From Methylobacter sp. S3L5C (lineage in GTDB: Bacteria > Pseudomonadota > Gammaproteobacteria > Methylococcales > Methylomonadaceae): a stretch of DNA of 64,000 nt. Positions 1 through 64,000 of this stretch are shown one piece after another. Under the pieces are notes generated by a model that was given only the letters and a program-made list of their open reading frames with translations, was not told the DNA's origin and searched no databases. Position 1 is the first letter of the stretch. The number at the start of each line of letters is the position of its first letter. The stretch is from assembly GCF_022788635.1 (NCBI RefSeq), contig NZ_CP076024.1, forward strand, positions 4,317,503 to 4,381,502, in the 5' to 3' direction. Position numbers and translations under genes: made by a program.

Positions 1-2
1 CC

Positions 3-1748
3 CAAAGTCTGTTTGGCGACTTACCGGAATTGGGCGATTATTATGGTGAGGTGACGCGCCGTTACAGTCGTATCGAAGCCAAGAAAAAAGAACATCCGGA
101 GATTATTGAACAAGAACCCGGTGATGATGTAACCATAGAAGTTGAAGTACCGCATACCGCGCTATGTGTCGAGGCTCGTGAAGGCCGATTGTATATTTTT
201 ATGCCACCGCTAACGTTACTGGAACATTATCTGGAACTGGTCGCCGCCATTGAAGCGACTGCTGCCACCCTGGAGATGCCTATAGTACTGGAAGGTTATG
301 AGCCACCGCGTGATTATCGTATCGAACGCTTAATGGTGACACCGGATCCCGGTGTTATTGAGGTGAATATTCATCCGTCCAAAACCTGGTCGGAATTAGT
401 GGAAAAGACCACCATTATTTATGAACAGGCGCACCTGACCAGACTGGGTACTGAAAAATTTATGCAGGATGGTCGTCATACCGGAACTGGCGGTGGCAAC
501 CACATTACCATGGGTGCGGAAATGCCGACCGACAGCCCACTTTTGCGTCGTCCTGATTTATTACGCAGCCTGATTACTTACTGGCAACATCACCCCGGTT
601 TGTCGTATTTATTTTCAGGTATGTTTATCGGCCCTACCAGTCAAGCCCCGCGTGTTGATGAAGGTCGGGATGAAAAACTCTATGAGCTGGAAATTGCTTT
701 TCAGCAAATACCTGAAGGTGAAGTCCCGGAGCCCTGGTTGGTTGATCGCTTGCTGCGTCATTTACTTACTGACATCACCGGCAACACGCATCGTTCCGAG
801 TTTTGTATTGATAAGCTATATTCACCTGACAGTTCAACAGGAAGATTGGGCATTCTCGAACTGCGTTCTTTTGAAATGCCTCCCCATGCCCAAATGTCAC
901 TGGTACAAATCGTGTTGCTGAGATCATTAATTGCCTGGTTTTGGCGCGAACCTTATAAACACGACTTGGTGCGCTGGGGAACTGAATTGCACGACCAATT
1001 CATGTTGCCGCATTATGTTCGCGAAGATATGAAACAAGTCACAAAAGACTTACAAAGAGCAGGTTTTGGTTTTGATATGGAATGGCTGGAGCCGTTTTTC
1101 GAATTCCGCTTTCCACGCTATGGCAATACCCGGATTGACGGCATTGACATGGAGTTGCGTTTTGCCATTGAGCCTTGGCATGTACTGGGCGAAGAAGTCA
1201 GTAGCACCGGCACCGCGCGTTATGTAGATTCATCGGTTGAGCGCATCCAGGTATCGGTCACCGGCTATACTGAAGGGCGCTATGTCGTTACTTGTAACGG
1301 CCGACGTTTGCCCATGCGCAACACCGGTCGCAAAGGTGAGTTTGTTGCCGGTGTCCGTTATCGGGCATGGCAACCACCTTCAGCCTTGCATCCTACAATA
1401 GCGCCACATGTGCCCTTGGTATTTGATGTCATTGATACCTGGAATGGCCGCTCAGTCGGTGGTTGTAAATATTATGTCGCGCATCCCGGTGGTCGCAGTT
1501 ATGATGATTTTCCGGTTAACGATTATGCAGCAGAAACCAGACGCATGACACGCTTCTGGGACTATGGGCATACCCCGGGAGTTATTATCAGACCACCGAT
1601 TGCGACCACTCGGGTAGCCGCTTCAGATAAACCATTATTGGCAAAATTCAGCATTACTGATGCAGCACCAAGAGCCATGGCACCACCCGAGGAAGAGTTG
1701 AGCACAGATTATCCTTTTACACTGGATTTACGCCATCGTAACCGGTAA
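3..1748 (+). CDS. DUF2126 / transglutaminase-type protein, C-terminal part (5' end outside window)
   Basis: The reading frame is open from the first bases of the window: codons from base 3 read QSLFGDLPEL before the TTG at 30, so the gene starts upstream and only about 580 C-terminal residues are visible. The segment matches the DUF2126 region of large (about 1100 aa) proteins that usually carry an N-terminal transglutaminase-like domain. A glycine-rich motif, HTGTGGGNHITMGA, is visible about 160 residues in. DUF2126 has been linked to amide-ligase-type chemistry and typically co-occurs with circularly permuted ATP-grasp, alpha-E, transglutaminase and Anbu genes. All of these follow within 13 kb, which supports a role in the same peptide synthesis or modification pathway. 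The substrate is unknown. Confidence 0.85.
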   Translation, partial: QSLFGDLPELGDYYGEVTRRYSRIEAKKKEHPEIIEQEPGDDVTIEVEVPHTALCVEAREGRLYIFMPPLTLLEHYLELVAAIEATAATLEMPIVLEGYEPPRDYRIERLMVTPDPGVIEVNIHPSKTWSELVEKTTIIYEQAHLTRLGTEKFMQDGRHTGTGGGNHITMGAEMPTDSPLLRRPDLLRSLITYWQHHPGLSYLFSGMFIGPTSQAPRVDEGRDEKLYELEIAFQQIPEGEVPEPWLVDRLLRHLLTDITGNTHRSEFCIDKLYSPDSSTGRLGILELRSFEMPPHAQMSLVQIVLLRSLIAWFWREPYKHDLVRWGTELHDQFMLPHYVREDMKQVTKDLQRAGFGFDMEWLEPFFEFRFPRYGNTRIDGIDMELRFAIEPWHVLGEEVSSTGTARYVDSSVERIQVSVTGYTEGRYVVTCNGRRLPMRNTGRKGEFVAGVRYRAWQPPSALHPTIAPHVPLVFDVIDTWNGRSVGGCKYYVAHPGGRSYDDFPVNDYAAETRRMTRFWDYGHTPGVIIRPPIATTRVAASDKPLLAKFSITDAAPRAMAPPEEELSTDYPFTLDLRHRNR

Positions 1749-1967
1749 TTTTTACTCGCCAAGGTGAGTTTTGCAAATTGGGATACGACCCCATCCATGG
1801 GAGCATATCCCAACCAGTGGACTACTTTAATTAATACGACTGTTGAAACGTATTTTGCCCACCGAAACGAAAAATAGTGGACAATAATGACGGAACTTTT
1901 CATCCGTAATGGCTTGGTCAGTATCAAACAACCAGATAACGACACCTTACTATAGAGATAGATTTAT

Positions 1968-3269
1968 ATGAGCGATAAATTAAAACTACTAACTCCGGCA
2001 ACCTTGATACTGGAAGATAAAAGTTATTCATTACCAACCTACATCGGTGTTGAAGGTGAAAAAGCCATTGATATTACCAAATTACGTGGCCAAACCGGTT
2101 ATGTGACACTGGATGACGGTTACGGTAACACCGGTGCCTGTGAAAGTGCCATCACTTACATTGATGGTGAAAAAGGTATACTTCGTTATCGTGGTTACCC
2201 GATAGAAGAATTGGCTGAACATTCGCGATTTGTCGAAGTTGCTTATCTGTTGCTCTATGGTGAATTGCCAAGCAGTGATCAATTACTGACCTTTTCAACC
2301 CGTCTTAATGAGTCGTCTATTATTCATGAAGATATGCATCATTTTTTCAACGGCTTCCCACGCGGATCTCATCCCATGGGAATTCTTACCACAATGGTTG
2401 CCTCATTATCCACTTTTTATCCGGTGCCTGATGAGCTGGATGAAGCCACAGAAATACAAATTGTCGCCAACCTGGTTTCTCAGGTACGCACCATCGCTGC
2501 ATTTTCTTATAAAAAATCAATCGGTGAACCCCTGGTTTATCCTTCCATCAAGTACAAATACGCCAGTAACTTTATGAACATGATGTTCTCGTCACCAGTA
2601 CGTGATTATCAACTGGATCCTGACATTGTTCGCGCCATTGATATGCTGTTGATACTGCATGCAGATCATGAGCAAAATTGCAGTACTTCGTCAGTACGTA
2701 CCGCAGGCTCCAGCATGGCTAATGTGTATGCCGTCATTACTGCGGGTATTGCTGCGCTATGGGGCCCACGCCATGGCGGAGCCAATCAGGAAGTGATTAA
2801 AATGCTGGAGCAAATCCATGCAGAAGGGGGTGATGGAACCGAATTTATTAATCAGGCAAAAGACAAAAATTCATCCAGTCGACTAATGGGCTTTGGTCAT
2901 CGTGTTTATAAAAACTTTGATCCCCGCGCCCAAGTATTAAAACAGCATTGTGACAAGTTACTTAACAAACCGGGTATCAATGATCCACTACTGGATATTG
3001 CCCGACGCATTGAAGAAATTGCCCTGAAAGATGACTATTTCATTTCCCGTAATTTATATCCCAATGTAGATTTTTACTCAGGTCTAATACTACGCGCAGC
3101 AGGTATACCTACCAATATGTTTACTGTTTTATTTGCTATTGGCCGTATGCCCGGATGGTTGGCACATTGGCGTGAAATGATCCATGGTGAAAAAGTCACT
3201 ATTTATCGTCCCCGTCAAATATATACCGGCGAGACATTACGTCATTATCAGGATATTAAGCAAAGATAA
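1968..3269 (+). CDS. gltA: Citrate synthase, type II
   Basis: Condenses acetyl-CoA and oxaloacetate to citrate in the cytosol at the entry of the TCA cycle. The 433-residue length is normal for the hexameric Gram-negative type. The catalytic set is visible: H269 in GPRHGGAN, H311 in GFGHRVYKNFDPRA and D368 in NVDFYSG. The HADHEQNCSTSSVR block is also typical of this family. The ATG at 1968 gives the expected N-terminus. The gene stands alone between the DUF2126 gene (218 bp upstream) and the ATP-grasp fusion (372 bp downstream, with a large palindrome between). Its place inside the ATP-grasp/transglutaminase locus is probably incidental, since no functional tie is evident. Confidence 0.97.
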   Translation: MSDKLKLLTPATLILEDKSYSLPTYIGVEGEKAIDITKLRGQTGYVTLDDGYGNTGACESAITYIDGEKGILRYRGYPIEELAEHSRFVEVAYLLLYGELPSSDQLLTFSTRLNESSIIHEDMHHFFNGFPRGSHPMGILTTMVASLSTFYPVPDELDEATEIQIVANLVSQVRTIAAFSYKKSIGEPLVYPSIKYKYASNFMNMMFSSPVRDYQLDPDIVRAIDMLLILHADHEQNCSTSSVRTAGSSMANVYAVITAGIAALWGPRHGGANQEVIKMLEQIHAEGGDGTEFINQAKDKNSSSRLMGFGHRVYKNFDPRAQVLKQHCDKLLNKPGINDPLLDIARRIEEIALKDDYFISRNLYPNVDFYSGLILRAAGIPTNMFTVLFAIGRMPGWLAHWREMIHGEKVTIYRPRQIYTGETLRHYQDIKQR

Positions 3270-3641
3270 AGATCTTAACCGTATTGTTGTATGGAACCTT
3301 AAATTAATTAAGCCCATAAGGCGAGCCGTGTAAGCCTCAGATTTCAAGGGACATACGGCAGGCCTTACAGAAAATTAATGTCATTTAAACAACGAAGTCA
3401 TCTATACCTATACTCCGTACGGTCATGTTTACGGAGTTAATGATAGAGTTATTTTATTCGAGAGCAAGGTGCAAAAACAGGTGTATAGCTGGCTATGTAA
3501 CTGTTTTTGCAACGCGGCTATCGGATAAAACGGCCGATCAGAAAACCTAAAATATGACCGTGCGGAGTATATACAACTATTTACTTATCAGCTTCCTAAG
3601 AAATTGTCAGGCCGACCATGAATAAACATAAGGAATAATCC
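3270..3641. other. Intergenic stretch with a large palindromic repeat
   Basis: There is no convincing gene here. The stretch is dominated by the nested inverted-repeat element at 3410-3570. The remainder holds the leader of the downstream GTG-initiated gene, whose ribosome binding site AAGGA lies at 3630-3634. Confidence 0.6.
3410..3570. repeat. Nested inverted-repeat element (MITE- or REP-like)
   Basis: Outer arms of about 20 bp (3410-3429 and 3551-3570, ATACTCCGTACGGTCAT versus the inverse of ATGACCGTGCGGAGTAT) pair with about two mismatches. Inside them GCAAAAACAG (3471-3480) pairs perfectly with CTGTTTTTGC (3501-3510), around a small ATAGC/GCTAT stem. The region between the arms also pairs partly (TTTTATTCGA against TCGGATAAAA). 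The whole 161 bp can therefore fold as one long imperfect hairpin. No protein is encoded and I see no clear target-site duplication. It could be a non-autonomous mobile element or a transcribed structured repeat after gltA. Confidence 0.65.
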
Positions 3642-6212
3642 GTGCGTAACGATAACAACCCTGCCAATGATATTGGCACGCAATATTACGCGACGCAACT
3701 TGGCATTTACGATGAAATGTATGCCACTGAAAATAAAGCGCTACCTTACTGGGAGCGCTTTATGGGCGCACTTGAAGCTATGGGCAGTGAAAAGATTGAG
3801 CTACGCCGTAGAGAAGCCCAACGGTTGCTGCGTGAAAATGGCGTCACCTACAATGTTTATGGTGACTCACAAAATTTAACCAGGCCATGGCGGCTTGATC
3901 CTGTTCCCTTACTGATTAGCAGTGAGGAATGGTCGGTTATTGAAACAGGACTTAAGCAACGTGCGGCGCTGCTTGACCTGATTCTAAAAGATATTTACGG
4001 CAAACAAAACCTGCTAAAAAAAGGCTTGCTGCCCGCTGAACTGGTTTTAGGTCATGAAGGCTTTTTACATCCGTGTGTCGGGGCATTACAAAATCAGCAA
4101 CGACATCTGACTATTTATTCAGCCAACCTTGCCCGTGGCCCCAATGGTCGTATGTGGGTATTGGATGACCGCACTCAGGCACCTTCCGGTTCAGGCTATG
4201 CACTGGAAAACCGCACCGTAATGACACGCGTTCTGCCGGATATTTTTCGTGAGACGCAAGTCCATCGCTTATCCGTTTTTTTTAAAGCCTTACGTAAAGG
4301 ACTTGCTGATATTGCGCCGCACAACAAAGAAGATCCGCGCATAGTTATACTAACCCCCGGCCCACTCAATGAAACCTATTTTGAGCATGCCTATCTGGCC
4401 TCTTATCTTGGTTATACCCTTGTTCAGGGCGGTGACCTAACGGTGCGCGATGGTCGTGTATGGCTTAAATCATTGACCGGTCTGCAAGCTGTCGATGTTA
4501 TTTTACGCCGAGTTGATGACTCCTTCTGCGATCCACTGGAATTGCGCAGCAGTTCACAACTGGGCGTGGCAGGACTACTAGAAGTTGTGCGTCGTGGTAA
4601 TGTCGCCATTGCCAATCCTTTAGGCAGCAGTATCCTTGAAAATCCTGGTTTACTGGCATTTTTACCGAGATTATCCCGGCATTTTTTAAATGAAGAGCTC
4701 AAACTGTCCTCGGTTGCAACCTGGTGGTGCGGACAGCGTCGCGAACGCGACTTTGTCCTGCAAAATCTTGATAACCTGGTCATTAAGCCTATCAATCGTA
4801 GTATGGGTAATCATGCCGTTTTTGGTGGTGAATTAAGTAGCAAAGAAAAAGAACAACTGCGTAGCCAAATTTTGGCCAAACCGCATTTATTTATAGGTCA
4901 GGAACAAGTCAGTTTCTCTACACTACCGGCATTTATCGACCATCGTATCGAACCACGTAACGCCGTCATACGCAGTTTTGTGGTCGCCAGCGGCGATGAT
5001 TATGTAGTGATGCCCGGTGGACTTACCCGTATCGCCCGCCAAAAAGATAATTTTATCGTTTCAAATCAGGCTGGCGGCATTAGTAAAGACACATGGGTAT
5101 TAGCCTCTGAACCTGACAAGCCGATAAGTTTATGGACGCAACCCAAGCGTAATCAACTGATTGATGCAGCCACCGAACCGCTAACCAGTCGCGCCGCAGA
5201 CAACCTGTTTTGGGTAGGCCGACATCTTGAACGCACTGAAGCAGTAACACGACTTTTGCGAACCATATTACTAAAATTAAGGGAATCTTTGGAGTTTAAG
5301 GACTCCATTGACACTGAATGCCTTAACGTATTGTTGCGCACCTTGACTCAGGTTACCGGCACTTATCCCGGCTTTGTAAAAGGCGATACACAGCTATTGA
5401 AAACACCTGAAGCCGAATTATTATCACTGGCTAAAGATGGTCATCGCAAAGGTTCGTTGACGGCAAATATTCAAGCCTTTTTTCAATCAGCCTTCAGTAT
5501 TCGTGACTTTTGGTCACAAGATACCTGGCGTAGCGTAGACAATATCCAACGTCGATGGCAACAGCGTGTCATCAATAATGAACTCAATATCGAACAGTTA
5601 CAAAATAATCTGGATGATTTAATTACCGGCATCGTCGCCTTTACCGGCTTAACCAATGAGAGCATGACCCGTGAAGCCGCATGGCTAATGCTTGACAGTG
5701 GTCGCAGACTGGAGCGTGCCTTGGCGCTGATTGCCTTACTTCGCTCAACATTGGCACTACAACACGAGGATGCCTTACAAAATCAGGTGCTTGAGGCGGT
5801 TCTGGTTTCAACTGACAGTTTAACTATTTATCAGCGCCGCTACCGCTCCTTTATCCAGCTACCGATGGTACTGGAATTATTATTACTGGATGAAACCCAT
5901 CCACGCTCGGTTGCCTACCAACTGCATCAGTTATGTGTCCACGTGGAAGCATTGCCGCGCTGCAAAGGCAATAGTCATCTCAGTAAAGAAGAGCGGTTAA
6001 TTTTAAAAGCTTACACAGACCTGCGCCTGTGTAATGTACTTGAATTAACCCAAACTACCGAAAATAAAGCTATTTATATTGATTTTGAAAAGTTACTGGC
6101 AAATACGACTGATTTGTTATGGAAATTTGCAGAAGTTATTGCCGATGCTTATTTCAGCCATTCGCAGACTTCGGAGCTGATGATACTCAATACCCCTGAG
6201 GATGAACTGTGA
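3642..6212 (+). CDS. Circularly permuted ATP-grasp / alpha-E domain fusion protein
   Basis: A two-domain protein of 856 aa. Residues about 20-480 are a circularly permuted ATP-grasp (DUF404/DUF407 type), with the blocks WVLDDRTQAPSGSGYALENR, ILTPGPLNETYFEHAYLA and VDVILRRVDDSFCDP. Residues from about 514 (TSRAADNLFWVGRHLERTEA) to near the end are an all-helical alpha-E (DUF403) domain. ATP-grasp enzymes of this group are thought to make amide or peptide bonds; alpha-E is their obligate partner of unknown action. The start is GTG with AAGGA seven bases upstream; an upstream ATG at 3618 is closed by a stop. The stop overlaps the next start by 4 bp (GTGA), so the transglutaminase gene is co-translated. 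The same two domains are encoded separately at 10591-12980. Confidence 0.93.
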   Translation: MRNDNNPANDIGTQYYATQLGIYDEMYATENKALPYWERFMGALEAMGSEKIELRRREAQRLLRENGVTYNVYGDSQNLTRPWRLDPVPLLISSEEWSVIETGLKQRAALLDLILKDIYGKQNLLKKGLLPAELVLGHEGFLHPCVGALQNQQRHLTIYSANLARGPNGRMWVLDDRTQAPSGSGYALENRTVMTRVLPDIFRETQVHRLSVFFKALRKGLADIAPHNKEDPRIVILTPGPLNETYFEHAYLASYLGYTLVQGGDLTVRDGRVWLKSLTGLQAVDVILRRVDDSFCDPLELRSSSQLGVAGLLEVVRRGNVAIANPLGSSILENPGLLAFLPRLSRHFLNEELKLSSVATWWCGQRRERDFVLQNLDNLVIKPINRSMGNHAVFGGELSSKEKEQLRSQILAKPHLFIGQEQVSFSTLPAFIDHRIEPRNAVIRSFVVASGDDYVVMPGGLTRIARQKDNFIVSNQAGGISKDTWVLASEPDKPISLWTQPKRNQLIDAATEPLTSRAADNLFWVGRHLERTEAVTRLLRTILLKLRESLEFKDSIDTECLNVLLRTLTQVTGTYPGFVKGDTQLLKTPEAELLSLAKDGHRKGSLTANIQAFFQSAFSIRDFWSQDTWRSVDNIQRRWQQRVINNELNIEQLQNNLDDLITGIVAFTGLTNESMTREAAWLMLDSGRRLERALALIALLRSTLALQHEDALQNQVLEAVLVSTDSLTIYQRRYRSFIQLPMVLELLLLDETHPRSVAYQLHQLCVHVEALPRCKGNSHLSKEERLILKAYTDLRLCNVLELTQTTENKAIYIDFEKLLANTTDLLWKFAEVIADAYFSHSQTSELMILNTPEDEL

Positions 6213-7156
6213 AATACCGAATTACTCACAGCACCTTGTATCACTATAGTCAGTCAGTCGGATTATGCCAGAATGAAGTCAAATTACAGCCACGTAATTT
6301 CTGGCGTCAGCATTGTCACAACAGCCGTTTTGACATTAAGCCGACACCAATGGATTTTCGCGAGCGAACTGATTTTTTCGGCAATCGCGTGACTTATTTC
6401 GCTATCCAGCAGCCTCATTCGCAACTGATCGTTACCGCAATCAGTGAAGTAACCATATTTCCCAGAGAAAACAATCTGGATTTATTTAATCAGTTAACCT
6501 GGGAGCAAGTGTGCAGCCTGTTACAAGGAACGCCGCTGCAAATACCATCACAAAGTGAGCAAAGTCCAAGTCAAACTCAAAGCCAGGTACAAATTCAGGA
6601 TAATAATCTTGAAATACTGGACGCACGGCAATACGTTATTGACTCGCCAATGGTGACCATTATTCCTGAGCTTGCTGACTATGCGCGCAGCTCGTTCCTC
6701 CCCAACCGGGCGTTGGTGGATGTTGTGCATGATTTAATGGGGCGCATATACAAAGACTTTACCTACGACCCAACCTTTACCACTATCGCGACACCCTTAT
6801 CTGAGGTACTCAATTTTCGTCGAGGTGTCTGTCAGGATTTTGCGCATTTGGCTATTGGTTGTTTGCGTGCCTATGGCATCGCTGCGCGTTACATCAGTGG
6901 TTATGTTGAAACGCTTCCTGAACCCGGCAAGCAGCGTTTGACAGGTGCTGATGCTTCCCATGCGTGGTTTTCTGTCTATATTCCCGGTACTGGTTGGCTG
7001 GATTTTGATCCTACCAATAATACCATTCCGCTGGATCAACATATCACACTGGCCTGGGGCCGTGATTATGCCGATGTAACACCGCTTAAAGGCATTGCTT
7101 TTGGTGGCGGGCAACATACATTGTCGGTATCAGTGGACGTGTTAAGGCTGGAATAA
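6209..7156 (+). CDS. Transglutaminase-like cysteine protein (bacterial transglutaminase N-terminal + core)
   Basis: The N-terminus (KYRITHSTLYHYSQSVGLCQNEVKLQPR) is the typical bacterial transglutaminase-like beta domain. The C-terminal half is the transglutaminase/papain-like core with a visible triad: C208 in RRGVCQDFAHLA, H251 in GADASHAWFSVY and D267 in WLDFDPTNN. A Gln/Ser-rich insert (about residues 112-132) separates the halves. Members of this family usually act as peptidases or amide hydrolases rather than cross-linkers. The GTG start overlaps the stop of the ATP-grasp/alpha-E fusion, so the two products are made together. The substrate is probably the product of that ligase, by inference from context. 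No signal peptide is apparent. Confidence 0.93.
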   Translation: MKYRITHSTLYHYSQSVGLCQNEVKLQPRNFWRQHCHNSRFDIKPTPMDFRERTDFFGNRVTYFAIQQPHSQLIVTAISEVTIFPRENNLDLFNQLTWEQVCSLLQGTPLQIPSQSEQSPSQTQSQVQIQDNNLEILDARQYVIDSPMVTIIPELADYARSSFLPNRALVDVVHDLMGRIYKDFTYDPTFTTIATPLSEVLNFRRGVCQDFAHLAIGCLRAYGIAARYISGYVETLPEPGKQRLTGADASHAWFSVYIPGTGWLDFDPTNNTIPLDQHITLAWGRDYADVTPLKGIAFGGGQHTLSVSVDVLRLE

Positions 7157-7190
7157 CCGAGAAACAAGCAATCATAAACTTAAAAAATCA

Positions 7191-7388
7191 CACCACGAAG
7201 AATCACGAAGAAAAGATCAAGCCCTGGTCTACGATACTGGTAGGGAGTCGAAGTTGCAAACTACAAACAAAAGGTTTGAAGACTTTAATCACTTTTAAAA
7301 CGTGAGCAACGTGGTTACAAAACGCGTCATAGTTCAACACGAAAAAAGATCAAGGTAAAAACTTCGTGCCCTTCGTGTCTTCGTGGTG
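7191..7388. repeat. Degenerate CACGAAG repeat region with terminal inverted repeats
   Basis: CACCACGAAG at 7191-7200 is inverted as CTTCGTGGTG at 7379-7388. The CACGAAG word recurs next to each end (7204-7210 and, inverted, 7362-7378). An internal AAAGATCAAG word occurs twice (near 7212 and 7346) in direct orientation. This kind of CACGAAGA/CACGAAA repeat is a common intergenic repeat in proteobacteria; a related copy is at 23230-23257. It separates the transglutaminase from the ParA-like gene. Confidence 0.55.
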
Positions 7389-7441
7389 ATAATTTTTTAG
7401 ATTTTTTACACCTAACTAACTTTTAACTTAAAGGCATGACT

Positions 7442-8137
7442 ATGAGTACCATTCATTTTATCGGCGGCGAAAAAGGCGGCGTCGGAAAATCCGTTGTTGC
7501 CCGTCTACTGGCACAATACATGATTGATAAAGATATTCCCTTTATCGGTTTTGATACCGATAGATCACATGGCTCGTTACTACGCTTTTACACTGACTAT
7601 GCATCACCGACTGTTATCGATGATTACCAAAGCCTGGATGCTATTATAGAAACCGCTTCGGCAGAACCTGAGCAGCATATTTTAGTTGATCTTGCTGCAC
7701 AAACCCATCATCCATTAGGTAAATGGATAGAAGAATCGGGGGTACTGGAATTGTCAGAGGATTTAGGGATCTCGATTTATTATTGGAATGTAATGGACTC
7801 AGGTAAAGACTGTGTGGATTTACTGAACAAATTACTCACTCAATATGGCACGCGTCTTAACTATATTTTGGTGCAAAACCAGCTTCGTGATGAACACTTT
7901 AACATTCTGGAGTTTTCGGGCGTTAAAGAACGTGCCTTGGCTTTTGATGCCAAAGTTATTACCCTAAAGCGCCTGCATGCACCGGTAATGACCAAGATTG
8001 ATAGTAACAGCTACAGCTTTTGGGCCGCAAAAAACAAAGATACCGAAAGCCTCAACGCCTTGGGTTTACTTGAAAGACAACGAGTTAAAATCTGGCTAAA
8101 TCATGCTTATAAAGAAATTGAATCGCTGGGTATTTAA
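7442..8137 (+). CDS. ParA/MinD-like P-loop ATPase (mobilization-protein type)
   Basis: A SIMIBI-class P-loop ATPase of about 231 aa. The deviant Walker A motif GGEKGGVGKSVVARLL is at the N-terminus, FIGFDTDRSHGSLLRFY resembles switch I, and ILVDLAAQTH resembles Walker B. Proteins of this form are often labelled mobilization or StbB/ParA-like, but no relaxase, ParB or plasmid gene is nearby. Another ATG lies six bases upstream (7436). The one at 7442 sits 8 nt after AAAGG (7429-7433) and is preferred. It lies between the two transglutaminase genes, on the same strand, so it may be a regulatory or localizing ATPase of the ATP-grasp/Anbu locus. That role is inference. Confidence 0.85.
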   Translation: MSTIHFIGGEKGGVGKSVVARLLAQYMIDKDIPFIGFDTDRSHGSLLRFYTDYASPTVIDDYQSLDAIIETASAEPEQHILVDLAAQTHHPLGKWIEESGVLELSEDLGISIYYWNVMDSGKDCVDLLNKLLTQYGTRLNYILVQNQLRDEHFNILEFSGVKERALAFDAKVITLKRLHAPVMTKIDSNSYSFWAAKNKDTESLNALGLLERQRVKIWLNHAYKEIESLGI

Positions 8138-8242
8138 GGTCTTTCATTGCCACAATCAGTTGATAGGCTTAGCCAACCGGATAATACCGAAAAACTGTTT
8201 AATTTAGGGTAATCATGAGTCATTTTCGCAGGGTTTATCGAT

Positions 8243-9049
8243 ATGAAATTAAGGGTTAGTTGTAATCTTGACTTCCAGATAGTTGAGGCGAGTGTTTTGA
8301 TTTTAATGCTGCGTCCTTTTAGAGGCTTACAGCAATGGATAAACCATGAGGCCTACACCATAGAACCTGCCATACCAATAATAGAATGCACTGACAACTT
8401 TGGCAACTCATGTCAGCATCTGTCAGCACCTGTTGGAGACTTTTTGATCCATACCTCGTCTGAGGTCATGGTAAATGATAATAGTGATATTGCGCCCGGC
8501 GCTTATTTTGTTGAAATACAGTATCTTCCCAACGAAGTACTTACCTTTCTGTTACCCAGTCGTTATTGTGAATCCGACCGGTTTGGCGATCTTGCCAGAG
8601 ACATAATTTGTGACGCCCAGCCAGGTTACGATCAAGTCAGTAAAATTAATGCCTGGGTTCGGGAGTCTATCCAGTATTTACCCGGCTCCAGTGAATTTCC
8701 ACTATCCGCTGTTGAAGTACATTATCGTGGTTATGGTGTATGCCGCGACCTTGCGCAACTTGCCATAGCGCTCTGTCGCAGTATCAGCATACCGGCGCGA
8801 CTGGTCGTGGGTTACCTGTATAATTTGCAGCCCATGGATTTACATGCCTGGTTTGAGGCCTACATTGGCAATCAATGGTACACCTTCGACCCAACACAAT
8901 TTGACTCCAGGGGCGGCAGAGTAATCATTGCTTTTGGGCGCGATGCCGCAGATGTTTCCATATTTCATCAATTTGGCGCAGGCTGTTTATTGAACAACAT
9001 GGACGTTCGGGTCGATTTACTGGATAATTCATCGATTACAACTTTATAA
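8243..9049 (+). CDS. Transglutaminase-like cysteine protein (second copy)
   Basis: 268 aa. An N-terminal beta domain (MKLRVSCNLDFQIVEASVLILMLRP) leads into a transglutaminase core with C167 in GYGVCRDLAQLA, H201 in MDLHAWFEAYI and D216 in YTFDPTQF. It differs clearly from the other transglutaminase at 6209: it is shorter, lacks the Q/S-rich insert and has an LRPFRGLQQW element. It therefore belongs to a separate subfamily and is not a recent duplicate. The Anbu peptidase gene starts 16 bp downstream, indicating one transcript. An upstream ATG at 8215 is in another frame and soon hits a stop, so 8243 is the start. Confidence 0.92.
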   Translation: MKLRVSCNLDFQIVEASVLILMLRPFRGLQQWINHEAYTIEPAIPIIECTDNFGNSCQHLSAPVGDFLIHTSSEVMVNDNSDIAPGAYFVEIQYLPNEVLTFLLPSRYCESDRFGDLARDIICDAQPGYDQVSKINAWVRESIQYLPGSSEFPLSAVEVHYRGYGVCRDLAQLAIALCRSISIPARLVVGYLYNLQPMDLHAWFEAYIGNQWYTFDPTQFDSRGGRVIIAFGRDAADVSIFHQFGAGCLLNNMDVRVDLLDNSSITTL

Positions 9050-9065
9050 CAACGGCTAAATCTTC

Positions 9066-9821
9066 ATGACTTATTGTATTGCAGCTTCTATAGACGAAGG
9101 ACTTATTCTTGTTTCTGACTCAAGAACCAATGCCGGTATTGATAATGTCAGCACGCATGGCAAAATGCACGCATTTGATACGCTAAGCGACCGTAAAATT
9201 ATTTTACTCTGTGCTGGCAACCTGGCGACAACTCAGGCCGTTTTAGAACAATTACATCGTGACAAAATAAAAAATGCCAAAATCAATTTTAATAATGTAG
9301 AGAGCCTGTTTGAGGCAGCCGAATATTTGGGCCAGGTTAGCGTTGAAAAACAGAAGCAATATGTCAGTGCACCTGGGCAATCAGCATTTAACCCCTCCGC
9401 CAGCTTTATTTTAGCAGGTCAAATTGGCACTGATACCCATGGGGCTTACATGGTTTATGCAGAGGGTAATAGTATAACCAGCTCAGCCAACACACCTTTT
9501 CTACAAATAGGCGAAAGTAAATACGGTAAACCCATACTGGATCGATTTCTTAAATTGGGCACCTCAATAGACGAAGCTGCACGTTGCTGCCTGGTGTCTA
9601 TGGACTCTACCATACGCAGTAATGCCAGCGTCGGCGCACCTGTAGAAATGTTGATTTACCGTAAAAACAGCTTTAGTCTGGAGGAATATTATTGTTTTGA
9701 CGATGATGATGATTATATGTTGCAGCTTAGACGTAGCTGGGAAACCAAACTACGTGAAGCGATTGCATCACTGCCCTGTCTAGATAAAAAATTGAATAAA
9801 AACATGCATGTCGCTCTATAA
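9066..9821 (+). CDS. Anbu-type proteasome-like peptidase
   Basis: 251 aa. It matches the Anbu branch of the Ntn-hydrolase/proteasome-HslV fold. After removal of Met1 the N-terminal nucleophile would be Thr2 (MTYCIAASI). The supporting Asp18 (VSDSRTNAGID) and Lys33 (HGKMHAF) are in the expected places, followed by LLCAGNLATTQAVLEQL. Known Anbu proteins form large ring or open-helical oligomers, and their genes usually sit with ATP-grasp, alpha-E and transglutaminase genes, exactly as here. No cognate AAA+ unfoldase is present in the window. An acidic patch (DDDDDY) near the C-terminus is notable. Confidence 0.93.
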   Translation: MTYCIAASIDEGLILVSDSRTNAGIDNVSTHGKMHAFDTLSDRKIILLCAGNLATTQAVLEQLHRDKIKNAKINFNNVESLFEAAEYLGQVSVEKQKQYVSAPGQSAFNPSASFILAGQIGTDTHGAYMVYAEGNSITSSANTPFLQIGESKYGKPILDRFLKLGTSIDEAARCCLVSMDSTIRSNASVGAPVEMLIYRKNSFSLEEYYCFDDDDDYMLQLRRSWETKLREAIASLPCLDKKLNKNMHVAL

Positions 9822-9911
9822 CATCATTGGCTTGATACCAATAAGTGGCTGGTGGCTTAAAACCAGCCATGATCTGTTTTAAAAAACCACAAGCACTTTA
9901 GAGAATTAACG

Positions 9912-10370
9912 ATGGGCAAAGCCAGCCGAAAAAAACAGTTACAAAGACAACAAAAACCGTTTGAAAGCGTTAAATTATCGGCAGCTCTGATAGAATTATG
10001 TGCAGAATTTGAGCCCGAAAATCTGTCAACCAAGGAATTTGAGAACCTTATTGCTCTGGCAGCAGTCGCATGGAATATTGGGGTATTACCCAAAGAAGAA
10101 CGTATCGATAAGCTTACTGCATTTATAGATGAAATGCCCGCCATGCGGCAAGAATTGGAAAATGAATTGAGCCCTATAGTCAGTGATTACCCAAAAGATG
10201 GTCACCTTTCACCGGCAAAAACAACACTTCACTTTCTGGGTTCGCTGATTCAGCGCAAAGACGAACTATTTCCAAACGACAAGCGGCTTATCGTCAATTT
10301 TAATGTCAAAGACAGCCTAAAAGGCCCGCACCTTACCGTGTCATCGGCCCCAATAAAGACTAAAAAATAA
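9912..10370 (+). CDS. Conserved-looking small protein of unknown function in the Anbu locus
   Basis: 152 aa. The N-terminus is strongly basic (MGKASRKKQLQRQQK), followed by a mostly helical acidic middle (ALIELCAEFEPENLSTKEFENLIALAA) and a C-terminal part ending in KTKK. There is no signal peptide or membrane segment, and I do not recognise a family. It follows the Anbu gene by 90 bp on the same strand. GAG at about 9900 lies shortly before the ATG. Its position suggests a partner of the Anbu/transglutaminase system. The basic tail could bind nucleic acid, but nothing in the sequence proves it. Confidence 0.75.
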   Translation: MGKASRKKQLQRQQKPFESVKLSAALIELCAEFEPENLSTKEFENLIALAAVAWNIGVLPKEERIDKLTAFIDEMPAMRQELENELSPIVSDYPKDGHLSPAKTTLHFLGSLIQRKDELFPNDKRLIVNFNVKDSLKGPHLTVSSAPIKTKK

Positions 10371-10546
10371 CACTAAGCCAGCCTGTTTATTTTTTATTAA
10401 AAGGTCAATTTAGGGTTATTGACCAAAAGCATGGCTATCGCCTTTCAGAAATTAAACTTTCACACCAAATGCTTGCGTTGCTTAAGCCACATCGTTCCCT
10501 GTAGGCATTGCTGTTTTCACCCTGAAAACCAAGGCACGTAAGGCAC

Positions 10547-10575
10547 GGCCCTAAGTTCTTAACTAATTCAGGGCC
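10547..10575. terminator. Weak hairpin between convergent genes
   Basis: GGCCCT (10547-10552) pairs with AGGGCC (10570-10575) in the 220-bp gap between the converging 152-aa gene and the alpha-E gene. There is no T-run on either strand, so a terminator role is tentative. Confidence 0.25.
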
Positions 10576-10590
10576 CTGCCTCTCGCGACT

Positions 10591-11529
10591 TTACTCCTCG
10601 GTAGCCGTCAAAAACCAGTTATCGGCAATTTGAGAATGTAATTCTCCCAATTTGTTTTGTAAACCATCAAGAATACTACGTAGTTGATCTTCTGTGGTTT
10701 GCCGGGTATCAATGCCTTGCACATAGGCATCCAGCTCAACAAGTTTCAAAAGCAACGGTATATTATTAGGTAACTTACTGATACAAAGTGATATTTCTGC
10801 TATGCAGCAACCTACAGATCTGGGCAAATCTGTATCCAGCAACAGAAAATTAAGAACATCATCGCCTTTAACCCTGCTGCGTATTTGTTGACGGTACATC
10901 AATAGAGCACTCAGAGCTTTTAAAACATTCATCCATAAAATAGTCTCGTATTGGCGCATTTCATCACTGCGCGATTCCGATAGTAGCAAGGAAGCCAAAT
11001 CCAGAATGCGACTGGTCATATCGGCACGCTCAATATTTCTACCTAAAATAATAAACCGATAAGGGTGATTATGGCTCATATAGCCCGACAACAGACCCGT
11101 AAATCGCTGACAACCTTTCAGTATCTCATTAAGAAATAATACTCGTTGACGCCTGTTAACAACCGTTTCCAGATTATTTTTTGCAAACAAATACATTTCG
11201 TTGACTTGCTCCCAAGCCTCATCCGGCAACAGCTCGCGCGAGGTACGAATGTTCTCCCTCGCCGCACTTAATGACGAAAATAAAGAACCTGTATGACTGG
11301 CATCAGCCAACAGAAATCGGGTGATATTACGTTCATTGGCGACATTATTTTTTTCGTAGAATTCTTGTTCCGAGGCACTGATAAGGATCAGTTGTCGCCA
11401 ACCCATTTCAACACCCTTAGGTAAGTCCATTAATAAATTCATGTGGACGCTAACCAGTCTGGCAATGTTTTCGGTACGTTCCAGATAACGTGCTAGCCAA
11501 TACAGGCGTTCTGCCGAGCGTGATAACAT
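10591..11529 (-). CDS. Alpha-E domain protein (DUF403)
   Basis: 312 aa, all-helical alpha-E family. It begins with the family's hallmark MLSRSAERLYWLARYLERTENIARL and carries conserved-looking ERADMTSRILD and LLLDTDLPRSVGCC blocks. It is the free-standing counterpart of the C-terminal half of the fusion at 3642. Its ATG overlaps the stop of the upstream ATP-grasp gene by one base (TAATG), a tight translational coupling. Alpha-E proteins always accompany this ATP-grasp type. Whether they are scaffold, regulator or enzyme is not established. Confidence 0.92.
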   Translation of the reverse strand: MLSRSAERLYWLARYLERTENIARLVSVHMNLLMDLPKGVEMGWRQLILISASEQEFYEKNNVANERNITRFLLADASHTGSLFSSLSAARENIRTSRELLPDEAWEQVNEMYLFAKNNLETVVNRRQRVLFLNEILKGCQRFTGLLSGYMSHNHPYRFIILGRNIERADMTSRILDLASLLLSESRSDEMRQYETILWMNVLKALSALLMYRQQIRSRVKGDDVLNFLLLDTDLPRSVGCCIAEISLCISKLPNNIPLLLKLVELDAYVQGIDTRQTTEDQLRSILDGLQNKLGELHSQIADNWFLTATEE

Positions 11530-12980
11530 TAGTTTTCCTCCATATTAATAACCCAAGTATCTTTACTGCCACCACCTTGCGAGGAGTTAACTATCAAGGA
11601 ACCTTTTTTCAAGGCAACCCGGGTTAACCCGCCGGCTGTTACATAAGTGTTTTCGCCTTGTAAAATAAAGGGACGCAAATCAATATGACGCGGCTCCAAC
11701 TTACCCTTGCACAATGTTGGTGCGGTTGAAATAGCTAAAGTGGGCTGTGCAATATAGTTGCGCGGATCTTTTTGAATAATTTCCCGAAAATGTGCGACTT
11801 CTTTTGCCGTGGCGTGAGGCCCCACCAACATACCATAACCACCCGACTCATTGGCCGGCTTTACTACCAGCTCAGCTAGATGTTCAAGTACATAAGCAAG
11901 ATCTTCTTTATTACTGCATAAATAAGTCGGTACATTCGGCAGTATCGGCTCTTCATTCAAATAAAAACGTATCATTTCCGGTACATAAGCATAAACGACT
12001 TTATCATCGGCAACACCGGCACCCGGTGCATTAGCCAGCGCAACATTACCCGCTTTCCAGGCACGCATCAAGCCTCGAACACCCAGTGTTGAATCTTTGC
12101 GGAACACTTCAGGATCAAGAAAATCATCATCTATACGGCGGTAAATAACGTCAACTTTTTCCAGTCCTTGGATAGTGCGCATGTAGACACAATCATCATC
12201 ATTAACTACCAAGTCGCTACCTTCAACCAATTTCGCGCCTATTTGCTGGGCTAAATAGGCATGTTCAAAATAAGCTGAATTGTAAATGCCAGGGGTCAAT
12301 ACCACACATGTAACTTGTCCATTTTGGTGCGGGGCAATAGACAAGAGCATGTCATGTAAATGGGTGGGGTAATCATCAATGGGTAAAATATGAATATCCT
12401 GTAACAGCTCTGGAAACACCCGCTTGGTGATAACCCTATTTTCCATCATGTAGGAAACCCCGGATGGCACCCTTAAATTATCTTCCAACACATACATGAT
12501 ACCATCTTTGTCGCGCACCAAATCAGAGCCACAAATATTGGCCCACACATTATGCCTGGGCTTAACACCGATGCATTCCTTACGAAAATTCTTGGAACTA
12601 TTAATAATTTCACCAGGCATTTTTCCAGCCTTGATAAAGGCTTGCTCGCCATAAACATCACTGATAAAACAGTTTAAAGCAGTTAACCGTTGTTTTAAGC
12701 CTTTTTCTATAATTAGCCATTCTTTACCATCAATAATGCGTGGAATAATATCGAAAGGCCATGCACGATCTATATTACCTTCATCACTGTAAACCGTGAA
12801 ACTGATACCCATTTCCATAATGGCCAATTCAGCAGCTATTTTCCGTTTATCAATATCCTCTTTTTTAAGCGAATTTAAATATTGACATAACTTATGACTC
12901 ACTGCGCGCGATTGAAACTCCGAGAACATAAGTTCATCGTAAGCGCTTTCAGTTTTATAGTTTTTCCAGATTGATTTCAT
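11529..12980 (-). CDS. Circularly permuted ATP-grasp protein
   Basis: 483 aa, the usual length for the stand-alone DUF404/DUF407 ATP-grasp. Visible blocks are MYVLEDNLRVPSGVSYMMENR, VLTPGIYNSAYFEHAYLAQQ, VDVIYRRIDDDFLDP and VVKPANESGGYGMLVGPHA. The order matches a circular permutation of the ATP-grasp fold. It probably ligates an amino acid or peptide with ATP use. It forms an operon with the alpha-E gene at 10591. Together they are a second set of the domains fused at 3642, divergent enough in sequence that they probably act on a different substrate (inference). Confidence 0.93.
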   Translation of the reverse strand: MKSIWKNYKTESAYDELMFSEFQSRAVSHKLCQYLNSLKKEDIDKRKIAAELAIMEMGISFTVYSDEGNIDRAWPFDIIPRIIDGKEWLIIEKGLKQRLTALNCFISDVYGEQAFIKAGKMPGEIINSSKNFRKECIGVKPRHNVWANICGSDLVRDKDGIMYVLEDNLRVPSGVSYMMENRVITKRVFPELLQDIHILPIDDYPTHLHDMLLSIAPHQNGQVTCVVLTPGIYNSAYFEHAYLAQQIGAKLVEGSDLVVNDDDCVYMRTIQGLEKVDVIYRRIDDDFLDPEVFRKDSTLGVRGLMRAWKAGNVALANAPGAGVADDKVVYAYVPEMIRFYLNEEPILPNVPTYLCSNKEDLAYVLEHLAELVVKPANESGGYGMLVGPHATAKEVAHFREIIQKDPRNYIAQPTLAISTAPTLCKGKLEPRHIDLRPFILQGENTYVTAGGLTRVALKKGSLIVNSSQGGGSKDTWVINMEEN

Positions 12981-13563
12981 AATGCGTCACTATTAATGTT
13001 TGGTTTTATAAAAATGAAGCATGAATAGTGCCAAATTTTAAATATACCGGTTATACAATGGTTTTTTATGTTGCCAATAATAAAATTTTATTCTGCATTG
13101 ATAGTAAAAACCAACACAACGTCATTGATAATATTATCAGCGTTCTTCTTTAGCAAGGGGATTGATATAAAACAAATTACAGCATCTTGTATTTTTGCAC
13201 GAAAGTAGTGAGCAGTTAGGCTCATAAAACGATACCGACCGAAGCATTTAAAGACTTCAATCCTTTTCAAAACAAGAGTAAAAGTATTACAAACTTAGGT
13301 ACAACTGAGCTTTAAACTATCCTTAACGCAACAAAATGTGCTTTAACCATTAACACGAAATTTTTACGCTAACGATATTGCTTTTTTCATGAAATTGGCA
13401 TTCTTTAGTATTTTTTTAAAAGAATAGACTATTTAATTCACTTTTGCATTTAACACTGACAATAGACTTGAACTCTATGAGCCTAGCGGCTGCTTTTAGA
13501 ATGATGACCGTCATACTGTGCTTTAACAATATGACGTAGAGGCAGGGAGGGACGATAAATTGC
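12981..13563. other. 583-bp AT-rich intergenic region
   Basis: I see no credible gene here. The short frames present have no family features and poor starts. It probably carries the promoter of the minus-strand ATP-grasp/alpha-E pair on its left side and the 3' region of the amgK-murU-dodecin operon on its right. CGTCATA (13509-13515) pairs with TATGACG (13530-13536) just downstream of the dodecin stop codon, without a T-run. Confidence 0.5.
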
Positions 13564-13773
13564 TTATTCGGATAAAGAAAAGCCGACTTTAATGGTAACC
13601 TGCCAATGCGCAACTTTACCATCGGCTATATGTCCACGGGTTTCGACAACTTCAAACCAACGCATTTCCTGAATAGTTTCCGAGGCTTTACTAATAGCGC
13701 TTTCTATCGCTTCCTGAATGCCAACAGTAGACGAACCTGTCAGCTCTATTTTTTTATAAACATGATCAGTCAT
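13564..13773 (-). CDS. Dodecin, small flavin-binding protein
   Basis: 69 aa, the normal dodecin size. The pattern [21 protein letters not shown]-like [27 protein letters not shown] and WQVTIKVGF is characteristic. The Trp in MRWFEV is the residue that stacks on flavin in characterised dodecins. The protein assembles as a dodecamer that stores or buffers FMN/riboflavin-type flavins. Its start overlaps the end of murU by 8 bp, so it is the last gene of the amgK-murU operon. Confidence 0.93.
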
Positions 13774-14446
13774 GAGTTATTCTCGTTGTATATAAAAGGT
13801 TAAGTTCCTGCAAACGTTCAGGGGTACCTATATCCATCCAGAAGCCTGCAAATTTTTGTCCTGAAACCCTTTGATTTCCTGTTGCCTGTCTCAATAAAGG
13901 TCCCAGCTTACTACTACCGGCGGGTATATTTCTGAATAATTCAGGACGGTATAAACCAATACCACTAAACGTTAGTTTTTTCGTTCCGTTATCAATAATT
14001 TTACCGGTATTATCAAGATAAAAATCACCTTCCGGATGATGTTCAGGATTATCGACCAGTACTAAATGCGCCAAATCAACGGCCTGATTTTTAAGTTCTA
14101 CAAAAGGAAAGTCGGTAGCAATATCGCCATTGACCACCAAAAAAACATCGTCACCCAATAGTGGCAGCGCATTAATAATGCCTCCCGCCGTTTCCAGTCC
14201 CTGTTCACCTTCCGGAGAATATTGAATATTGGCACCATAAAGTTTACCGTTACCCAAGTAATCTTCTATTTGTTGACCCAGGTGAGCATGATTAATAATG
14301 ATGTACTTAAAACCTGCCGATACCAGTTGGTTGATCGTATGTTCAATAATGGTTTTTCCTGCCACCGGAAGTAACGGCTTGGGTGTGTGATCCGTCAATG
14401 GACGCATTCTTTCGCCTCGCCCTGCAGCTAAAATCATGGCTTTCAT
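13766..14446 (-). CDS. murU: N-acetylmuramate alpha-1-phosphate uridylyltransferase
   Basis: 226 aa. The N-terminal nucleotidyltransferase signature [19 protein letters not shown] is followed by [15 protein letters not shown] and [14 protein letters not shown]. The length and the neighbour fit MurU, which makes UDP-MurNAc from MurNAc-1-phosphate in the anhydromuropeptide recycling route that bypasses de novo synthesis. The partner kinase AmgK is encoded immediately upstream with overlapping start and stop codons, which is the diagnostic context. A general sugar-nucleotide transferase is a less likely reading. Confidence 0.93.
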
Positions 14447-15483
14447 TAGCTTGTCACACCTTCACTTTTACCAGCTTGCTTTGGCGTCGAAGATACAATA
14501 GTGTAGGCAGGTAAGATCTGCTTTGTAAGAAAATCACTAAATCCTGAAAGTTCAGGATAATTTGCACAGACAGCCAGCACATAATTTAAAGTACGCGGTA
14601 TGTCGTTAAGATAGCCGGACTTGCCGTCTCTTAAATGCAAGCGGGAAAAAATACCGATTGCTTTGAGGTGGCGTTGCATTCCCATCAAATCAAACCAACG
14701 CTTAAAACATACCGGCATACAAACTATCAGCTTAGCTTGCAATAGCCTGTCATAGTAATCAGTCATCCACTGCTCAACCTGTTGCTGTGGCCATTCAACA
14801 TAACAATCCCGCAACAACGAGACAAGATCATAAGTTATCGGGCCGATAACTGCGTCCTGAAAATCGATGACTCCTGGAGAATCATCATCTAAAACCATAA
14901 GATTGCGCGAGTGGTAATCTCTATGGACACAAATAACCGGTTGCTCCAGTGCAGAATTAACTAAAATAGTCCGCACGGTTTCCCAAAGCGATGCAGGGAT
15001 CTCAATATCCAGCCATTCATTTAAAAACCAGTCTTCAAAAATACCCAGTTCCCGCTGCAAAAGTGGCTCGTTATAACCCGGTAAATTACAGTCTTGAATA
15101 ATGGTATGCGACTGCAGCTTAAATAAGGCATCTAAAGCGCTTTGATATAATCTAGTAGCATTATCAGCATTGAGCTGATCTAAAAAACACTGCGAGCCGA
15201 AATCCTCAAGCAGTAAAAACCCGTCCGTAAGATTTTGTTGCAAAATAACGGGAACATTGACATGAGAACGCGCCATTAAAGCGGCAATTCTTATAAAGGG
15301 CTCAATGTTTTCTTTTTCCGGTGGCGCATCCATGACAATAAATTGTCCCTCGGGTACTTTAATTCTAAAGTACCGTCGAAAACTGGCATCACTGGAGGCA
15401 GGTTCGCAGGAAGTAACCGTCAATAACAGGTCATTTTCCAGCCAATCGAGCATGGATATTGTTCTTAAGTCGTCAAGCATCAT
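14446..15483 (-). CDS. amgK: N-acetylmuramate / N-acetylglucosamine kinase
   Basis: 345 aa, aminoglycoside-phosphotransferase-like fold. Visible parts are an SSDASFRRYFRI nucleotide-binding region, GFLLLEDFGSQCFLDQL, the catalytic-loop equivalent VHRDYHSRNLMVL and the metal-binding VIDFQDAVIGPITYDLVSL. It phosphorylates MurNAc/GlcNAc at C1 for MurU. It is the first gene of a three-gene minus-strand operon (amgK-murU-dodecin), divergent from lptD across 106 bp. Two adjacent ATG codons start the frame; either is possible. Confidence 0.92.
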   Translation of the reverse strand: MMLDDLRTISMLDWLENDLLLTVTSCEPASSDASFRRYFRIKVPEGQFIVMDAPPEKENIEPFIRIAALMARSHVNVPVILQQNLTDGFLLLEDFGSQCFLDQLNADNATRLYQSALDALFKLQSHTIIQDCNLPGYNEPLLQRELGIFEDWFLNEWLDIEIPASLWETVRTILVNSALEQPVICVHRDYHSRNLMVLDDDSPGVIDFQDAVIGPITYDLVSLLRDCYVEWPQQQVEQWMTDYYDRLLQAKLIVCMPVCFKRWFDLMGMQRHLKAIGIFSRLHLRDGKSGYLNDIPRTLNYVLAVCANYPELSGFSDFLTKQILPAYTIVSSTPKQAGKSEGVTS

Positions 15484-15501
15484 GATATTTGGTTTAGATT
15501 A

Positions 15502-15509
15502 GTTATAAT
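15502..15509. promoter_or_regulatory. Possible overlapping divergent -10 elements between amgK and lptD
   Basis: TATAAT on the plus strand (15504-15509) overlaps TATAAC read on the minus strand (15502-15507). The minus-strand site has TTACCG 16 nt upstream as a possible -35. The plus-strand -35 is poor. This is a prediction from pattern only. Confidence 0.3.
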
Positions 15510-15589
15510 GCCAAGATAAAGTGCGGTAAAATGCGTGCCATGCATTTTATTCGATTTACGACCCATTACGCTACTAACTTATACCACCT

Positions 15590-18508
15590 ATGCTTCGTCG
15601 CTTATTTCTGGTTTTTTTACCCTCATTAACAGCATCTACAAGCTATGCAAACGATGCAGCTTGGAATTGTGAGCAAAATAAAGATAGTAAAGAATGGGTT
15701 TGCGTTGGCGAAAAAAAACCGCCAGCCCAAGCCAATGCAGCTGCACCTCCCGTTAAAGTTGAATCAGCCAAAGCGGTTCAACCGGCTTTAATTAAGCCGG
15801 TTGAACAAACCTATCCGGCTAAAGTTGTGCCGCCTAAAATCAGTAAACCCATTAAACAAGAAACCGCTGAGTTGATTCAACCAGTAAGCCCTAAACCCGC
15901 TCAAGTAACTTCGCCAGTGCCTGGTAAACCGGTTGAAAGGATTCAACAAGCCAAACCGGCAGTTGCTCCGATTAGAGAACCTCTTGCAAATCAATTCGTT
16001 AAAAGTACTCAGCCGACACTACCTGCACCTGAAAAGACTGCCATTGCAAACAGTCAATTTTCCGACCGTGAAGTAAGTCATGCAGGATGGAACTGCGATG
16101 CCAGCAAAGGCGATGAAGACTGGAACTGTCAGTTGACTGGCCCCAATCCTGAAAACAAAACTCAACTTGCAAAGGCAGAAGAACCGCTATCTAAATTTAG
16201 GCTGTTAAATCCGGCGTTTGATCTGGAAAAGGAACAAACCTTTAAAACGCTAACCTCCCAGTTGCCTTATGATCCCTGGGAAAACTGCAATGCTGTGCGA
16301 GGCACAAAAACTAATTTTGTATCGGAGTCTGATAAAAGAGAAACGTCGCCGATGAACGTCGAGTCCAATTATTCAGAGATTTTCGATAATGAAATCGGCA
16401 GCTACTACGGTAATGTGCAAATGACTCGTGCCGATCAGCATTCTTCGTCTAATAAGGCTAATTATGATAGTGTCTCAAAAGTACTTGATCTACACGGCAA
16501 CGTCTATTACAGCGAAGATGCCCTGGCATTGCATAGCGAAACAGCCTCGCTTAATCTCGCAGCTGACCAGTCCAAGCTAAGGAATCTGGAGTTTATTTCT
16601 CCGACCACACCATTAAGAGGCACGGCAAGCGCTCTTTATCGTGAAAGTAAAACCTTGTCTCAGTACAAAGATGTCGCCTATACCAGTTGTCGCCCCGGCA
16701 ATCAGGATTGGATTATTCATGCTTCTGACTTGAAGATGAATAAAACTACCGGTAAAGGCGTTGCCAAAAATACCTGGATGGAGTTTAAGGGCGCCCCGGT
16801 ATTTTATTCGCCTTATTTATCCTTTCCTATTGATAACAGAAGGCTTTCCGGTTTTCTTGCACCCTCCTTTGGAACTACCAAGTATAGTGGCTTTCGTGTG
16901 GCCGCACCTTATTATTGGAATATCGCCCCAAATTATGACGCCACCATTACTCCCAGGGAACTGTCCTCAAGAGGCCCTTTATTGGCAGGTAACTTCCGTT
17001 ATCTGACCGAGCAATCAACGGGCAAAGTTGGGATGGAATTTATGCCTAATGATAGCGTTCTTAATAAAACGAGATATTCGGGTTCCATAAAAAATACTTC
17101 TCAAATTTCTGATCATATCAGTTCAAACATGGATGTAAATTATGTTTCTGATCAAACCTATTTCGCCGAATTGGGCAACGCACTCAGCTTTTCCAATTTC
17201 AATTATCTTAGAAGTACAGCCGATATCAGATATGATCGCCCAGGCATTAATCTGAGTACCCGGTTTGAGAACTATCAGTCAATTAATACAACCACACCCA
17301 ATGCGGCCCTGCCTTATCGAAAACTACCCCAAGTTAACCTTAATCTGAATCATTCTTTTCAGTTTATGCCGCTAACTACTACTATGGAAAACGAGTATAT
17401 CTATTTCCAACAAGCCAGTCTGGTAAATGGTCAACGTATTAACACCAAGCCCTCAGTCAGCATACCATTACAAACATCCAGCGCTTATTTAACCCCCAAA
17501 CTTTCTTTGCAACACACCCAGTACGCACTGAATAACTTACAGCCAAGTATAAGCTCAACTGACTCTATTTCCCGAACCTTGCCTATTTTTTCTGCCGATA
17601 GCGGCCTAAACTTTGAGCGGGGATTTACTATTGCCAATGCACCCTTTTTACATACTCTGGAACCCCGGTTATTTTATTTATATGTCCCTTATAGCAATCA
17701 GCAGAACATTCCTGTATTTGATACCGCGCAATATGACTTTCAATACAACTCCATGTTCAGGGAAAACAGCTTTTCCGGCACAGACCGAATACAGGATGCC
17801 AACCAAATAACAACGGCGATAACCTCGCGACTGATTGATGATGAATCCGGCCTGGAAAGACTAAAACTAAGTGTTGGCGAGATTTTTTATTTTCGTGATA
17901 GAAATGTCACTTTACAGTATGCAAACCAGGCGCCAGTGGTAGGCAGTTCAGTACAAACCAATAGCGTATCGAACCTGGTGACTGAATTGAGTAGCGAATT
18001 GACACGCACTATATCAGTTACATCCGGGTTACAATGGAATCCTGTTATAAATGATATTGAAAGAGGCAAGGCAGGAATTCATTATAGAAATGAGTCTAAC
18101 GAGATCTTTAATCTCGGCTATCTTTACAGAAAAAACCCCTTGATACCCGACGGCACCAATGATATTACTCAAGGTGATGCATCATTTCGTTATCCGATTT
18201 ATGACAACTGGTATGCCATGGGGCGATTCCAGTATTCATTATTATATAATCAAACTCAGGACGCTTTTTTCGGCGTCGAGAAAGAAAATTGTTGTTGGCG
18301 TTTTCGCATCGCGGCACGGCATTACATCAACAATATTGCCAACACCAACTTCAATGGTGTCACTACCAATCAAAATCTGACCTTGGCAGGTACTGCCCAG
18401 AACGGCGTGTTTTTTGAAGTCGAATTAAAAGGCTTGTCTGCTATTGGCGACGATATGGATTACTTCTTGCAACAGGAAATTTATGGTTACCGGAAATCTC
18501 AAAAATGA
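15590..18508 (+). CDS. lptD: LPS-assembly outer-membrane protein LptD
   Basis: 972 aa. A signal peptide (MLRRLFLVFLPSLTASTSYA) leads into a long Pro/Ala/Lys-rich region, then the OstA-like periplasmic domain (about residues 260-400) and a C-terminal 26-strand barrel. TSCRPGNQDWIIHASDLK and the vicinal pair in KENCCWRFRIAARHY correspond to cysteines of the inter-domain disulfides in E. coli LptD. LptD with LptE inserts LPS into the outer leaflet. The N-terminal region is longer than in E. coli and carries two WNC-x-W-x-C motifs (AAWNCEQNKDSKEWVCVG and AGWNCDASKGDEDWNCQL). surA overlaps the stop by 4 bp. Confidence 0.96.
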   Translation: MLRRLFLVFLPSLTASTSYANDAAWNCEQNKDSKEWVCVGEKKPPAQANAAAPPVKVESAKAVQPALIKPVEQTYPAKVVPPKISKPIKQETAELIQPVSPKPAQVTSPVPGKPVERIQQAKPAVAPIREPLANQFVKSTQPTLPAPEKTAIANSQFSDREVSHAGWNCDASKGDEDWNCQLTGPNPENKTQLAKAEEPLSKFRLLNPAFDLEKEQTFKTLTSQLPYDPWENCNAVRGTKTNFVSESDKRETSPMNVESNYSEIFDNEIGSYYGNVQMTRADQHSSSNKANYDSVSKVLDLHGNVYYSEDALALHSETASLNLAADQSKLRNLEFISPTTPLRGTASALYRESKTLSQYKDVAYTSCRPGNQDWIIHASDLKMNKTTGKGVAKNTWMEFKGAPVFYSPYLSFPIDNRRLSGFLAPSFGTTKYSGFRVAAPYYWNIAPNYDATITPRELSSRGPLLAGNFRYLTEQSTGKVGMEFMPNDSVLNKTRYSGSIKNTSQISDHISSNMDVNYVSDQTYFAELGNALSFSNFNYLRSTADIRYDRPGINLSTRFENYQSINTTTPNAALPYRKLPQVNLNLNHSFQFMPLTTTMENEYIYFQQASLVNGQRINTKPSVSIPLQTSSAYLTPKLSLQHTQYALNNLQPSISSTDSISRTLPIFSADSGLNFERGFTIANAPFLHTLEPRLFYLYVPYSNQQNIPVFDTAQYDFQYNSMFRENSFSGTDRIQDANQITTAITSRLIDDESGLERLKLSVGEIFYFRDRNVTLQYANQAPVVGSSVQTNSVSNLVTELSSELTRTISVTSGLQWNPVINDIERGKAGIHYRNESNEIFNLGYLYRKNPLIPDGTNDITQGDASFRYPIYDNWYAMGRFQYSLLYNQTQDAFFGVEKENCCWRFRIAARHYINNIANTNFNGVTTNQNLTLAGTAQNGVFFEVELKGLSAIGDDMDYFLQQEIYGYRKSQK

Positions 18509-19800
18509 TTAATCAGAATACAATGAAAAAAACTATTATTTCTTTACTCACTTGCTGGTTTTTATTGGCTGTTTTTTTAGCCCATGCTGAGGTTCTCGGA
18601 AAAATAGTCGCCGTTGTTGAAGATGACGTTATTTTGGAGCAAGAACTCGACAAAGAAATATCGACTATCAGACAAAGAATACAAGGCAGTCAGACACAAA
18701 TGCCACCAGAATCCGTTTTACGTAAACAGGTACTGGAAAAAATGATCATCGACAGGCTTCAGCGGCAACTGGCGGAAAAAGCCGGCATTACCGTTACTGA
18801 AGAGATGCTCAACAATTCGGCAGCTGATATTGCCCAACGCAACAGCATGACGCTCCAGCAATTTAGGGAAGAACTGGAACATCAAGGTATGACCTATAAA
18901 AGCTTTTTGGATAATATGCGTAATGAAATTATTATCAACCAATTACGTAGTAGAGAAATAGGTGGCCGTATCAAAGTCACTGACAGGGAGGTTGATCATT
19001 ATATGGAAACTCAGGGGAAAATTGGTGATGAGGCGATTCAGTATCATTTAGGCCATATACTGATTGCCGTTAAAGAAGCTGCATCAGCAACGCAGATACA
19101 ACAAGCCCAAAGTAAAGCCGATGACCTGGTCAGACAATTGCGTGCAGGGCAGGATTTTGCACAAACCGCCATGAGTGATTCAGAAGATGATAATGCCCTG
19201 AAAGGCGGCGATCTGGGTTGGCGTACCCTAAATGATATACCCACCCTTTTTACTGACAAGGTCAGTACAATGCGTGCCGGTGAAGTTGCTGATCCTATTC
19301 GCAGTCCTAGTGGCTTTCATATTATTAAAATGCTGGAACTAAAAGGCATGGGTAATCATACGATTACCAAAACCAAGGTTCGCCATATTTTAATAAAAAC
19401 CAATGAACTAATCGATGATAATGAAGCTAAAAAACGCTTGCTGGCTTTAAAATCACGTATTGCAGACGGTGACGATTTTGCATCCCTGGCACGCGCCCAT
19501 TCAGATGACAAAGGCTCAGCGATAAAAGGTGGCTCACTTGATTGGGTAAGCCCCGGCGATCTGGTAAAGCCGTTTGAAGAAGCTATGGGGAAACTCGACA
19601 GCAATCAAATCAGTGAGCCTGTTCAAACACAATTTGGCTGGCATTTAATCCAGGTTCTTGACCGAGAAAACAAAGACGATAGCATTGAGCATAAGAAAAA
19701 CCTGGTCAGAGACGCTATTCGTAAACGGAAAATTGAAGAAGAAACCGAGCTTTGGATGCGCCGGCTTAGGGATGAAGCTTATGTGGAAATTGTGCAATAA
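18505..19800 (+). CDS. surA: Periplasmic peptidyl-prolyl isomerase / chaperone SurA
   Basis: 431 aa. A signal peptide (ending about LAVFLAHA) is followed by the SurA N-terminal domain (VLGKIVAVVEDDVILEQELDKEI) and two parvulin domains, starting about YHLGHILIAVKE (residue 177) and KVRHILIKTNE (residue 293). SurA escorts unfolded beta-barrel proteins, including LptD, across the periplasm. The ATG at 18505 overlaps the lptD stop (ATGA), indicating translational coupling. A second ATG at 18523 (MKKTIISLL) would give a more classical signal peptide. The usual downstream pdxA-rsmA-apaG genes of enterobacteria are absent here. Confidence 0.96.
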   Translation: MINQNTMKKTIISLLTCWFLLAVFLAHAEVLGKIVAVVEDDVILEQELDKEISTIRQRIQGSQTQMPPESVLRKQVLEKMIIDRLQRQLAEKAGITVTEEMLNNSAADIAQRNSMTLQQFREELEHQGMTYKSFLDNMRNEIIINQLRSREIGGRIKVTDREVDHYMETQGKIGDEAIQYHLGHILIAVKEAASATQIQQAQSKADDLVRQLRAGQDFAQTAMSDSEDDNALKGGDLGWRTLNDIPTLFTDKVSTMRAGEVADPIRSPSGFHIIKMLELKGMGNHTITKTKVRHILIKTNELIDDNEAKKRLLALKSRIADGDDFASLARAHSDDKGSAIKGGSLDWVSPGDLVKPFEEAMGKLDSNQISEPVQTQFGWHLIQVLDRENKDDSIEHKKNLVRDAIRKRKIEEETELWMRRLRDEAYVEIVQ

Positions 19801-19923
19801 ACTTTATAGTGAGTAACAATCGCAATTATTGACGTACTTTAAGGTGATATCCAAGCACGTCTGCACCATAACAAAATAGTTACAAAACGTTGTATTGCTC
19901 ATGATTAAAATAGTAAACAATTT

Positions 19924-20517
19924 ATGATCGACATCTTAAGTAACAATGAGCCGCTGAAAAACCGACTACAACAGATTATTAGTAGCCGGAATCTTAACAG
20001 CCAACGTGAGTTTATCAGTACGCTGGCAATTGAACTGGAAGTCGATAGCTTGACTTGCGCTGCTGCATTGGTGCATTTAACTCAAGCTATTGAAAATAAG
20101 TTACCGCCAGAATTATCGGAAGATAAAAAAACCGACCATCAATTACCGATAAACAATATAGTACCGGGCATTAAAATGGTGCGTTATCGACTGGATGTAG
20201 GAAGTAAGCACCATATAAATCTTGAACAACTTAAAAAAGTATTAATTGAAGAATCAGGCGTCGATAAAAACAACATCCATAATGTTAATATTCAAAGCTT
20301 GTATACACTGCTGGAACTGCCCGACGAAATGCCTCCCGATATATTTCAGCATTTAAAATTAGTCGAAATTAATCAACATAAACTGGATATAAGGCGTGTA
20401 AAAGCGCGTAACAATAAAAAACGTGGAAATAATCATATGCGCCGAGGTCGAAAACGTGATGTCAAAACCGATAATGAACCCTTGGATAAAGTCAATAACA
20501 ACAAGAACGTTGATTAA
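19924..20517 (+). CDS. Stand-alone DbpA-type RNA-binding domain protein
   Basis: 197 aa. The segment from about residue 80 to 157 (MVRYRLDVGSKHHINLEQLKKVL ... LPDEMPPDIFQHLKLVEINQHKLDIRRV) matches the DbpA/CsdA C-terminal RNA-binding domain normally found at the end of DEAD-box helicases. No helicase domain precedes it. The first 75 residues are helical (RNLNSQREFISTLAIELEVDSLTCAAALVHLTQ) and unrecognised. The tail is basic with RGRKR and KKRG clusters, as in RNA-chaperone tails. The likely role is RNA or ribosome binding, possibly as a helicase partner. It is followed 18 bp later by a RimB-like gene on the same strand. Confidence 0.8.
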   Translation: MIDILSNNEPLKNRLQQIISSRNLNSQREFISTLAIELEVDSLTCAAALVHLTQAIENKLPPELSEDKKTDHQLPINNIVPGIKMVRYRLDVGSKHHINLEQLKKVLIEESGVDKNNIHNVNIQSLYTLLELPDEMPPDIFQHLKLVEINQHKLDIRRVKARNNKKRGNNHMRRGRKRDVKTDNEPLDKVNNNKNVD

Positions 20518-20535
20518 TTATTATAGCAATTTTCT

Positions 20536-21012
20536 ATGACGCATATATCATCACCACTACCACTGTTGGGTTGGCGAGAATGGGTAGAGTTACCGGAACT
20601 TAATATCCCCCATATCAAGGCTAAAATAGACACCGGAGCGCGGTCATCGGCTTTACATGCGTTTGCTATCGACCCCTATCGAAAAGGTGGACAGCGCTGG
20701 GTTATGTTTACCATTCATCCCCAACAAAAAAATGTAGAAGTATCGATTGAATGCCACGCCCCAATTAAAGATCGACGCTTGGTGTCAGATTCCGGTGGCC
20801 ACAAACAACGCCGTTATGTTATAGAAACTCCGATAATTTTGGGACAATCGGTGATTATCGCAGAAATGACGCTGACTAATCGGGATAGTATGCTATTTAG
20901 AATGCTGATAGGACGCACGACCATCAATAATCATTTTATTATTGATCCCAATGCCTCTTACTTACAGGGAAATCCTGATCATCACAAAAACCTGTCCGAA
21001 ACATCCATCTAA
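20536..21012 (+). CDS. RimB-like retropepsin-fold protease (ATP-dependent zinc protease family)
   Basis: 158 aa. It belongs to the family annotated as 'ATP-dependent zinc protease' (COG4067), whose members are structurally retropepsin-like. The active-site block is IDTGARSSALHA with Asp32, followed by RRYVIETPIILG and a FRMLIGRTTINNHFIIDP block that fits the aspartic-protease fold. RimB trims poly-glutamate added by the ATP-grasp ligase RimK to ribosomal protein S6. No rimK lies in the window. The close spacing to the RNA-binding-domain gene upstream suggests co-transcription. Confidence 0.88.
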   Translation: MTHISSPLPLLGWREWVELPELNIPHIKAKIDTGARSSALHAFAIDPYRKGGQRWVMFTIHPQQKNVEVSIECHAPIKDRRLVSDSGGHKQRRYVIETPIILGQSVIIAEMTLTNRDSMLFRMLIGRTTINNHFIIDPNASYLQGNPDHHKNLSETSI

Positions 21013-21080
21013 TTGCTCAACATCAACTTTTTAAAAAACTAACGCCAGGCATTATCCAATAATAATAAGAGTAAATTACC

Positions 21081-21410
21081 ATGAATCTTGACAACAAATT
21101 TACCGCCCTACAACTTGCCATCATCAATAACGAAGCCGCCCTTTATACCTGCGCTTGCCCTGTTCATATCAGTATGCAAATTACCAACTTGCGTAAATTA
21201 TTCGATTATCAAAAAACGTGCATGGAGTTGCCACCAGAAAACGACGTACAAATGCAGGTTCATCAACGCATTGCCGACGTCACCAAACAGGCCCATCAAC
21301 TGATGGAGCAATGCCTTGAGGATATTTTGGATTTGGAAGGCTGGGATATGAACAAACTTGAAATGCCTGCCGGTATCCGGACACGCATAAAAAAAATTGA
21401 TGCGACGTAA
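21081..21410 (+). CDS. Small cytosolic protein of unknown function with duplicated 3' end
   Basis: 109 aa with no recognised family. It is rich in helical, charged segments (QITNLRKLFDYQKTCMELPPENDVQMQVHQRIADV) and ends LEGWDMNKLEMPAGIRTRIKK. The last 85-90 bp of the gene are repeated at 23069-23153, where the upstream part is missing. ATG at 21081 follows AAGAG by about 9 bases. It is the last clearly chromosomal-type gene before the accessory segment. Confidence 0.75.
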   Translation: MNLDNKFTALQLAIINNEAALYTCACPVHISMQITNLRKLFDYQKTCMELPPENDVQMQVHQRIADVTKQAHQLMEQCLEDILDLEGWDMNKLEMPAGIRTRIKKIDAT

Positions 21411-21423
21411 TGCCATTAAGGTT

Positions 21424-21462
21424 AAGCCGTTCGGCGCTCGACAAGCCCACCACGAACGGCTA
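21424..21462. repeat. REP-like palindrome
   Basis: GCCGTTCG (21426-21433) pairs with CGAACGGC (21453-21460), with a TCGACAAGCCCACC-type loop. This is the widespread GTTCGTGGTGAGCTTGTCGA class of intergenic palindrome. It lies right after the 109-aa gene and downstream of the convergent vapC. Confidence 0.6.
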
Positions 21463-21514
21463 AACTCAAACTGTCGCGCCTTAAGTGGGCCGCGACTTTA
21501 AGCATTTATTGTCA

Positions 21515-21925
21515 TCAAGCCGTTGTTGTAGAATAAAGCTTGATACGTAGATATCGCTGATAAAAACCAAAATCCTTATCGCTCGTAAATATCTGGACGC
21601 TTAAACGCACTGAAACAGCACAGATCAATAAATCAATGTGCGATCCCTGAATACCCTTTTGGCGGCATTCATTATAAAATCTGGCTGCCATAATATAATC
21701 TTCATCCAGAATCGGTGTATTCTCAAAATAGTTCAGCTTGGCTTTTAAAGTCTCAAACTTGTTTAAATCACTATAACCTGACAATACTTCTTGTCGAATA
21801 GCCCCAATAATCAACACACGTTGGTCGGCTATTAATGTTTCCAGGCTTTTTACCTGCACCTCAAACTCCGGTTTCTTTGAGCGGAGTGCATGTGACCAAA
21901 TACAGGTATCAACTAATACTTTCAA
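21515..21925 (-). CDS. vapC: VapC-type PIN-domain toxin
   Basis: 136 aa PIN-fold ribonuclease. The acidic cluster is visible: D6 in VLVDTCIW, the Glu in IGAIRQEVLSG, the Asp in GSHIDLLICAVS and the Asp in IFTSDKDFG. VapC toxins cleave tRNA or rRNA and are neutralised by the VapB encoded just upstream. The start overlaps the vapB stop by 4 bp. It lies within the accessory segment bracketed by duplicated gene ends, consistent with horizontal acquisition. Confidence 0.9.
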   Translation of the reverse strand: MKVLVDTCIWSHALRSKKPEFEVQVKSLETLIADQRVLIIGAIRQEVLSGYSDLNKFETLKAKLNYFENTPILDEDYIMAARFYNECRQKGIQGSHIDLLICAVSVRLSVQIFTSDKDFGFYQRYLRIKLYSTTTA

Positions 21926-22119
21926 GAATCTCGCCCCTGCTTATAATCATAATCATGATCGGGATCAAATTGACCAAATAGAGTAACAATCTCTAATTGC
22001 TTGCGGCGATTAATAAATTCTTTTAACGCAGTAACAACCGTATCTTCCTTGGTTTTAAAGTGTCCCACGATTAGCGCTTCATTAATTAAATCATCATCAA
22101 TGGCAAGATTGGTAGTCAT
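21922..22119 (-). CDS. vapB: VapB-family antitoxin
   Basis: 65 aa. The N-terminal part (MTTNLAIDDDLINEALIVGHFKTKEDTVVTALKEFINRRKQ) fits the ribbon-helix-helix VapB antitoxin family. The C-terminal acidic tail (LFGQFDPDHDYDYKQGRDS) is the expected toxin-binding segment. It overlaps vapC and probably represses its own promoter, which would lie in 22120-22200. Confidence 0.88.
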   Translation of the reverse strand: MTTNLAIDDDLINEALIVGHFKTKEDTVVTALKEFINRRKQLEIVTLFGQFDPDHDYDYKQGRDS

Positions 22120-22400
22120 GGCAAGTATCCTTTTATAAGTTATACGTTAAAGTTTTCAATTGCTCCAGTAAGAAGTTATGCAGCTTTTGCATTAACTTCT
22201 TAGCGAGGCATTTGATCAATATGGATGGAACCATGTGAATTACCCCGACCTAAAGGACGGGGCTTCCAGCTTCACAGGGATAATACTCGGCACAAGGCGT
22301 GAGTCACCCCGCTTCAAACGTTTGGTACCACTGTTATTCAAAAAGTTTGCGTTAGGATATGTATCGCTGTTTAGTTAATACATGGTAAAACATAAGTAGG
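22120..22400. other. Intergenic segment with IS605-type end hairpin
   Basis: No gene is evident. The segment contains the vapBC promoter side, the hairpin at 22243-22262 and the left inverted repeat of the transposase unit at 22307-22325. Confidence 0.45.
22243..22262. repeat. Stem-loop resembling IS200/IS605-family end
   Basis: CCCCGACC and GGACGGGG form a near-perfect stem around TAAA, continuing into GCTTCC. Elements of the IS200/IS605 (TnpB/IS1341) class commonly end with a CCCCG...TTTAGG...CGGGG-type hairpin. No tnpB is present, so this may be a remnant or an unrelated REP. Confidence 0.35.
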
Positions 22401-23047
22401 CTACTTGTTAAGTAAATTAATGGTCAAAGGAGAAGCTGGGGTTGCGGATAACCAAATCCAGTGTTCTGGGTATGCTACATAGCCTTTTCTTATCGGGTTT
22501 TCATGAATGTAGTTGAGCTTTTGTCGGTAGAATGCCGGGTTTTCAATCTTTTTTGGGGCGTTCGTTTCCATCCAGAAGCGATATTTACCTTCCTCGTCTA
22601 CAAACAATCTTAAAACCGTAGGTTCTGTGATTTCGAGGTTGCTTTTAAATTTTACCGAAGGTAAAGCATTTAAAATCGCGCAAGAAACCCGCCGTATCTG
22701 GTGAGGTGACGATAAGGTGAATGTGGTTCAGCATGAAAACATAACCATTCAATTCCAGCCCTTTATGCTCTTGGCAATAACGCAATGAATCAGCCAGGAT
22801 TTGCCAGCGGTTGTGACGGTCAAACAAGTAATACCAACGCTGGATGGTCAGTGTTACGTAATAAGTTCCAGCATTCAGATCAGCGGCTACACGGCGTGAT
22901 GGCATGGCATTGGCTTCCTTTAATTATTTATAACTACTCAGCCCCAATTCTAATTGCTGGATGGGATATTTATCCTGTCTGTAACGTTTGTTGTTATCGG
23001 TATGACAAATACGACCAACTACTACAATCCAAACGTTTGAAACGGGG
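22307..23047 (-). mobile_element. Transposase unit bounded by inverted repeats
   Basis: CCCCGCTTCAAACGTTTGG at 22307-22325 is repeated in inverse at 23029-23047 (CCAAACGTTTGAAACGGGG, one mismatch). The two copies enclose the REP-associated-type tyrosine transposase gene at 22401-22905. Just outside the right copy, GGGG-TACAT-ACCCC (about 23044-23057) forms a further small hairpin. The arrangement looks like a REP pair bracketing its transposase. Confidence 0.55.
22401..22905 (-). pseudogene. REP-associated tyrosine transposase (Y1_Tnp / IS200-like), frameshifted
   Basis: The first part (22905 down to 22645) reads MPSRRVAADLNAGTYYVTL and LNGYVFMLNHIHLIVTSPD, containing the HxH motif of HUH Y1 transposases. 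It then stops at ...TFGKI. The C-terminal part (to 22401) continues in the +1 frame as KSNLEITEPTVLRLFVDEEGKYRFW ... YIHENPIRKGYVAYPE. Removing one A from the AAAA run near 22650 restores a single frame of about 167 aa. It is therefore a recent one-base frameshift, a sequencing error or, less likely, a programmed shift. Confidence 0.75.
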
Positions 23048-23068
23048 TACATACCCCGTCTCGCTCAG

Positions 23069-23153
23069 TATTTTGGATTTGGAAGGCTGGGATAAGAAAA
23101 AACTTGAAATGCCTGCCGGTATCCGGACACGCATAAAAATTGATGCAACCTGA
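23069..23153 (+). pseudogene. Duplicated 3' fragment of the 109-aa gene
   Basis: This piece repeats 21323-21410 with few changes and encodes the same C-terminus (LDLEGWDKKKLEMPAGIRT) minus one Lys codon, ending in TGA. The upstream coding part is absent. It marks the right border of the accessory segment. Confidence 0.75.
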
Positions 23154-23229
23154 TATCGCCTTAACGCAATTGATCCCACGTACCGCCATACAATGTCGCT
23201 AACCGACCTACGCGACTTGCATATTTTTG

Positions 23230-23257
23230 TCCACGAAAAACACGAAAGACACGAAAT
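23230..23257. repeat. Short CACGAAA tandem repeat
   Basis: CACGAAAAA, CACGAAAGA and CACGAAAT follow one another. This is the same repeat class as at 7191-7388. Confidence 0.5.
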
Positions 23258-23410
23258 AAAAGCAATACATAGGATGGATTGATGAAGAAAGCCCATCATT
23301 TACGAGTAACCCCCCCTCATTTCTTAATAAATACTATCAAAATAATTTCCTATCAATTATAAACGTTAATTATGGTAATATAATATAAAAGTATAAAATA
23401 AGGTAAGCAA

Positions 23411-23466
23411 TAGATACCTATTTTTAGATTTTACAAATAATTACTAAATGCTTTTTTAGGTATCTA
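23411..23466. repeat. AT-rich inverted repeat
   Basis: TAGATACCTA (23411-23420) and TAGGTATCTA (23457-23466) are perfect inverse copies flanking an AT-rich 36-bp interior. The sequence outside also pairs partly. It is possibly a remnant of a small palindromic element. Confidence 0.4.
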
Positions 23467-23608
23467 CTTTATGTTATGGAACAAAACTGCTTAGGACATG
23501 GAACATAAAGATAAATATCCTTAGAAGTACATGCGTGACTTATTATTTGACATCACGCTATTTGCCCTGATGCTGGCCATAATTATGCGAAGCTATTTTA
23601 TAAGTCCA

Positions 23609-23687
23609 GTAGGTCGGGTTAGCTATAGCGTAACCCGACATTTTACGCGAATGTGTCGGGTTACGGCTATCGCCTAACCCGACCTAC
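23609..23687. repeat. Composite REP palindrome
   Basis: The outer arms GTAGGTCGGGTTAG (23609-23622) and CTAACCCGACCTAC (23674-23687) pair perfectly. The inner arms GTAACCCGACA (23630-23640) and TGTCGGGTTAC (23654-23664) also pair perfectly. Because both arms contain the same GTCGGGTTA core, alternative pairings are possible. This is a widespread proteobacterial repeat class. Confidence 0.75.
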
Positions 23688-23815
23688 ATGACTAATATTT
23701 CTCTCAAACTAGCAGCTTCGATATTTCTCGACACCATTCAATTGCATCGGGGCTACTGCTGGTTTTTATCACCTTATTTTTTTAATCTTGATTATATCGA
23801 AAGGATTTTGTAAAT

Positions 23816-24637
23816 ATGAAACATCCAAATAATATTTTATTGCCTTTTTTTGCTTATGGCATCTTCAAACCGGGACAGTTATGTTATTCACGAATAAGCA
23901 ATTTTGTCGAGAGTTATACTAAAGATACGGTATCAGGTATCCTAAAAGAAAGAGATGGAATTCCTCTTCTTGTCTTGGGCGACAATTACGACATAAAGGG
24001 GTATTTGATTCATTTTTTCGCTGGAAAAGAAGGCAATGCATATGATCAAATAATAGGCATTGAGCCTGATGAGGTGTATTGCTGGAGTACGGTTAAGGTT
24101 AATGATTGTGAGGTAAATGTACTTATTGGAAGAAAAGAACAAAAAGGAAGTACAGATCTTGAACATTTCGACGAATGGGATGGGAAGTCTGACCCCTATT
24201 TTAATCAAGGATTAGAAGAAGTAGAGGCCATTTTAAACGCAAATTTTAATTCCGAAGATCAATATAAGACTCTATTTCGATTACAAATGGCTTATATGTT
24301 ACTTTGGTCTGCCATAGAGCGATATGCAGGACTGAAATATCACCTTGGCACCAAGGCTTGTAAAAAGGTGTTTAAAATTGCAAGTGAAGAACGCTTTAAG
24401 GATACCCTAAAGGAGATTGTTCAGAACAAGAGAGAGGTTTTCAACACAACGGATTTAGAAAAGTACACGCTTGATCCAAACGATCCGGAAAAATCAATAA
24501 AATATTACTACCAAGTTCGGTCAAATGTAATTCATCGAGGAAAGTCGGTAAATGCTGATTTTACAACTATAAAATCTTCATTGACAGAACTACTCTTTAT
24601 ATTCAAAGAGCTTTTAAAAGAATCATTTCGAGAATAA
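23816..24637 (+). CDS. GGCT-like / HEPN-like two-domain protein, possible effector
   Basis: 273 aa. The N-terminus reads LPFFAYGIFKPGQL and about 90 residues later IIGIEPDEVYCWSTVKVND. This matches the gamma-glutamylcyclotransferase (AIG2/BtrG-like) fold: the YGxxKPGQ loop and a Glu (E83 is the best candidate) in the usual position before the Y-x-R/S-x-x-V strand. The C-terminal half is helical with SAIERYAGLKY and YYQVRSNVIHRGKSV, which contains the R-x4-H signature of HEPN domains (R235, H240, Apea-like). HEPN domains of this form are often RNases in toxins and defence systems, although some only bind. The gene stands alone in a repeat-rich, AT-rich accessory region. The function is unproven and I do not recognise the exact family. 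Confidence 0.75.
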   Translation: MKHPNNILLPFFAYGIFKPGQLCYSRISNFVESYTKDTVSGILKERDGIPLLVLGDNYDIKGYLIHFFAGKEGNAYDQIIGIEPDEVYCWSTVKVNDCEVNVLIGRKEQKGSTDLEHFDEWDGKSDPYFNQGLEEVEAILNANFNSEDQYKTLFRLQMAYMLLWSAIERYAGLKYHLGTKACKKVFKIASEERFKDTLKEIVQNKREVFNTTDLEKYTLDPNDPEKSIKYYYQVRSNVIHRGKSVNADFTTIKSSLTELLFIFKELLKESFRE

Positions 24638-24922
24638 AGCTAAGTTAAGCACCTGCTTTTTATTCACCATATTTTAAGCTGGACTGGATTTGCAATTCAT
24701 CCCCTAGTATTTAAAGTTACTCATTAAATTACTAAACCCTATTATGCTTCGGATTTATAATCCATATCATACATGCTACTAAAATAGAGGAAAATATAAA
24801 CCTTCTTTCTCTATTACACTTTCATTACATTTTACTTAATTGAAGCTACTTGCCTAAGTTTAAAACAATTAAAGCCAGATAATACTGGCTTTTTCTTCTT
24901 CAAAAATCCTGAGTCGTAAAAT
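24638..24922. other. Intergenic, AT-rich
   Basis: No gene. It contains the hairpin at 24870-24900 that ends just before the lipoprotein gene. Confidence 0.5.
24870..24900 (+). terminator. Rho-independent terminator-like hairpin
   Basis: AAAGCCAG pairs with CTGGCTTT around ATAATA and is followed by TTTTCTTCTT. It is well formed for plus-strand transcription but lies 230 bp after the gene at 23816 and only 23 bp before the next start. A related hairpin follows the lipoprotein gene. Confidence 0.6.
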
Positions 24923-25342
24923 ATGAAAAAATTATGTGGAATTTTTATTCTGATAGCTATGATTGCTTCCGGTTGCGCCACCTCCGGTAAACTTAATGTT
25001 CAGGAAACCCAAAATATTAAAAAAATAGTTTACATTTCAGATCGAAATTCTGAAAGAGAACAACAATATATTGGTTCTGTTGCGAAACTCATGGAAAAAT
25101 ACAATTATCAAATTGTACAAAATAGAGGGAACGGAGAGCTGTTTTTAGATTTCGTAATTGAAGGTGGAGCGATTGTTACGGTTAGGCTTACCTTGCTTAA
25201 AGGTAGTGATGAGTTGATAAGTGCTGAGTCAACCAATTATGGATGGGGAACTGTTATCGCCCGACCTATTGCTATTGCAAGCCGTGTCGAAGCTGCATTG
25301 GAAATATTTGAAGAAAAACTGAAAGAAATTGATGGTAGATGA
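24923..25342 (+). CDS. Small lipoprotein of unknown function
   Basis: 139 aa. A lipoprotein signal peptide is visible: MKKLCGIFILIAMIASGC with the lipobox IASGC and mature Cys18, followed by ATSGK. The mature part (YISDRNSEREQQYIGSVAKLMEKYNYQIVQ ... ARPIAIASRVEAALEIFEEKLKEID) looks like a small alpha/beta periplasmic domain. No family is recognised. It is flanked on both sides by similar terminator-like hairpins, so it is a monocistronic unit. Confidence 0.75.
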   Translation: MKKLCGIFILIAMIASGCATSGKLNVQETQNIKKIVYISDRNSEREQQYIGSVAKLMEKYNYQIVQNRGNGELFLDFVIEGGAIVTVRLTLLKGSDELISAESTNYGWGTVIARPIAIASRVEAALEIFEEKLKEIDGR

Positions 25343-25373
25343 TTGAAGTAATATGTTTAGTTTTTGGCAAATA

Positions 25374-25402
25374 ATTAAGACCGGATAATATTGGCTTTTT
25401 TG
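25374..25402 (+). terminator. Terminator-like hairpin after the lipoprotein gene
   Basis: AAGACCGG...TTGGCTTTTTT forms an imperfect stem followed by a T-run. It is clearly related in sequence to the hairpin at 24870-24900 (TTAA-G-CC-GATAATA-TGGCTTTTT pattern). Confidence 0.5.
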
Positions 25403-25467
25403 CATGATGACTGGCAGAAGACAGGTAGGGTGGGAAAACAATAAACCTATTTCCCCACCCTGATAAC

Positions 25468-26103
25468 TTACGGCACTAATTTTTCAATCGTATTGGAAAA
25501 ATTGTATAAGCCGATTCTATTGGCTTCGGAGCTGGTGGCGGCGGCTTTAAAGGCATATTTAGTTTCGGCTTTTAGGTTGGTCAACAGGCCTTTGGATTTT
25601 GAGAACAGCTTGCTGTTCCAATGTTCGTTATCGGCAGGTGCCGGCAACTCCGAATACAAAACAATATAACCGGAAGCCCGGTCAACAACGCCGATTTCTA
25701 TGGTGACCTCGCCGGAATTATTGCCCAACAAGACATTAAATGACGGCGGTGCATCCAAAATGCCGACCGGTTCGGGAATTTTTGAAATGATAAAACCGCT
25801 ACTATCCAGTTTAATCAGGTCACTTTGAGCAATCAGGTTGACATAATTGCCCAGACTCCCCAGCAAGTCTTCCAGATTTAACCGATAGGCATTTTTGGTG
25901 GCGGTATCTTGCTTGGTACCATCAAGGCATTTTACCAGGGCGTCGGCATAGACCGTTATGGCCGTCTGAATAGTCGCCAGATTTGGCTCTGGGTTTGGAA
26001 AGTAAGCGTTGTTGGTCATTTTATTAACAATTAACTGCGCGGCACTGGGCAGATCATTATCTTTAAGCTTGGAAAAACTGATACGAGCTTTTTGCGTTTT
26101 CAT
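25468..26103 (-). CDS. Hypothetical protein with C-terminal fibronectin type III-like domain
   Basis: 211 aa. Residues about 1-120 are helical with no recognised motif (FSKLKDNDLPSAAQLIVNKMTN ... LNLEDLLGSLGNYVNLIAQSD). Residues about 121-211 look like an FN3-type beta sandwich (ASGYIVLYSELPAP ... LKAETKYAFKAAATSSEANRIG). There is no signal peptide. It probably takes part in protein-protein binding, but the role is unknown. It stands alone between the lipoprotein unit and the tandem-repeat region. Confidence 0.7.
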   Translation of the reverse strand: MKTQKARISFSKLKDNDLPSAAQLIVNKMTNNAYFPNPEPNLATIQTAITVYADALVKCLDGTKQDTATKNAYRLNLEDLLGSLGNYVNLIAQSDLIKLDSSGFIISKIPEPVGILDAPPSFNVLLGNNSGEVTIEIGVVDRASGYIVLYSELPAPADNEHWNSKLFSKSKGLLTNLKAETKYAFKAAATSSEANRIGLYNFSNTIEKLVP

Positions 26104-26397
26104 AAATTCCCCTGGGTTATCTGAATAACCGGTTCTGGTAGCTTACAAATTGGTTTTTTATCTAACATACTGAAGTCAGGCGCATTGCCTTTAACGTGCA
26201 TTATAATTGATTATTTGGCGAAGCAAAGCAAATTATCAGTTAAGCGCGTGCGAGGGAGATAAAGCACTTAAAACCGGCTTAACGCATTAAAACCCAAGAC
26301 TTTCTTGCTCTGCAAGGGAGCCTTACTTATCGGCAATACGGGGTTTCTTGAGTGCTGTGGGATGGGGTTATACTGCTCTGCTGGTGTTCTTAATAAT

Positions 26398-26560
26398 CTG
26401 AAAGTTTTTCTTATCTGCCTCAGAGTTTTTCTTGATGATCTCAACGGTTTTCTTATCTGCCTCAGAGTTTTTCTTAATAATCTCAACGGTTTTCTTGTCT
26501 GCTCCAGAGCATTGCTTAATCATCCCGGAGCTTTTCTTGTCTGTTCCAGAGCATTTCCGG
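26398..26560. repeat. Tandem repeat, 42-bp unit made of two 21-bp halves
   Basis: About three and a half units of TTTCTTATCTGCCTCAGAG + TTTTTCTTGATGATCTCAACG type follow each other and diverge to the right. Because the unit is a multiple of three, frames stay open. On the minus strand one frame (26601-26368, TTG start) gives seven-residue repeats such as TVEIIKK/NSEADKK and CSGADKK. A heptad pattern could form a helix. It may be a remnant of a repeat-protein gene. Confidence 0.6.
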
Positions 26561-26765
26561 TCGGAAATATAACCAAAACAACTTGCCCAGCGCCATTGCA
26601 ATACTGCCCAAGCACATTGCAGTCATGTAGGGTCAACATCAAAATATCGAAGATTTACTCAATAATGTCGGGCATGAAAAGATACGCCCGTCCTAGATAG
26701 CTTTTAACTTCCAGAATCAAGATATAGAATCGGCAAATGTTATCAGGGATTTATTTTTAAAATCT

Positions 26766-26796
26766 CCCCTACCCCCCTCTTTTCAAAGAGGGGTAC
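26766..26796 (-). terminator. Dispersed CCCCTCTTT/AAAGAGGGG stem-loop downstream of hpnN
   Basis: CCCCTCTTT (26774-26782) pairs with AAAGAGGGG (26785-26793). It lies 18 bp past the hpnN stop codon and could end that transcript, although it belongs to a dispersed repeat class also present at 63109-63350. Confidence 0.45.
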
Positions 26797-26810
26797 TGAG
26801 AAATTATCCT

Positions 26811-29471
26811 CTACGAGCTGATTTTCTCTTTTAAGACTAATTTGCTAAGGGCAGGAAGGACAATAAAGGTACAAATCATAATCCAGAAAATACCCATGGT
26901 AATTATCAAGCCCATGGTGGCAATACCCTGATGGGGTGAAAAAGCCAGGCCAACAAAACTGGAAGCGGTAGTTAATGCGCCATAAAACATGGCTCTGGCC
27001 GTACTGGATTGATAGATGTTCTGCGCTTCAGACAGTGAATGATGCAGCTTTTCAACCATGTGGATGCCGTTATCAACACCGAGTCCCAGCAATAACGGCA
27101 AGGCGATAATGTTGGCATAATTAATCGGCGTATTGGTAAGCACGGTACTGGCCATCGTGAATAATCCCGCCAGAATTAATGGCGTCATTACCAACAAGGT
27201 ATCGGTAACGTTACGTCGTATGGCATACAACAGCAGCGCAATCGTTATTAAGGCAATCGTAATCGCTTTTTTAAAGGCATCAACCACTTCTTTCATCGAC
27301 TCCCAGTAAATAACCGGTAAATCAGTTGTTTCAGGGGCTACCAGTTGTACGTCGGTAATGAAATGCTCCAGATTATCCAGATCATTCAAATCTTTTTTAG
27401 GGAAGATCTGAATACGGTATAAACCTTCCTTGCTTAACCATCTTTCTTTGATATCAGCAGGCAAAGCGTCCAGCGTAATCTCCCGTGCATTTAAACCGGT
27501 TAACAACTCATTCATCGCACCGGGCAAGGTACCCAGTAACGTTGTTTGTATTTTTTCGATAAACAGGCGTCGCCCCGGTTCCTGCCGGGTATCAAGCTCA
27601 AGCAATATATCCTGTAACTCTGCTTTGAAAGCTTGTAACGCCGCTATTTCATGGGCGTCAGTTTTGGCAGGCAAAATATTATCGATGGTTTTTAACAGCC
27701 GGTTAATGGCCGGAATTGGATTGTTATCCGGTTTTAGCGGCGGAAAACCTTGTGATTGCGATCCCAGCATCAAGGCCATATCATCAATCATCGCCAGCTT
27801 TTCTTCCTGCCCAGAAGGTACAAAATCAAACAGACTAACGGTTTTATCAACCGATCCTAATGCGCCAAGTTTTTGCTCTATAGCCTTGGCTTTTTGTTCA
27901 TCAGTGGCCAAAACCGTCAAGGTCATCGGAGTCGTATCCGGATCTTTATTCAAATTTTGAAAAGCGATCACTGATTCAGTATTTGGATCACGCAGATTAA
28001 TGGGATTAAAATCAGTTTTAACCTTAAATACCAGTACTACCGATATAACAGCAATAAGACCGGTTACTATGGCAATGGGCTTGGCGTAATGCAACGTAAA
28101 AGTCGCCAGTTTTTCTGCCAATGTTGTCAAAAAAGGGTGAGTGGTTTGAGGCTCTGACTTTACTGACACCGGAATAAATTTTAACAGCGCAGGCAACACC
28201 GTCAAGGTGATTAAAAGACAGATAAACAAACTGGTTCCAGCCAGTAAACCCAGTTCGGACACGCCTTTATAATCAGTCGGCACAAAAGCATAAAGTCCGA
28301 TGGAAGTCGTACCGGCACATAATAATAAAGAGGGACCGGTGGATACTAACGTACTGCGAATCGCTTTTTCTTTTTGAACATGAAGCAGCAGATTATCCCT
28401 ATAGCGCAAACAAAAATGAATCGCATATTCAACGCCCAAACCAATATTGGATACGGCAAAAGCAACTGAAATCAAATTCAATTCCTTTACCGAAAAGGCC
28501 GCAAAAGCACCACAAAAAACCATCCCTAAAGCCAGAGTAAACAGCGTGGCAATGGTAAACAAAATGGAACGGTAAGCAACCAGTAAAATAAACAAAACCA
28601 ATATGACCGAGAAAATACAGGCATTAAAAGTACCGCTACTCATCCCCACAATTTCATCGTCTTCAAGACCTACTTCTCCGGTTATCCAAACCTTAACGGC
28701 AGGCAATCCGGGTTGTTGGATTTCAGTAATGGCTTTGCGTATCGCGTTAATTGCATTTTCGGCCGGACGAATTTGTGTGTAATCGAGCCTGGGCGCAACA
28801 TTAATAAAGCCTTTATCAGAGCCCTGCCCGCTTAATTTTTTCTCGGCAATCAAGGATTCCCAAGACAGCAGATTATTTTCACCATTCATGCTTTTATGCA
28901 AAGCCAGTGAAACCTTATCAATCAGCGGCGGCAAATCAAGGGGTAATTCCTGATTTTTATTGGCAGAATTTAAGGCATCATCAAAAATTGAAAAAAAGCC
29001 GGTCAGATTTGGCTCTTGAGCAATTCGACCTATAAATGCTTGAGCTTGAGACAAATTAGTTGATAACGCCTGTAAATCATCTACGTTGAGATAAAGCAAG
29101 CCGTTCTGATGAAAAAAACTATTTTCAGTGGGTATGTATACGGATTCAAAATTGGCTTTATCAGCCCTTAATAAGCGTCCCAGTCTTATAGTCGCGGATT
29201 TGGTTAACTCAGGCGTATCCGATTCAACAACCAACAACGCCTTATGCACATCTTGTGAAAAGGCTTTTTCATACTTACGAAGATTTTGCTGAAATGGCGC
29301 ATCAGGCGCAATCATGTCGGTATTATCGGTATTGATACTTAAATTATTGACGGTATATTGCCAGGCAAAAACAGTAAGCAAGCCAATAATTAGCAGTACA
29401 ACCAAAGGGTGGCGAAGCGTCCAACTTCCCCAGTAAGAAAGTAAACTGCGACTGTATGTTTTAAGCGACAT
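26811..29471 (-). CDS. hpnN: Hopanoid-type RND transporter HpnN (MMPL family)
   Basis: About 886 aa. It has two RND/SSD-like halves, each with a large periplasmic loop. The first transmembrane segment is followed by NNLSINTDNTDMIAPDAPFQQN. The two pore motifs read SNIGLGVEYAIHF and LGLGVDNGIHMVEKLHHS, and NYANIIALPLLLGLG is typical of HpnN. HpnN proteins move hopanoids to the outer membrane. The ATG at 29471 (MSLKTYSRS) is chosen; a TTG at 29492 would add seven residues. It follows apbE by a few bases on the same strand. No other hopanoid genes are in the window, so an unrelated lipid exporter of the same superfamily cannot be excluded. Confidence 0.85.
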   Translation of the reverse strand: MSLKTYSRSLLSYWGSWTLRHPLVVLLIIGLLTVFAWQYTVNNLSINTDNTDMIAPDAPFQQNLRKYEKAFSQDVHKALLVVESDTPELTKSATIRLGRLLRADKANFESVYIPTENSFFHQNGLLYLNVDDLQALSTNLSQAQAFIGRIAQEPNLTGFFSIFDDALNSANKNQELPLDLPPLIDKVSLALHKSMNGENNLLSWESLIAEKKLSGQGSDKGFINVAPRLDYTQIRPAENAINAIRKAITEIQQPGLPAVKVWITGEVGLEDDEIVGMSSGTFNACIFSVILVLFILLVAYRSILFTIATLFTLALGMVFCGAFAAFSVKELNLISVAFAVSNIGLGVEYAIHFCLRYRDNLLLHVQKEKAIRSTLVSTGPSLLLCAGTTSIGLYAFVPTDYKGVSELGLLAGTSLFICLLITLTVLPALLKFIPVSVKSEPQTTHPFLTTLAEKLATFTLHYAKPIAIVTGLIAVISVVLVFKVKTDFNPINLRDPNTESVIAFQNLNKDPDTTPMTLTVLATDEQKAKAIEQKLGALGSVDKTVSLFDFVPSGQEEKLAMIDDMALMLGSQSQGFPPLKPDNNPIPAINRLLKTIDNILPAKTDAHEIAALQAFKAELQDILLELDTRQEPGRRLFIEKIQTTLLGTLPGAMNELLTGLNAREITLDALPADIKERWLSKEGLYRIQIFPKKDLNDLDNLEHFITDVQLVAPETTDLPVIYWESMKEVVDAFKKAITIALITIALLLYAIRRNVTDTLLVMTPLILAGLFTMASTVLTNTPINYANIIALPLLLGLGVDNGIHMVEKLHHSLSEAQNIYQSSTARAMFYGALTTASSFVGLAFSPHQGIATMGLIITMGIFWIMICTFIVLPALSKLVLKEKISS

Positions 29472-29495
29472 TATTTTGATCCGGTTCTTCAAGTA

Positions 29496-30575
29496 TTAAT
29501 GAATGGTAAGCGTGTTCAAAGTGTTCAGGGCATCACTTCGAGATTCGATAAGTTCCTTATCCTGCTGCTGAATGAAAAGCGCAGGAATTTTTGCTGCATT
29601 AGCAGCCTGCATACCCTCTTTTTGGCCCAGACAAAGCAAAGCCGTAGACCAGGCATCGGCAATAGTCGGGTCTTCATAAATGACAGTAACGGCAACCAGA
29701 TCATGTAAAACCGGACGTCCGATACGGGCATCAAGAATATGACCATAGCGCTGTCCGTGATCATCAAAATAATGTCGATAAGTTCCTGAGGTCATCACTG
29801 CCATGGGTAAATCTTTAGGCATGGTCATAACTTTTTGCATAACCTGCTCCCCTGGTAAAGGCCTTTCCACGGCAATACGCCAGGCTTGTCCATCCGGCTT
29901 GTGTCCTTGTGTTTTTAACTCACCACCAATCTCGACCAAATAGTTGGTGATGCCTTTTTGTTCAAAAACCTTGCTGATACTTTGCACACTATAGCCTTGT
30001 GCTATAGACGACAAATCCACTTTTAAATTTGCTTGTTTTTTACGTAAATGAGAGTCGTCCACCACTTCCAGCTTTTCCATGCCAATTTGGTCCAGTGTTT
30101 TGCGGATGGCAGGCGCATCAGGAATAGTCAGTTTATCGCCTCGAAACCCCCATAACTCAAATAAGGGTTTGATTGATAAATCATAGCATCCCTGACTGGC
30201 CTTACTAACAATCTGTGCTACTCTAACCAAGGAGACAATAACGTTGCCAACCTCTTGGCTATTCGTGTTTTCGGCACTATTAAAGGTCTCTATAACTGAA
30301 TCGGGGCGATAATTGGACAGTGTTTTGTCAATAATATCGAGCTCGTTTTTAACACTGACTTCAATATCTTTGCTATCTACCGGTAACTCCGACCAATAGC
30401 TGATATGATAAGTCGTCCCCTGAGCCGGTCCCTCAAACTTTTCAACGACCGGATCAGTGCAACCTGTCAGTATGACAAAGCATAATATCAAGCCATAATA
30501 CCGGGACACACTGGAGGGGTTCATTTTAAAACCTTGCGGATTCATTGCCCATTGCTGTTGTTTATTTATCATCAC
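29496..30575 (-). CDS. apbE: FAD:protein FMN transferase (ApbE), lipoprotein
   Basis: 359 aa as an open frame. A start at Met18 (MNPSSVSRYYGLILCFVILTGC) gives a clean lipoprotein signal peptide with lipobox LTGC. Family blocks are AQGTTYHISYWSELP, IDKTLSNYRPDSVIETFN, SIAQGYSVQSISKVF, YLVEIGGELKTQGHKPDG and YGHILDARIGRPV. ApbE attaches FMN to Thr/Ser of periplasmic or Nqr/Rnf-type flavoproteins. It immediately precedes hpnN, probably in one transcript. Confidence 0.93.
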   Translation of the reverse strand: MMINKQQQWAMNPQGFKMNPSSVSRYYGLILCFVILTGCTDPVVEKFEGPAQGTTYHISYWSELPVDSKDIEVSVKNELDIIDKTLSNYRPDSVIETFNSAENTNSQEVGNVIVSLVRVAQIVSKASQGCYDLSIKPLFELWGFRGDKLTIPDAPAIRKTLDQIGMEKLEVVDDSHLRKKQANLKVDLSSIAQGYSVQSISKVFEQKGITNYLVEIGGELKTQGHKPDGQAWRIAVERPLPGEQVMQKVMTMPKDLPMAVMTSGTYRHYFDDHGQRYGHILDARIGRPVLHDLVAVTVIYEDPTIADAWSTALLCLGQKEGMQAANAAKIPALFIQQQDKELIESRSDALNTLNTLTIH

Positions 30576-30927
30576 AAAATTTTTACCTGATTATTGCGGC
30601 GCAGTTTTTCTATTGTTAAATATTGCATTAGCCACTGTAGTTTATTTTAATCTGACGTCTTCCCCGATTTTTAGGGATAACATAATAGGTGTGGTCATTT
30701 ATTGCCGGGTGTGAAAATTTTCTGGCACCCAAGCAATAGCACTTTACCCTGTTCAGGGCCCAACTGACCATTTTAAAAAACAGACAAATTGCAACATTAT
30801 AAGCTCAAATGCACATTAATTTATTTTAAAATGAGCGTGTCATCTATTAAGAAGCAACTATTTGTACTTTATTACTTACAGGCTGATTGATTTTTTGGCT
30901 TGTCACATTCTCTTTTAGGCTACAGCC
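30576..30927. other. 352-bp divergent promoter region
   Basis: The region between apbE (minus) and the transporter fusion (plus). No gene is seen. GGGTG...CACCC (about 30704-30730) can form a short hairpin. Promoters for both directions are expected here, but I cannot place them confidently. Confidence 0.45.
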
Positions 30928-33900
30928 ATGAATGATTTATTAGGCAATAAACCGATCCGGCATCTTATTCCAGGCATTCTTTTGGCAGGCTTATTGGTAC
31001 TGGGATTTATGGTGTTGCAAGAGTTTTTGCTCACACTTGTTTGGGCAATTATTATCGTTTATGTCATGTGGCCGCCTTATCAGTGGTTAAAGCATAAGCT
31101 TAAAAACCGGGCCAGCCTTAGTGCAGGAGTCATGACGGCAATTATTGCCACGGTGATTGCTCTGACCATCTACTGGCTGGCAGCCATGTTACAGGATGAG
31201 ACCAAAATAGCCTATCAAAGCCTGATGGGCAATTTTAACCACCAACCCTATCTGCTTCCTGACTTTATAGTCCGGATACCCTGGCTGGGCAATTATTTAC
31301 AGGAATGGCTGGATAAATTAACCAATGACCGACTGGAGGTTGCCACGCAACTGGCTGATTGGGCAAAGCAAGGGCTAGGGGGCTTTGCAAAATTCCTTGG
31401 CAGTATCGGCCACAACGTTATGAAATTGGGCGTTATTCTCGTCACCGTATTTTTTTGTTTTCGTGACGGCAAGGATATGCTTAAACAATTACAGACAGGG
31501 GTGGTTCATTTTCTGGGGAAATATCAGCACATCTACTTACAGGCTGCAGGCAGCACTGTCCGTGCGGTAGTTTATGGCTTGGTCCTTGCCGCACTCGCTC
31601 AAGGTACGCTGGCCGGATTGGGCTACGCCATTGCCGGCGTCAAAGCACCGTTACTGTTTGGCGCCATCACCGCGTTGTTGGCCATGATTCCTATGGGAGC
31701 AACGCTGGTATGGTTTCCTACCGGCATCACCCTGATTTTTATGGATCAGTTTTGGCCCGGCGTAGGTCTGTTACTTTGGGGGTTTTTAGTCGTCAGTACC
31801 GTCGATAATGTGATTCGTCCACTGGTCATCAGTGGCGCCAGCCGGGTACCTTTTCTCGTCGTGTTATTTGGTGTACTTGGCGGGCTTACCACCTTCGGTG
31901 CCATAGGCCTTTTTCTCGGACCGGTTATTCTGGCGGTGTTGCTGTCAGTATGGCAGGCATGGCTAAAACTTCAGCAAGAAGAATTGCCCCCAGAGTTGGA
32001 AAGCCATCCTGCCTGGTATATTTTATCGGTAAAAGAAGTACTCCATAAACTGACTTCCGATCTGGCCACCGGCTTGACAAAAGTAGCTGCCACAGAACGC
32101 TTGCAGGATTACGGACCCAACCAACTTACCGAAAAACCGCCCCGCTCTCTCTGGGTTTTATTATTATCCCAATTTAAAAGTTTTCTTATTCTGGCGTTGA
32201 TTGCAGCGGCAATTATCGCGGCGATTATTGGGGATTTAAAAGACGGCATCGTTATTTTAGTGGTCGTTATCATTAACGCCTTATTAGGGTTTTATCAGGA
32301 ATTTCAGGCGGAAAAATCATTAAGTGCGCTAAAAAAGATGCTGGCATTCAAAGCCAAGATACGCCGGGACGGGCGTACTCTGGAAATATCAGCCGACTTG
32401 CTTGTGCCTGGCGATATTGTCATTCTCGAAGCCGGCAGCAAAATACCGGCAGACGGTCGTGTTCTTACCGCTCATTCGCTGGAAGTCGATGAGTCGTCGC
32501 TGACCGGCGAATCAATTCCTGTTGCCAAACAAAATCATATTCTTGCCAATACTGCTACCCCTCTAGCCGAACGTAACAACATGCTCTATATGAACAACAC
32601 CGTTACCCGGGGGCGCGCAGAAATGGTGGTAACTGCCACCGGTATGAATACCGAGATCGGCAAGCTTGCAAACCTGTTAACACAAACGGAAGATGGAGCC
32701 ACACCACTGCAAATCCAGCTCGATAGCTTGGGTAAACGCTTGGTAGTGTTTGCGCTAGTCATCATTGTTATTTTATTTGCCAGCGCGCTATGGCGGGGAG
32801 AGCCGTTGATTCAAACGGCGTTTACTGCTATCGCACTCGCTGTAGCGGCCATACCCGAAGGCTTGCCTGCGGTAGTTACCGTTACTTTGGCACTGGGTAT
32901 GCATCGGATGGCTGGCCAGCGCGCCATTGTCAAGCGCTTGGCTGCGGTAGAAACACTGGGCTGCACTACCGTTATCTGTACTGACAAAACGGGGACGTTA
33001 ACGGTTAATCAAATGACTGCCCGGTCACTGTTTTATAACAATCAAAGCTATAAAGTTAGTGGAGAAGGTTACAGTCTTACGGGAGAAATTCTACCCCGTC
33101 ATTCACCCGAAAACATGTCCAATTTATTGCTGCCTCTGGCGCTTTGCAACAACAGCCAGTTACAAGGCAACCAGGTAATCGGTGATCCTATGGAAGGCGC
33201 ATTACTGGTACTTGCCGCTAAAGGTGGTATTAATAAGGAACAACTCAACAACCAACTGCCCCGGATTGCCGAAATTCCGTTTGATGCCGAACATAAATTT
33301 ATGGCAACATTTCATCGTGATGGCGATCATATCAAAATATTTATTAAGGGTGCGCCTGAAGTTATCGTAAAACTATGTCAGTCGGTAATTTCGATTGTTG
33401 AAGAAGATCAAAAACCAACACCGTTTCAACACAATAAAATATTGAAACAAAATGACATCATGGCCGGCAGCGGCTTACGTGTACTGGGAGTCGCCGTTCG
33501 TTCGTTGCCCGCTGATACGGTTGATCTGAATACTGATCTGTTTCAATATATCAAGGAACTTGGCTTTGTCGCACTGGTGGGGCTGATGGATCCGCCCAGA
33601 GCTGAAGCACGCGAAGCAATCAAACTCTGCCAACAAGCAGGTATTGCCGTCAAGATGATTACCGGCGACCAGAAAGTGACCGCCTTGGCCATTGCCCAGG
33701 AACTGGGGCTGAAAGGTGAAGTGATTGAAGGTACAGACTTAACCAAGATGGATGATGATACTTTGGCTTTGTGTATTAATGCCATTGGTGTTTTTGCCCG
33801 CACCGCGCCAGAACAAAAAGTACGGATCATACAAGCGTTAAAAGCCGATGGTCACGTCGTCGCCATGACCGGTGACGGTGTCAATGATGCACCTGCCTTA

Positions 33901-34671
33901 AAAAATGCCGACATTGGCATCGCCATGGGAATTACCGGTACTGATGTCGCCAGGGAAGCGGCAACGATGATACTGACGGATGATAATTTTGCCACCATAG
34001 TCAAGGCGATCAAGGAAGGGCGAGGAATTTACGATAATATGGTTAAATTTGTCCGTTTCCAACTATCCACCAATATCGGCGCTATCCTGACGGTCGCTAT
34101 TGCCCCGCTACTGGGAATGCCTATCCCGTTTACTGCCGTACAATTGCTGTGGATCAACATTATCATGGATGGCCCACCCGCCATGTCACTGGGCGTTGAT
34201 CCGGCCCGAACAGCCAGCATGAACGAAGCGCCCCGTGACCCGGATGCCCGTATACTTTCCTTACGCCGCTTTGGTAATCTTTTTGGCTTCGGGTTAACAA
34301 TGGCCCTGGGCACCCTTGGTGTTTTATATTATGGCTTACAAACCGGAAAAGCTGACCATGCCACAACAATCGCTTTTACTACCTTTGTGCTCTTCCAGAT
34401 ATTTAATGTTTTTAATGCCCGAGCTGAAAAATACACAACCTTTAACCGTAATTTCTTTGCTAATAGAATGCTCTGGCTAGCCATTGCCTCTGTGATCCTG
34501 TTGCAAATTCTGGTGATTCATTGGCCACCAGCACAAGCTCTATTCCATACCACGCCATTGACACAACTGGATTGGTTGATTGCGACCGGGGTTGCCTCAT
34601 CCGTACTTATTATTGAGGAGTTACGCAAGCTGTTAAGACAATTATTATTTCAAAAACAAGCATTAATTTAA
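30928..34671 (+). CDS. AI-2E-family transporter / P2-type cation ATPase fusion
   Basis: 1247 aa in one uninterrupted frame. Residues about 8-345 form a full AI-2E family (PerM/YdiK-like, PF01594) membrane domain, with the C-terminal blocks PLLFGAITALLAMIPMGATLVW and GLTTFGAIGLFLGPVILAVL. From about residue 358 (HPAWYILSVKEVLHKL) a complete P-type ATPase follows: actuator TGES (ESSLTGESIP), TM4 AAIPEGLPAVVTV, phosphorylation site D686 in ICTDKTGTLT, hinge GDGVNDAPALK, and TM6 LWINIIMDGPPAMSLGVDP. The TM4/TM6 residues are of P2A (Ca2+/Mn2+-like) type. It probably exports a divalent cation. The role of the AI-2E part is unknown. A CNNM/CorC gene follows 30 bp later. Confidence 0.9.
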   Translation: MNDLLGNKPIRHLIPGILLAGLLVLGFMVLQEFLLTLVWAIIIVYVMWPPYQWLKHKLKNRASLSAGVMTAIIATVIALTIYWLAAMLQDETKIAYQSLMGNFNHQPYLLPDFIVRIPWLGNYLQEWLDKLTNDRLEVATQLADWAKQGLGGFAKFLGSIGHNVMKLGVILVTVFFCFRDGKDMLKQLQTGVVHFLGKYQHIYLQAAGSTVRAVVYGLVLAALAQGTLAGLGYAIAGVKAPLLFGAITALLAMIPMGATLVWFPTGITLIFMDQFWPGVGLLLWGFLVVSTVDNVIRPLVISGASRVPFLVVLFGVLGGLTTFGAIGLFLGPVILAVLLSVWQAWLKLQQEELPPELESHPAWYILSVKEVLHKLTSDLATGLTKVAATERLQDYGPNQLTEKPPRSLWVLLLSQFKSFLILALIAAAIIAAIIGDLKDGIVILVVVIINALLGFYQEFQAEKSLSALKKMLAFKAKIRRDGRTLEISADLLVPGDIVILEAGSKIPADGRVLTAHSLEVDESSLTGESIPVAKQNHILANTATPLAERNNMLYMNNTVTRGRAEMVVTATGMNTEIGKLANLLTQTEDGATPLQIQLDSLGKRLVVFALVIIVILFASALWRGEPLIQTAFTAIALAVAAIPEGLPAVVTVTLALGMHRMAGQRAIVKRLAAVETLGCTTVICTDKTGTLTVNQMTARSLFYNNQSYKVSGEGYSLTGEILPRHSPENMSNLLLPLALCNNSQLQGNQVIGDPMEGALLVLAAKGGINKEQLNNQLPRIAEIPFDAEHKFMATFHRDGDHIKIFIKGAPEVIVKLCQSVISIVEEDQKPTPFQHNKILKQNDIMAGSGLRVLGVAVRSLPADTVDLNTDLFQYIKELGFVALVGLMDPPRAEAREAIKLCQQAGIAVKMITGDQKVTALAIAQELGLKGEVIEGTDLTKMDDDTLALCINAIGVFARTAPEQKVRIIQALKADGHVVAMTGDGVNDAPALKNADIGIAMGITGTDVAREAATMILTDDNFATIVKAIKEGRGIYDNMVKFVRFQLSTNIGAILTVAIAPLLGMPIPFTAVQLLWINIIMDGPPAMSLGVDPARTASMNEAPRDPDARILSLRRFGNLFGFGLTMALGTLGVLYYGLQTGKADHATTIAFTTFVLFQIFNVFNARAEKYTTFNRNFFANRMLWLAIASVILLQILVIHWPPAQALFHTTPLTQLDWLIATGVASSVLIIEELRKLLRQLLFQKQALI

Positions 34672-34701
34672 AAAACTTATCTATACCTAAAATATAAAAT
34701 A

Positions 34702-36024
34702 ATGAATAATCTGTTATTGATCATTGTCGCTTTGTTGCTGGTTGCACTCAATGCCTTTTTTGTAGCAGCTGAATTTAGTCTTGTTAAATTACGACAGACA
34801 CGGATTCGCCAGATCGCCGATACACGCGGTTGGAGCGGTCGCATTTTGGCGACAGTCCACTTAAAACTGGATGCTTATTTGTCAGCCTGCCAGCTCGGCA
34901 TTACACTCGCGTCTCTAGGCTTGGGCTGGATCGGTGAACCTGCTTTTGCAAGCCTCTTGGAACCTGCTCTTGGCAAACTGGGAGTCACATCGCCGGAACT
35001 GATACATGCCATCTCATTTACTTGCGCATTTTCCATCATCTCGTTTCTGCATATCGTTGTTGGTGAACTTGCACCAAAATCAATCGCCATTCGAAATCCT
35101 GAACAAATCGGGCTATGGAGCGCAGTACCACTCTATTGTTTTTATTGGCTAATGTATCCAGCTATCTGGTTGCTAAGTTCCAGTTCCAATTTAGTACTAC
35201 GCCTGTTTGGTTTAGGTAATGTCCATAGCCACGATGCACATTATTCAGCTGACGAACTTAAACTTATTTTGCGTGGCAACGGCCAGGATGATCGATTTAC
35301 CCGTGACGAATGGAATATTCTGGCAAAAACACTTGATTTTAGTGCCCTGGAAGTCTCTGACCTGATGCGCCCAATTAACGAAATTATTGCTCTGTACCGA
35401 TCCAAATCTTTGCAGGCAAACCTGAATACTATCTATGACAATCGCTACAGTCGTTATCCTTATTTTGATACTAACGGTATTGATGTACTGGGTGTCATTC
35501 ATTTAAAAGATTTATTTTTTGCCAAGCAAAATAATCAAAAAATTGAAGACTTGCATCAATACCTGAGACCGATTCAATATATCTCTCATGACACACCGGC
35601 TCTGGAATTATTTCGTTACTTTAGAATGGGCGCGGCACATTTTGCCGTCATCGGACAAAAAGGACAAAAACCCCAAGGCTTTATAACGCTGGATAATTTG
35701 TTAAGTGCCATGGTCGGCGAGATACGTGACGAGTTTCGTCAAAACAATAATGACTGGAATCGGCTTGAGGATGGCACCCTTATCGTCAAAGGTAGTTTAC
35801 CGATATTCTCGCTGGAACGGATTTTGGGAATCGATATTGAAAATGAAGAACTTGAGCTGGAAGATGAAGTGTCAATCGGTGGTCTCATTATGTCAAGACT
35901 TCAGGATATTCCGGTAGAAGGTCAGAAAATTGAATTCAATCAATTTGATATTGTAGTACAAAAAATGAACGGACCAAAAACGCTTTTTGTGCATATCTAC
36001 CCTAATAAAACCGAGGATTTTTAG
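34702..36024 (+). CDS. CNNM/CorC-family membrane protein (DUF21 + CBS + CorC domain)
   Basis: 440 aa. The DUF21 membrane domain covers residues 1-190 (ALNAFFVAAEFSLVKLRQTRIRQ, SACQLGITLASLGLGWIGEPAF and HIVVGELAPKSIAI are hallmarks). A CBS pair spans about 210-335 (VSDLMRPINEIIALYRS ... QGFITLDNLLSAMVGEI). The C-terminal CorC/HlyC domain runs from about 345 to 435. Members take part in Mg2+/Co2+ efflux or Na+-coupled Mg2+ transport. It starts 30 bp after the P-type ATPase fusion on the same strand, which points to a shared cation-homeostasis operon. Confidence 0.92.
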   Translation: MNNLLLIIVALLLVALNAFFVAAEFSLVKLRQTRIRQIADTRGWSGRILATVHLKLDAYLSACQLGITLASLGLGWIGEPAFASLLEPALGKLGVTSPELIHAISFTCAFSIISFLHIVVGELAPKSIAIRNPEQIGLWSAVPLYCFYWLMYPAIWLLSSSSNLVLRLFGLGNVHSHDAHYSADELKLILRGNGQDDRFTRDEWNILAKTLDFSALEVSDLMRPINEIIALYRSKSLQANLNTIYDNRYSRYPYFDTNGIDVLGVIHLKDLFFAKQNNQKIEDLHQYLRPIQYISHDTPALELFRYFRMGAAHFAVIGQKGQKPQGFITLDNLLSAMVGEIRDEFRQNNNDWNRLEDGTLIVKGSLPIFSLERILGIDIENEELELEDEVSIGGLIMSRLQDIPVEGQKIEFNQFDIVVQKMNGPKTLFVHIYPNKTEDF

Positions 36025-36834
36025 ACGTGACGGCTAACTGGAACAGCATCATCCAATTTAGGGCAGACATCATAATCTGCCTCTGCAATCAATTTTATGA
36101 CCGATATTTTCCGGAAGCAGTTAACAGTAAATCGTACTATAAAAAATGACGGCATGCAGTATCAGCGACAATCAGCGCAGGCTTTTACAGACTATTTATT
36201 GACAGACCATATCACAATGATAGCGCTTAAAAACATGAAGATAACAACCTTACAAACTTAAAAATGATAGAATACGCAACCTAATTAGCAGTATATGCAG
36301 TATATGTAGAGAGCATCAAGCTTTCTATCGCTATACGCCCTATATCAATGAGCATAAGATGTTACAGAGAGCTCTTTAGGGTAAAAAACAGCTGGGTACT
36401 TTTGACAGAGCCATTGCTGAACATCTGCACATTGTTTGCACATTTGCTTCAAATTGCTTGCACTTTTCATCGTTAAAGTAAGTATCAAAACAGGGCATCA
36501 CTACCCTGCACCACACCATAACTAATGAGAAATCAAACGTCACCAAAAAAATCATAGTCCACGATGAAGCCGTGAAGATAGTTGCATAAACATGTCACTC
36601 ATCAAATACCAATGAGGCTACCTGAACAAAGATGAAAGCGCCTTATTGACGAACGCAGATTAGTTAAAAATATCGTCATAACAACCAAACCTACAGCAAC
36701 CAAAAGACCGGATTCAATATTTTGCACAACCCTATTTATAACGGCATGATTTTAGTCTGTATAGCTTAAATAAACCGCATTTTTAAGATAATACAATTCC
36801 AACCTATTTAATAAAGCGTGAAACTGGACTACTG
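36025..36834. other. 810-bp gene-free region upstream of the RND operon
   Basis: No frame of convincing length or composition. GGCAGA (36062-36067) and TCTGCC (36076-36081) could form a weak hairpin after the CorC-type gene. TGCAC words recur at 36426, 36437 and 36459, spaced by 11 and 22 bp. The long leader could hold regulatory sites for the efflux operon, but no regulator gene is adjacent. Confidence 0.5.
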
Positions 36835-38091
36835 ATGATACCGGCAGAAAACAAAGAAACAACGACAGGAAAATTTCACTGGAAAACAGCGACAGCAGTA
36901 ATCTTGCTGATCGCCATAGCGGCTTATCTTTTTAGTCATGCCGGTACTCAACCGGGCAATAATGACAAAAAATCAGGCAAATTTGCTGATCCGGTTGTCG
37001 CAGTCGCTGCGGTAAAAGCCACTCAAGGCGATTTTCCTGTTTATCTGAACGGCTTGGGAACCATTACGGCGCTACGCACAGTCACGATAAGGTCGCGTGT
37101 TGATGGCGAACTTATTCGTGTTACTTTCAAGGAAGGCCAAATAGTAAAAGAGGGTGATCTCCTGGCTGAAATCGACCCGCGCGCTTTTCAGGTACAACTT
37201 ATGCAAGTCGAAGGCCAGTTGCAACGCGATGAAGCCCTGTTAAATAATGCCCGGATTGATCTTGTTCGCTACAAAACCCTGTTGGAGCAAGATTCCATCG
37301 CCGCGCAACAATCGGTCACCCAGGAATCAGTGGTCAAACAATACCAGGGCACGGTAGCAATAGACCGTGGACTGCTCGCAGATGCCAAGCTTCAATTAAG
37401 CTACACAAAAATCACCGCACCCATAAGCGGACGTCTGGGCTTACGTTTGGTAGATCAGGGCAATATGGTTAAGGCTTCCGACACCAACGGACTCGCTGTC
37501 ATCACACAAATTCATCCTATTGCCGTTGTCTTTACCTTACCGGAAGATAACTTGCCGTCCGTCATGAAACAATTTCACTCCAATAACAATAGCTTGGCTA
37601 TTGAAGCCTATGACCGTAAAGGCCAGATAAAGCTTGGGCAAGGACAGCTTTTCGCCGTAGACAACCAAATTGACATAAATACAGGAACCGTAAAGCTTAA
37701 AGGTCAGTTTACCAATGAAGACAATGCTTTTTTTTCAAACCAGTTTGTTAATATCAAAATGGATATGGGTACGTTGCACTCGGTAACCATCATACCGACT
37801 GCGGCTATTCAACGGGGAGTGATGGGAACCTTCGCTTATGTCGTTAAAGCTGATCAAACCGTCAGTATTAAACCATTAAAGCTGGGGCCTATAGAGGGTG
37901 AAAAAGTTGCCGTACTTGAAGGACTTCAAGCTGATGAACTGGTCGTTGTCGATGGTGCCGATAAACTACGTGAAAATATGCTGATTAAACTGATCACTCC
38001 TGAAGCAACTGCGGCTGTTGACCAAGAGCCGCTCCTCCCCGATAAAAAAGACCATCGCAACAAAAATCGAAAAAGCGGTAATGACGAGTGA
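36835..38091 (+). CDS. mdtA: RND efflux periplasmic adaptor, MdtA-like
   Basis: 418 aa membrane-fusion protein. An N-terminal membrane anchor (about residues 18-34, ATAVILLIAIAAYLF) is followed by a barrel-sandwich hybrid domain (VTIRSRVDGELIRVTFKEGQIVKEGDLLAEIDP), a coiled-coil hairpin, the returning half (KITAPISGRLGLRLVDQGNMV) and beta-barrel/MP domains. It closely follows the MdtA pattern, with a lysine-rich tail (DKKDHRNKNRKS). It is first in a four-gene operon and links inner-membrane MdtBC to the outer-membrane factor. Confidence 0.92.
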   Translation: MIPAENKETTTGKFHWKTATAVILLIAIAAYLFSHAGTQPGNNDKKSGKFADPVVAVAAVKATQGDFPVYLNGLGTITALRTVTIRSRVDGELIRVTFKEGQIVKEGDLLAEIDPRAFQVQLMQVEGQLQRDEALLNNARIDLVRYKTLLEQDSIAAQQSVTQESVVKQYQGTVAIDRGLLADAKLQLSYTKITAPISGRLGLRLVDQGNMVKASDTNGLAVITQIHPIAVVFTLPEDNLPSVMKQFHSNNNSLAIEAYDRKGQIKLGQGQLFAVDNQIDINTGTVKLKGQFTNEDNAFFSNQFVNIKMDMGTLHSVTIIPTAAIQRGVMGTFAYVVKADQTVSIKPLKLGPIEGEKVAVLEGLQADELVVVDGADKLRENMLIKLITPEATAAVDQEPLLPDKKDHRNKNRKSGNDE

Positions 38092-38140
38092 TTACTCTTC
38101 CCGTTAAAACTGCCTTACACCTCGACCAGGCTACCCAATA

Positions 38141-41100
38141 ATGAATCCTTCACGCACTTTCATCCTGCGTCCGGTCGCCACTTCGTTAATAATGCTCGCA
38201 CTGCTACTGGTCGGAATAGTTGCTTACCGTGAACTGCCTATTTCAGCCCTGCCTCAGGTCGACTATCCGACGATTCAGGTCGCCACCTTATATCCGGGCG
38301 CGAGTCAGGAAGTAATGACATCGTTAATTACCGGGCCTTTGGAGCGCCAACTTGGCCAGTTACCCGGCTTAAACCAGATGTCTTCTTCAAGCTCGGGTGG
38401 CGCCTCTGTTATCACCCTTCAGTTCAACCTGAATTTAAGTCTTGATATTGCAGAACAAGAAGTACAGGCAGCCATCAACGCCGCCAATAATTACTTGCCT
38501 GCTGATCTGCCGATGCCGCCGATCTACAGTAAAATAAATCCCGCTGACGCACCGATACTGACACTGGCAGTCAGTTCAAAAACACTGCCTTTACCCAAAG
38601 TAGAAGATCTGGTGGACACCCGTCTGGCGCAAAAACTATCGCAGTTATCAGGGGTCGGACTGGTCACTATCAGTGGTGGCCAAAGACCGGCTGTTCGCAT
38701 CCAGGCAAATCCTGCTGCAATGGTAGCTTACGGAATAAGTCTCGAAGATCTGCGGTTGGCAATAGCCAACGCCAACGTTAATCAACCCAAAGGCATGTTC
38801 GATGGGCCGACCCGATCAGCTATTATTGATGCCAATGATCAACTTCAATCAGCCGCAGAATATCGGTCTCTTATTATTGCTTACCGTAATGGCAGGCCGG
38901 TGCGCTTGGCAGATATCGCCGATGCCAGTGACGATGCGGAAAACGTAAGACTCGCTGCCTGGGCAAACGGCAGTTCGGCAGTTATTGTCAATATTCAACG
39001 TCAACCCGGCACCAATGTTATTGCTGTTGTCGACCGCATTAAGCAATTGCTGCCTAAATTACAAGAAGCACTACCAAACAGCCTTGATGTTACGCTATTA
39101 ACTGATCGCACAACCACGATTCGTGCCTCGGTTGAAGACGTACAAATGGAACTACTCATTGCGCTGGCACTTGTGGTGCTGGTTATTTACCTGTTTCTGC
39201 GTAATGCTTCTGCGACCGCCATCCCGGGTATTGTCGTACCACTGTCGTTAATCGGCACTTTTGCATTTATGTATCTGGCTGACTTTAGCATCAACAACCT
39301 GACCCTTATGGCATTGACCATTGCTGCCGGTTTCGTGGTTGACGATGCCATTGTTGTTATCGAAAATATTACCCGCTACATTGAAAAAGGCGAATCACCT
39401 TTAAATGCCGCACTCAAAGGTTCTGAACAAATTGCCTTTACTATTATCTCGCTGACTTTTTCACTGATTGCCGTACTGATACCGTTATTATTCATGGGCG
39501 ATATAGTCGGACGTCTGTTTCGCGAATTTGCCATCACTCTCGCCGTAGCCATCCTGCTCTCCGCTTTTATTTCCTTGACCCTCACGCCGATGATGTGTGC
39601 GAAAATGCTGCATCCTCTCTCTGAAGAACCTAAAGGCTGGTTTTATCTTGCCAGTGGACGATTTTTCGATAGAACGACGGCAGGCTACGCCAGAATGCTC
39701 GACCGGGTTCTGGAGCATCAGGTGGCAACGCTAATTATAGCCGTTACCACTCTGGCACTTACCGTGCTGCTGTACATTGTGGTACCTAAAGGTTTCTTTC
39801 CTATCCAGGATACCGGGGTTATTCAGGGTATCTCGGAAGCACCTCAATCCATTTCATTTTCAGCCATGGCTGAACACCAACAAGCCTTGGGCAAAGTTAT
39901 CCTGAAAGACCCTGCAGTCGAAAGCATTGCTTCCTTTATTGGCGTCGATGCGACCAATCCCACACTCAATAGTGGGCGGATCATGATCACACTGAAACCG
40001 CTGGCCAAAAGAAAAATGAATGCCACGGAAGTTATTAACAGACTACAACCTGCGCTTGACGAGGTACAAGGCATTAAACTATACATGCAGCCGGTGCAAG
40101 ATCTGACTATTGAAAATCGTGTTAGTCGTAGTCAGTATCAATTTACGCTGGAATCAGCCAATCGTGATGAGTTAAGTCACTGGACAGAAGTTCTCGTAAA
40201 AGAATTATCCCAACAACCACAATTTGCCAATGTGACCAATAACCTTCAGGAAGAAGGCCTACAAGCGTTTGTCGATATAGATCGCAGCACTGCCAGTCGC
40301 ATGGGCGTCAGTATTGCGGCTATTGATAATGCACTCTATGATGCCTATGGACAGCGCCTGGTTTCCACTATTTTTACTCAGTCCAACCAGTACCGCGTGG
40401 TTCTTGAAGTAAAACCCGAATATCGGCAGGGTCTGGATGATCTAAAAAATAGTTGGGTCGCCTCCTCTGATGGAATGCAGATACCACTATCAACGATAGC
40501 TACCGTATCAGAAAAATCAGCACCGCTGGTTACTCATCATTTGGGGCAATTTCCTGCCACCACGATTTCTTTTAACCTCGCTCCCGGCGCTTTTCTCGGT
40601 GAAACTATTGAGGCCATCGAAACAGCCAAACAAAAAATTGCCCTACCTGCCAGCATAGTCGCCAATTATCAGGGAGCTACGCTGGCTTTTAGCACCTCGT
40701 TGTCAAATACGCTATGGCTGATTCTCGCCGCACTGGTAACCGTATATATTGTCTTGGGTGTGCTCTATGAGAGTTACATACATCCGGTCACAATCCTGTC
40801 AACGTTACCTTCAGCCGGTGTTGGTGCCTTGCTTGCACTGATGCTGTCAGGTAATGATCTGGGGATAATTTCAATCATCGGTATTATTCTGCTCATCGGC
40901 ATCGTCAAGAAAAATGCCATCATGATGATAGATTTTGCCCTTGTTGCGGAACGCAAACAAGGTATGTCGCCCAAGGATGCCATCTATCAAGCCTGTCTTT
41001 TACGCTTTCGACCCATCATGATGACCACAATGGCCGCATTACTAAGCGCCCTCCCCCTAATGTTGGGCACCGGAGTGGGATCAGAACTGCGCCATCCACT

Positions 41101-41257
41101 GGGCATCACGATGGTCGGCGGGTTGATCTTAAGCCAGCTGCTAACACTGTTTACGACTCCGGTCATTTATCTCGCTTTTGACAAACTGGGGCGGCGAATA
41201 TCGAAAAGTGATGATACGAAACAAACCAGCTTTGTTACTGACCAGGATTTGCCGTGA
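38141..41257 (+). CDS. mdtB: RND efflux pump, HAE1 family, MdtB-like
   Basis: 1038 aa with 12 membrane segments and two large periplasmic loops. It begins [25 protein letters not shown]. The proton-relay TM4 motif is [16 protein letters not shown], and the late conserved [16 protein letters not shown] and [19 protein letters not shown] blocks are present. It lies 49 bp after mdtA. MdtB and MdtC-type subunits form a hetero-trimer. Substrates of E. coli MdtABC include bile salts and novobiocin, but these are not inferable here. Confidence 0.92.
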
Positions 41258-44200
41258 ACCTATCGGCTTATTTCATCTATCGTCCGGTTGCAACCACGCT
41301 GCTGACGCTGGCAGTTACTTTAGTAGGTCTGATCGCTTTTTACCAATTACCGGTCGCACCATTACCCCAAGTTGATTTCCCTACCATATCGGTACAGGCA
41401 TCCTTACCAGGAGCCAGTCCGGAAACCATGAGTTCTTCGGTGGCAACCCCGCTTGAGCGTGCTCTTGGGAATATCGCCGGTGTCACCGAAATGACTTCCG
41501 CCAGCTCTGCCGGCACCACCAGCATTATCTTACAGTTTGATCTGAATCGCGATATTGATGGCGCTGCACGTGATGTACAGGCAGCAATCAACGCGGCAAA
41601 CAACCTGCTGCCCAGTAATATGCCCGCTCGCCCCAGTTACCGCAAGATCAACCCGGCTGACTCGCCGATTATGATTATGGCGTTAACCTCGGAAACCATG
41701 ACCCGAGGCCAGCTCTACGATGCTGCCTCAACCACTCTTTCACAAAAAATAGCGCAAATTGAAGGTATAGGACAAGTAAACATAGGTGGCAGCTCACTGC
41801 CAGCGGTCAGGGTTGAGCTAAACCCGGTTGCCCTGACCAAATATGGGATCGGTTTCGAAGACGTACGCACGGCAATCGTAGGAACCAATGCCAATATACC
41901 CAAAGGTGCCCTGGAAGATGCCACGCGAAACTGGCTAATCTACGCCAATGATCAAGCCAAAACAGCAAACGATTATCTGCCGCTCATCGTCACTTATCGC
42001 AATGGTGCTGCCGTACATCTCGCAGATCTTGGTCAGGTTATCGATTCTGTTGAAGATTCTAGGACTGCGGGACTCAAGGATGGTAAGCCATCGGTATTAT
42101 TGATCATTAGTAAACAATCCGGCGCCAACATCATCGAAACCGTCGATAAAATAAAGTTACTGCTACCTCAATTACAGGCATCCATTCCCAACACCATTGA
42201 TCTTTCAGTGGTTCAAGACCGGTCCAAAACTATCCGCGCCTCTCTTAATGAAGTTGAACTTAGCCTTTTAATTGCGGTAATTTTGGTCATTCTGGTGGTG
42301 TTTATATTCCTGGGAGACCTACGCTCCTCAATGATTCCTGTGATTACCGTACCGGTATCCCTGATTGGCACTTTCGGCGTGATGTATTTATGTAACTACA
42401 GCTTGGATAACCTGTCACTGATGGCACTCACCATCGCTACCGGCTTTGTCGTTGATGATGCCATCGTGGTTTTGGAAAATACCAAGCGCCATATAGAGCT
42501 TGGAGTTCCGCCAAGGGAAGCGGCTTTAAAAGGTGCCGGTGAAGTCAGCTTTACCGTGTTAACCATGAGTTTATCGCTTATTGCAGTGTTCATTCCCATT
42601 TTATTGATGGGCGGTATAGTTGGACGTCTTTTTCAGGAATTTGCGATTACACTTTCGGCAGCAGTGATGGTTTCACTGGTTATCTCGCTGACGACTACCC
42701 CCATGCTTTGCGCACTATGGCTAAGACCAACAGAAATTCGGTCACGGGGCCGGTTTCATGGTTTCGCCAATCAACTGGGCAATCGTCTATTGGCAAGCTA
42801 CAAAAGCTCCCTGCACTGGGCATTACGCCACGGCCCCTTGGTCATGTTATTACTGTTGTGTACGGTAGGCTTAAATGTCTACCTTTATATGATTGTTCCT
42901 AAAGGCTTCTTCCCTATTCAGGATACCGGCAGATTATCAGGGAATATAAAGGCAGACCAGAGTATTTCATCTGCGGCCATGCAGAAAAAACTGGCTGAAT
43001 TTGTCGATATTATGCGTAAAGATTCCGAAATTGAGACCGTCATCGGTTTTACCGGGGGCTCTCGAGGCATGAACAGTGGACAAATGTTTGCAACGCTTAA
43101 ACCACTGGAAGAACGTAAACTAAGCATCGATGAACTGATGGCGCGACTGCGCAGTAACATGGAAAATGTACCAGGAGCTCGCTTGATACTACAACCGCCT
43201 CAGGATCTTCGTATCGGTGGACGCGGATCATCTGCCCTGTATGAATACACGCTACAAGCCGATAACTTGATTGAGCTTCGAACCTGGGTACCCCGTATCG
43301 TCAAAGCCTTGTCTAAACGCCCCGAACTATTGGATGTAAATACCAACCAGGAAGATAAAGGCCAACAAATCGCTCTCAAGATAGATCGAGACCTGACAGC
43401 TAAACTTGGCGTCAGTCAGACCTTGATCAATGCCACGTTAAACAATGCCTTCGGACAACGGCAGGTTTCCGTCATCTACAATCCGCTTAATCAATATCGT
43501 GTTATTTTGGAAGTCGCACCTGAATATTCACAAAGCCCGGAAACCTTAAAAAACCTCTATGTCAGCGTTCCACCCAGCCTCGAGAATCCATCTGGCGGAC
43601 AGGTACCACTGTCTGCTTTTGCAAGCTATAGTGTCACCAACACGCCGTTGGCCGTCAATCATCAAGGCCAGTTTCCTGCAGGCACCCTGTCTTTCAATCT
43701 TGCTCCCGGCATATCACTGTCAACGGCAACCCAACTGATAGCTGAAACCATGAATGACCTGGGAGTTCCTGCTTCGGTACATGGCAGTTTTCAAGGTACC
43801 GCCAAGGCATTTAAAGAGTCTCTTAGCAATCAACCGTGGTTGATTCTGGCGGCTTTAGCCTCAATTTATATCGTTCTGGGTGTTTTATACGAAAGCTATG
43901 TGCATCCACTGACTATTATTTCTACCTTGCCATCTGCAGGAGTTGGAGCAATTTTGGCACTGTTTGTTTGCCAAACCGACTTTAGTATCATTGCCATGAT
44001 TGGGGTTATTTTACTGATCGGCATTGTTAAAAAGAACGCCATCATGATGATAGATTTTGCTTTACATGCACAACGCACACAAGACATGAGCGCTGAAGAT
44101 GCTATTTTCAGTGCCTGTTTAATGCGTTTTCGACCCATTATGATGACGACTTTTGCAGCCTTATTCGCGGCGGTACCGCTTGCCCTTGGAACCGGTTACG

Positions 44201-44382
44201 GTGCCGAATTACGCCGTCCTTTAGGTATCGCTATCGTCGGCGGATTACTGTTCAGCCAACTACTCACGCTTTACACGACCCCCGTTATTTATCTTTACCT
44301 GGACCGCTTTCAATCCTGGTGCCGCCGTACCTTTCGCCCTGACACTGCAAAGCCGCTATCAAACCGGGTAGATCCGCTATGA
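41254..44382 (+). CDS. mdtC: RND efflux pump, HAE1 family, MdtC-like
   Basis: 1042 aa, the same architecture as the preceding pump subunit. It starts at GTG overlapping the mdtB stop by 4 bp. Visible blocks are [23 protein letters not shown], the TM4 relay [16 protein letters not shown], the [16 protein letters not shown] block and [19 protein letters not shown]. The overlap and high similarity indicate a hetero-oligomeric pair with MdtB. Confidence 0.92.
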
Positions 44383-44519
44383 GTAAAGCGACTCATTCAG
44401 GTAAATTTTGTTCTTCCATCCTAGGGCGTACTATCTGTGCCAGCTTACTCATCCAAGACATGTACATGACAAGCCCTACAGCGAATATCTTTGATAACAG
44501 GACTGGTTAAAAATTACTT

Positions 44520-45995
44520 ATGATTATCTACTCATTACGGTTATTAACCGTTAGCTGTTTTTTACTATCCACTGCCTGTACTGTAGGCCCGGATTACCGA
44601 AGGCCCAGCAGTGCTACTGCCATCAATTTCAAAGAAATTAAAGGCTGGAAGATAGCGCAGCCAAGCGACAATAAAATTCCTGGTAAATGGTGGGAAATAT
44701 TCAAAGACCCATATCTGAACACTCTGGAAGAGCAGGTTAATATTGGTAACCAGTCTATCGCCAAAGCCGAAGCACAATATAGACTGGCACAATCCTTGGT
44801 GCAGAGTGCAAGCGCCGCCTATTTTCCTACTGCGACGGGTGCTGCAACAGTCAACCGTTTTAGAGCTGCCAGTGGCCAAAACGTCGCGGTTTCGGGCGTC
44901 AAGTATCTGTTCGGAGCTGCATTGAGCGCCGCATGGGAACCGGATTTATGGGGCAGTGTAAGGCGACAGGTCGAATCCAGTGAAACCAATGCCCAAGCCA
45001 GTGCAGCCACCTTGCAGGCATTACGCTTGTCAACCCAAACAACACTAGCCCAAAATTACTTTCTGTTACGAGCACTTGATGCACAAACAAAACTGATTAA
45101 TGATACGGTTATAACCTATGAAAAAACCCTTAAGATTACCCAAAACCGTTACGCAGCAGGCATAGCGGCAAAATCGGAAATCGTCCAGGCCGAAACCCAG
45201 CTTGAATCAGCCAGGGCACAGGCGATCAATCTCGGTGTTCAAAGAGCACAACTTGAACACGCCATAGCCATGTTAATGGGTAAAACTCCATCCGAACTCA
45301 CCATCGTAATTGCGCCTCTAAACTCACTATTACCACCAATTCCGGTTAGTATCCCGTCACAACTGTTGGAACGCAGGCCTGACATTGCCGCCGCTGAACG
45401 CCTCGCAGCCTCTGCCAATGCACAGATAGGCGTGGCCAAAGCCGCTTATTTCCCAAGCCTCAGTCTTGCCGCTTCCAATGGTCAACAATCCTCTACGCTG
45501 GAAAACTTACTGACTGCAGGAGCACGTTATTGGGCACTGGGGCCTGCAGCGGTTGCAATCCCTTTGTTTGATGGTGGCGCACGCGGCGCGCAAATGCAAC
45601 AAGCCATTGATAATTACGATGTCAACGTAGCGGCTTATCGCCAGACTGTTCTGGTAGGCTTTCAGGAAGTTGAAGATAATCTGGCGGCACTGCGTATACT
45701 GGAACAGCAAATGCAGGTCCAGAACAAAGCAGCAGATGCTGCCAACAAGGCTGTTCTGTTAACGACCAACCAATATAAAGCAGGAACTGTCAGTTATCTT
45801 AATGTCATGATTGATCAGGCAATTGCTCTTACCAATGAAAAAACATTGGTTGACCTTCAAGGCCAACGCTTAAGTACGGCTGTGCTTTTGGTGAAATCTC
45901 TCGGAGGTGGTTGGAATACTTCGGAGCTGCCCAGCCAGGATGAAGTCGGTGGTGAAGTCAAATGGTCCCAGTTTCTTCCTATTCCGATAAATTGA
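44520..45995 (+). CDS. Outer-membrane efflux factor, NodT/OprM family
   Basis: 491 aa. It has a signal peptide with lipobox-like LLSTACTVGPDYRRP (mature Cys about 20) and the two OEP repeats, including SLAASNGQQSS, VAIPLFDGGARGAQM and ANKAVLLTTNQYKAGTVSYLNVM. It is the trimeric tunnel of the tripartite pump. It lies 137 bp downstream of mdtC on the same strand, completing an MdtABC-OMF operon. Confidence 0.92.
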   Translation: MIIYSLRLLTVSCFLLSTACTVGPDYRRPSSATAINFKEIKGWKIAQPSDNKIPGKWWEIFKDPYLNTLEEQVNIGNQSIAKAEAQYRLAQSLVQSASAAYFPTATGAATVNRFRAASGQNVAVSGVKYLFGAALSAAWEPDLWGSVRRQVESSETNAQASAATLQALRLSTQTTLAQNYFLLRALDAQTKLINDTVITYEKTLKITQNRYAAGIAAKSEIVQAETQLESARAQAINLGVQRAQLEHAIAMLMGKTPSELTIVIAPLNSLLPPIPVSIPSQLLERRPDIAAAERLAASANAQIGVAKAAYFPSLSLAASNGQQSSTLENLLTAGARYWALGPAAVAIPLFDGGARGAQMQQAIDNYDVNVAAYRQTVLVGFQEVEDNLAALRILEQQMQVQNKAADAANKAVLLTTNQYKAGTVSYLNVMIDQAIALTNEKTLVDLQGQRLSTAVLLVKSLGGGWNTSELPSQDEVGGEVKWSQFLPIPIN

Positions 45996-46560
45996 TACTC
46001 GTGATTGAACATTATTTTTGTTGGTAATTAATAACTAATCATAAATTCCGTAAACATGACCTCGCGAAATACAACTGCAAGCCACTAAGATAGATAATTA
46101 TTCCACAGACATTATTTATCGAATGGGAACATTTGAATGCAGCTTGTAAACATGGTAGCACGAAACCCAATTCATTAAAGGTGCACGACCGTAAGAGACG
46201 CATATCAGTTGTTGGCACTTTGCAAATAATACAAAGTAAGCATTAAGACGTAACGCTTACTTTGTGATTAATTTGCACAAATAGAGACTGTCTTTATTTA
46301 CCGATAAGCTCTTAACTCTTTAATAATTGCCAATAGTTGATTAAAATAAAACAAAGAAAAACGCTACTTGTTGCATCTCAACAAAATAAAAGAACAACAG
46401 TTTCAAATTTTGGCGACTTTTCGCTCGGCACGAGGAAAAAGATGAAAACGCCCTCCTCCTTGGATGGTAAGAAGCTCACCAAACCTTCATTACTGATCTT
46501 ATCCATTCATTATCTGACCCGGTAATCCAACCGTCTACAGCAAACTTAAGAGAGTTTTTT
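45996..46560. other. 565-bp gene-free region
   Basis: No supported gene (a 62-codon frame at 46337 has no features). It contains a perfect 11-bp inverted repeat at 46231-46265 and the promoter region of the small periplasmic protein. Confidence 0.5.
46231..46265. promoter_or_regulatory. Perfect 11-bp inverted repeat, operator-like or cruciform
   Basis: ACAAAGTAAGC (46231-46241) and GCTTACTTTGT (46255-46265) are exact inverses around a 13-bp spacer. TTTGCAAAT/ATTTGCA-like sequence outside them extends the symmetry. There is no T-run, so it is not a standard terminator. Confidence 0.4.
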
Positions 46561-46887
46561 ATGATTAAAATCAAGCTGTTATTGTGTGCAATAATCGTCT
46601 GTTTTGGTGCGCCTTCTTATGCATTACAAGAAACGACATTCAAACCAAACGAGATTGCTTGCCTCAAAAAAGAAGATTATGAAAAACTGCTTAAATATGT
46701 CGGTGACCATAATGACAAAGCTTTTGCTGAAATCATGGACAGCGGCGATAAATGCCTTGTAGTAAAAAGCGGAACCAGTGTAACTATTCTTGATGGTGAA
46801 GAAGCCAAAGCTAACGGTATTATTCCCTTTCAGTTCAAAGGAAATACCGAGCGTTTTTGGGCTCAACGGGAAGCCTTTATTGACTAG
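46561..46887 (+). CDS. Small secreted (periplasmic) protein of unknown function
   Basis: 108 aa. There is a clear Sec signal peptide (MIKIKLLLCAIIVCFGAPSYA) and a mature domain of about 87 residues with two cysteines (EIACLKKEDYEKLLKYVGD and SGDKCLVVKSGT) that could form one disulfide. The tail includes FKGNTERFWAQREAFID. AGAG precedes the ATG by 6 bp. The TAG stop codon is part of the target site of the MITE-like element that follows. No family is recognised. Confidence 0.75.
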   Translation: MIKIKLLLCAIIVCFGAPSYALQETTFKPNEIACLKKEDYEKLLKYVGDHNDKAFAEIMDSGDKCLVVKSGTSVTILDGEEAKANGIIPFQFKGNTERFWAQREAFID

Positions 46888-47045
46888 GAGGTTGTCCGAG
46901 AATAGGAACCGTAGCGAGGGAAAGCTATTTTGAGTCAGATTTTTTGGTCATTTGAGGCAAATAGTTGTTCTATTAAACGAAAATGAACGGAAAATATGGT
47001 CGAAATAGCTTTTCCGCAGTAGGTTTTCTATTCTCGGACAGCCTC
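46888..47045. mobile_element. 158-bp MITE-like element, copy 1
   Basis: The terminal inverted repeats are GAGGTTGTCCGAGAATAG at the left and CTATTCTCGGACAGCCTC at the right. Flanks CTAG (46884-46887) and CTAA (47046-47049) look like a 4-bp YTAR-type target duplication, as used by IS5-group elements. It is about 90% identical, in opposite orientation, to the copy at 60306-60463 and has the same length. It encodes no protein. It sits between the small secreted protein and the 3' end of gor and could act as a bidirectional hairpin. Confidence 0.85.
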
Positions 47046-47132
47046 CTAAACAACGTGCCACCACGGGAAACATTAGGTTTACAGCTTTGCCACCAAACTT
47101 TAGCACCTGATTTTTTCAGATTGCTTTTCCTG

Positions 47133-48485
47133 TCAGTCGACAGGATTACGCATCGTAACAAACTCTTCAGCGGCAGTGGGATGAATCCCTATCGTCGAAT
47201 CAAAAATTGCTTTGGTAGCGCCGGCGCGAATCGCAACGGCCATGCCCTGAATTATTTCACCGGCATCAGACCCGACCATATGAATGCCAAGTACTTTATC
47301 AGTGCTTCGCCTGACAATCATTTTCATCAGAGTCTTCTCGTCAAGCCCGGAAAGCGTATGCTTCATGGGTTTAAAAACGGATTTATAAACATCAATATCC
47401 GGATAACGATTTTTCGCCTCGTTTTCAGTTAACCCCACGGTGCCAATATTAGGCTGGCTAAAAACGGCGGTAGGAATATTATCATAATCAACCGGTGTCG
47501 ATTGATCGGTATAAAGCCCGTTAACCAATGCCATTGCTTCAGCTGTGGCAACAGGTGTCAGGTTAATCCGATTAGTCACATCACCCAAGGCAAAAAGTGA
47601 AGGGATGTTGGTTTGATAATCCTCGTTAACTTTTATTGCGCCTTTCGCATCGAGTTCGACACCCAGTGTTTCAAGCCCTAAACCGTCAATGTTGGGTTTC
47701 CTGCCGGTAGCATATAAAATAAGATCAAACTCAAGTTGCTCATTTTCATCGGTACAGGCAAGAAAACTGGTACCGATTTTTTCAATGGAACTGATTTGCG
47801 TATTAAACAAAATCTCGATGCCTTTTTTCTGCATTTCCTCGGCAACAAAACCCCGGACATCTTCATCAAATCCGCGGAGCAATTTATCGCCACGATAACA
47901 CAGCGTTGTTGCAACGCCCATACCGTGCATAATACCGGCAAATTCAACGGCAATATAACCGCCGCCGACAATCAAAATCCGCTTCGGAAGCGTTGATAAT
48001 GCGAACATTTCATTGGAAGTTACTACCCATTCCTTGCCGGGAATATCCGGCACTGAAGGCCAGCCACCGGTAGCAATCAAGATGCGTTCGCAACTGATTT
48101 TCCGCTCACCGATACTTATGGTATGCGCATCAAGCAGATGGGCTTGACCTTCCATCAGGGTAACACCGGAATTATTGAGTAAACCTTCGTAAACACCTTG
48201 TAGCCGGGTAATCTCTTGATTTTTCTGGGCCAGCAAATGCGACCAATCAAATTCCGGCGTATTTAACGACCATCCAAAGCCTTTTGCGGCAATAAAGTCT
48301 TCACGAAAATGCGACGCGTAAACGAATAATTTCTTGGGGACGCAACCGACATTAACACAAGTTCCACCGAGGTAACGGTTTTCGGCAATAGCAACGCGAA
48401 CACCCAATCCGGCAGCGGTTCGTGCAGCTCTAACACCTCCAGAACCGGCTCCAATAACAAACAGGTCAACATCATAATGGGTCAT
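47133..48485 (-). CDS. gor: Glutathione-disulfide reductase
   Basis: 450 aa flavoprotein disulfide reductase. The FAD motif is [19 protein letters not shown]. The redox-active disulfide [14 protein letters not shown], the NAD(P) domain [15 protein letters not shown] and the C-terminal [12 protein letters not shown] (catalytic His-Glu of the partner subunit) are all present. The spacing and the [13 protein letters not shown] block fit glutathione reductase rather than lipoamide or mercury reductase. It lies downstream of the peroxiredoxin gene but beyond a strong terminator, so it probably has its own promoter. Confidence 0.95.
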
Positions 48486-48513
48486 TTGAACTCTCTTGGA
48501 TCAAAAATTAGCG

Positions 48514-48548
48514 AAAAAAAAACCGGGTGGATCAACTCACACCCGGTT
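48514..48548 (-). terminator. Rho-independent terminator after the peroxiredoxin gene
   Basis: AACCGGGTG (48521-48529) and CACCCGGTT (48540-48548) form a perfect 9-bp GC-rich stem. On the minus strand the stem is followed by a run of T (A-run at 48514-48520 on plus). It lies 16 bp downstream of the peroxiredoxin stop codon. Confidence 0.88.
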
Positions 48549-48563
48549 GGCATTAGATAAAAA

Positions 48564-49085
48564 TTATTGCTTTAAATAAGCAAGCATGGTGTCAGCATCA
48601 CTGACAGTAAACGGGTCGTCAGGACAATTATCGGTTTGTCCGGGTTCACTAAACAGTTTGACGATAGTTTTATCGTCAACCAGCATGGAATAACGCCATG
48701 AACGATAACCAAAGCCTACGTTTTCTTTTTTAACCAGCATACCCATGGCCTGGGTAAAATCCCCATTACCATCAGGCAGCATTTTTACATGCTTAACACC
48801 TAAATGTTTACCCCATTGGAACATGGTAAATGCATCATTAACACTTAAACAATAAACTTCATCGATACCTTGATCGATAATTTCCTGATATTTTGCATCG
48901 TAACCCGGTACATGCGTGCTTGAACAAGTCGGTGTAAAGGCACCAGGCAGACAGAATATAACGATTTTTTTGCCTTTAAAAACATCATCGGTACTAACAT
49001 CTTGCCAACGAAAAGGGTTATCGCCACCTAAACTTTCATCACGGACACGCGTTTTAAAAACAACATTGGGTACAGTTGAAGCCAT
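48564..49085 (-). CDS. Peroxiredoxin, Prx5 type
   Basis: 173 aa. The peroxidatic site is LPGAFTPTCSSTHVPGY, the Prx5-class P-x3-T-x2-C motif, followed by VYCLSVNDAFTMFQWGKHLG and the typical WRYSMLVDD. It reduces hydroperoxides with glutathione/glutaredoxin or thioredoxin, and the neighbouring glutathione reductase gene suggests glutathione. The gene starts 20 bp after the ferritin-like gene, with CCGGAG as its ribosome binding site, so both are co-expressed. Confidence 0.93.
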   Translation of the reverse strand: MASTVPNVVFKTRVRDESLGGDNPFRWQDVSTDDVFKGKKIVIFCLPGAFTPTCSSTHVPGYDAKYQEIIDQGIDEVYCLSVNDAFTMFQWGKHLGVKHVKMLPDGNGDFTQAMGMLVKKENVGFGYRSWRYSMLVDDKTIVKLFSEPGQTDNCPDDPFTVSDADTMLAYLKQ

Positions 49086-49105
49086 TTTATTTCTCCGGTT
49101 TTCAA

Positions 49106-49390
49106 TTAATGGGCGATAGGTTTATCGGTAAATAAATAATCATGTAACTCTTTATCCAGCTTGGTATCTTTTCTACGAATCCATTCCAGTATCATCGCCG
49201 CATGTTCTTTCTCTTCATCGCGATTATGTGCAAGGATAGCTTTTAATTCATTATCTTTACAAGCATCCACTCGTTGGTTGTACCAGTCGATTGCTTCAAG
49301 CTCTTCCATTAACGAAGTAATGGCACGATGCATATCCCGTGTTTCGTCAGATAATTCATTAATCGGTTCGTGATAACCTTCATTTGCCAT
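49106..49390 (-). CDS. Encapsulated-ferritin-like (EncFtn-type) protein without targeting tail
   Basis: 94 aa. The two-helix EncFtn core is clear: HRAITSLMEELEAIDWYNQRVDA and ILAHNRDEEKEHAAMILEWIRR. The ferroxidase ligands E30, E60 and H63 line up with E32, E62 and H65 of the Rhodospirillum rubrum protein. It should form the annular decamer and oxidise Fe2+. The C-terminus stops at YLFTDKPIAH, without the usual extension and SLxxGSL-type encapsulin cargo peptide. No encapsulin gene is in the window. It is co-transcribed with a peroxiredoxin, which would remove peroxide produced or encountered during iron oxidation. Confidence 0.9.
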   Translation of the reverse strand: MANEGYHEPINELSDETRDMHRAITSLMEELEAIDWYNQRVDACKDNELKAILAHNRDEEKEHAAMILEWIRRKDTKLDKELHDYLFTDKPIAH

Positions 49391-49544
49391 AGTTATATTC
49401 TCTATTTTAAAGGTGAAAAATTGTTAGTCATGAGTTAAGTGCAAAATGCTGTTTCTGATCACTGGTTGTAGATTCTACACACGAAACCAAACTTGGTCTG
49501 TGCGTTAAAGAACATAGTGGAAATTAGTTCACGATTAAAAAAAA

Positions 49545-52500
49545 TCACAACAATACTCTTTCTATACCGCCACTTCCTGCCTGCTTGATATAATTTTTCA
49601 TCCAATTTTTACCCAACACATGTCGGGCAATTTCCACAACAATATAATCCACATCCAGTTGCTCCTCGCCATCCTCAAAGCGTTGTAAACCTTGTACGCA
49701 AGATGGACAGGACGTTAGCATCTTAATCGGTCCATCGAAGCCATCGGCGCGTACCTTGCCGGTATCGTTCTTTAACTCGACGGCTTTGCTGTAACGTACT
49801 TGCGTTGAAATGTCCGGGCGCGCAACCGCCAAAGTCCCGGATTCGCCGCAGCAACGTTCAGATTTAAGCACCTCGGCACCGATCAAGGCATTAACTGTCT
49901 TCATCGGATCTTGCTGCTTCATCGGACTGTGGCAAGGATCATGATACAAATAACGGGTGCCATTAACACCCTCCAGCTTGACGCCTTTTTCCAGTAAATA
50001 TTCATGAATATCGAGCATACGGCAGCCAGGGAAAATTTTGTCAAATTCATAATCCAGTAACTGATCAAAACACGTTCCACAACTAACCACAACGGTTTTA
50101 ATGTCCAGATAATTTAAGGTATTGGCAACCCGATGAAAGAGCACCCGATTATCAGTAGATATTTTCTCTGCCTTATCAAACTGGCCGGCGGCACGCTGAG
50201 GATAACCGCAACACAAATAACCTGGCGGCAATACTGTCTGTACGCCTATCTCGTATAGCATGGCTTGGGTAGCCAGACCTACCTGAGAAAATAAACGCTC
50301 AGAACCGCAACCCGGAAAATAAAACACTGCTTCGGAATCGGCACGGGTTTTATTTCTATCCCGGATGATAGGCACAATTTGATCGCTCTCAATACCCAAC
50401 AGCGCCCTTGCCGTTTTGGACGGTACGTTATCAGGCATTTTCCGGTTGGTAAAATGGATAACAAATTCACGCATTGGCGGCTTGCCAGTTGATGACGGCG
50501 GCTGTGCAAGCTGCGCCTTACCCCAAGGCCTGAGCAAAAAATTACCTATCCGCTGGGCTTTATAAGACCATTCAATCAGCAACTTACGCATAAACTTAAT
50601 GCTGTTGGGACGACCGGTTGATAAAAATGCAATCGCCGCCGTTTTAACCGGGTTAAAACTCTGTTTACCCATTTTGCGCAGCAGATTACGCATATTCATG
50701 GACACGTCGCCAAAATCGATATCAACCGGACACGGATTAAAACACTTGTGACACACGGTGCAATGATCCGCTACATCCTCAAATTCTTTCCAATGGGTAA
50801 TGGAAATACCGCGCCGGGTTTGTTCTTCGTAAAGAAAGGCTTCTATCAATAGTGACGTGGCCAGGATTTTATTGCGCGGCGAATATAACAAGTTGGCGCG
50901 TGGCACATGCGTGGCACAAACGGGTTTGCACTTTCCGCAACGCAAGCAATCTTTGATGGAATCCGAAATTGCACCAATATCGCTTTGTTGCAGAATCAAG
51001 GATTCATAACCCATCAAACTAAACGAAGTTGTGTAAGCTGCCTCCATACCGGCACCGGGCATCAGTTTTCCGCGATTGAAGCGGCCTTCAGGATCGACAC
51101 GCTGTTTGTAATCGTGAAAACTGGCCAACTCTTCAGTGCTTAGAAATTCATATTTGGTAATGCCGATACCATGCTCGCCTGAAATCACGCCACCCAGAGA
51201 ACGCGCCAACTCCATGATCCGCGCCACAGCAATATTGGCTTCCTGAAGCATCTCGTAATGATCGGAGTTGACCGGTAAATTGGTATGGACGTTACCGTCC
51301 CCGGCATGCATGTGCAATGCCACAAACACGCGGCCACGCAAAACCTCTTTGTGTACGGCATCAATCCGCTCAATAACCGGTCGAAAATTATCACCCTCGA
51401 AAATATTTTTTAACAACGGCTGCAATTCCTGCTTCCAGGATACGCGTAACGAATGATCCTGCAAACGATGAAACAGGGTTGGCTGCGCAGCGCGATTGGT
51501 TAACTCGCCAACAGTAATACCATGTTCCTTGCAAGCCGCATCTGCCTGTTGCAAAGGCAAATCGAGATTGTCATACTGCCACTGCCAGCGTTCGCGCACT
51601 TGCTCAATAATCGTTAGCGCGTGCTCTCGGCGGTCACCGATCAGGTCAATTTTGTCAACGCCGTTTTCATAAGAACGTAACGGTAATTCACCTTCCAGAA
51701 AGTCGCTTAACGCATGACACAAGCGTAATTTATTACGCAGTGATAATTCGATATTGATACGTTCGATACCATCGCAGTAATCGCCCATGCGCGGCAAGGG
51801 AATCACGACATCTTCATTGATTTTAAAGGCGTTGGTATGTTTGGCGATAGCGGCAGTCCGCGCCCGATCCAGCCAGAAAGTTTGGCGGGTTTCAGGACTG
51901 ACTGCAATAAACCCTTCGGCATCACGCGCATTACATAAACGCACCACTTCGGAAGCCGCCAAAGCCACTTGTTTGTCATTGTCGCCTACAATATCGCCAA
52001 TCAGCACCATTTTTGGCCGACCATGATTCTTGGCTTTACTGGCATAACCGACTGCTTTTACATAGCGCTCATCCAGATGTTCAAGACCGGCCAACATCAC
52101 CCGCAGCTCGCCATTTTTAGGCAAGGCTGCCAGATAATCCCGAATCTCGACGATGCTCGGCACTGCTTCACGAACCTGACCGTAAAATTCCAGACAAAAA
52201 GTGCGCGTAAAAGACGGCATTTTGTGCAAAATCCAGCACGCCGAGGTAATAATACCGTCGCAGCCTTCTTTTTGAATACCTGGCAAACCACCCAAAAACT
52301 TGTCGGTAACGTCCTTGCCCAGTTCACCCTTACGAAAATTTGCACCAGGAATGACTAATCGCTCTTCGGAGAGCAAATTTTTTCTTTTAGCGTCAAAACG
52401 TTTCAATAAAAAGGTAACTTGGTCCTGATCGTGGATCTTGCCCAAATTATGATTGAATCGCTCAACATCCAGCCAGTTACCATCCGGCGTCACCATCCGC

Positions 52501-53486
52501 CAGGACAGTAGATTATCCAATGCCGTTCCCCAAAGCACCGCCTTTTTGCCACCGGCGTTCATCGCCACATTACCGCCCACACAAGACGCATCTGCCGAAG
52601 TAGGGTCACAGGCAAAGACCAGACCTGCAATATCAGCCACATCCATAACACGCCGGGTCACTACACCGGCACCGGTATTAATCGTTGCATAAGTCTGCTC
52701 AACACCCGGCAAACTTGTCTCCTGCTCCACAAGACCTATATCAATCAGCTTTTCAGTATTAATCACGGCAGAATAAAGCGTCAGCGGTACTGCGCCACCG
52801 GTATAACCGGTACCGCCGCCACGCGGAATAATGGTGAGCCCCAATTTGATACAATCGCGCACCAAATGGCCAACTTCTTCTTCAGTACAAGGATATAAAA
52901 CGACAAAGGGATATTCCACGCGCCAGTCAGTAGCATCGGTAACGTGAGAGACACGGGCAAAACCATCGAAACAGATATTGTCTTTACGGGTATGTTTGGC
53001 CAGTAAAGCCAAGGCTTTCTGGCGCATTTCTTGAGTGCGTTTAAAATCCGCTTCAAAGGCATTAACAGCCTGATGTGCAGCGTCAATCAACAAGTTAACC
53101 CGACGTGTCCGGTCAGGATGCTCGCTTTCATCTTCGGCATCGCGTTTTTGCATCTGTTTAAGACGATGACGTAATGCTGTTAGCAAGGCTTTCCGGCGTT
53201 TACGGTTATCCAGCAAATCGTCTTCAAGATAAGGATTACGCTGAACCGCCCAAATATCTCCCAGTACCTCAAAAAGCATTTTTGCAGAACGACCGGTTAC
53301 CCGTTCGCCACGCAGCGATTCCAGAATGAGCCAGTTCTCTTCACCCAACAGGCGAATAACAATTTCGCGGTCTGAAAAAGAGGTGTAATTATAAGGAATT
53401 TCGCGTAGCCGCGCTGGCGACGCATCGGAAAACAAGGGGGGGAATGTTGAATTCACTGATATCCTGCGCTTTGACGTGATTGACAA
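49545..53486 (-). CDS. Large FAD-linked / Fe-S oxidoreductase (DUF3683 + D-2-hydroxyacid dehydrogenase type)
   Basis: 1313 aa. An N-terminal DUF3683-type region (about 1-170) is followed by an FAD_binding_4 domain ([40 protein letters not shown]) and an FAD-oxidase C domain ending in [19 protein letters not shown] and [18 protein letters not shown]. Two Fe-S clusters follow ([16 protein letters not shown] and [16 protein letters not shown]). The C-terminal CCG domains include [33 protein letters not shown] and CCGESGTLA. It resembles YdiJ/Dld-type enzymes that oxidise D-lactate or D-2-hydroxyglutarate and pass electrons to quinone. It is monocistronic. Confidence 0.92.
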
Positions 53487-53755
53487 AGCTCATTGTAACA
53501 CTCACGGAAGTGAGCGAAAATACCAAAAATTGTGTGGACTTCATTATATTGAAATTACTAGCAAATAAAGACTATTGCTTACGTTCCCTGGCAAAAAATG
53601 AAGCCATTTAGCAGGAGAGATACCCAAAAAAATTTTTAAAGCTCAATCTGCAACTAGCTGTATAATTCACACGGTTGTAATATAACTGTAACATACATCA
53701 GCTTAATTCATGCCATAATTGAAGTAATCAACATTCGTTTTAATATTTTATACAA
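53487..53755. promoter_or_regulatory. Divergent promoter region between oxidoreductase and secretion operon
   Basis: AT-rich, with TGTATAAT at about 53658-53665 as the best plus-strand -10 candidate. No clear -35 or operator can be named. Confidence 0.3.
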
Positions 53756-55495
53756 ATGAAAAGAGTAAATAAGTCTGATTTGGAAGAAGCATTAGCTCTG
53801 TGTAAAGGAGCTTTTATATCAGCTGCCGGATTCAGCATGGTTATTAATTTGTTGCAGCTTGTTCCAACTATTTACATGCTGCAATTATATGATCGAGTAG
53901 TACCTACCGGAAATCGATCAACCCTGTTAATGTTAACCTTGATAGTAATCGTACTATTTTTGACGATGGGCGCCTTGGAATGGGTACGTTCACAGATACT
54001 GGTCAGGGTTAGCTCACGATTGGAAACACTACTTAATGAAAGATTGTTTCAGGTCGCTTATAAACAATCACTCTATACAGGTGGACAACGAGCAAGCTCG
54101 CAACCCCTCGATGACTTGACATCCTTAAGGCAATTTATGACTGGCAACGGCCTGTTTGCTTTTTTTGATGTGCCTTGGATGCCTGTCTACATTGCCGTTA
54201 TGTTTATTTTTCATCCTTTATACGGGTGGGCAGCTATAGGCACTTCGATAATACTGGTTATCGTCGCCATCATTCAGGAAAAGTCTACCGGTAAATTATT
54301 GGGCGAAGCCAATAATTTGGCGATGACAGGCCGTGGTCTGGTCAATAAAAACCTCAGAAATGCTGAAGTTATTGAGTCCATGGGGATGTTGCGAAATATT
54401 CAACTGCGATGGCTTGAAGGTACAAAACAAGTTTTAGTATTACAGGCAACAGCAAGTTCTCGCGCCGGTTTAATTAGCGGCATATCAAAAGTTATTCGAC
54501 TGTCATCACAATCCTTAATTTTAGGCCTGGGTGCCTATTTAGTGATAGAGAATGAAATAACACCCGGCTTAATGATCGGCGGTTCCATTCTGTTAGGCCG
54601 CGCGCTTGCACCTATCGATTTGTTGATTGGTACCTGGAAAGGTTTTATTACTGCGCGTGGGCAATACCATCGCCTTAATGAATTATTGCTTCAGATACCG
54701 GCCGAAACCGAGAAAATGACCTTACCAGCACCAGAAGGTACTTTCCAGATAGAAGCTGCCGTAGTCATTCCTCCTGGAGCAAAAACACCGGTTTTAAAAG
54801 GCATTACCTTAGGCATTGCAAAAGGTGATGTAATTGGCGTAATTGGTCCCAGCGGAGCGGGGAAATCTACTTTTGCCCGCGCCTTATTGGGTATCTGGCC
54901 GACCGCGAACGGGAAAATTCGTCTGGATGGCGCGGACGTTTTTGCCTGGAGTCGTGATGAATTAGGTCCTTATATTGGCTACTTGCCACAAGATATAGAG
55001 CTATTTGAAGGCACCATCAGTGAAAACATTGCGCGTTTTGGTGATATAGATTCGGAAAAAGTGATTACTGCCGCCAAAATGGCCGATGTGCATGACCTGA
55101 TTTTACGTTTACCGGAAGGCTATGACACACTGATAGGCGCAAGCGGCGGTAACTTATCCGGTGGTCAACGCCAGCGTATCGGTTTGGCCAGAGCACTTTA
55201 CGGTGATCCTGTCGTAGTGGTGCTGGACGAACCAAACTCAAATCTGGATGAGCAAGGCGAGTTTGCCTTGGGAAATGCGATCCAGCGTTTAAAGCATAAA
55301 AGAGCCACTGTTATTGTTATTACTCATCGAAATAATGTCCTGGCAAATGTAGACAAGCTGCTCATCTTAAATGACGGACTTGTTTCTATTTATGGGCCCA
55401 AGGACGAGGTCATGGCGCATTTTCAACAGCAACAAATGGCGACATCACCGACACAGGCTCCTCAGGCAGCCGGCACCCTAACTACTCGGGCATAA
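53756..55495 (+). CDS. Type I secretion ABC transporter, PrtD-like
   Basis: 579 aa. An N-terminal membrane domain without C39 peptidase (LLQLVPTIYMLQLYDRVVPTGNRSTL) is followed by the ATPase domain: Walker A GVIGPSGAGKSTFAR, ABC signature NLSGGQRQRIGLARAL, Walker B VVVLDEPNSNLD. It closely fits the PrtD/AprD class that exports RTX proteins with uncleaved C-terminal signals. It is first in a three-gene operon with HlyD- and TolC-like partners. No obvious substrate gene is in the window. Confidence 0.93.
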   Translation: MKRVNKSDLEEALALCKGAFISAAGFSMVINLLQLVPTIYMLQLYDRVVPTGNRSTLLMLTLIVIVLFLTMGALEWVRSQILVRVSSRLETLLNERLFQVAYKQSLYTGGQRASSQPLDDLTSLRQFMTGNGLFAFFDVPWMPVYIAVMFIFHPLYGWAAIGTSIILVIVAIIQEKSTGKLLGEANNLAMTGRGLVNKNLRNAEVIESMGMLRNIQLRWLEGTKQVLVLQATASSRAGLISGISKVIRLSSQSLILGLGAYLVIENEITPGLMIGGSILLGRALAPIDLLIGTWKGFITARGQYHRLNELLLQIPAETEKMTLPAPEGTFQIEAAVVIPPGAKTPVLKGITLGIAKGDVIGVIGPSGAGKSTFARALLGIWPTANGKIRLDGADVFAWSRDELGPYIGYLPQDIELFEGTISENIARFGDIDSEKVITAAKMADVHDLILRLPEGYDTLIGASGGNLSGGQRQRIGLARALYGDPVVVVLDEPNSNLDEQGEFALGNAIQRLKHKRATVIVITHRNNVLANVDKLLILNDGLVSIYGPKDEVMAHFQQQQMATSPTQAPQAAGTLTTRA

Positions 55496-55501
55496 TCAGA
55501 C

Positions 55502-56830
55502 ATGAAAGAACGGCTTGCACAAGTAACTACAGTTACAGGAATCCCGCTATTGACTGACGACCGGTCAATTCGTACTATTGGCGTTGTTATCCTCATTGCT
55601 ACCTTCGGTATTTTGGGGACATGGGGTTATCTGGCTCCCATAGATAGCGCAGCCTTGGCACCTGGCTATGTCACCGTAAAATCTCATAGAAAAACCGTAC
55701 AACATCTGGATGGTGGCATAGTCAGTCAATTAATGGCAAAAGATGGTGATGTCGTCAAGGCCGGCGATGTATTACTAATACTTGATGGTACCGAAGTTAA
55801 AGCACAACTGGAAATCATTCGCGGCCAACACATCACCTTGTCAGCGCAAATAGCCCGGCTTATGGCAGAAAGAGACCAACAGAATCAAATTAATTTCCCT
55901 GATGAGCTGCACGACCTGTCTGACCCCCATATTGCTCAGGCAACACATGGAGAAAGCCAACTATTTAGTGCCCGAAAAAGCGCGCTACAAGGTGAAATAT
56001 CGGTTTTAAACCAAAGAATAAGCCAGTTGGGATCAAAAATAAAGGGTCTGCAAGGCCAACGTAGTAGTAAAGAAGCCTTAATGATCTCTTATGGTGATGA
56101 AGTTCATGATCTAAAAGAATTATTGGCCGAAGGATTTGCCGACAAACAAAGACTGCGGGATATTGAACGTAATCATGCACAAGTTACCGGAGAAGTTGCC
56201 GCCTTAAGCTCTGAAATTGCAGGCAATGAAATCCAGATTGGCGAAACAAAATTACAAATTTTACAGCTACAAAAAAAGTTCCAGGAAGAAGTTGCACTTA
56301 AACTCGGTGAAGTGCAAGCGGAGTTATATGACGTTGCCCAACGTCTGGTGGCAACCAGAGACAAAGTAGCCAGAACGGTTATCATTGCACCTGCCAATGG
56401 TCGTGTATTGGGCTTATCCGTCCATAACGTGGGCGGTGTCATTTCACCCGGTAAACCCATACTCGATATTGTCCCGCAGCAAGAAGAATTAATCATTGAT
56501 GCTCAAGTATCACCGATGGATATAGACAGAGTCAGAGCAGGATTACTCGCAGAAGTCAGGTTTAGTGCCTTTAAACAGGCCTTAACACCAAAAATGCAAG
56601 GTAAAGTCATTAATTTATCAGCAGACCGGTTAACTGATGAAAAAACCGAACAACCTTATTATCTGGCGCAAATTGAATTAACCCCGGACAGCTTTCAAAA
56701 ATTGGGAGATCTTGAATTACTACCAGGAATGCCCGCAGAAGTACTGATCAATACCGGTGAAAGAACGGTCTTTGAATACCTGATGCAGCCCATTACTAAT
56801 GCTTTTGCCCGCGCATTTATAGAAGATTGA
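55502..56830 (+). CDS. Type I secretion membrane-fusion protein, HlyD/PrtE family
   Basis: 442 aa. One N-terminal membrane segment (GVVILIATFGILGTWGYLAPI) precedes the HlyD start ALAPGYVTVKSHRKTVQHLDGG, a long coiled-coil (about residues 100-290) and the C-terminal barrel with ANGRVLGLSVHNVGGVISPGKP. It bridges the ABC transporter to the outer-membrane channel. It starts 6 bp after the ABC gene stop. Confidence 0.93.
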   Translation: MKERLAQVTTVTGIPLLTDDRSIRTIGVVILIATFGILGTWGYLAPIDSAALAPGYVTVKSHRKTVQHLDGGIVSQLMAKDGDVVKAGDVLLILDGTEVKAQLEIIRGQHITLSAQIARLMAERDQQNQINFPDELHDLSDPHIAQATHGESQLFSARKSALQGEISVLNQRISQLGSKIKGLQGQRSSKEALMISYGDEVHDLKELLAEGFADKQRLRDIERNHAQVTGEVAALSSEIAGNEIQIGETKLQILQLQKKFQEEVALKLGEVQAELYDVAQRLVATRDKVARTVIIAPANGRVLGLSVHNVGGVISPGKPILDIVPQQEELIIDAQVSPMDIDRVRAGLLAEVRFSAFKQALTPKMQGKVINLSADRLTDEKTEQPYYLAQIELTPDSFQKLGDLELLPGMPAEVLINTGERTVFEYLMQPITNAFARAFIED

Positions 56831-56836
56831 GGCCTC

Positions 56837-58204
56837 ATGAAAAAACTACCACTACTCATCGCTTGTCTGACTATCCTGTACACAGGTGTTGGTAAAGCTG
56901 AAGACTTACTTACTATCTATCAACAAGCATTAGACGCTGATCCGCAGTTACAAACGGCGTCATTAAAAGTTGAAATAGGTGCTGCACAAAAAGGTCAAGC
57001 TCTGGGTCAAATGCTGCCACAAATAAGCGCCAATACAAATTGGTCGAAAAACAGTCAAGCTTCAGGCGTCTCTGGCGTGCCAAGTAGCGCTTGTTCAAAC
57101 CCACCCTGCACATCTAATTATAACGGTACCCGTTATACGGTTTCATTGACACAAACGGTGCTTGATTTTGCCAAGTTTTGGGACTGGCGACGTGCGCAGG
57201 AAATTGAAAACCAATACGCTTCAGAAAATATTGAAGCACAGCACGCCCTGATGTTTAATGTAGTCGAAAAGTATTTTGATGTGCTTGAAGCTGAAGACCA
57301 GTTACATTATCTTCAGGCAGAAAGTGAAAGCACCTTAAAACAACTGGAACAGGTCCAAAAACAGTATGCCAAGCAACTTGTTTTAGTCACTGACTTATAC
57401 GAAGTAGAAGCCCGAATAGATCAGATAAAAGCCACTGAAATTGAAGCGGAAACGCTATTGGCCACAGCTCGGGAAAGTTTAAAAGAATTAACCAATACCG
57501 AACCGGTAGCACTCTATCAATTGCGTGATGAAATAGACTACAAAAAACTGGATGGTGCACTTAAAGATTGGATTGAAGTCGCTAAAAGTGAGAACCCTAC
57601 TCTGGCAGCCCAACTCAGTGCCATAGCAGCGGCAAGTGACAATGTAGCCGTACAAAAATCAAGATATTTACCTGTGGTTGACATGCAACTAAATTATAAT
57701 GCTACCAACACCGGGTATCAAAGCATCAATTTGGGCAGTAACTATGAAACCCAAGTAGCCGCAATAAACGTTAACATTCCTTTATTTACCGGAGGGACAA
57801 CGACCAACCGTATGTTTGAGGCTCAACATAAATTGTCTATCAGCAAATATGAAAATGAAGCCAAAATTCGTACCTTAATTAAAGAAACCAGCGATTCTTT
57901 TTTAAGTTCCAATGCCAGTGTCAGACGAATTAGTGCAACCCGTAAAGCGCTAGAATCCGCTATTAAATCCAGACAGGCAATGGAAAGTGGTTTTGGTTAT
58001 GGTGTTCAAACCATCACTGATGTATTAAATGCCCAACAAGGTGAATTTAAATCCAAAAGAGATTTATCACAGGCAAAATACAGCTATATAAAAAACAGGA
58101 TGCGTTTTATGACAGCTGTCGGCTTAATAAGCCAGGAAAATATGATCGAAGTTAATAATTGGTTGCAAGTCATGCCAAAACAATCAAAAATAAATTCAAA
58201 TTAA
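56837..58204 (+). CDS. TolC-family outer-membrane protein of the type I secretion system
   Basis: 455 aa. The signal peptide MKKLPLLIACLTILYTGVGKA and two OEP repeats are visible (LLTIYQQALDADPQLQTA, VNIPLFTGGTTTNRMFEA, GYGVQTITDVLNAQQ). A GAGG ribosome binding site lies before the ATG, 6 bp after the HlyD stop. It closes the operon, so the three-part channel is complete in one transcript. Confidence 0.93.
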   Translation: MKKLPLLIACLTILYTGVGKAEDLLTIYQQALDADPQLQTASLKVEIGAAQKGQALGQMLPQISANTNWSKNSQASGVSGVPSSACSNPPCTSNYNGTRYTVSLTQTVLDFAKFWDWRRAQEIENQYASENIEAQHALMFNVVEKYFDVLEAEDQLHYLQAESESTLKQLEQVQKQYAKQLVLVTDLYEVEARIDQIKATEIEAETLLATARESLKELTNTEPVALYQLRDEIDYKKLDGALKDWIEVAKSENPTLAAQLSAIAAASDNVAVQKSRYLPVVDMQLNYNATNTGYQSINLGSNYETQVAAINVNIPLFTGGTTTNRMFEAQHKLSISKYENEAKIRTLIKETSDSFLSSNASVRRISATRKALESAIKSRQAMESGFGYGVQTITDVLNAQQGEFKSKRDLSQAKYSYIKNRMRFMTAVGLISQENMIEVNNWLQVMPKQSKINSN

Positions 58205-58357
58205 AAGTACCTTTAATAGCATACAGATTCTATAGCTATATATATTCTATGATAAATGGCTACGCAAAAAATTGGTCAACTTTAACCATTCGTTCTGAGC
58301 AAATTTAACTTCTGCAAGACATTGGAGCTGGTTTTTTACTCAGGAAACATTTTTAAA

Positions 58358-60271
58358 TCAAATTCTTTTTAGTCTTTGAAGTAACCCGCTAAAGCCTTCA
58401 GTACGTATAACCCTGTAAATTTTAAGATAGACAGCAGGGCTCAGCAATTGCCGAAAAATCCGGGAAACACTCGTTTTCACTTCCAAATGAATGCCATTAG
58501 CATCAATTGCTGTCTTAAGAATCCCAACTTGATAGGTTTCCGGCTTCAATAAGGCTACATCTTCTGCCCTTGAAATAGCCAGTTTATTAACAACAGATTG
58601 CCAGGCATCACCCGCCACATCCAATGAAAATGATTGGTTAACATATTCAATTGCCTTTTGAGCCAGCAGATTTCTTAACTCAAACGAGTCACCCAGCTTT
58701 AATATCGCCGTAACCCAACTGTCAGTATCATTGTTAACCAAAACGCCTGTTTCACCGTTAATAACATAGTCGGAATAAGGCGGGACATTGGAACATATTA
58801 CGGGCATACCAGCCAAGGCATAATCAAAAAATTTAATAGGACTTTTGCAGGAACTAAATACAGAATTATCTAAAGGAATCAGTCCAACAGGATTGATTAA
58901 ACCACTTAATAATTTTTTAAAATCAGTGTGGCTAACTAAATCAGATCTGGTGATTTTAATACCATAACTTTCCAGATAATCTCCTGGCGGTCCAATCACA
59001 AAAATCTCATAATTAGCGGAATAGTTTGCTTGTATTTTTAGCAATGCCGGTGCCAAAAAGTCAACTAATACTCGATCCGAAGAGGCGACTACCAAGGTTA
59101 TCTTGTTAGTTAATTGGCTTGAGTGTTTTGCCAACGGCAAACCGAATGACTCCGTACAATTAGGTATGCAGCAAACCAGAGGGTTCATCTCCAAAAATTT
59201 ATCGGCTAAGCGCTGGGTTGTGGTGGTGACTAAATCGGCTTTAGTAATAACCTCTAAATAAGTGTTCAACGTATCGGAACTCATTTTGTGATGCGCTAAA
59301 AAATCAGGAATTTCAGTTAGCAAATCATCCAGCTCAAAAACACATTTTTTGCCATGTTTCTGCAAAACAGACATCAGATTTAATATATATTCACCGCCTG
59401 AGCGTTGAAATACAAAGACATCCCCCCAATAAAGATCATCAAGCCTGATTTCGTTGTAATCTCTATATCTGATACCCCCATTGTATCGATTTTTCCAATT
59501 ATCCAAAGGATTCTTAATGCGTATATCATACAAGGACAAATCTTTATTGGGGACATAAGCAACAATTCTTACTGCATTTTCGCGCCTTGGTTCTGCAAGA
59601 AATATATTCTGAAATACCATGGCGTCAGGTTCATCAGAAACCAGATTACTGACCAGATCAATATATTTTTGATTCAAATTTAAATTACATAATTGACCAA
59701 CCAACTCAATCGGCAAATGAACCTGACCAATACGTTCAATGTCATAATGCGCTTGTTCAAATAATAGCCTGGCACTGTCTTTGGTAAAAAAACGCAGGTG
59801 CGTTCTATCCAATATTCCTAAATCCGAATATTCCCAACGCCCTTCCAGCAACAGTACTCTGATAGCGGCATGGGCAACATTGGGCAAAGAAGCAATAATG
59901 AAACCATTTTTATTTAAATGTTTATGGCAAATTTCAAGAACTTCATTTGGATCTGCAATATGCTCTAAAACATCACCAAAAAAAATGGCATCAAATTTTT
60001 CATCGTTATACTCGGTAAAATAATCTTTAATACTACCGTTATAAACAAAATCCAATACCTCACGCGCCTTTTTGGCGGCCTTTGGATTCATTTCAACACC
60101 GATAACCGTGTGACCTAAAGTTTTAAAATATCCCCCTAAATACCCTTCGGAACAACCCACATCAAGAATTGTTAAGCATTCACTATTATTGGATTTTTCC
60201 AGAAAGAAATCGATCGCAATGGTATGTGAATTATTTTTGTTAGTGGTATCAATAGTCGATATGTAAGTCAT
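58358..60271 (-). CDS. Methyltransferase / glycosyltransferase fusion, surface polysaccharide
   Basis: 637 aa. Residues about 30-190 are a class I SAM methyltransferase (motif I LDVGCSEGYLGGYF, motif IV DAIFFGDVLEHIADP, then LPNVAHAAIRVLLLEGRW and DRTHLRFFTKDSARLLF). From about residue 230 to 590 there is a GT-B-type glycosyltransferase region (VFQRSGGEYILNLMSVLQKHG, SPIKFFDYALAGMPVICSNVPPY, NDTDSWVTAILKLGD). Such bifunctional proteins occur in O-antigen or capsule gene sets. The neighbours (a further methyltransferase, Wzt-like ABC ATPase, GT2) fit that. Confidence 0.88.
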   Translation of the reverse strand: MTYISTIDTTNKNNSHTIAIDFFLEKSNNSECLTILDVGCSEGYLGGYFKTLGHTVIGVEMNPKAAKKAREVLDFVYNGSIKDYFTEYNDEKFDAIFFGDVLEHIADPNEVLEICHKHLNKNGFIIASLPNVAHAAIRVLLLEGRWEYSDLGILDRTHLRFFTKDSARLLFEQAHYDIERIGQVHLPIELVGQLCNLNLNQKYIDLVSNLVSDEPDAMVFQNIFLAEPRRENAVRIVAYVPNKDLSLYDIRIKNPLDNWKNRYNGGIRYRDYNEIRLDDLYWGDVFVFQRSGGEYILNLMSVLQKHGKKCVFELDDLLTEIPDFLAHHKMSSDTLNTYLEVITKADLVTTTTQRLADKFLEMNPLVCCIPNCTESFGLPLAKHSSQLTNKITLVVASSDRVLVDFLAPALLKIQANYSANYEIFVIGPPGDYLESYGIKITRSDLVSHTDFKKLLSGLINPVGLIPLDNSVFSSCKSPIKFFDYALAGMPVICSNVPPYSDYVINGETGVLVNNDTDSWVTAILKLGDSFELRNLLAQKAIEYVNQSFSLDVAGDAWQSVVNKLAISRAEDVALLKPETYQVGILKTAIDANGIHLEVKTSVSRIFRQLLSPAVYLKIYRVIRTEGFSGLLQRLKRI

Positions 60272-60305
60272 GATATTGGATTAAATTTGCACCAGTTATA
60301 ACTAG

Positions 60306-60463
60306 GAGGCTGTCCGAGAATAGAGAATCTACTGCGGAAAAACCATTTCGGCCAGATCTTCCGCCCATTTTCGTTAAATAGAACAACTATTCGCCTCAAA
60401 TGACCAAAAAATCTGACTCAAAATGGCTTTCCCTCGCTACGACTCCTATTCTCGGACAGCCTC
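60306..60463. mobile_element. 158-bp MITE-like element, copy 2
   Basis: The terminal inverted repeats are a perfect 18 bp, GAGGCTGTCCGAGAATAG and its inverse. CTAG (60302-60305 and 60464-60467) on both sides forms a perfect 4-bp target duplication. It is the inverse-oriented sister of 46888-47045 and encodes no protein. It separates two polysaccharide genes on the minus strand. Confidence 0.9.
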
Positions 60464-60527
60464 CTAGAAGGATTTAAAAAGTCGTCAGAAAAAACTTATC
60501 TTGTAAGGAAATAACCATTATTAATAA

Positions 60528-61610
60528 TCATCTGCCAGTTAAATCCTGTAATTTTCTTATACATCGGAAAATAATGCCCGCTTTATTAGCTTCAATGACC
60601 TGATTAAGGGATTGAACCACTTCGCCGCATTGATTTAACTGCGTAGTAATCTCATAAAGCTTTTTGTGTAAATCATAATTTTCATGGCGCAGGCTGGCTA
60701 TATCTTGCTCCTTCTCTTGGATTATGACTTTGTTTGAAATTAATTTATCCCTTAGCATCGCCAGTTTTATGTCAAAATCAGTATTATTTTGATAAGCCGG
60801 CGTAGAAAAAATATTTTCATTTTGATTCTGTAACTTTATTGCCTGCTCCATAACCGGCTTTTCACCTTCAAGAACAATACTATCGTCAGAACCTCTTATC
60901 GTTAATTTCCCAATAATATTAGCCCAAACGGGCTTTTTTTTAATAATACACAGGGAATTAATTAATTCTATGGAATGGATTTGATTAAGGAAATCGACAT
61001 TAATCACTAACGGATCCAATCCTGATTGGATTAGGAAATTTCCCATATACTGGTTAATTGACATACCGTTCTGCCAATGCTGGTGGTTAACAATATCAAT
61101 TAATTTTTTTATAAAAGCAATTGAAGAATACGAATCAAAAAGACCGCCTTCATAATTTGCCCAATAACTACAATGCAAATCTTCGATGATATACACCCCA
61201 TCGATAGTTAACTTGGGGAAATACGACAAAAACGCTTTAATAATATCAGCAGATTTATGAGAGCCATCATCAAAAACAAAATCAAAAGTAGCTGTTTGCC
61301 CAGTAATTTTCTCTAGCACATCTTGTTGACAACAATCACCAATAATCACTTTAACTCTATCATCAGAATAAATAAGACTTTGACATTTTTGGTCAATATC
61401 AACACCCACAATACGCTGGGCATTTCTAAAGTATTGACTCCAAACCTCTAAAGACCCACCGTTCTGAACACCTATCTCCAAAATATTAACAGGCCTGTCT
61501 TGATACTCGGCGAGGACACGGTCATATTCTTTTAAATACAACTCCCATTTGAGCGATACTTTGCCAGAACTCTCTTGATAAAGTTCGGTAAGGTTTTTTT
61601 TAATGGTCAT
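60528..61610 (-). CDS. Class I SAM methyltransferase with C-terminal coiled coil
   Basis: 360 aa. The fold motifs are ILEIGVQNGGSLEVWSQYF, RIVGVDIDQKCQ, FDFVFDDGSHKSADI and GVYIIEDLHCSYWANYEGG. This is the CmcI/macrocin-O-methyltransferase-like type that modifies sugars in polysaccharide loci. Residues about 280-345 are a helical, charged coil (KVIIQEKEQDIASLRHENYDLHKKLYEITTQL) of the kind seen in chain-length-controlling methyltransferases such as WbdD. The resemblance to WbdD is only in architecture. It precedes the MTase-GT fusion in the transcript, with a MITE inserted between them. Confidence 0.87.
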   Translation of the reverse strand: MTIKKNLTELYQESSGKVSLKWELYLKEYDRVLAEYQDRPVNILEIGVQNGGSLEVWSQYFRNAQRIVGVDIDQKCQSLIYSDDRVKVIIGDCCQQDVLEKITGQTATFDFVFDDGSHKSADIIKAFLSYFPKLTIDGVYIIEDLHCSYWANYEGGLFDSYSSIAFIKKLIDIVNHQHWQNGMSINQYMGNFLIQSGLDPLVINVDFLNQIHSIELINSLCIIKKKPVWANIIGKLTIRGSDDSIVLEGEKPVMEQAIKLQNQNENIFSTPAYQNNTDFDIKLAMLRDKLISNKVIIQEKEQDIASLRHENYDLHKKLYEITTQLNQCGEVVQSLNQVIEANKAGIIFRCIRKLQDLTGR

Positions 61611-61720
61611 TATTTATTATTAACTTGATGGATTTAAACTTTATACTAACCGATCCCTTTTCTTTCAGGAGCCATTTGTCGGACAACTTGCCAGTGTATT
61701 TTACGTATTAAAGTATTAGC

Positions 61721-63067
61721 TTATTCATTAATTACTGCCAGCTCCACTCGCTCAAACGAAAGTCCAATTATCCCGTAGCGAACTTTACTGGATAAAACCG
61801 TAATTATCAGTGCATCATGCATCCAATGATGCTGTATATGCTCATGAATATCACCATCCGCAACAGAGACCATAACAGCATACTGCCCATTAGGAAGCAT
61901 GGGTAATTTAAATTCAAAGATACCCTCGAATAACCTACCTGCTGCTATCGGGGCAGGCTTAAGATGCGTAAAAGCCAGGGTGTTTTCGCCGAATAAATCC
62001 TGCCCCAAACGATCCCGCACTAAAAACCCCAGAATCGGGTTTTGCAAGGATTTACTCGCTTTGGCGTGTACGGTCATGCGAACGTGCTCACCACCTTCAA
62101 AGACACCTTCCTGACCAGGCGACAGTCGTGTAAGCGAAACAGCAACGATAGCCGCCTGGCCACTTTTCCAGCCACTCGCTGCATCAACATTGTCTCTTAC
62201 TGTAGCAACAACACCATAGTCGATTATCTGTGCAGCTTCTTTATCTGAATCGGTTGCATCATCAATTACACGAGGTTCTATTGAGGTCAGCACTGACTCC
62301 TCACCGTAGATCTCCTGCAACGTATACTGCAAGTAGGCTTCAGAAACGCGCTTTGCCGTACCGATAGCTTCCATTCTACCATTATTAAGCCAGATGCCGG
62401 ACTCGCACAGGCTCTGCACCGAGGCGGTATCGTGACTGACAAAAATCAGCGAACCATGTTCCTGAAAATGGCGAATAAAACGCATACATTTTTGTATAAA
62501 CACGGCATCACCGACCGCCAGCGCTTCATCCACCACCAAAATATCGGCATCCACATGGGCAATAACAGCAAAAGCCAGCCGTACCATCATACCACTGGAA
62601 TAAGTTTTCACCGGTTGCTCGATAAATTCACCGATATCAGCAAAAGCAACAATATCAGCGAAACGTGCGTCAATTTCTTGATTGCTTAAACCCAGCACAG
62701 AGGCATTCATATACACATTCTCGCGCCCGGTAAATTCAGGATTAAAACCGGAACCGAGCTCCAATAAAGCCGCCACCCGCCCTTTGGTTTGAACGCTACC
62801 ACTGGTTGGGTTGAGCGTACCGCAGATCATTTGCAGCAAGGTGGATTTACCACTACCATTGCGCCCGATAATACCAACGGTTTCACCTTTTTTGACTTCA
62901 AAAGAAAGGTCTTTAAGCGCCCAAAATTCACGAAAATATTGTTTTGGCGCTTGCCCTGCCAAACGTTGCAAACGCGGTAGCACAAACTGCTTCAGCCGGT
63001 CACGCGGATTATCATAAATTTGGTAGCATTTACTGAGTTGTTCAACTTTTATGGCGATGTCAGTCAT
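61721..63067 (-). CDS. ABC transporter ATP-binding protein for polysaccharide export (Wzt-like)
   Basis: 448 aa. The N-terminal ATPase has Walker A GIIGRNGSGKSTLLQMICG, signature YSSGMMVRLAFAVIAHVD, Walker B ILVVDEALAVGD and H-loop FVSHDTAS. Residues about 290-445 form a C-terminal beta-sandwich (LGFLVRDRLGQDLFGENTLAF, FEGIFEFKLPMLPNGQYAVMVSVADG) as in Wzt of O8/O9a O-antigen export, where it recognises the chain terminus. The matching permease (wzm) is not in the window and presumably lies upstream, past the right edge. With the methyltransferases it suggests ABC-dependent, methyl-capped O-antigen (inference). Confidence 0.93.
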   Translation of the reverse strand: MTDIAIKVEQLSKCYQIYDNPRDRLKQFVLPRLQRLAGQAPKQYFREFWALKDLSFEVKKGETVGIIGRNGSGKSTLLQMICGTLNPTSGSVQTKGRVAALLELGSGFNPEFTGRENVYMNASVLGLSNQEIDARFADIVAFADIGEFIEQPVKTYSSGMMVRLAFAVIAHVDADILVVDEALAVGDAVFIQKCMRFIRHFQEHGSLIFVSHDTASVQSLCESGIWLNNGRMEAIGTAKRVSEAYLQYTLQEIYGEESVLTSIEPRVIDDATDSDKEAAQIIDYGVVATVRDNVDAASGWKSGQAAIVAVSLTRLSPGQEGVFEGGEHVRMTVHAKASKSLQNPILGFLVRDRLGQDLFGENTLAFTHLKPAPIAAGRLFEGIFEFKLPMLPNGQYAVMVSVADGDIHEHIQHHWMHDALIITVLSSKVRYGIIGLSFERVELAVINE

Positions 63068-63375
63068 GACTAATTGTTGCTTCCCTGAAAACTTTATAGT
63101 TTTTCACCTCCCCCTTAATAAAGGGGGTATTGAGAGGGATTTATCTTATAAAATCTCCCCTAACCCCTCTTTTTCAAAGAGGGCGACTGAACGATTACGA
63201 AAATTGAAACTTTTTGGTTACCGTCTTATGTATTGAAACAATTTCTAATGATTGGGATTTACACGCAATTAACAAATATCTTACCGGCATGTAATTATTA
63301 AACCCCCTCGCTTTGCTCCCCTTTGAAAAAGGAGTATTAAGGGGATTTTACAGTATTATCCTCAATTGCAATGAC
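63068..63375. other. Gene-free region with dispersed stem-loop repeats
   Basis: Three related hairpins occur: CCCCCTT...AAGGGGG (63110-63127), CCCTCTTT...AAAGAGGG (63165-63183) and CTCCCCTTTG...AAAAAGGAG (about 63317-63335). No gene is present. Confidence 0.6.
63110..63183. repeat. Pair of C/G-run stem-loops of a dispersed repeat class
   Basis: Two hairpins of the AAATCTCCCCTAACCCC/CTTTTTCAAAGAGGG class lie side by side in mirrored arrangement. A third copy is at about 63302-63350 and one is at 26766-26796. Confidence 0.6.
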
Positions 63376-64000
63376 TTAAATCTTTTGAATAATGACTGCA
63401 ATAAATAAAGATACGGTACCTTGTCGGCTTTGTCTAAAAACCCCACTGATGTTCAATAGTCTTACCCGATCTTTAAATGATTTGGCCGTTCTGGCAAGTT
63501 TGAAATAATGTAATGTTTCAACAGCTTCGGTACTCATTAAATGACGAATTCGATCCAAAGCTAAAATATTAATATCATTCCAATTTTTAAATCTGCCTTT
63601 TAAAACCATGCTTACCCTGTTAATTCGTGAAACCATTGAGGTATTAGCGCCAACAACTGCTTGAGGATGCTGTCTATAAATCAAGGTGGGCTCTTCATCG
63701 TAATAAAAATAACCATCAATTGCTGTAATTAATTGATACATCCACCAATCGTGAGAGACCACTTTCACCGGACTAATTTGTTCGATAATATTTTTAAAAG
63801 CCTGATTGAATGCCAAAGAATTACCCCCTACAACACATTGAACAATTGCATTTCTGAAATTCTTGGGGAAAAGGTAAATATGAGACTTCTCGTAAATTAC
63901 GCCATGCTCATCGCCAAGCAAGGTGCTGCTGCCGTACAATGATGGCTTGTTGGCATTGGTCACTTTTAGACAGTTAACAGCCCGTTCCAATTTATCGGGT
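63376..64000 (-). CDS. Glycosyltransferase family 2, C-terminal part (5' end outside window)
   Basis: The frame runs off the right edge: the codons before the TTG at 63990 read PDK, giving PDKLERAVN, typical of the middle of a GT2 rhamnosyltransferase. About 208 residues are visible. The HDWWMYQLITA...YRQHPQAVVGANTSM block is the acceptor/base-region signature of this subgroup. It transfers a sugar to the growing surface polysaccharide and is on the same strand as the Wzt-like and methyltransferase genes. Confidence 0.87.
   Translation of the reverse strand, partial: PDKLERAVNCLKVTNANKPSLYGSSTLLGDEHGVIYEKSHIYLFPKNFRNAIVQCVVGGNSLAFNQAFKNIIEQISPVKVVSHDWWMYQLITAIDGYFYYDEEPTLIYRQHPQAVVGANTSMVSRINRVSMVLKGRFKNWNDINILALDRIRHLMSTEAVETLHYFKLARTAKSFKDRVRLLNISGVFRQSRQGTVSLFIAVIIQKI

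Follow-up and report, generated by a model that had tools for sequence, protein, structure and literature searches.

Introduction

In the mycobacterial and actinobacterial proteasome with pupylation, a proteasome-type peptidase adjoins an amide ligase. Iyer et al. reportedly predicted in 2009 a peptide-tagging/amidoligase system in which a circularly permuted ATP-grasp and a circularly permuted glutamine synthetase (GS)-like ligase occur with an Ntn peptidase and an alpha-E protein. The peptidase Anbu and its operon partners, which are widespread and nitrogen-responsive in several bacteria, have been a riddle since 2008-2009. An Anbu operon consisting of ATP-grasp, alpha-E, transglutaminase and Anbu genes is described for Yersinia bercovieri and Pseudomonas (PMC6376114, PMC5666114, citing Valas and Bourne 2008 and Iyer et al. 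2009). The operon ATP-grasp of Y. bercovieri was reported to liberate phosphate from ATP (PMC6376114), and Anbu of other species to form a dodecameric open ring (PMC5666114).

The initial annotation of the locus presented here had proposed an undescribed system. This is not tenable, since the Anbu operon together with a proposed role in peptide synthesis (PMC5666114, PMC6376114) as well as nitrogen/NtrC control of homologous operons (PMC5491218, PMC7801951, PMC8050072) have already been published. In this study, we compared the locus with its counterparts in the Methylobacter group, which consists of methane-eating bacteria, and in further genomes.

Composition of the locus

The window, i.e. 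the whole stretch of 64,000 nucleotides analysed, carries the following features in its first part:

3..1748, + strand: C-terminal part of DUF2126, a GS-like putative amidoligase (Pfam PF09899, E 8e-283)
1968..3269, + strand: type I citrate synthase (NF004126/TIGR01798, above cut-off)
3642..6212, + strand: FUS, a circularly permuted ATP-grasp and an alpha-E domain in one 856-aa protein (PF14403, CP_ATPgrasp_2; PF04168, Alpha-E)
6209..7156, + strand: TG1, transglutaminase-like (PF08379; PF01841, Transglut_core)
7436..8137, + strand: PARA, a ParA/TraL/MobD-like P-loop ATPase (NF010461, E 1e-12, below cut-off)
8243..9049, + strand: TG2, transglutaminase-like, Anbu operon type (PF01841; PDB 3isr, E 3.6e-41)
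9066..9821, + strand: Anbu, a proteasome-type Ntn hydrolase (PDB Anbu sequences, best E 2.5e-65)
9912..10370, + strand: 152-aa ORF (no Pfam or NCBIfam match at E <= 0.001)
10591..11529, - strand: AE2, a free alpha-E protein (PF04168, E 6.5e-80)
11529..12980, - strand: AG2, a free circularly permuted ATP-grasp with complete motifs (PF14403, E 1e-165; PDB 3n6x, E 5.8e-156)
13018..13033, - strand: sigma-54-type -24/-12 promoter before AG2 (TGGCACTATTCATGCT, one mismatch to TGGCAC-N5-TTGCW)

Pfam and PDB matches bear out the domains listed initially (DUF2126, two ATP-grasps, two alpha-E domains, two transglutaminase-like proteins and Anbu), all of them above the Pfam cut-off except Anbu, which reached 22.1 bits against the Proteasome family, just below the cut-off of 22.4. 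Its assignment is given by matches to five distinct PDB Anbu sequences (5loy, 5nyw, 5lox, 5nyj, 5nyf), the best being a designed Anbu and the second having an E of 7.7e-58, and by T2, D18 and K33 (counted with Met1), i.e. the N-terminal Thr after Met and the active-site Asp and Lys, which are invariant in an 8-row alignment. The inventory had overlooked the citrate synthase, the ParA/MobD-like gene and a third transglutaminase domain. The latter forms the first ~300 aa of the DUF2126 protein and lies outside the window, as the gene is cut by the window edge and starts 1,651 bases before it (L003:12350-15748, 1132 aa). A Cys-His-Asp triad was found in 45/45 TG1 rows, in nearly all TG2 and in the DUF2126 N-terminus. 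For the remainder of DUF2126, a GS-like fold is weakly supported by the structure model: glutamine synthetases account for 49 of 50 among the PDB matches listed, the best having an E of 6.7e-3, none reaching E <= 0.001, and TM-scores being low. The AE2 model (pLDDT 92.7) is all-helical; a Foldseek search with the alpha-E fold returned 303 matches (up to E 10), none of which reached E <= 0.001. None of nine cluster proteins matched PADLOC anti-phage defence profiles at E <= 0.001.

The TG1 start overlaps the FUS end by 4 bases, and TG1 adjoins FUS in all 26 genus stretches and in 20/20 further loci; in L171, FUS stands without an adjoining TG1. As the gene order DUF2126, citrate synthase, FUS, TG1, PARA, TG2, Anbu was seen again across the genus (Methylobacter-group stretches), a chance arrangement is excluded.

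The fused ATP-grasp protein

Two features were taken as marks of an active ATP-grasp ligase, the E-x-N motif and the glycine-rich loop; both are intact in AG2 and neither is in FUS. Free AG2 proteins carry E166/D167/N168/R170 and the loop G380-G381-Y382-G383 in 84/84 rows. Among 45 FUS rows (26 from this genus and 19 others; no identical rows among FUS or AG2; DNA shared between any named and any unnamed stretch at most a fifth), N168 was never found (R in 43, H in 2), E166 was likewise retained in 0/45, R170 was replaced by Q in 45/45, and the loop residues were scattered. N168 was also absent from 20 further FUS from across Pseudomonadota, in which only L191 retains E166 and L177 an SGGRG loop, and the free ATP-grasps beside these 20 kept both motifs in 9/9 cases. 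Altogether, AG2 has 158 conserved columns, 72 of which are kept by FUS, and the FUS alpha-E domain lacks in most rows the R-E-N-x-R stretch, D170, R174, D177 and W199 of free alpha-E.

A dN/dS of 0.03-0.08 indicates purifying selection on FUS, thereby ruling out a decaying pseudogene. A tree of quick build (97 of 129 rows, long FUS branches, several FUS rows flagged by the composition test) separates FUS (29 rows) from AG2 (68 rows) by one branch with an SH-aLRT of 100. FUS is an old clade separate from the free ATP-grasps, and a recent duplication is ruled out by this tree.

A free AG2 was listed in 47/47 genomes with FUS (22 families; 149 genomes; Fisher p 3e-14), 42 genomes had an AG2 match and no FUS, and 60 had neither. 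The 47 genomes result from a reading of match rows, 20 of these loci having been fetched and inspected, and as AG2 is common (89/149 genomes), chance would account for some of this dependence. Since the AG2-invariant residues are gone and a free ATP-grasp accompanied FUS in every case, we read FUS as a pseudo-ligase partner, which probably lost its catalytic site and now serves as a helper of the AG2-AE2 pair at 10591-12980. E-x-N we take to be magnesium-binding, as in glutathionylspermidine synthetase (Gss). The sole PDB structure matched by the AG2 profile was 3n6x, with no Gss structure, and a literature search on Gss residues yielded nothing useful; the E-x-N loss is thus an observation, and its meaning a matter of interpretation.

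The initial annotation had instead suggested two ligation steps or two substrates, i.e. FUS and AG2 would each perform a ligation of their own, with Anbu common to both. We consider this unlikely, although the locus has the two ATP-grasps and the two alpha-E domains, which are conserved and under purifying selection, and although FUS still matches the solved ATP-grasp structure 3n6x (E 2.3e-92). Its own conserved variants (Q179 in 45/45 and R177 in 43/45 rows) could mean an altered active site, but such an enzyme would have to work with both catalytic motifs altered and, in most rows, with an alpha-E domain lacking several residues of its free counterpart, and its strict company with AG2 also speaks against an independent ligase.

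Search for a precursor or tag

A published proposal on the Anbu operon (PMC6376114) holds that the ligases add a peptide tag to proteins that Anbu destroys or untags, as in pupylation or ubiquitin systems. The adjacency of ligases and Anbu fits this proposal, which we nevertheless rate as improbable on the following grounds. The initial annotation had suggested looking for a co-conserved small precursor protein; none was found in the cluster gaps of the genus stretches. The TG2-Anbu gap measures 13-35 bases in 23/26 genus stretches and the Anbu-AE2 gap 50-95 bases in 9/9 adjacent cases, and in compact species intergenic gaps stay below 130 bases (e.g. L034). The 152-aa ORF has homologues, among the stretches searched, solely in L056, L062, L063, L066, L067 and L069; it is rare among species and no general component. 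A small precursor peptide as a general part of the cluster is thereby rejected, because the gaps in compact loci are too short and the ORF occurs in few species. A precursor or tag might also be encoded outside the cluster. Furthermore, no AAA+ unfoldase, Pup or proteasome alpha subunit was detected by Pfam among ten proteins scanned, and one study found neither peptidase activity of Yersinia Anbu nor its stable association with the other operon products (PMC6376114).

A role of PARA alongside Anbu, be it as unfoldase or as partner, is not supported. The relatives of PARA are cyanobacterial plasmid MobD-like proteins (MobD/TraL-like; 30-35% identity among the ten matches listed), its homologues in four other genomes (E <= 1e-10) lie on contigs other than the cluster, where seven Pfam-scanned neighbours are unrelated or without known family, and it was found in 0/74 Anbu loci outside the genus. 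Within the genus group, it is absent beside TG2 in L070 and L071; among Anbu loci it is confined to the genus.

Co-occurrence, linkage and promoters

That the families travel together is supported by their co-occurrence. Among 140 Gammaproteobacteria, a free alpha-E is present in 28/28 genomes with DUF2126, in 13/13 with the fused protein and in 35/37 with an Anbu match, both exceptions being partial Anbu matches. For these counts, a broken fragment (G103:C39:7480) was left out of the alpha-E list, and partial G058 and G176 as well as two small G163 pieces were left out of the Anbu list. In G103, the free alpha-E near FUS is a broken copy. Alpha-E occurs in 172 of 299 genomes among the matches listed, which do not include low-scoring fused copies.

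Physical linkage is looser. DUF2126 and Anbu lie <=15 kb apart in 13/24 genomes with both, and FUS and Anbu in 2/8, this genome being one of the two; these counts are lower bounds, since many genomes are drafts. Gene order and orientation of the cluster vary among genomes. The initial statement that two ligase sets flank one peptidase holds here and not in general: it is a local feature, because outside the genus the fused set is usually separate from Anbu. The citrate synthase adjoins DUF2126 in 21/21 genus stretches with both and is found in 0/74 other Anbu loci; of the loci compared, only those of this genus have it inside the cluster. Five genomes of the genus carry, in place of the usual free pair, one of a distant clade adjoining DUF2126.

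The promoter before AG2 lies 37 bases upstream of the start codon, and a counterpart with two mismatches precedes DUF2126 outside the window (L003:12252-12267). Both units thus have, before their first gene, a GG-N10-GC element near TGGCAC-N5-TTGCW, and so do both units of most relatives in which the region could be read. Sites with <=2 mismatches were found before 40/78 ATP-grasp genes (1.8 expected) and 14/34 DUF2126 genes (0.6 expected), compared with 2/107 Anbu genes (3.1 expected). As the genus rows are related and not independent, the count was repeated without the genus, giving 18/68 for AG2 (2.0 expected) and 7/43 for DUF2126 (1.1 expected), with both expectations taken from dinucleotide shuffles. 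No site was seen before 50/68 AG2 genes outside the genus and before 8/19 readable DUF2126 genes within it, 5 of these 8 standing behind an AG2 pair that bears a site.

Published data on Burkholderia are in line with this, and those on Pseudomonas are mixed. B. cenocepacia I35_5080-83 are among the common sigma-54 and NtrC targets (PMC5491218). P. putida PP_2685 and PP_2688 rise strongly on nitrate compared with ammonium (PMC8050072). Under nitrogen limitation, RNA-seq showed PP_2686-2688 up 11- to 15-fold in the wild type and still 14- to 20-fold in an rpoN mutant, with no change (1.12) of the Anbu gene PP_2685 in the wild type (PMC7801951), and unaltered expression under various conditions is cited in PMC5666114. 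For the genus, the promoter motif suggests that the cluster is under sigma-54 control, most likely with NtrC.

Independent neighbours from unrelated pathways, lying side by side by chance or as a cluster that can be transferred, would account for the variable order and orientation, the limited linkage and the local insertion of citrate synthase and PARA, but are very unlikely in view of the nested co-occurrence (28/28, 13/13 and 47/47), the sigma-54-type sites before both units and the exchange of the free pair beside DUF2126.

Proposed function

Our preferred reading, held tentatively and with slightly less than even confidence, is a nitrogen-starvation cluster for synthesis and turnover of amides (peptides or isopeptides), comprising one active ATP-grasp, a GS-like ligase, three transglutaminase-fold domains, Anbu and a pseudo-ligase. 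Sigma-54 RNA polymerase, most likely with NtrC, would initiate transcription of both units at the promoters upstream of DUF2126 and AG2. AG2 and AE2, judged by their family and the complete motifs, would form the catalytic ATP-grasp unit, converting a carboxylate to an acyl phosphate that is joined to an amine. DUF2126 may act as a second ligase of GS-like fold, to which a transglutaminase-fold domain is joined in the same protein. FUS would be a subunit without catalysis of its own, binding substrate or regulating the AG2-AE2 unit and handing products to its partner TG1. The transglutaminase-fold enzymes and Anbu could then move or cut amide bonds, so that cells short of ammonium might withdraw nitrogen from amide linkages or store it there.

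It is conceivable, and nearly a balanced matter in our judgement, that lineages across Pseudomonadota have retained the pseudo-ligase for a very long time as an obligate subunit of the active ATP-grasp-alpha-E ligase, linked to DUF2126 and TG1. A simple nitrogen-starvation ligase would thereby have become a multi-enzyme amide-transfer complex with alpha-E as substrate-carrying or docking module. If FUS is indeed a pseudo-ligase needing the free ATP-grasp, single-protein assays would miss the working unit.

Comparison with known systems

Like the mycobacterial and actinobacterial pupylation system, the locus has a proteasome-type peptidase beside an amide ligase; unlike it, the ten proteins scanned include no Pup, unfoldase or proteasome alpha subunit, and a conserved small tag protein is likewise missing from the cluster. 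The family list of the Iyer-type system is recovered in full, i.e. circularly permuted ATP-grasp, GS-like ligase (represented by DUF2126, with its weakly supported fold), Ntn peptidase and alpha-E.

The same families are also found in Burkholderia I35_5080-83 and P. putida PP_2685-2688 (PMC5491218, PMC7801951, PMC8050072). A 'large protein containing transglutaminase-like domain' that is described for the Burkholderia genes (PMC5491218) is probably DUF2126. Unlike in these nitrogen operons, promoter evidence here comes from DNA sequence, and the cluster has two promoters; in one study, mutation of rpoN did not abolish induction of the P. putida operon (PMC7801951).

The Anbu operon itself is represented by all four components as neighbours, namely AG2, AE2, TG2 and Anbu, and T2, D18 and K33 of Anbu correspond to Thr1, Asp17 and Lys32(33) in the published count (PMC6376114, PMC5666114). 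The orientation is unlike the published four-gene order, as AE2-AG2 and TG2-Anbu lie on different strands and converge, and the cluster described here adds DUF2126, FUS-TG1, citrate synthase and PARA to the operon.

Gene order of the cluster

The cluster of Methylobacter sp. S3L5C comprises, in this order, DUF2126, citrate synthase (CS), FUS (a circularly permuted ATP-grasp fused to alpha-E), the transglutaminase-like TG1, PARA (a ParA/TraL/MobD-like ATPase), the transglutaminase-like TG2, Anbu and a 152-aa ORF, and on the opposite strand AE2 (free alpha-E) and AG2 (free circularly permuted ATP-grasp). Next after AG2 follow genes which we take, from sequence and context, to encode MurU, AmgK, LptD and SurA. 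The DUF2126 gene begins 1,651 bases upstream of the window and its N-terminus is a transglutaminase domain. The domains named for the locus in the initial annotation were all correct; this third transglutaminase domain, CS and PARA had been overlooked. Directly upstream of DUF2126, as in many genus stretches, lies a gene for a 348-aa protein that looks membrane-like by eye and has no Pfam match (L003:11028-12074, in the stretch reaching upstream of the window).

Records whose Anbu is 86-90% identical to that of the window carry the names Methylobacter (M. tundripaludum SV96 among them), Methylovulum, Methylococcaceae and Methylococcales, and we therefore use "genus" here for the Methylobacter group. 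Adjacency was scored in 40 stretches besides the window, some genomes contributing two, wherever both genes were present. DUF2126-CS (21/21), FUS-TG1 (26/26), PARA-TG2 (24/24, PARA directly before TG2) and AE2-AG2 (23/23) were always adjacent, CS-FUS in 21/22, TG1-PARA in 23/24, TG2-Anbu in 26/27 and Anbu-AE2 in 9/13 stretches; in L056 the 152-aa ORF lies in between. In M. tundripaludum SV96 (L073:11208-15418), a glucokinase and a GH15/phosphorylase-b-kinase-like protein are encoded between Anbu and PARA-TG2.

Across the genus, CS (window 1968-3269) is an integral part of the cluster. A second copy lies at C1:2471657 in the window's genome, whereas in 9 of 26 genomes, three of them 99% complete, the cluster copy is the only citrate synthase match; among the near-complete relatives, G006, G008 and G021 show just this copy. 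As a guess, this enzyme may couple carbon flow to 2-oxoglutarate with the same signal as the cluster. PARA (window 7436-8137), a MobD/TraL-like ParA ATPase, is 80-89% identical within the genus; homologues in four other genomes, all of which also have DUF2126, lie away from the cluster.

A core pair with optional modules

Beyond the genus, 74 Anbu loci were compared, many of them on stretches stopping at contig ends: AG2 or AE2 was found in 56, DUF2126 in 15, FUS in 7, and CS and PARA in none (0/74 each). In 140 genomes of Gammaproteobacteria, alpha-E was present in 44, DUF2126 in 28 and Anbu in 37. With two partial Anbu set aside, a free alpha-E accompanied DUF2126 in 28/28, FUS in 13/13 and Anbu in 35/35 genomes. 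Distances of at most 15 kb were found for DUF2126-alpha-E in 23/28, Anbu-alpha-E in 27/35, DUF2126-Anbu in 13/24, FUS-DUF2126 in 9/11, FUS-alpha-E in 10/13 (one next to a broken alpha-E) and FUS-Anbu in 2/8 of these genomes. FUS occurred in 47 of 149 Pseudomonadota genomes (22 families), all 47 with a free AG2; 42 more matched without FUS. At 20 of these 47 FUS loci, TG1 adjoined FUS in 20/20, and the stretch held DUF2126 in 18/20, AG2-AE2 in 9/20 and Anbu in 3/20. The picture is that of a core pair, AG2-AE2, with Anbu, DUF2126 and FUS-TG1 as optional modules.

The sole free alpha-E match in five genus genomes (G023, G019, G016, G002 and G018; stretches L047, L048, L051, L052 and L054) belongs to a pair with a distant AG2, 52-53% identical to that of the window and located immediately upstream of DUF2126. 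In the tree, the L048 AG2, the one of the five included, clusters with Azovibrio and Nitrosomonadales. The distant pair thus replaces the native one: the free pair is exchangeable, yet none of these drafts lacks it. Both kinds of pair are present in G013 and G020. Besides the main cluster, G013 carries a second, divergent operon Anbu-TG2-AG2-AE2 (L043:5320-10440), its Anbu being 41% identical to the window's. In G103 (L170:7480-9132), broken AE2-AG2 remnants lie next to DUF2126-FUS-TG1, and an intact free alpha-E is found on another contig.

Putative sigma-54-type promoters

Elements with at most two mismatches to TGGCAC-N5-TTGCW precede two genes of this cluster:

L003:12252-12267, -24/-12 element before DUF2126, 82 bases upstream of the gene
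13018-13033, minus strand, -24/-12 element, 37 bases upstream of AG2

A counterpart lies 36-47 bases before AG2 in 16/16 other genus loci with the native pair, and 59-62 bases before the exchanged AG2 in 5/5 genomes. Of 19 other genus DUF2126 genes with readable upstream DNA, 11 carry the element at a distance of 71-85 bases upstream of their start, and in the other 8 it is absent; five of these 8 lie downstream of an exchanged pair with its own element. With genus rows included, sites observed versus shuffles were 40/78 versus 1.8 for AG, 14/34 versus 0.6 for DUF2126, 4/35 versus 1.1 for TG1, 2/25 versus 0.7 for PARA, 3/71 versus 1.9 for AE2 and 2/107 versus 3.1 for Anbu; none preceded CS (0/21), FUS (0/31) or TG2 (0/28). 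A second count with the genus removed and 50 dinucleotide shuffles gave 18/68 for AG2 (2.0 expected; largest shuffle 6), 7/43 for DUF2126 (1.1; 3), 4/39 for TG1 (1.3; same as its largest shuffle) and 0/79 for Anbu.

FUS as a putative pseudo-ligase

FUS (29 rows) and AG2 (68 rows) form two clades separated by a single branch (SH-aLRT 100). Motifs were compared between 45 FUS (26 from the genus, 19 others) and 84 AG2, in which E166, D167, N168, R170, G380, G381, Y382 and G383 (AG2 alignment columns) are invariant. In FUS, E166 is replaced by D (26), A (9), G (7) or S (3), N168 by R (43) or H (2) and R170 by Q (45); D167 is retained in 44/45 and the G380-G383 loop is scattered. None of 20 further FUS, taken from other families, has N168, and E166 (L191) and an SGGRG loop (L177) are each retained in one; both motifs are intact in 9 free ATP-grasps from the same stretches. 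Our interpretation of this loss assumes that E-x-N is the magnesium site, as in glutathionylspermidine synthetase, and that the glycine-rich loop presumably closes over ATP, as in ATP-grasp enzymes in general. In most rows the alpha-E part of FUS has also lost the R-E-N-x-R stretch, D170, R174, D177 and W199 and has retained E17-R18, E167-R168 and P236-R237. By its sequence, FUS would thus be a pseudo-ligase. Its dN/dS between genus species (0.03-0.08) is similar to that of neighbour genes, which shows that the protein is functional.

Predicted enzymes and overall reading

The Cys-His-Asp triad is present in TG1 (45/45), TG2 and the DUF2126 N-terminus. Of 32 TG2 rows, 32 have the Cys, 30 the His and 32 the Asp; for the DUF2126 N-terminus the numbers are 44, 43 and 43 of 46, the remainder being gaps. 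For the DUF2126 model (pLDDT 72, pTM 0.75), 49 of the 50 PDB matches listed are glutamine synthetases, with low TM-scores and a best E-value of 6.7e-3, so that none of the matches listed reaches E <= 0.001. Low TM-scores would be expected if the fold is permuted or the model poor, and the result supports, rather than proves, a glutamine synthetase (GS)-like fold. For the alpha-E protein (window 10591-11529), an all-helical fold was predicted with high confidence, with no PDB match at E <= 0.001.

Tentatively, and with slightly less than even confidence, we read the cluster as a nitrogen-starvation system for amide synthesis and turnover, in which AG2-AE2 would be the one active ATP-grasp pair, DUF2126 a GS-like ligase and FUS a pseudo-ligase scaffold, together with three transglutaminase-fold domains and Anbu. 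What the sequences show directly is which genes are present, how they co-occur, the promoter motif and the loss of motifs in FUS; regulation in this organism, every enzymatic activity, the part played by FUS and the physiological role are inferred from these.

Comparison with published systems

Excerpts of published work touch on nitrogen regulation of related genes. Burkholderia cenocepacia I35_5080-83 are given there among the common sigma-54 and NtrC targets (PMC5491218). In the excerpts on Pseudomonas putida, PP_2685 and PP_2688 are up on nitrate versus ammonium (log2 4.4 and 4.0; PMC8050072), and PP_2686-2688 are up under nitrogen limitation, attributed to NtrB/NtrC (PMC7801951). In the excerpted data of the latter, PP_2686-2688 rise equally in an rpoN mutant and PP_2685 does not change in the wild type under nitrogen limitation, an argument against these genes being strictly dependent on sigma-54 in that strain; the urt genes, though, behave like PP_2686-2688 there. 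Further excerpts list COG3484 in a sigma-54 survey (PMC12316311) and a site upstream of a CP_ATPgrasp_1 gene in Bradyrhizobium (PMC13207237), and correlate these domains with urea use in marine metagenomes (PMC3597751); the Caulobacter NtrC passage concerns a different transglutaminase homologue, HvyA (PMC10274813). In searches of the open-licence PMC literature, mostly at the level of listings, no published statement was found on the pseudo-ligase nature of FUS or its dependence on AG2; the families, the Anbu operon and the nitrogen response of this operon are already known.
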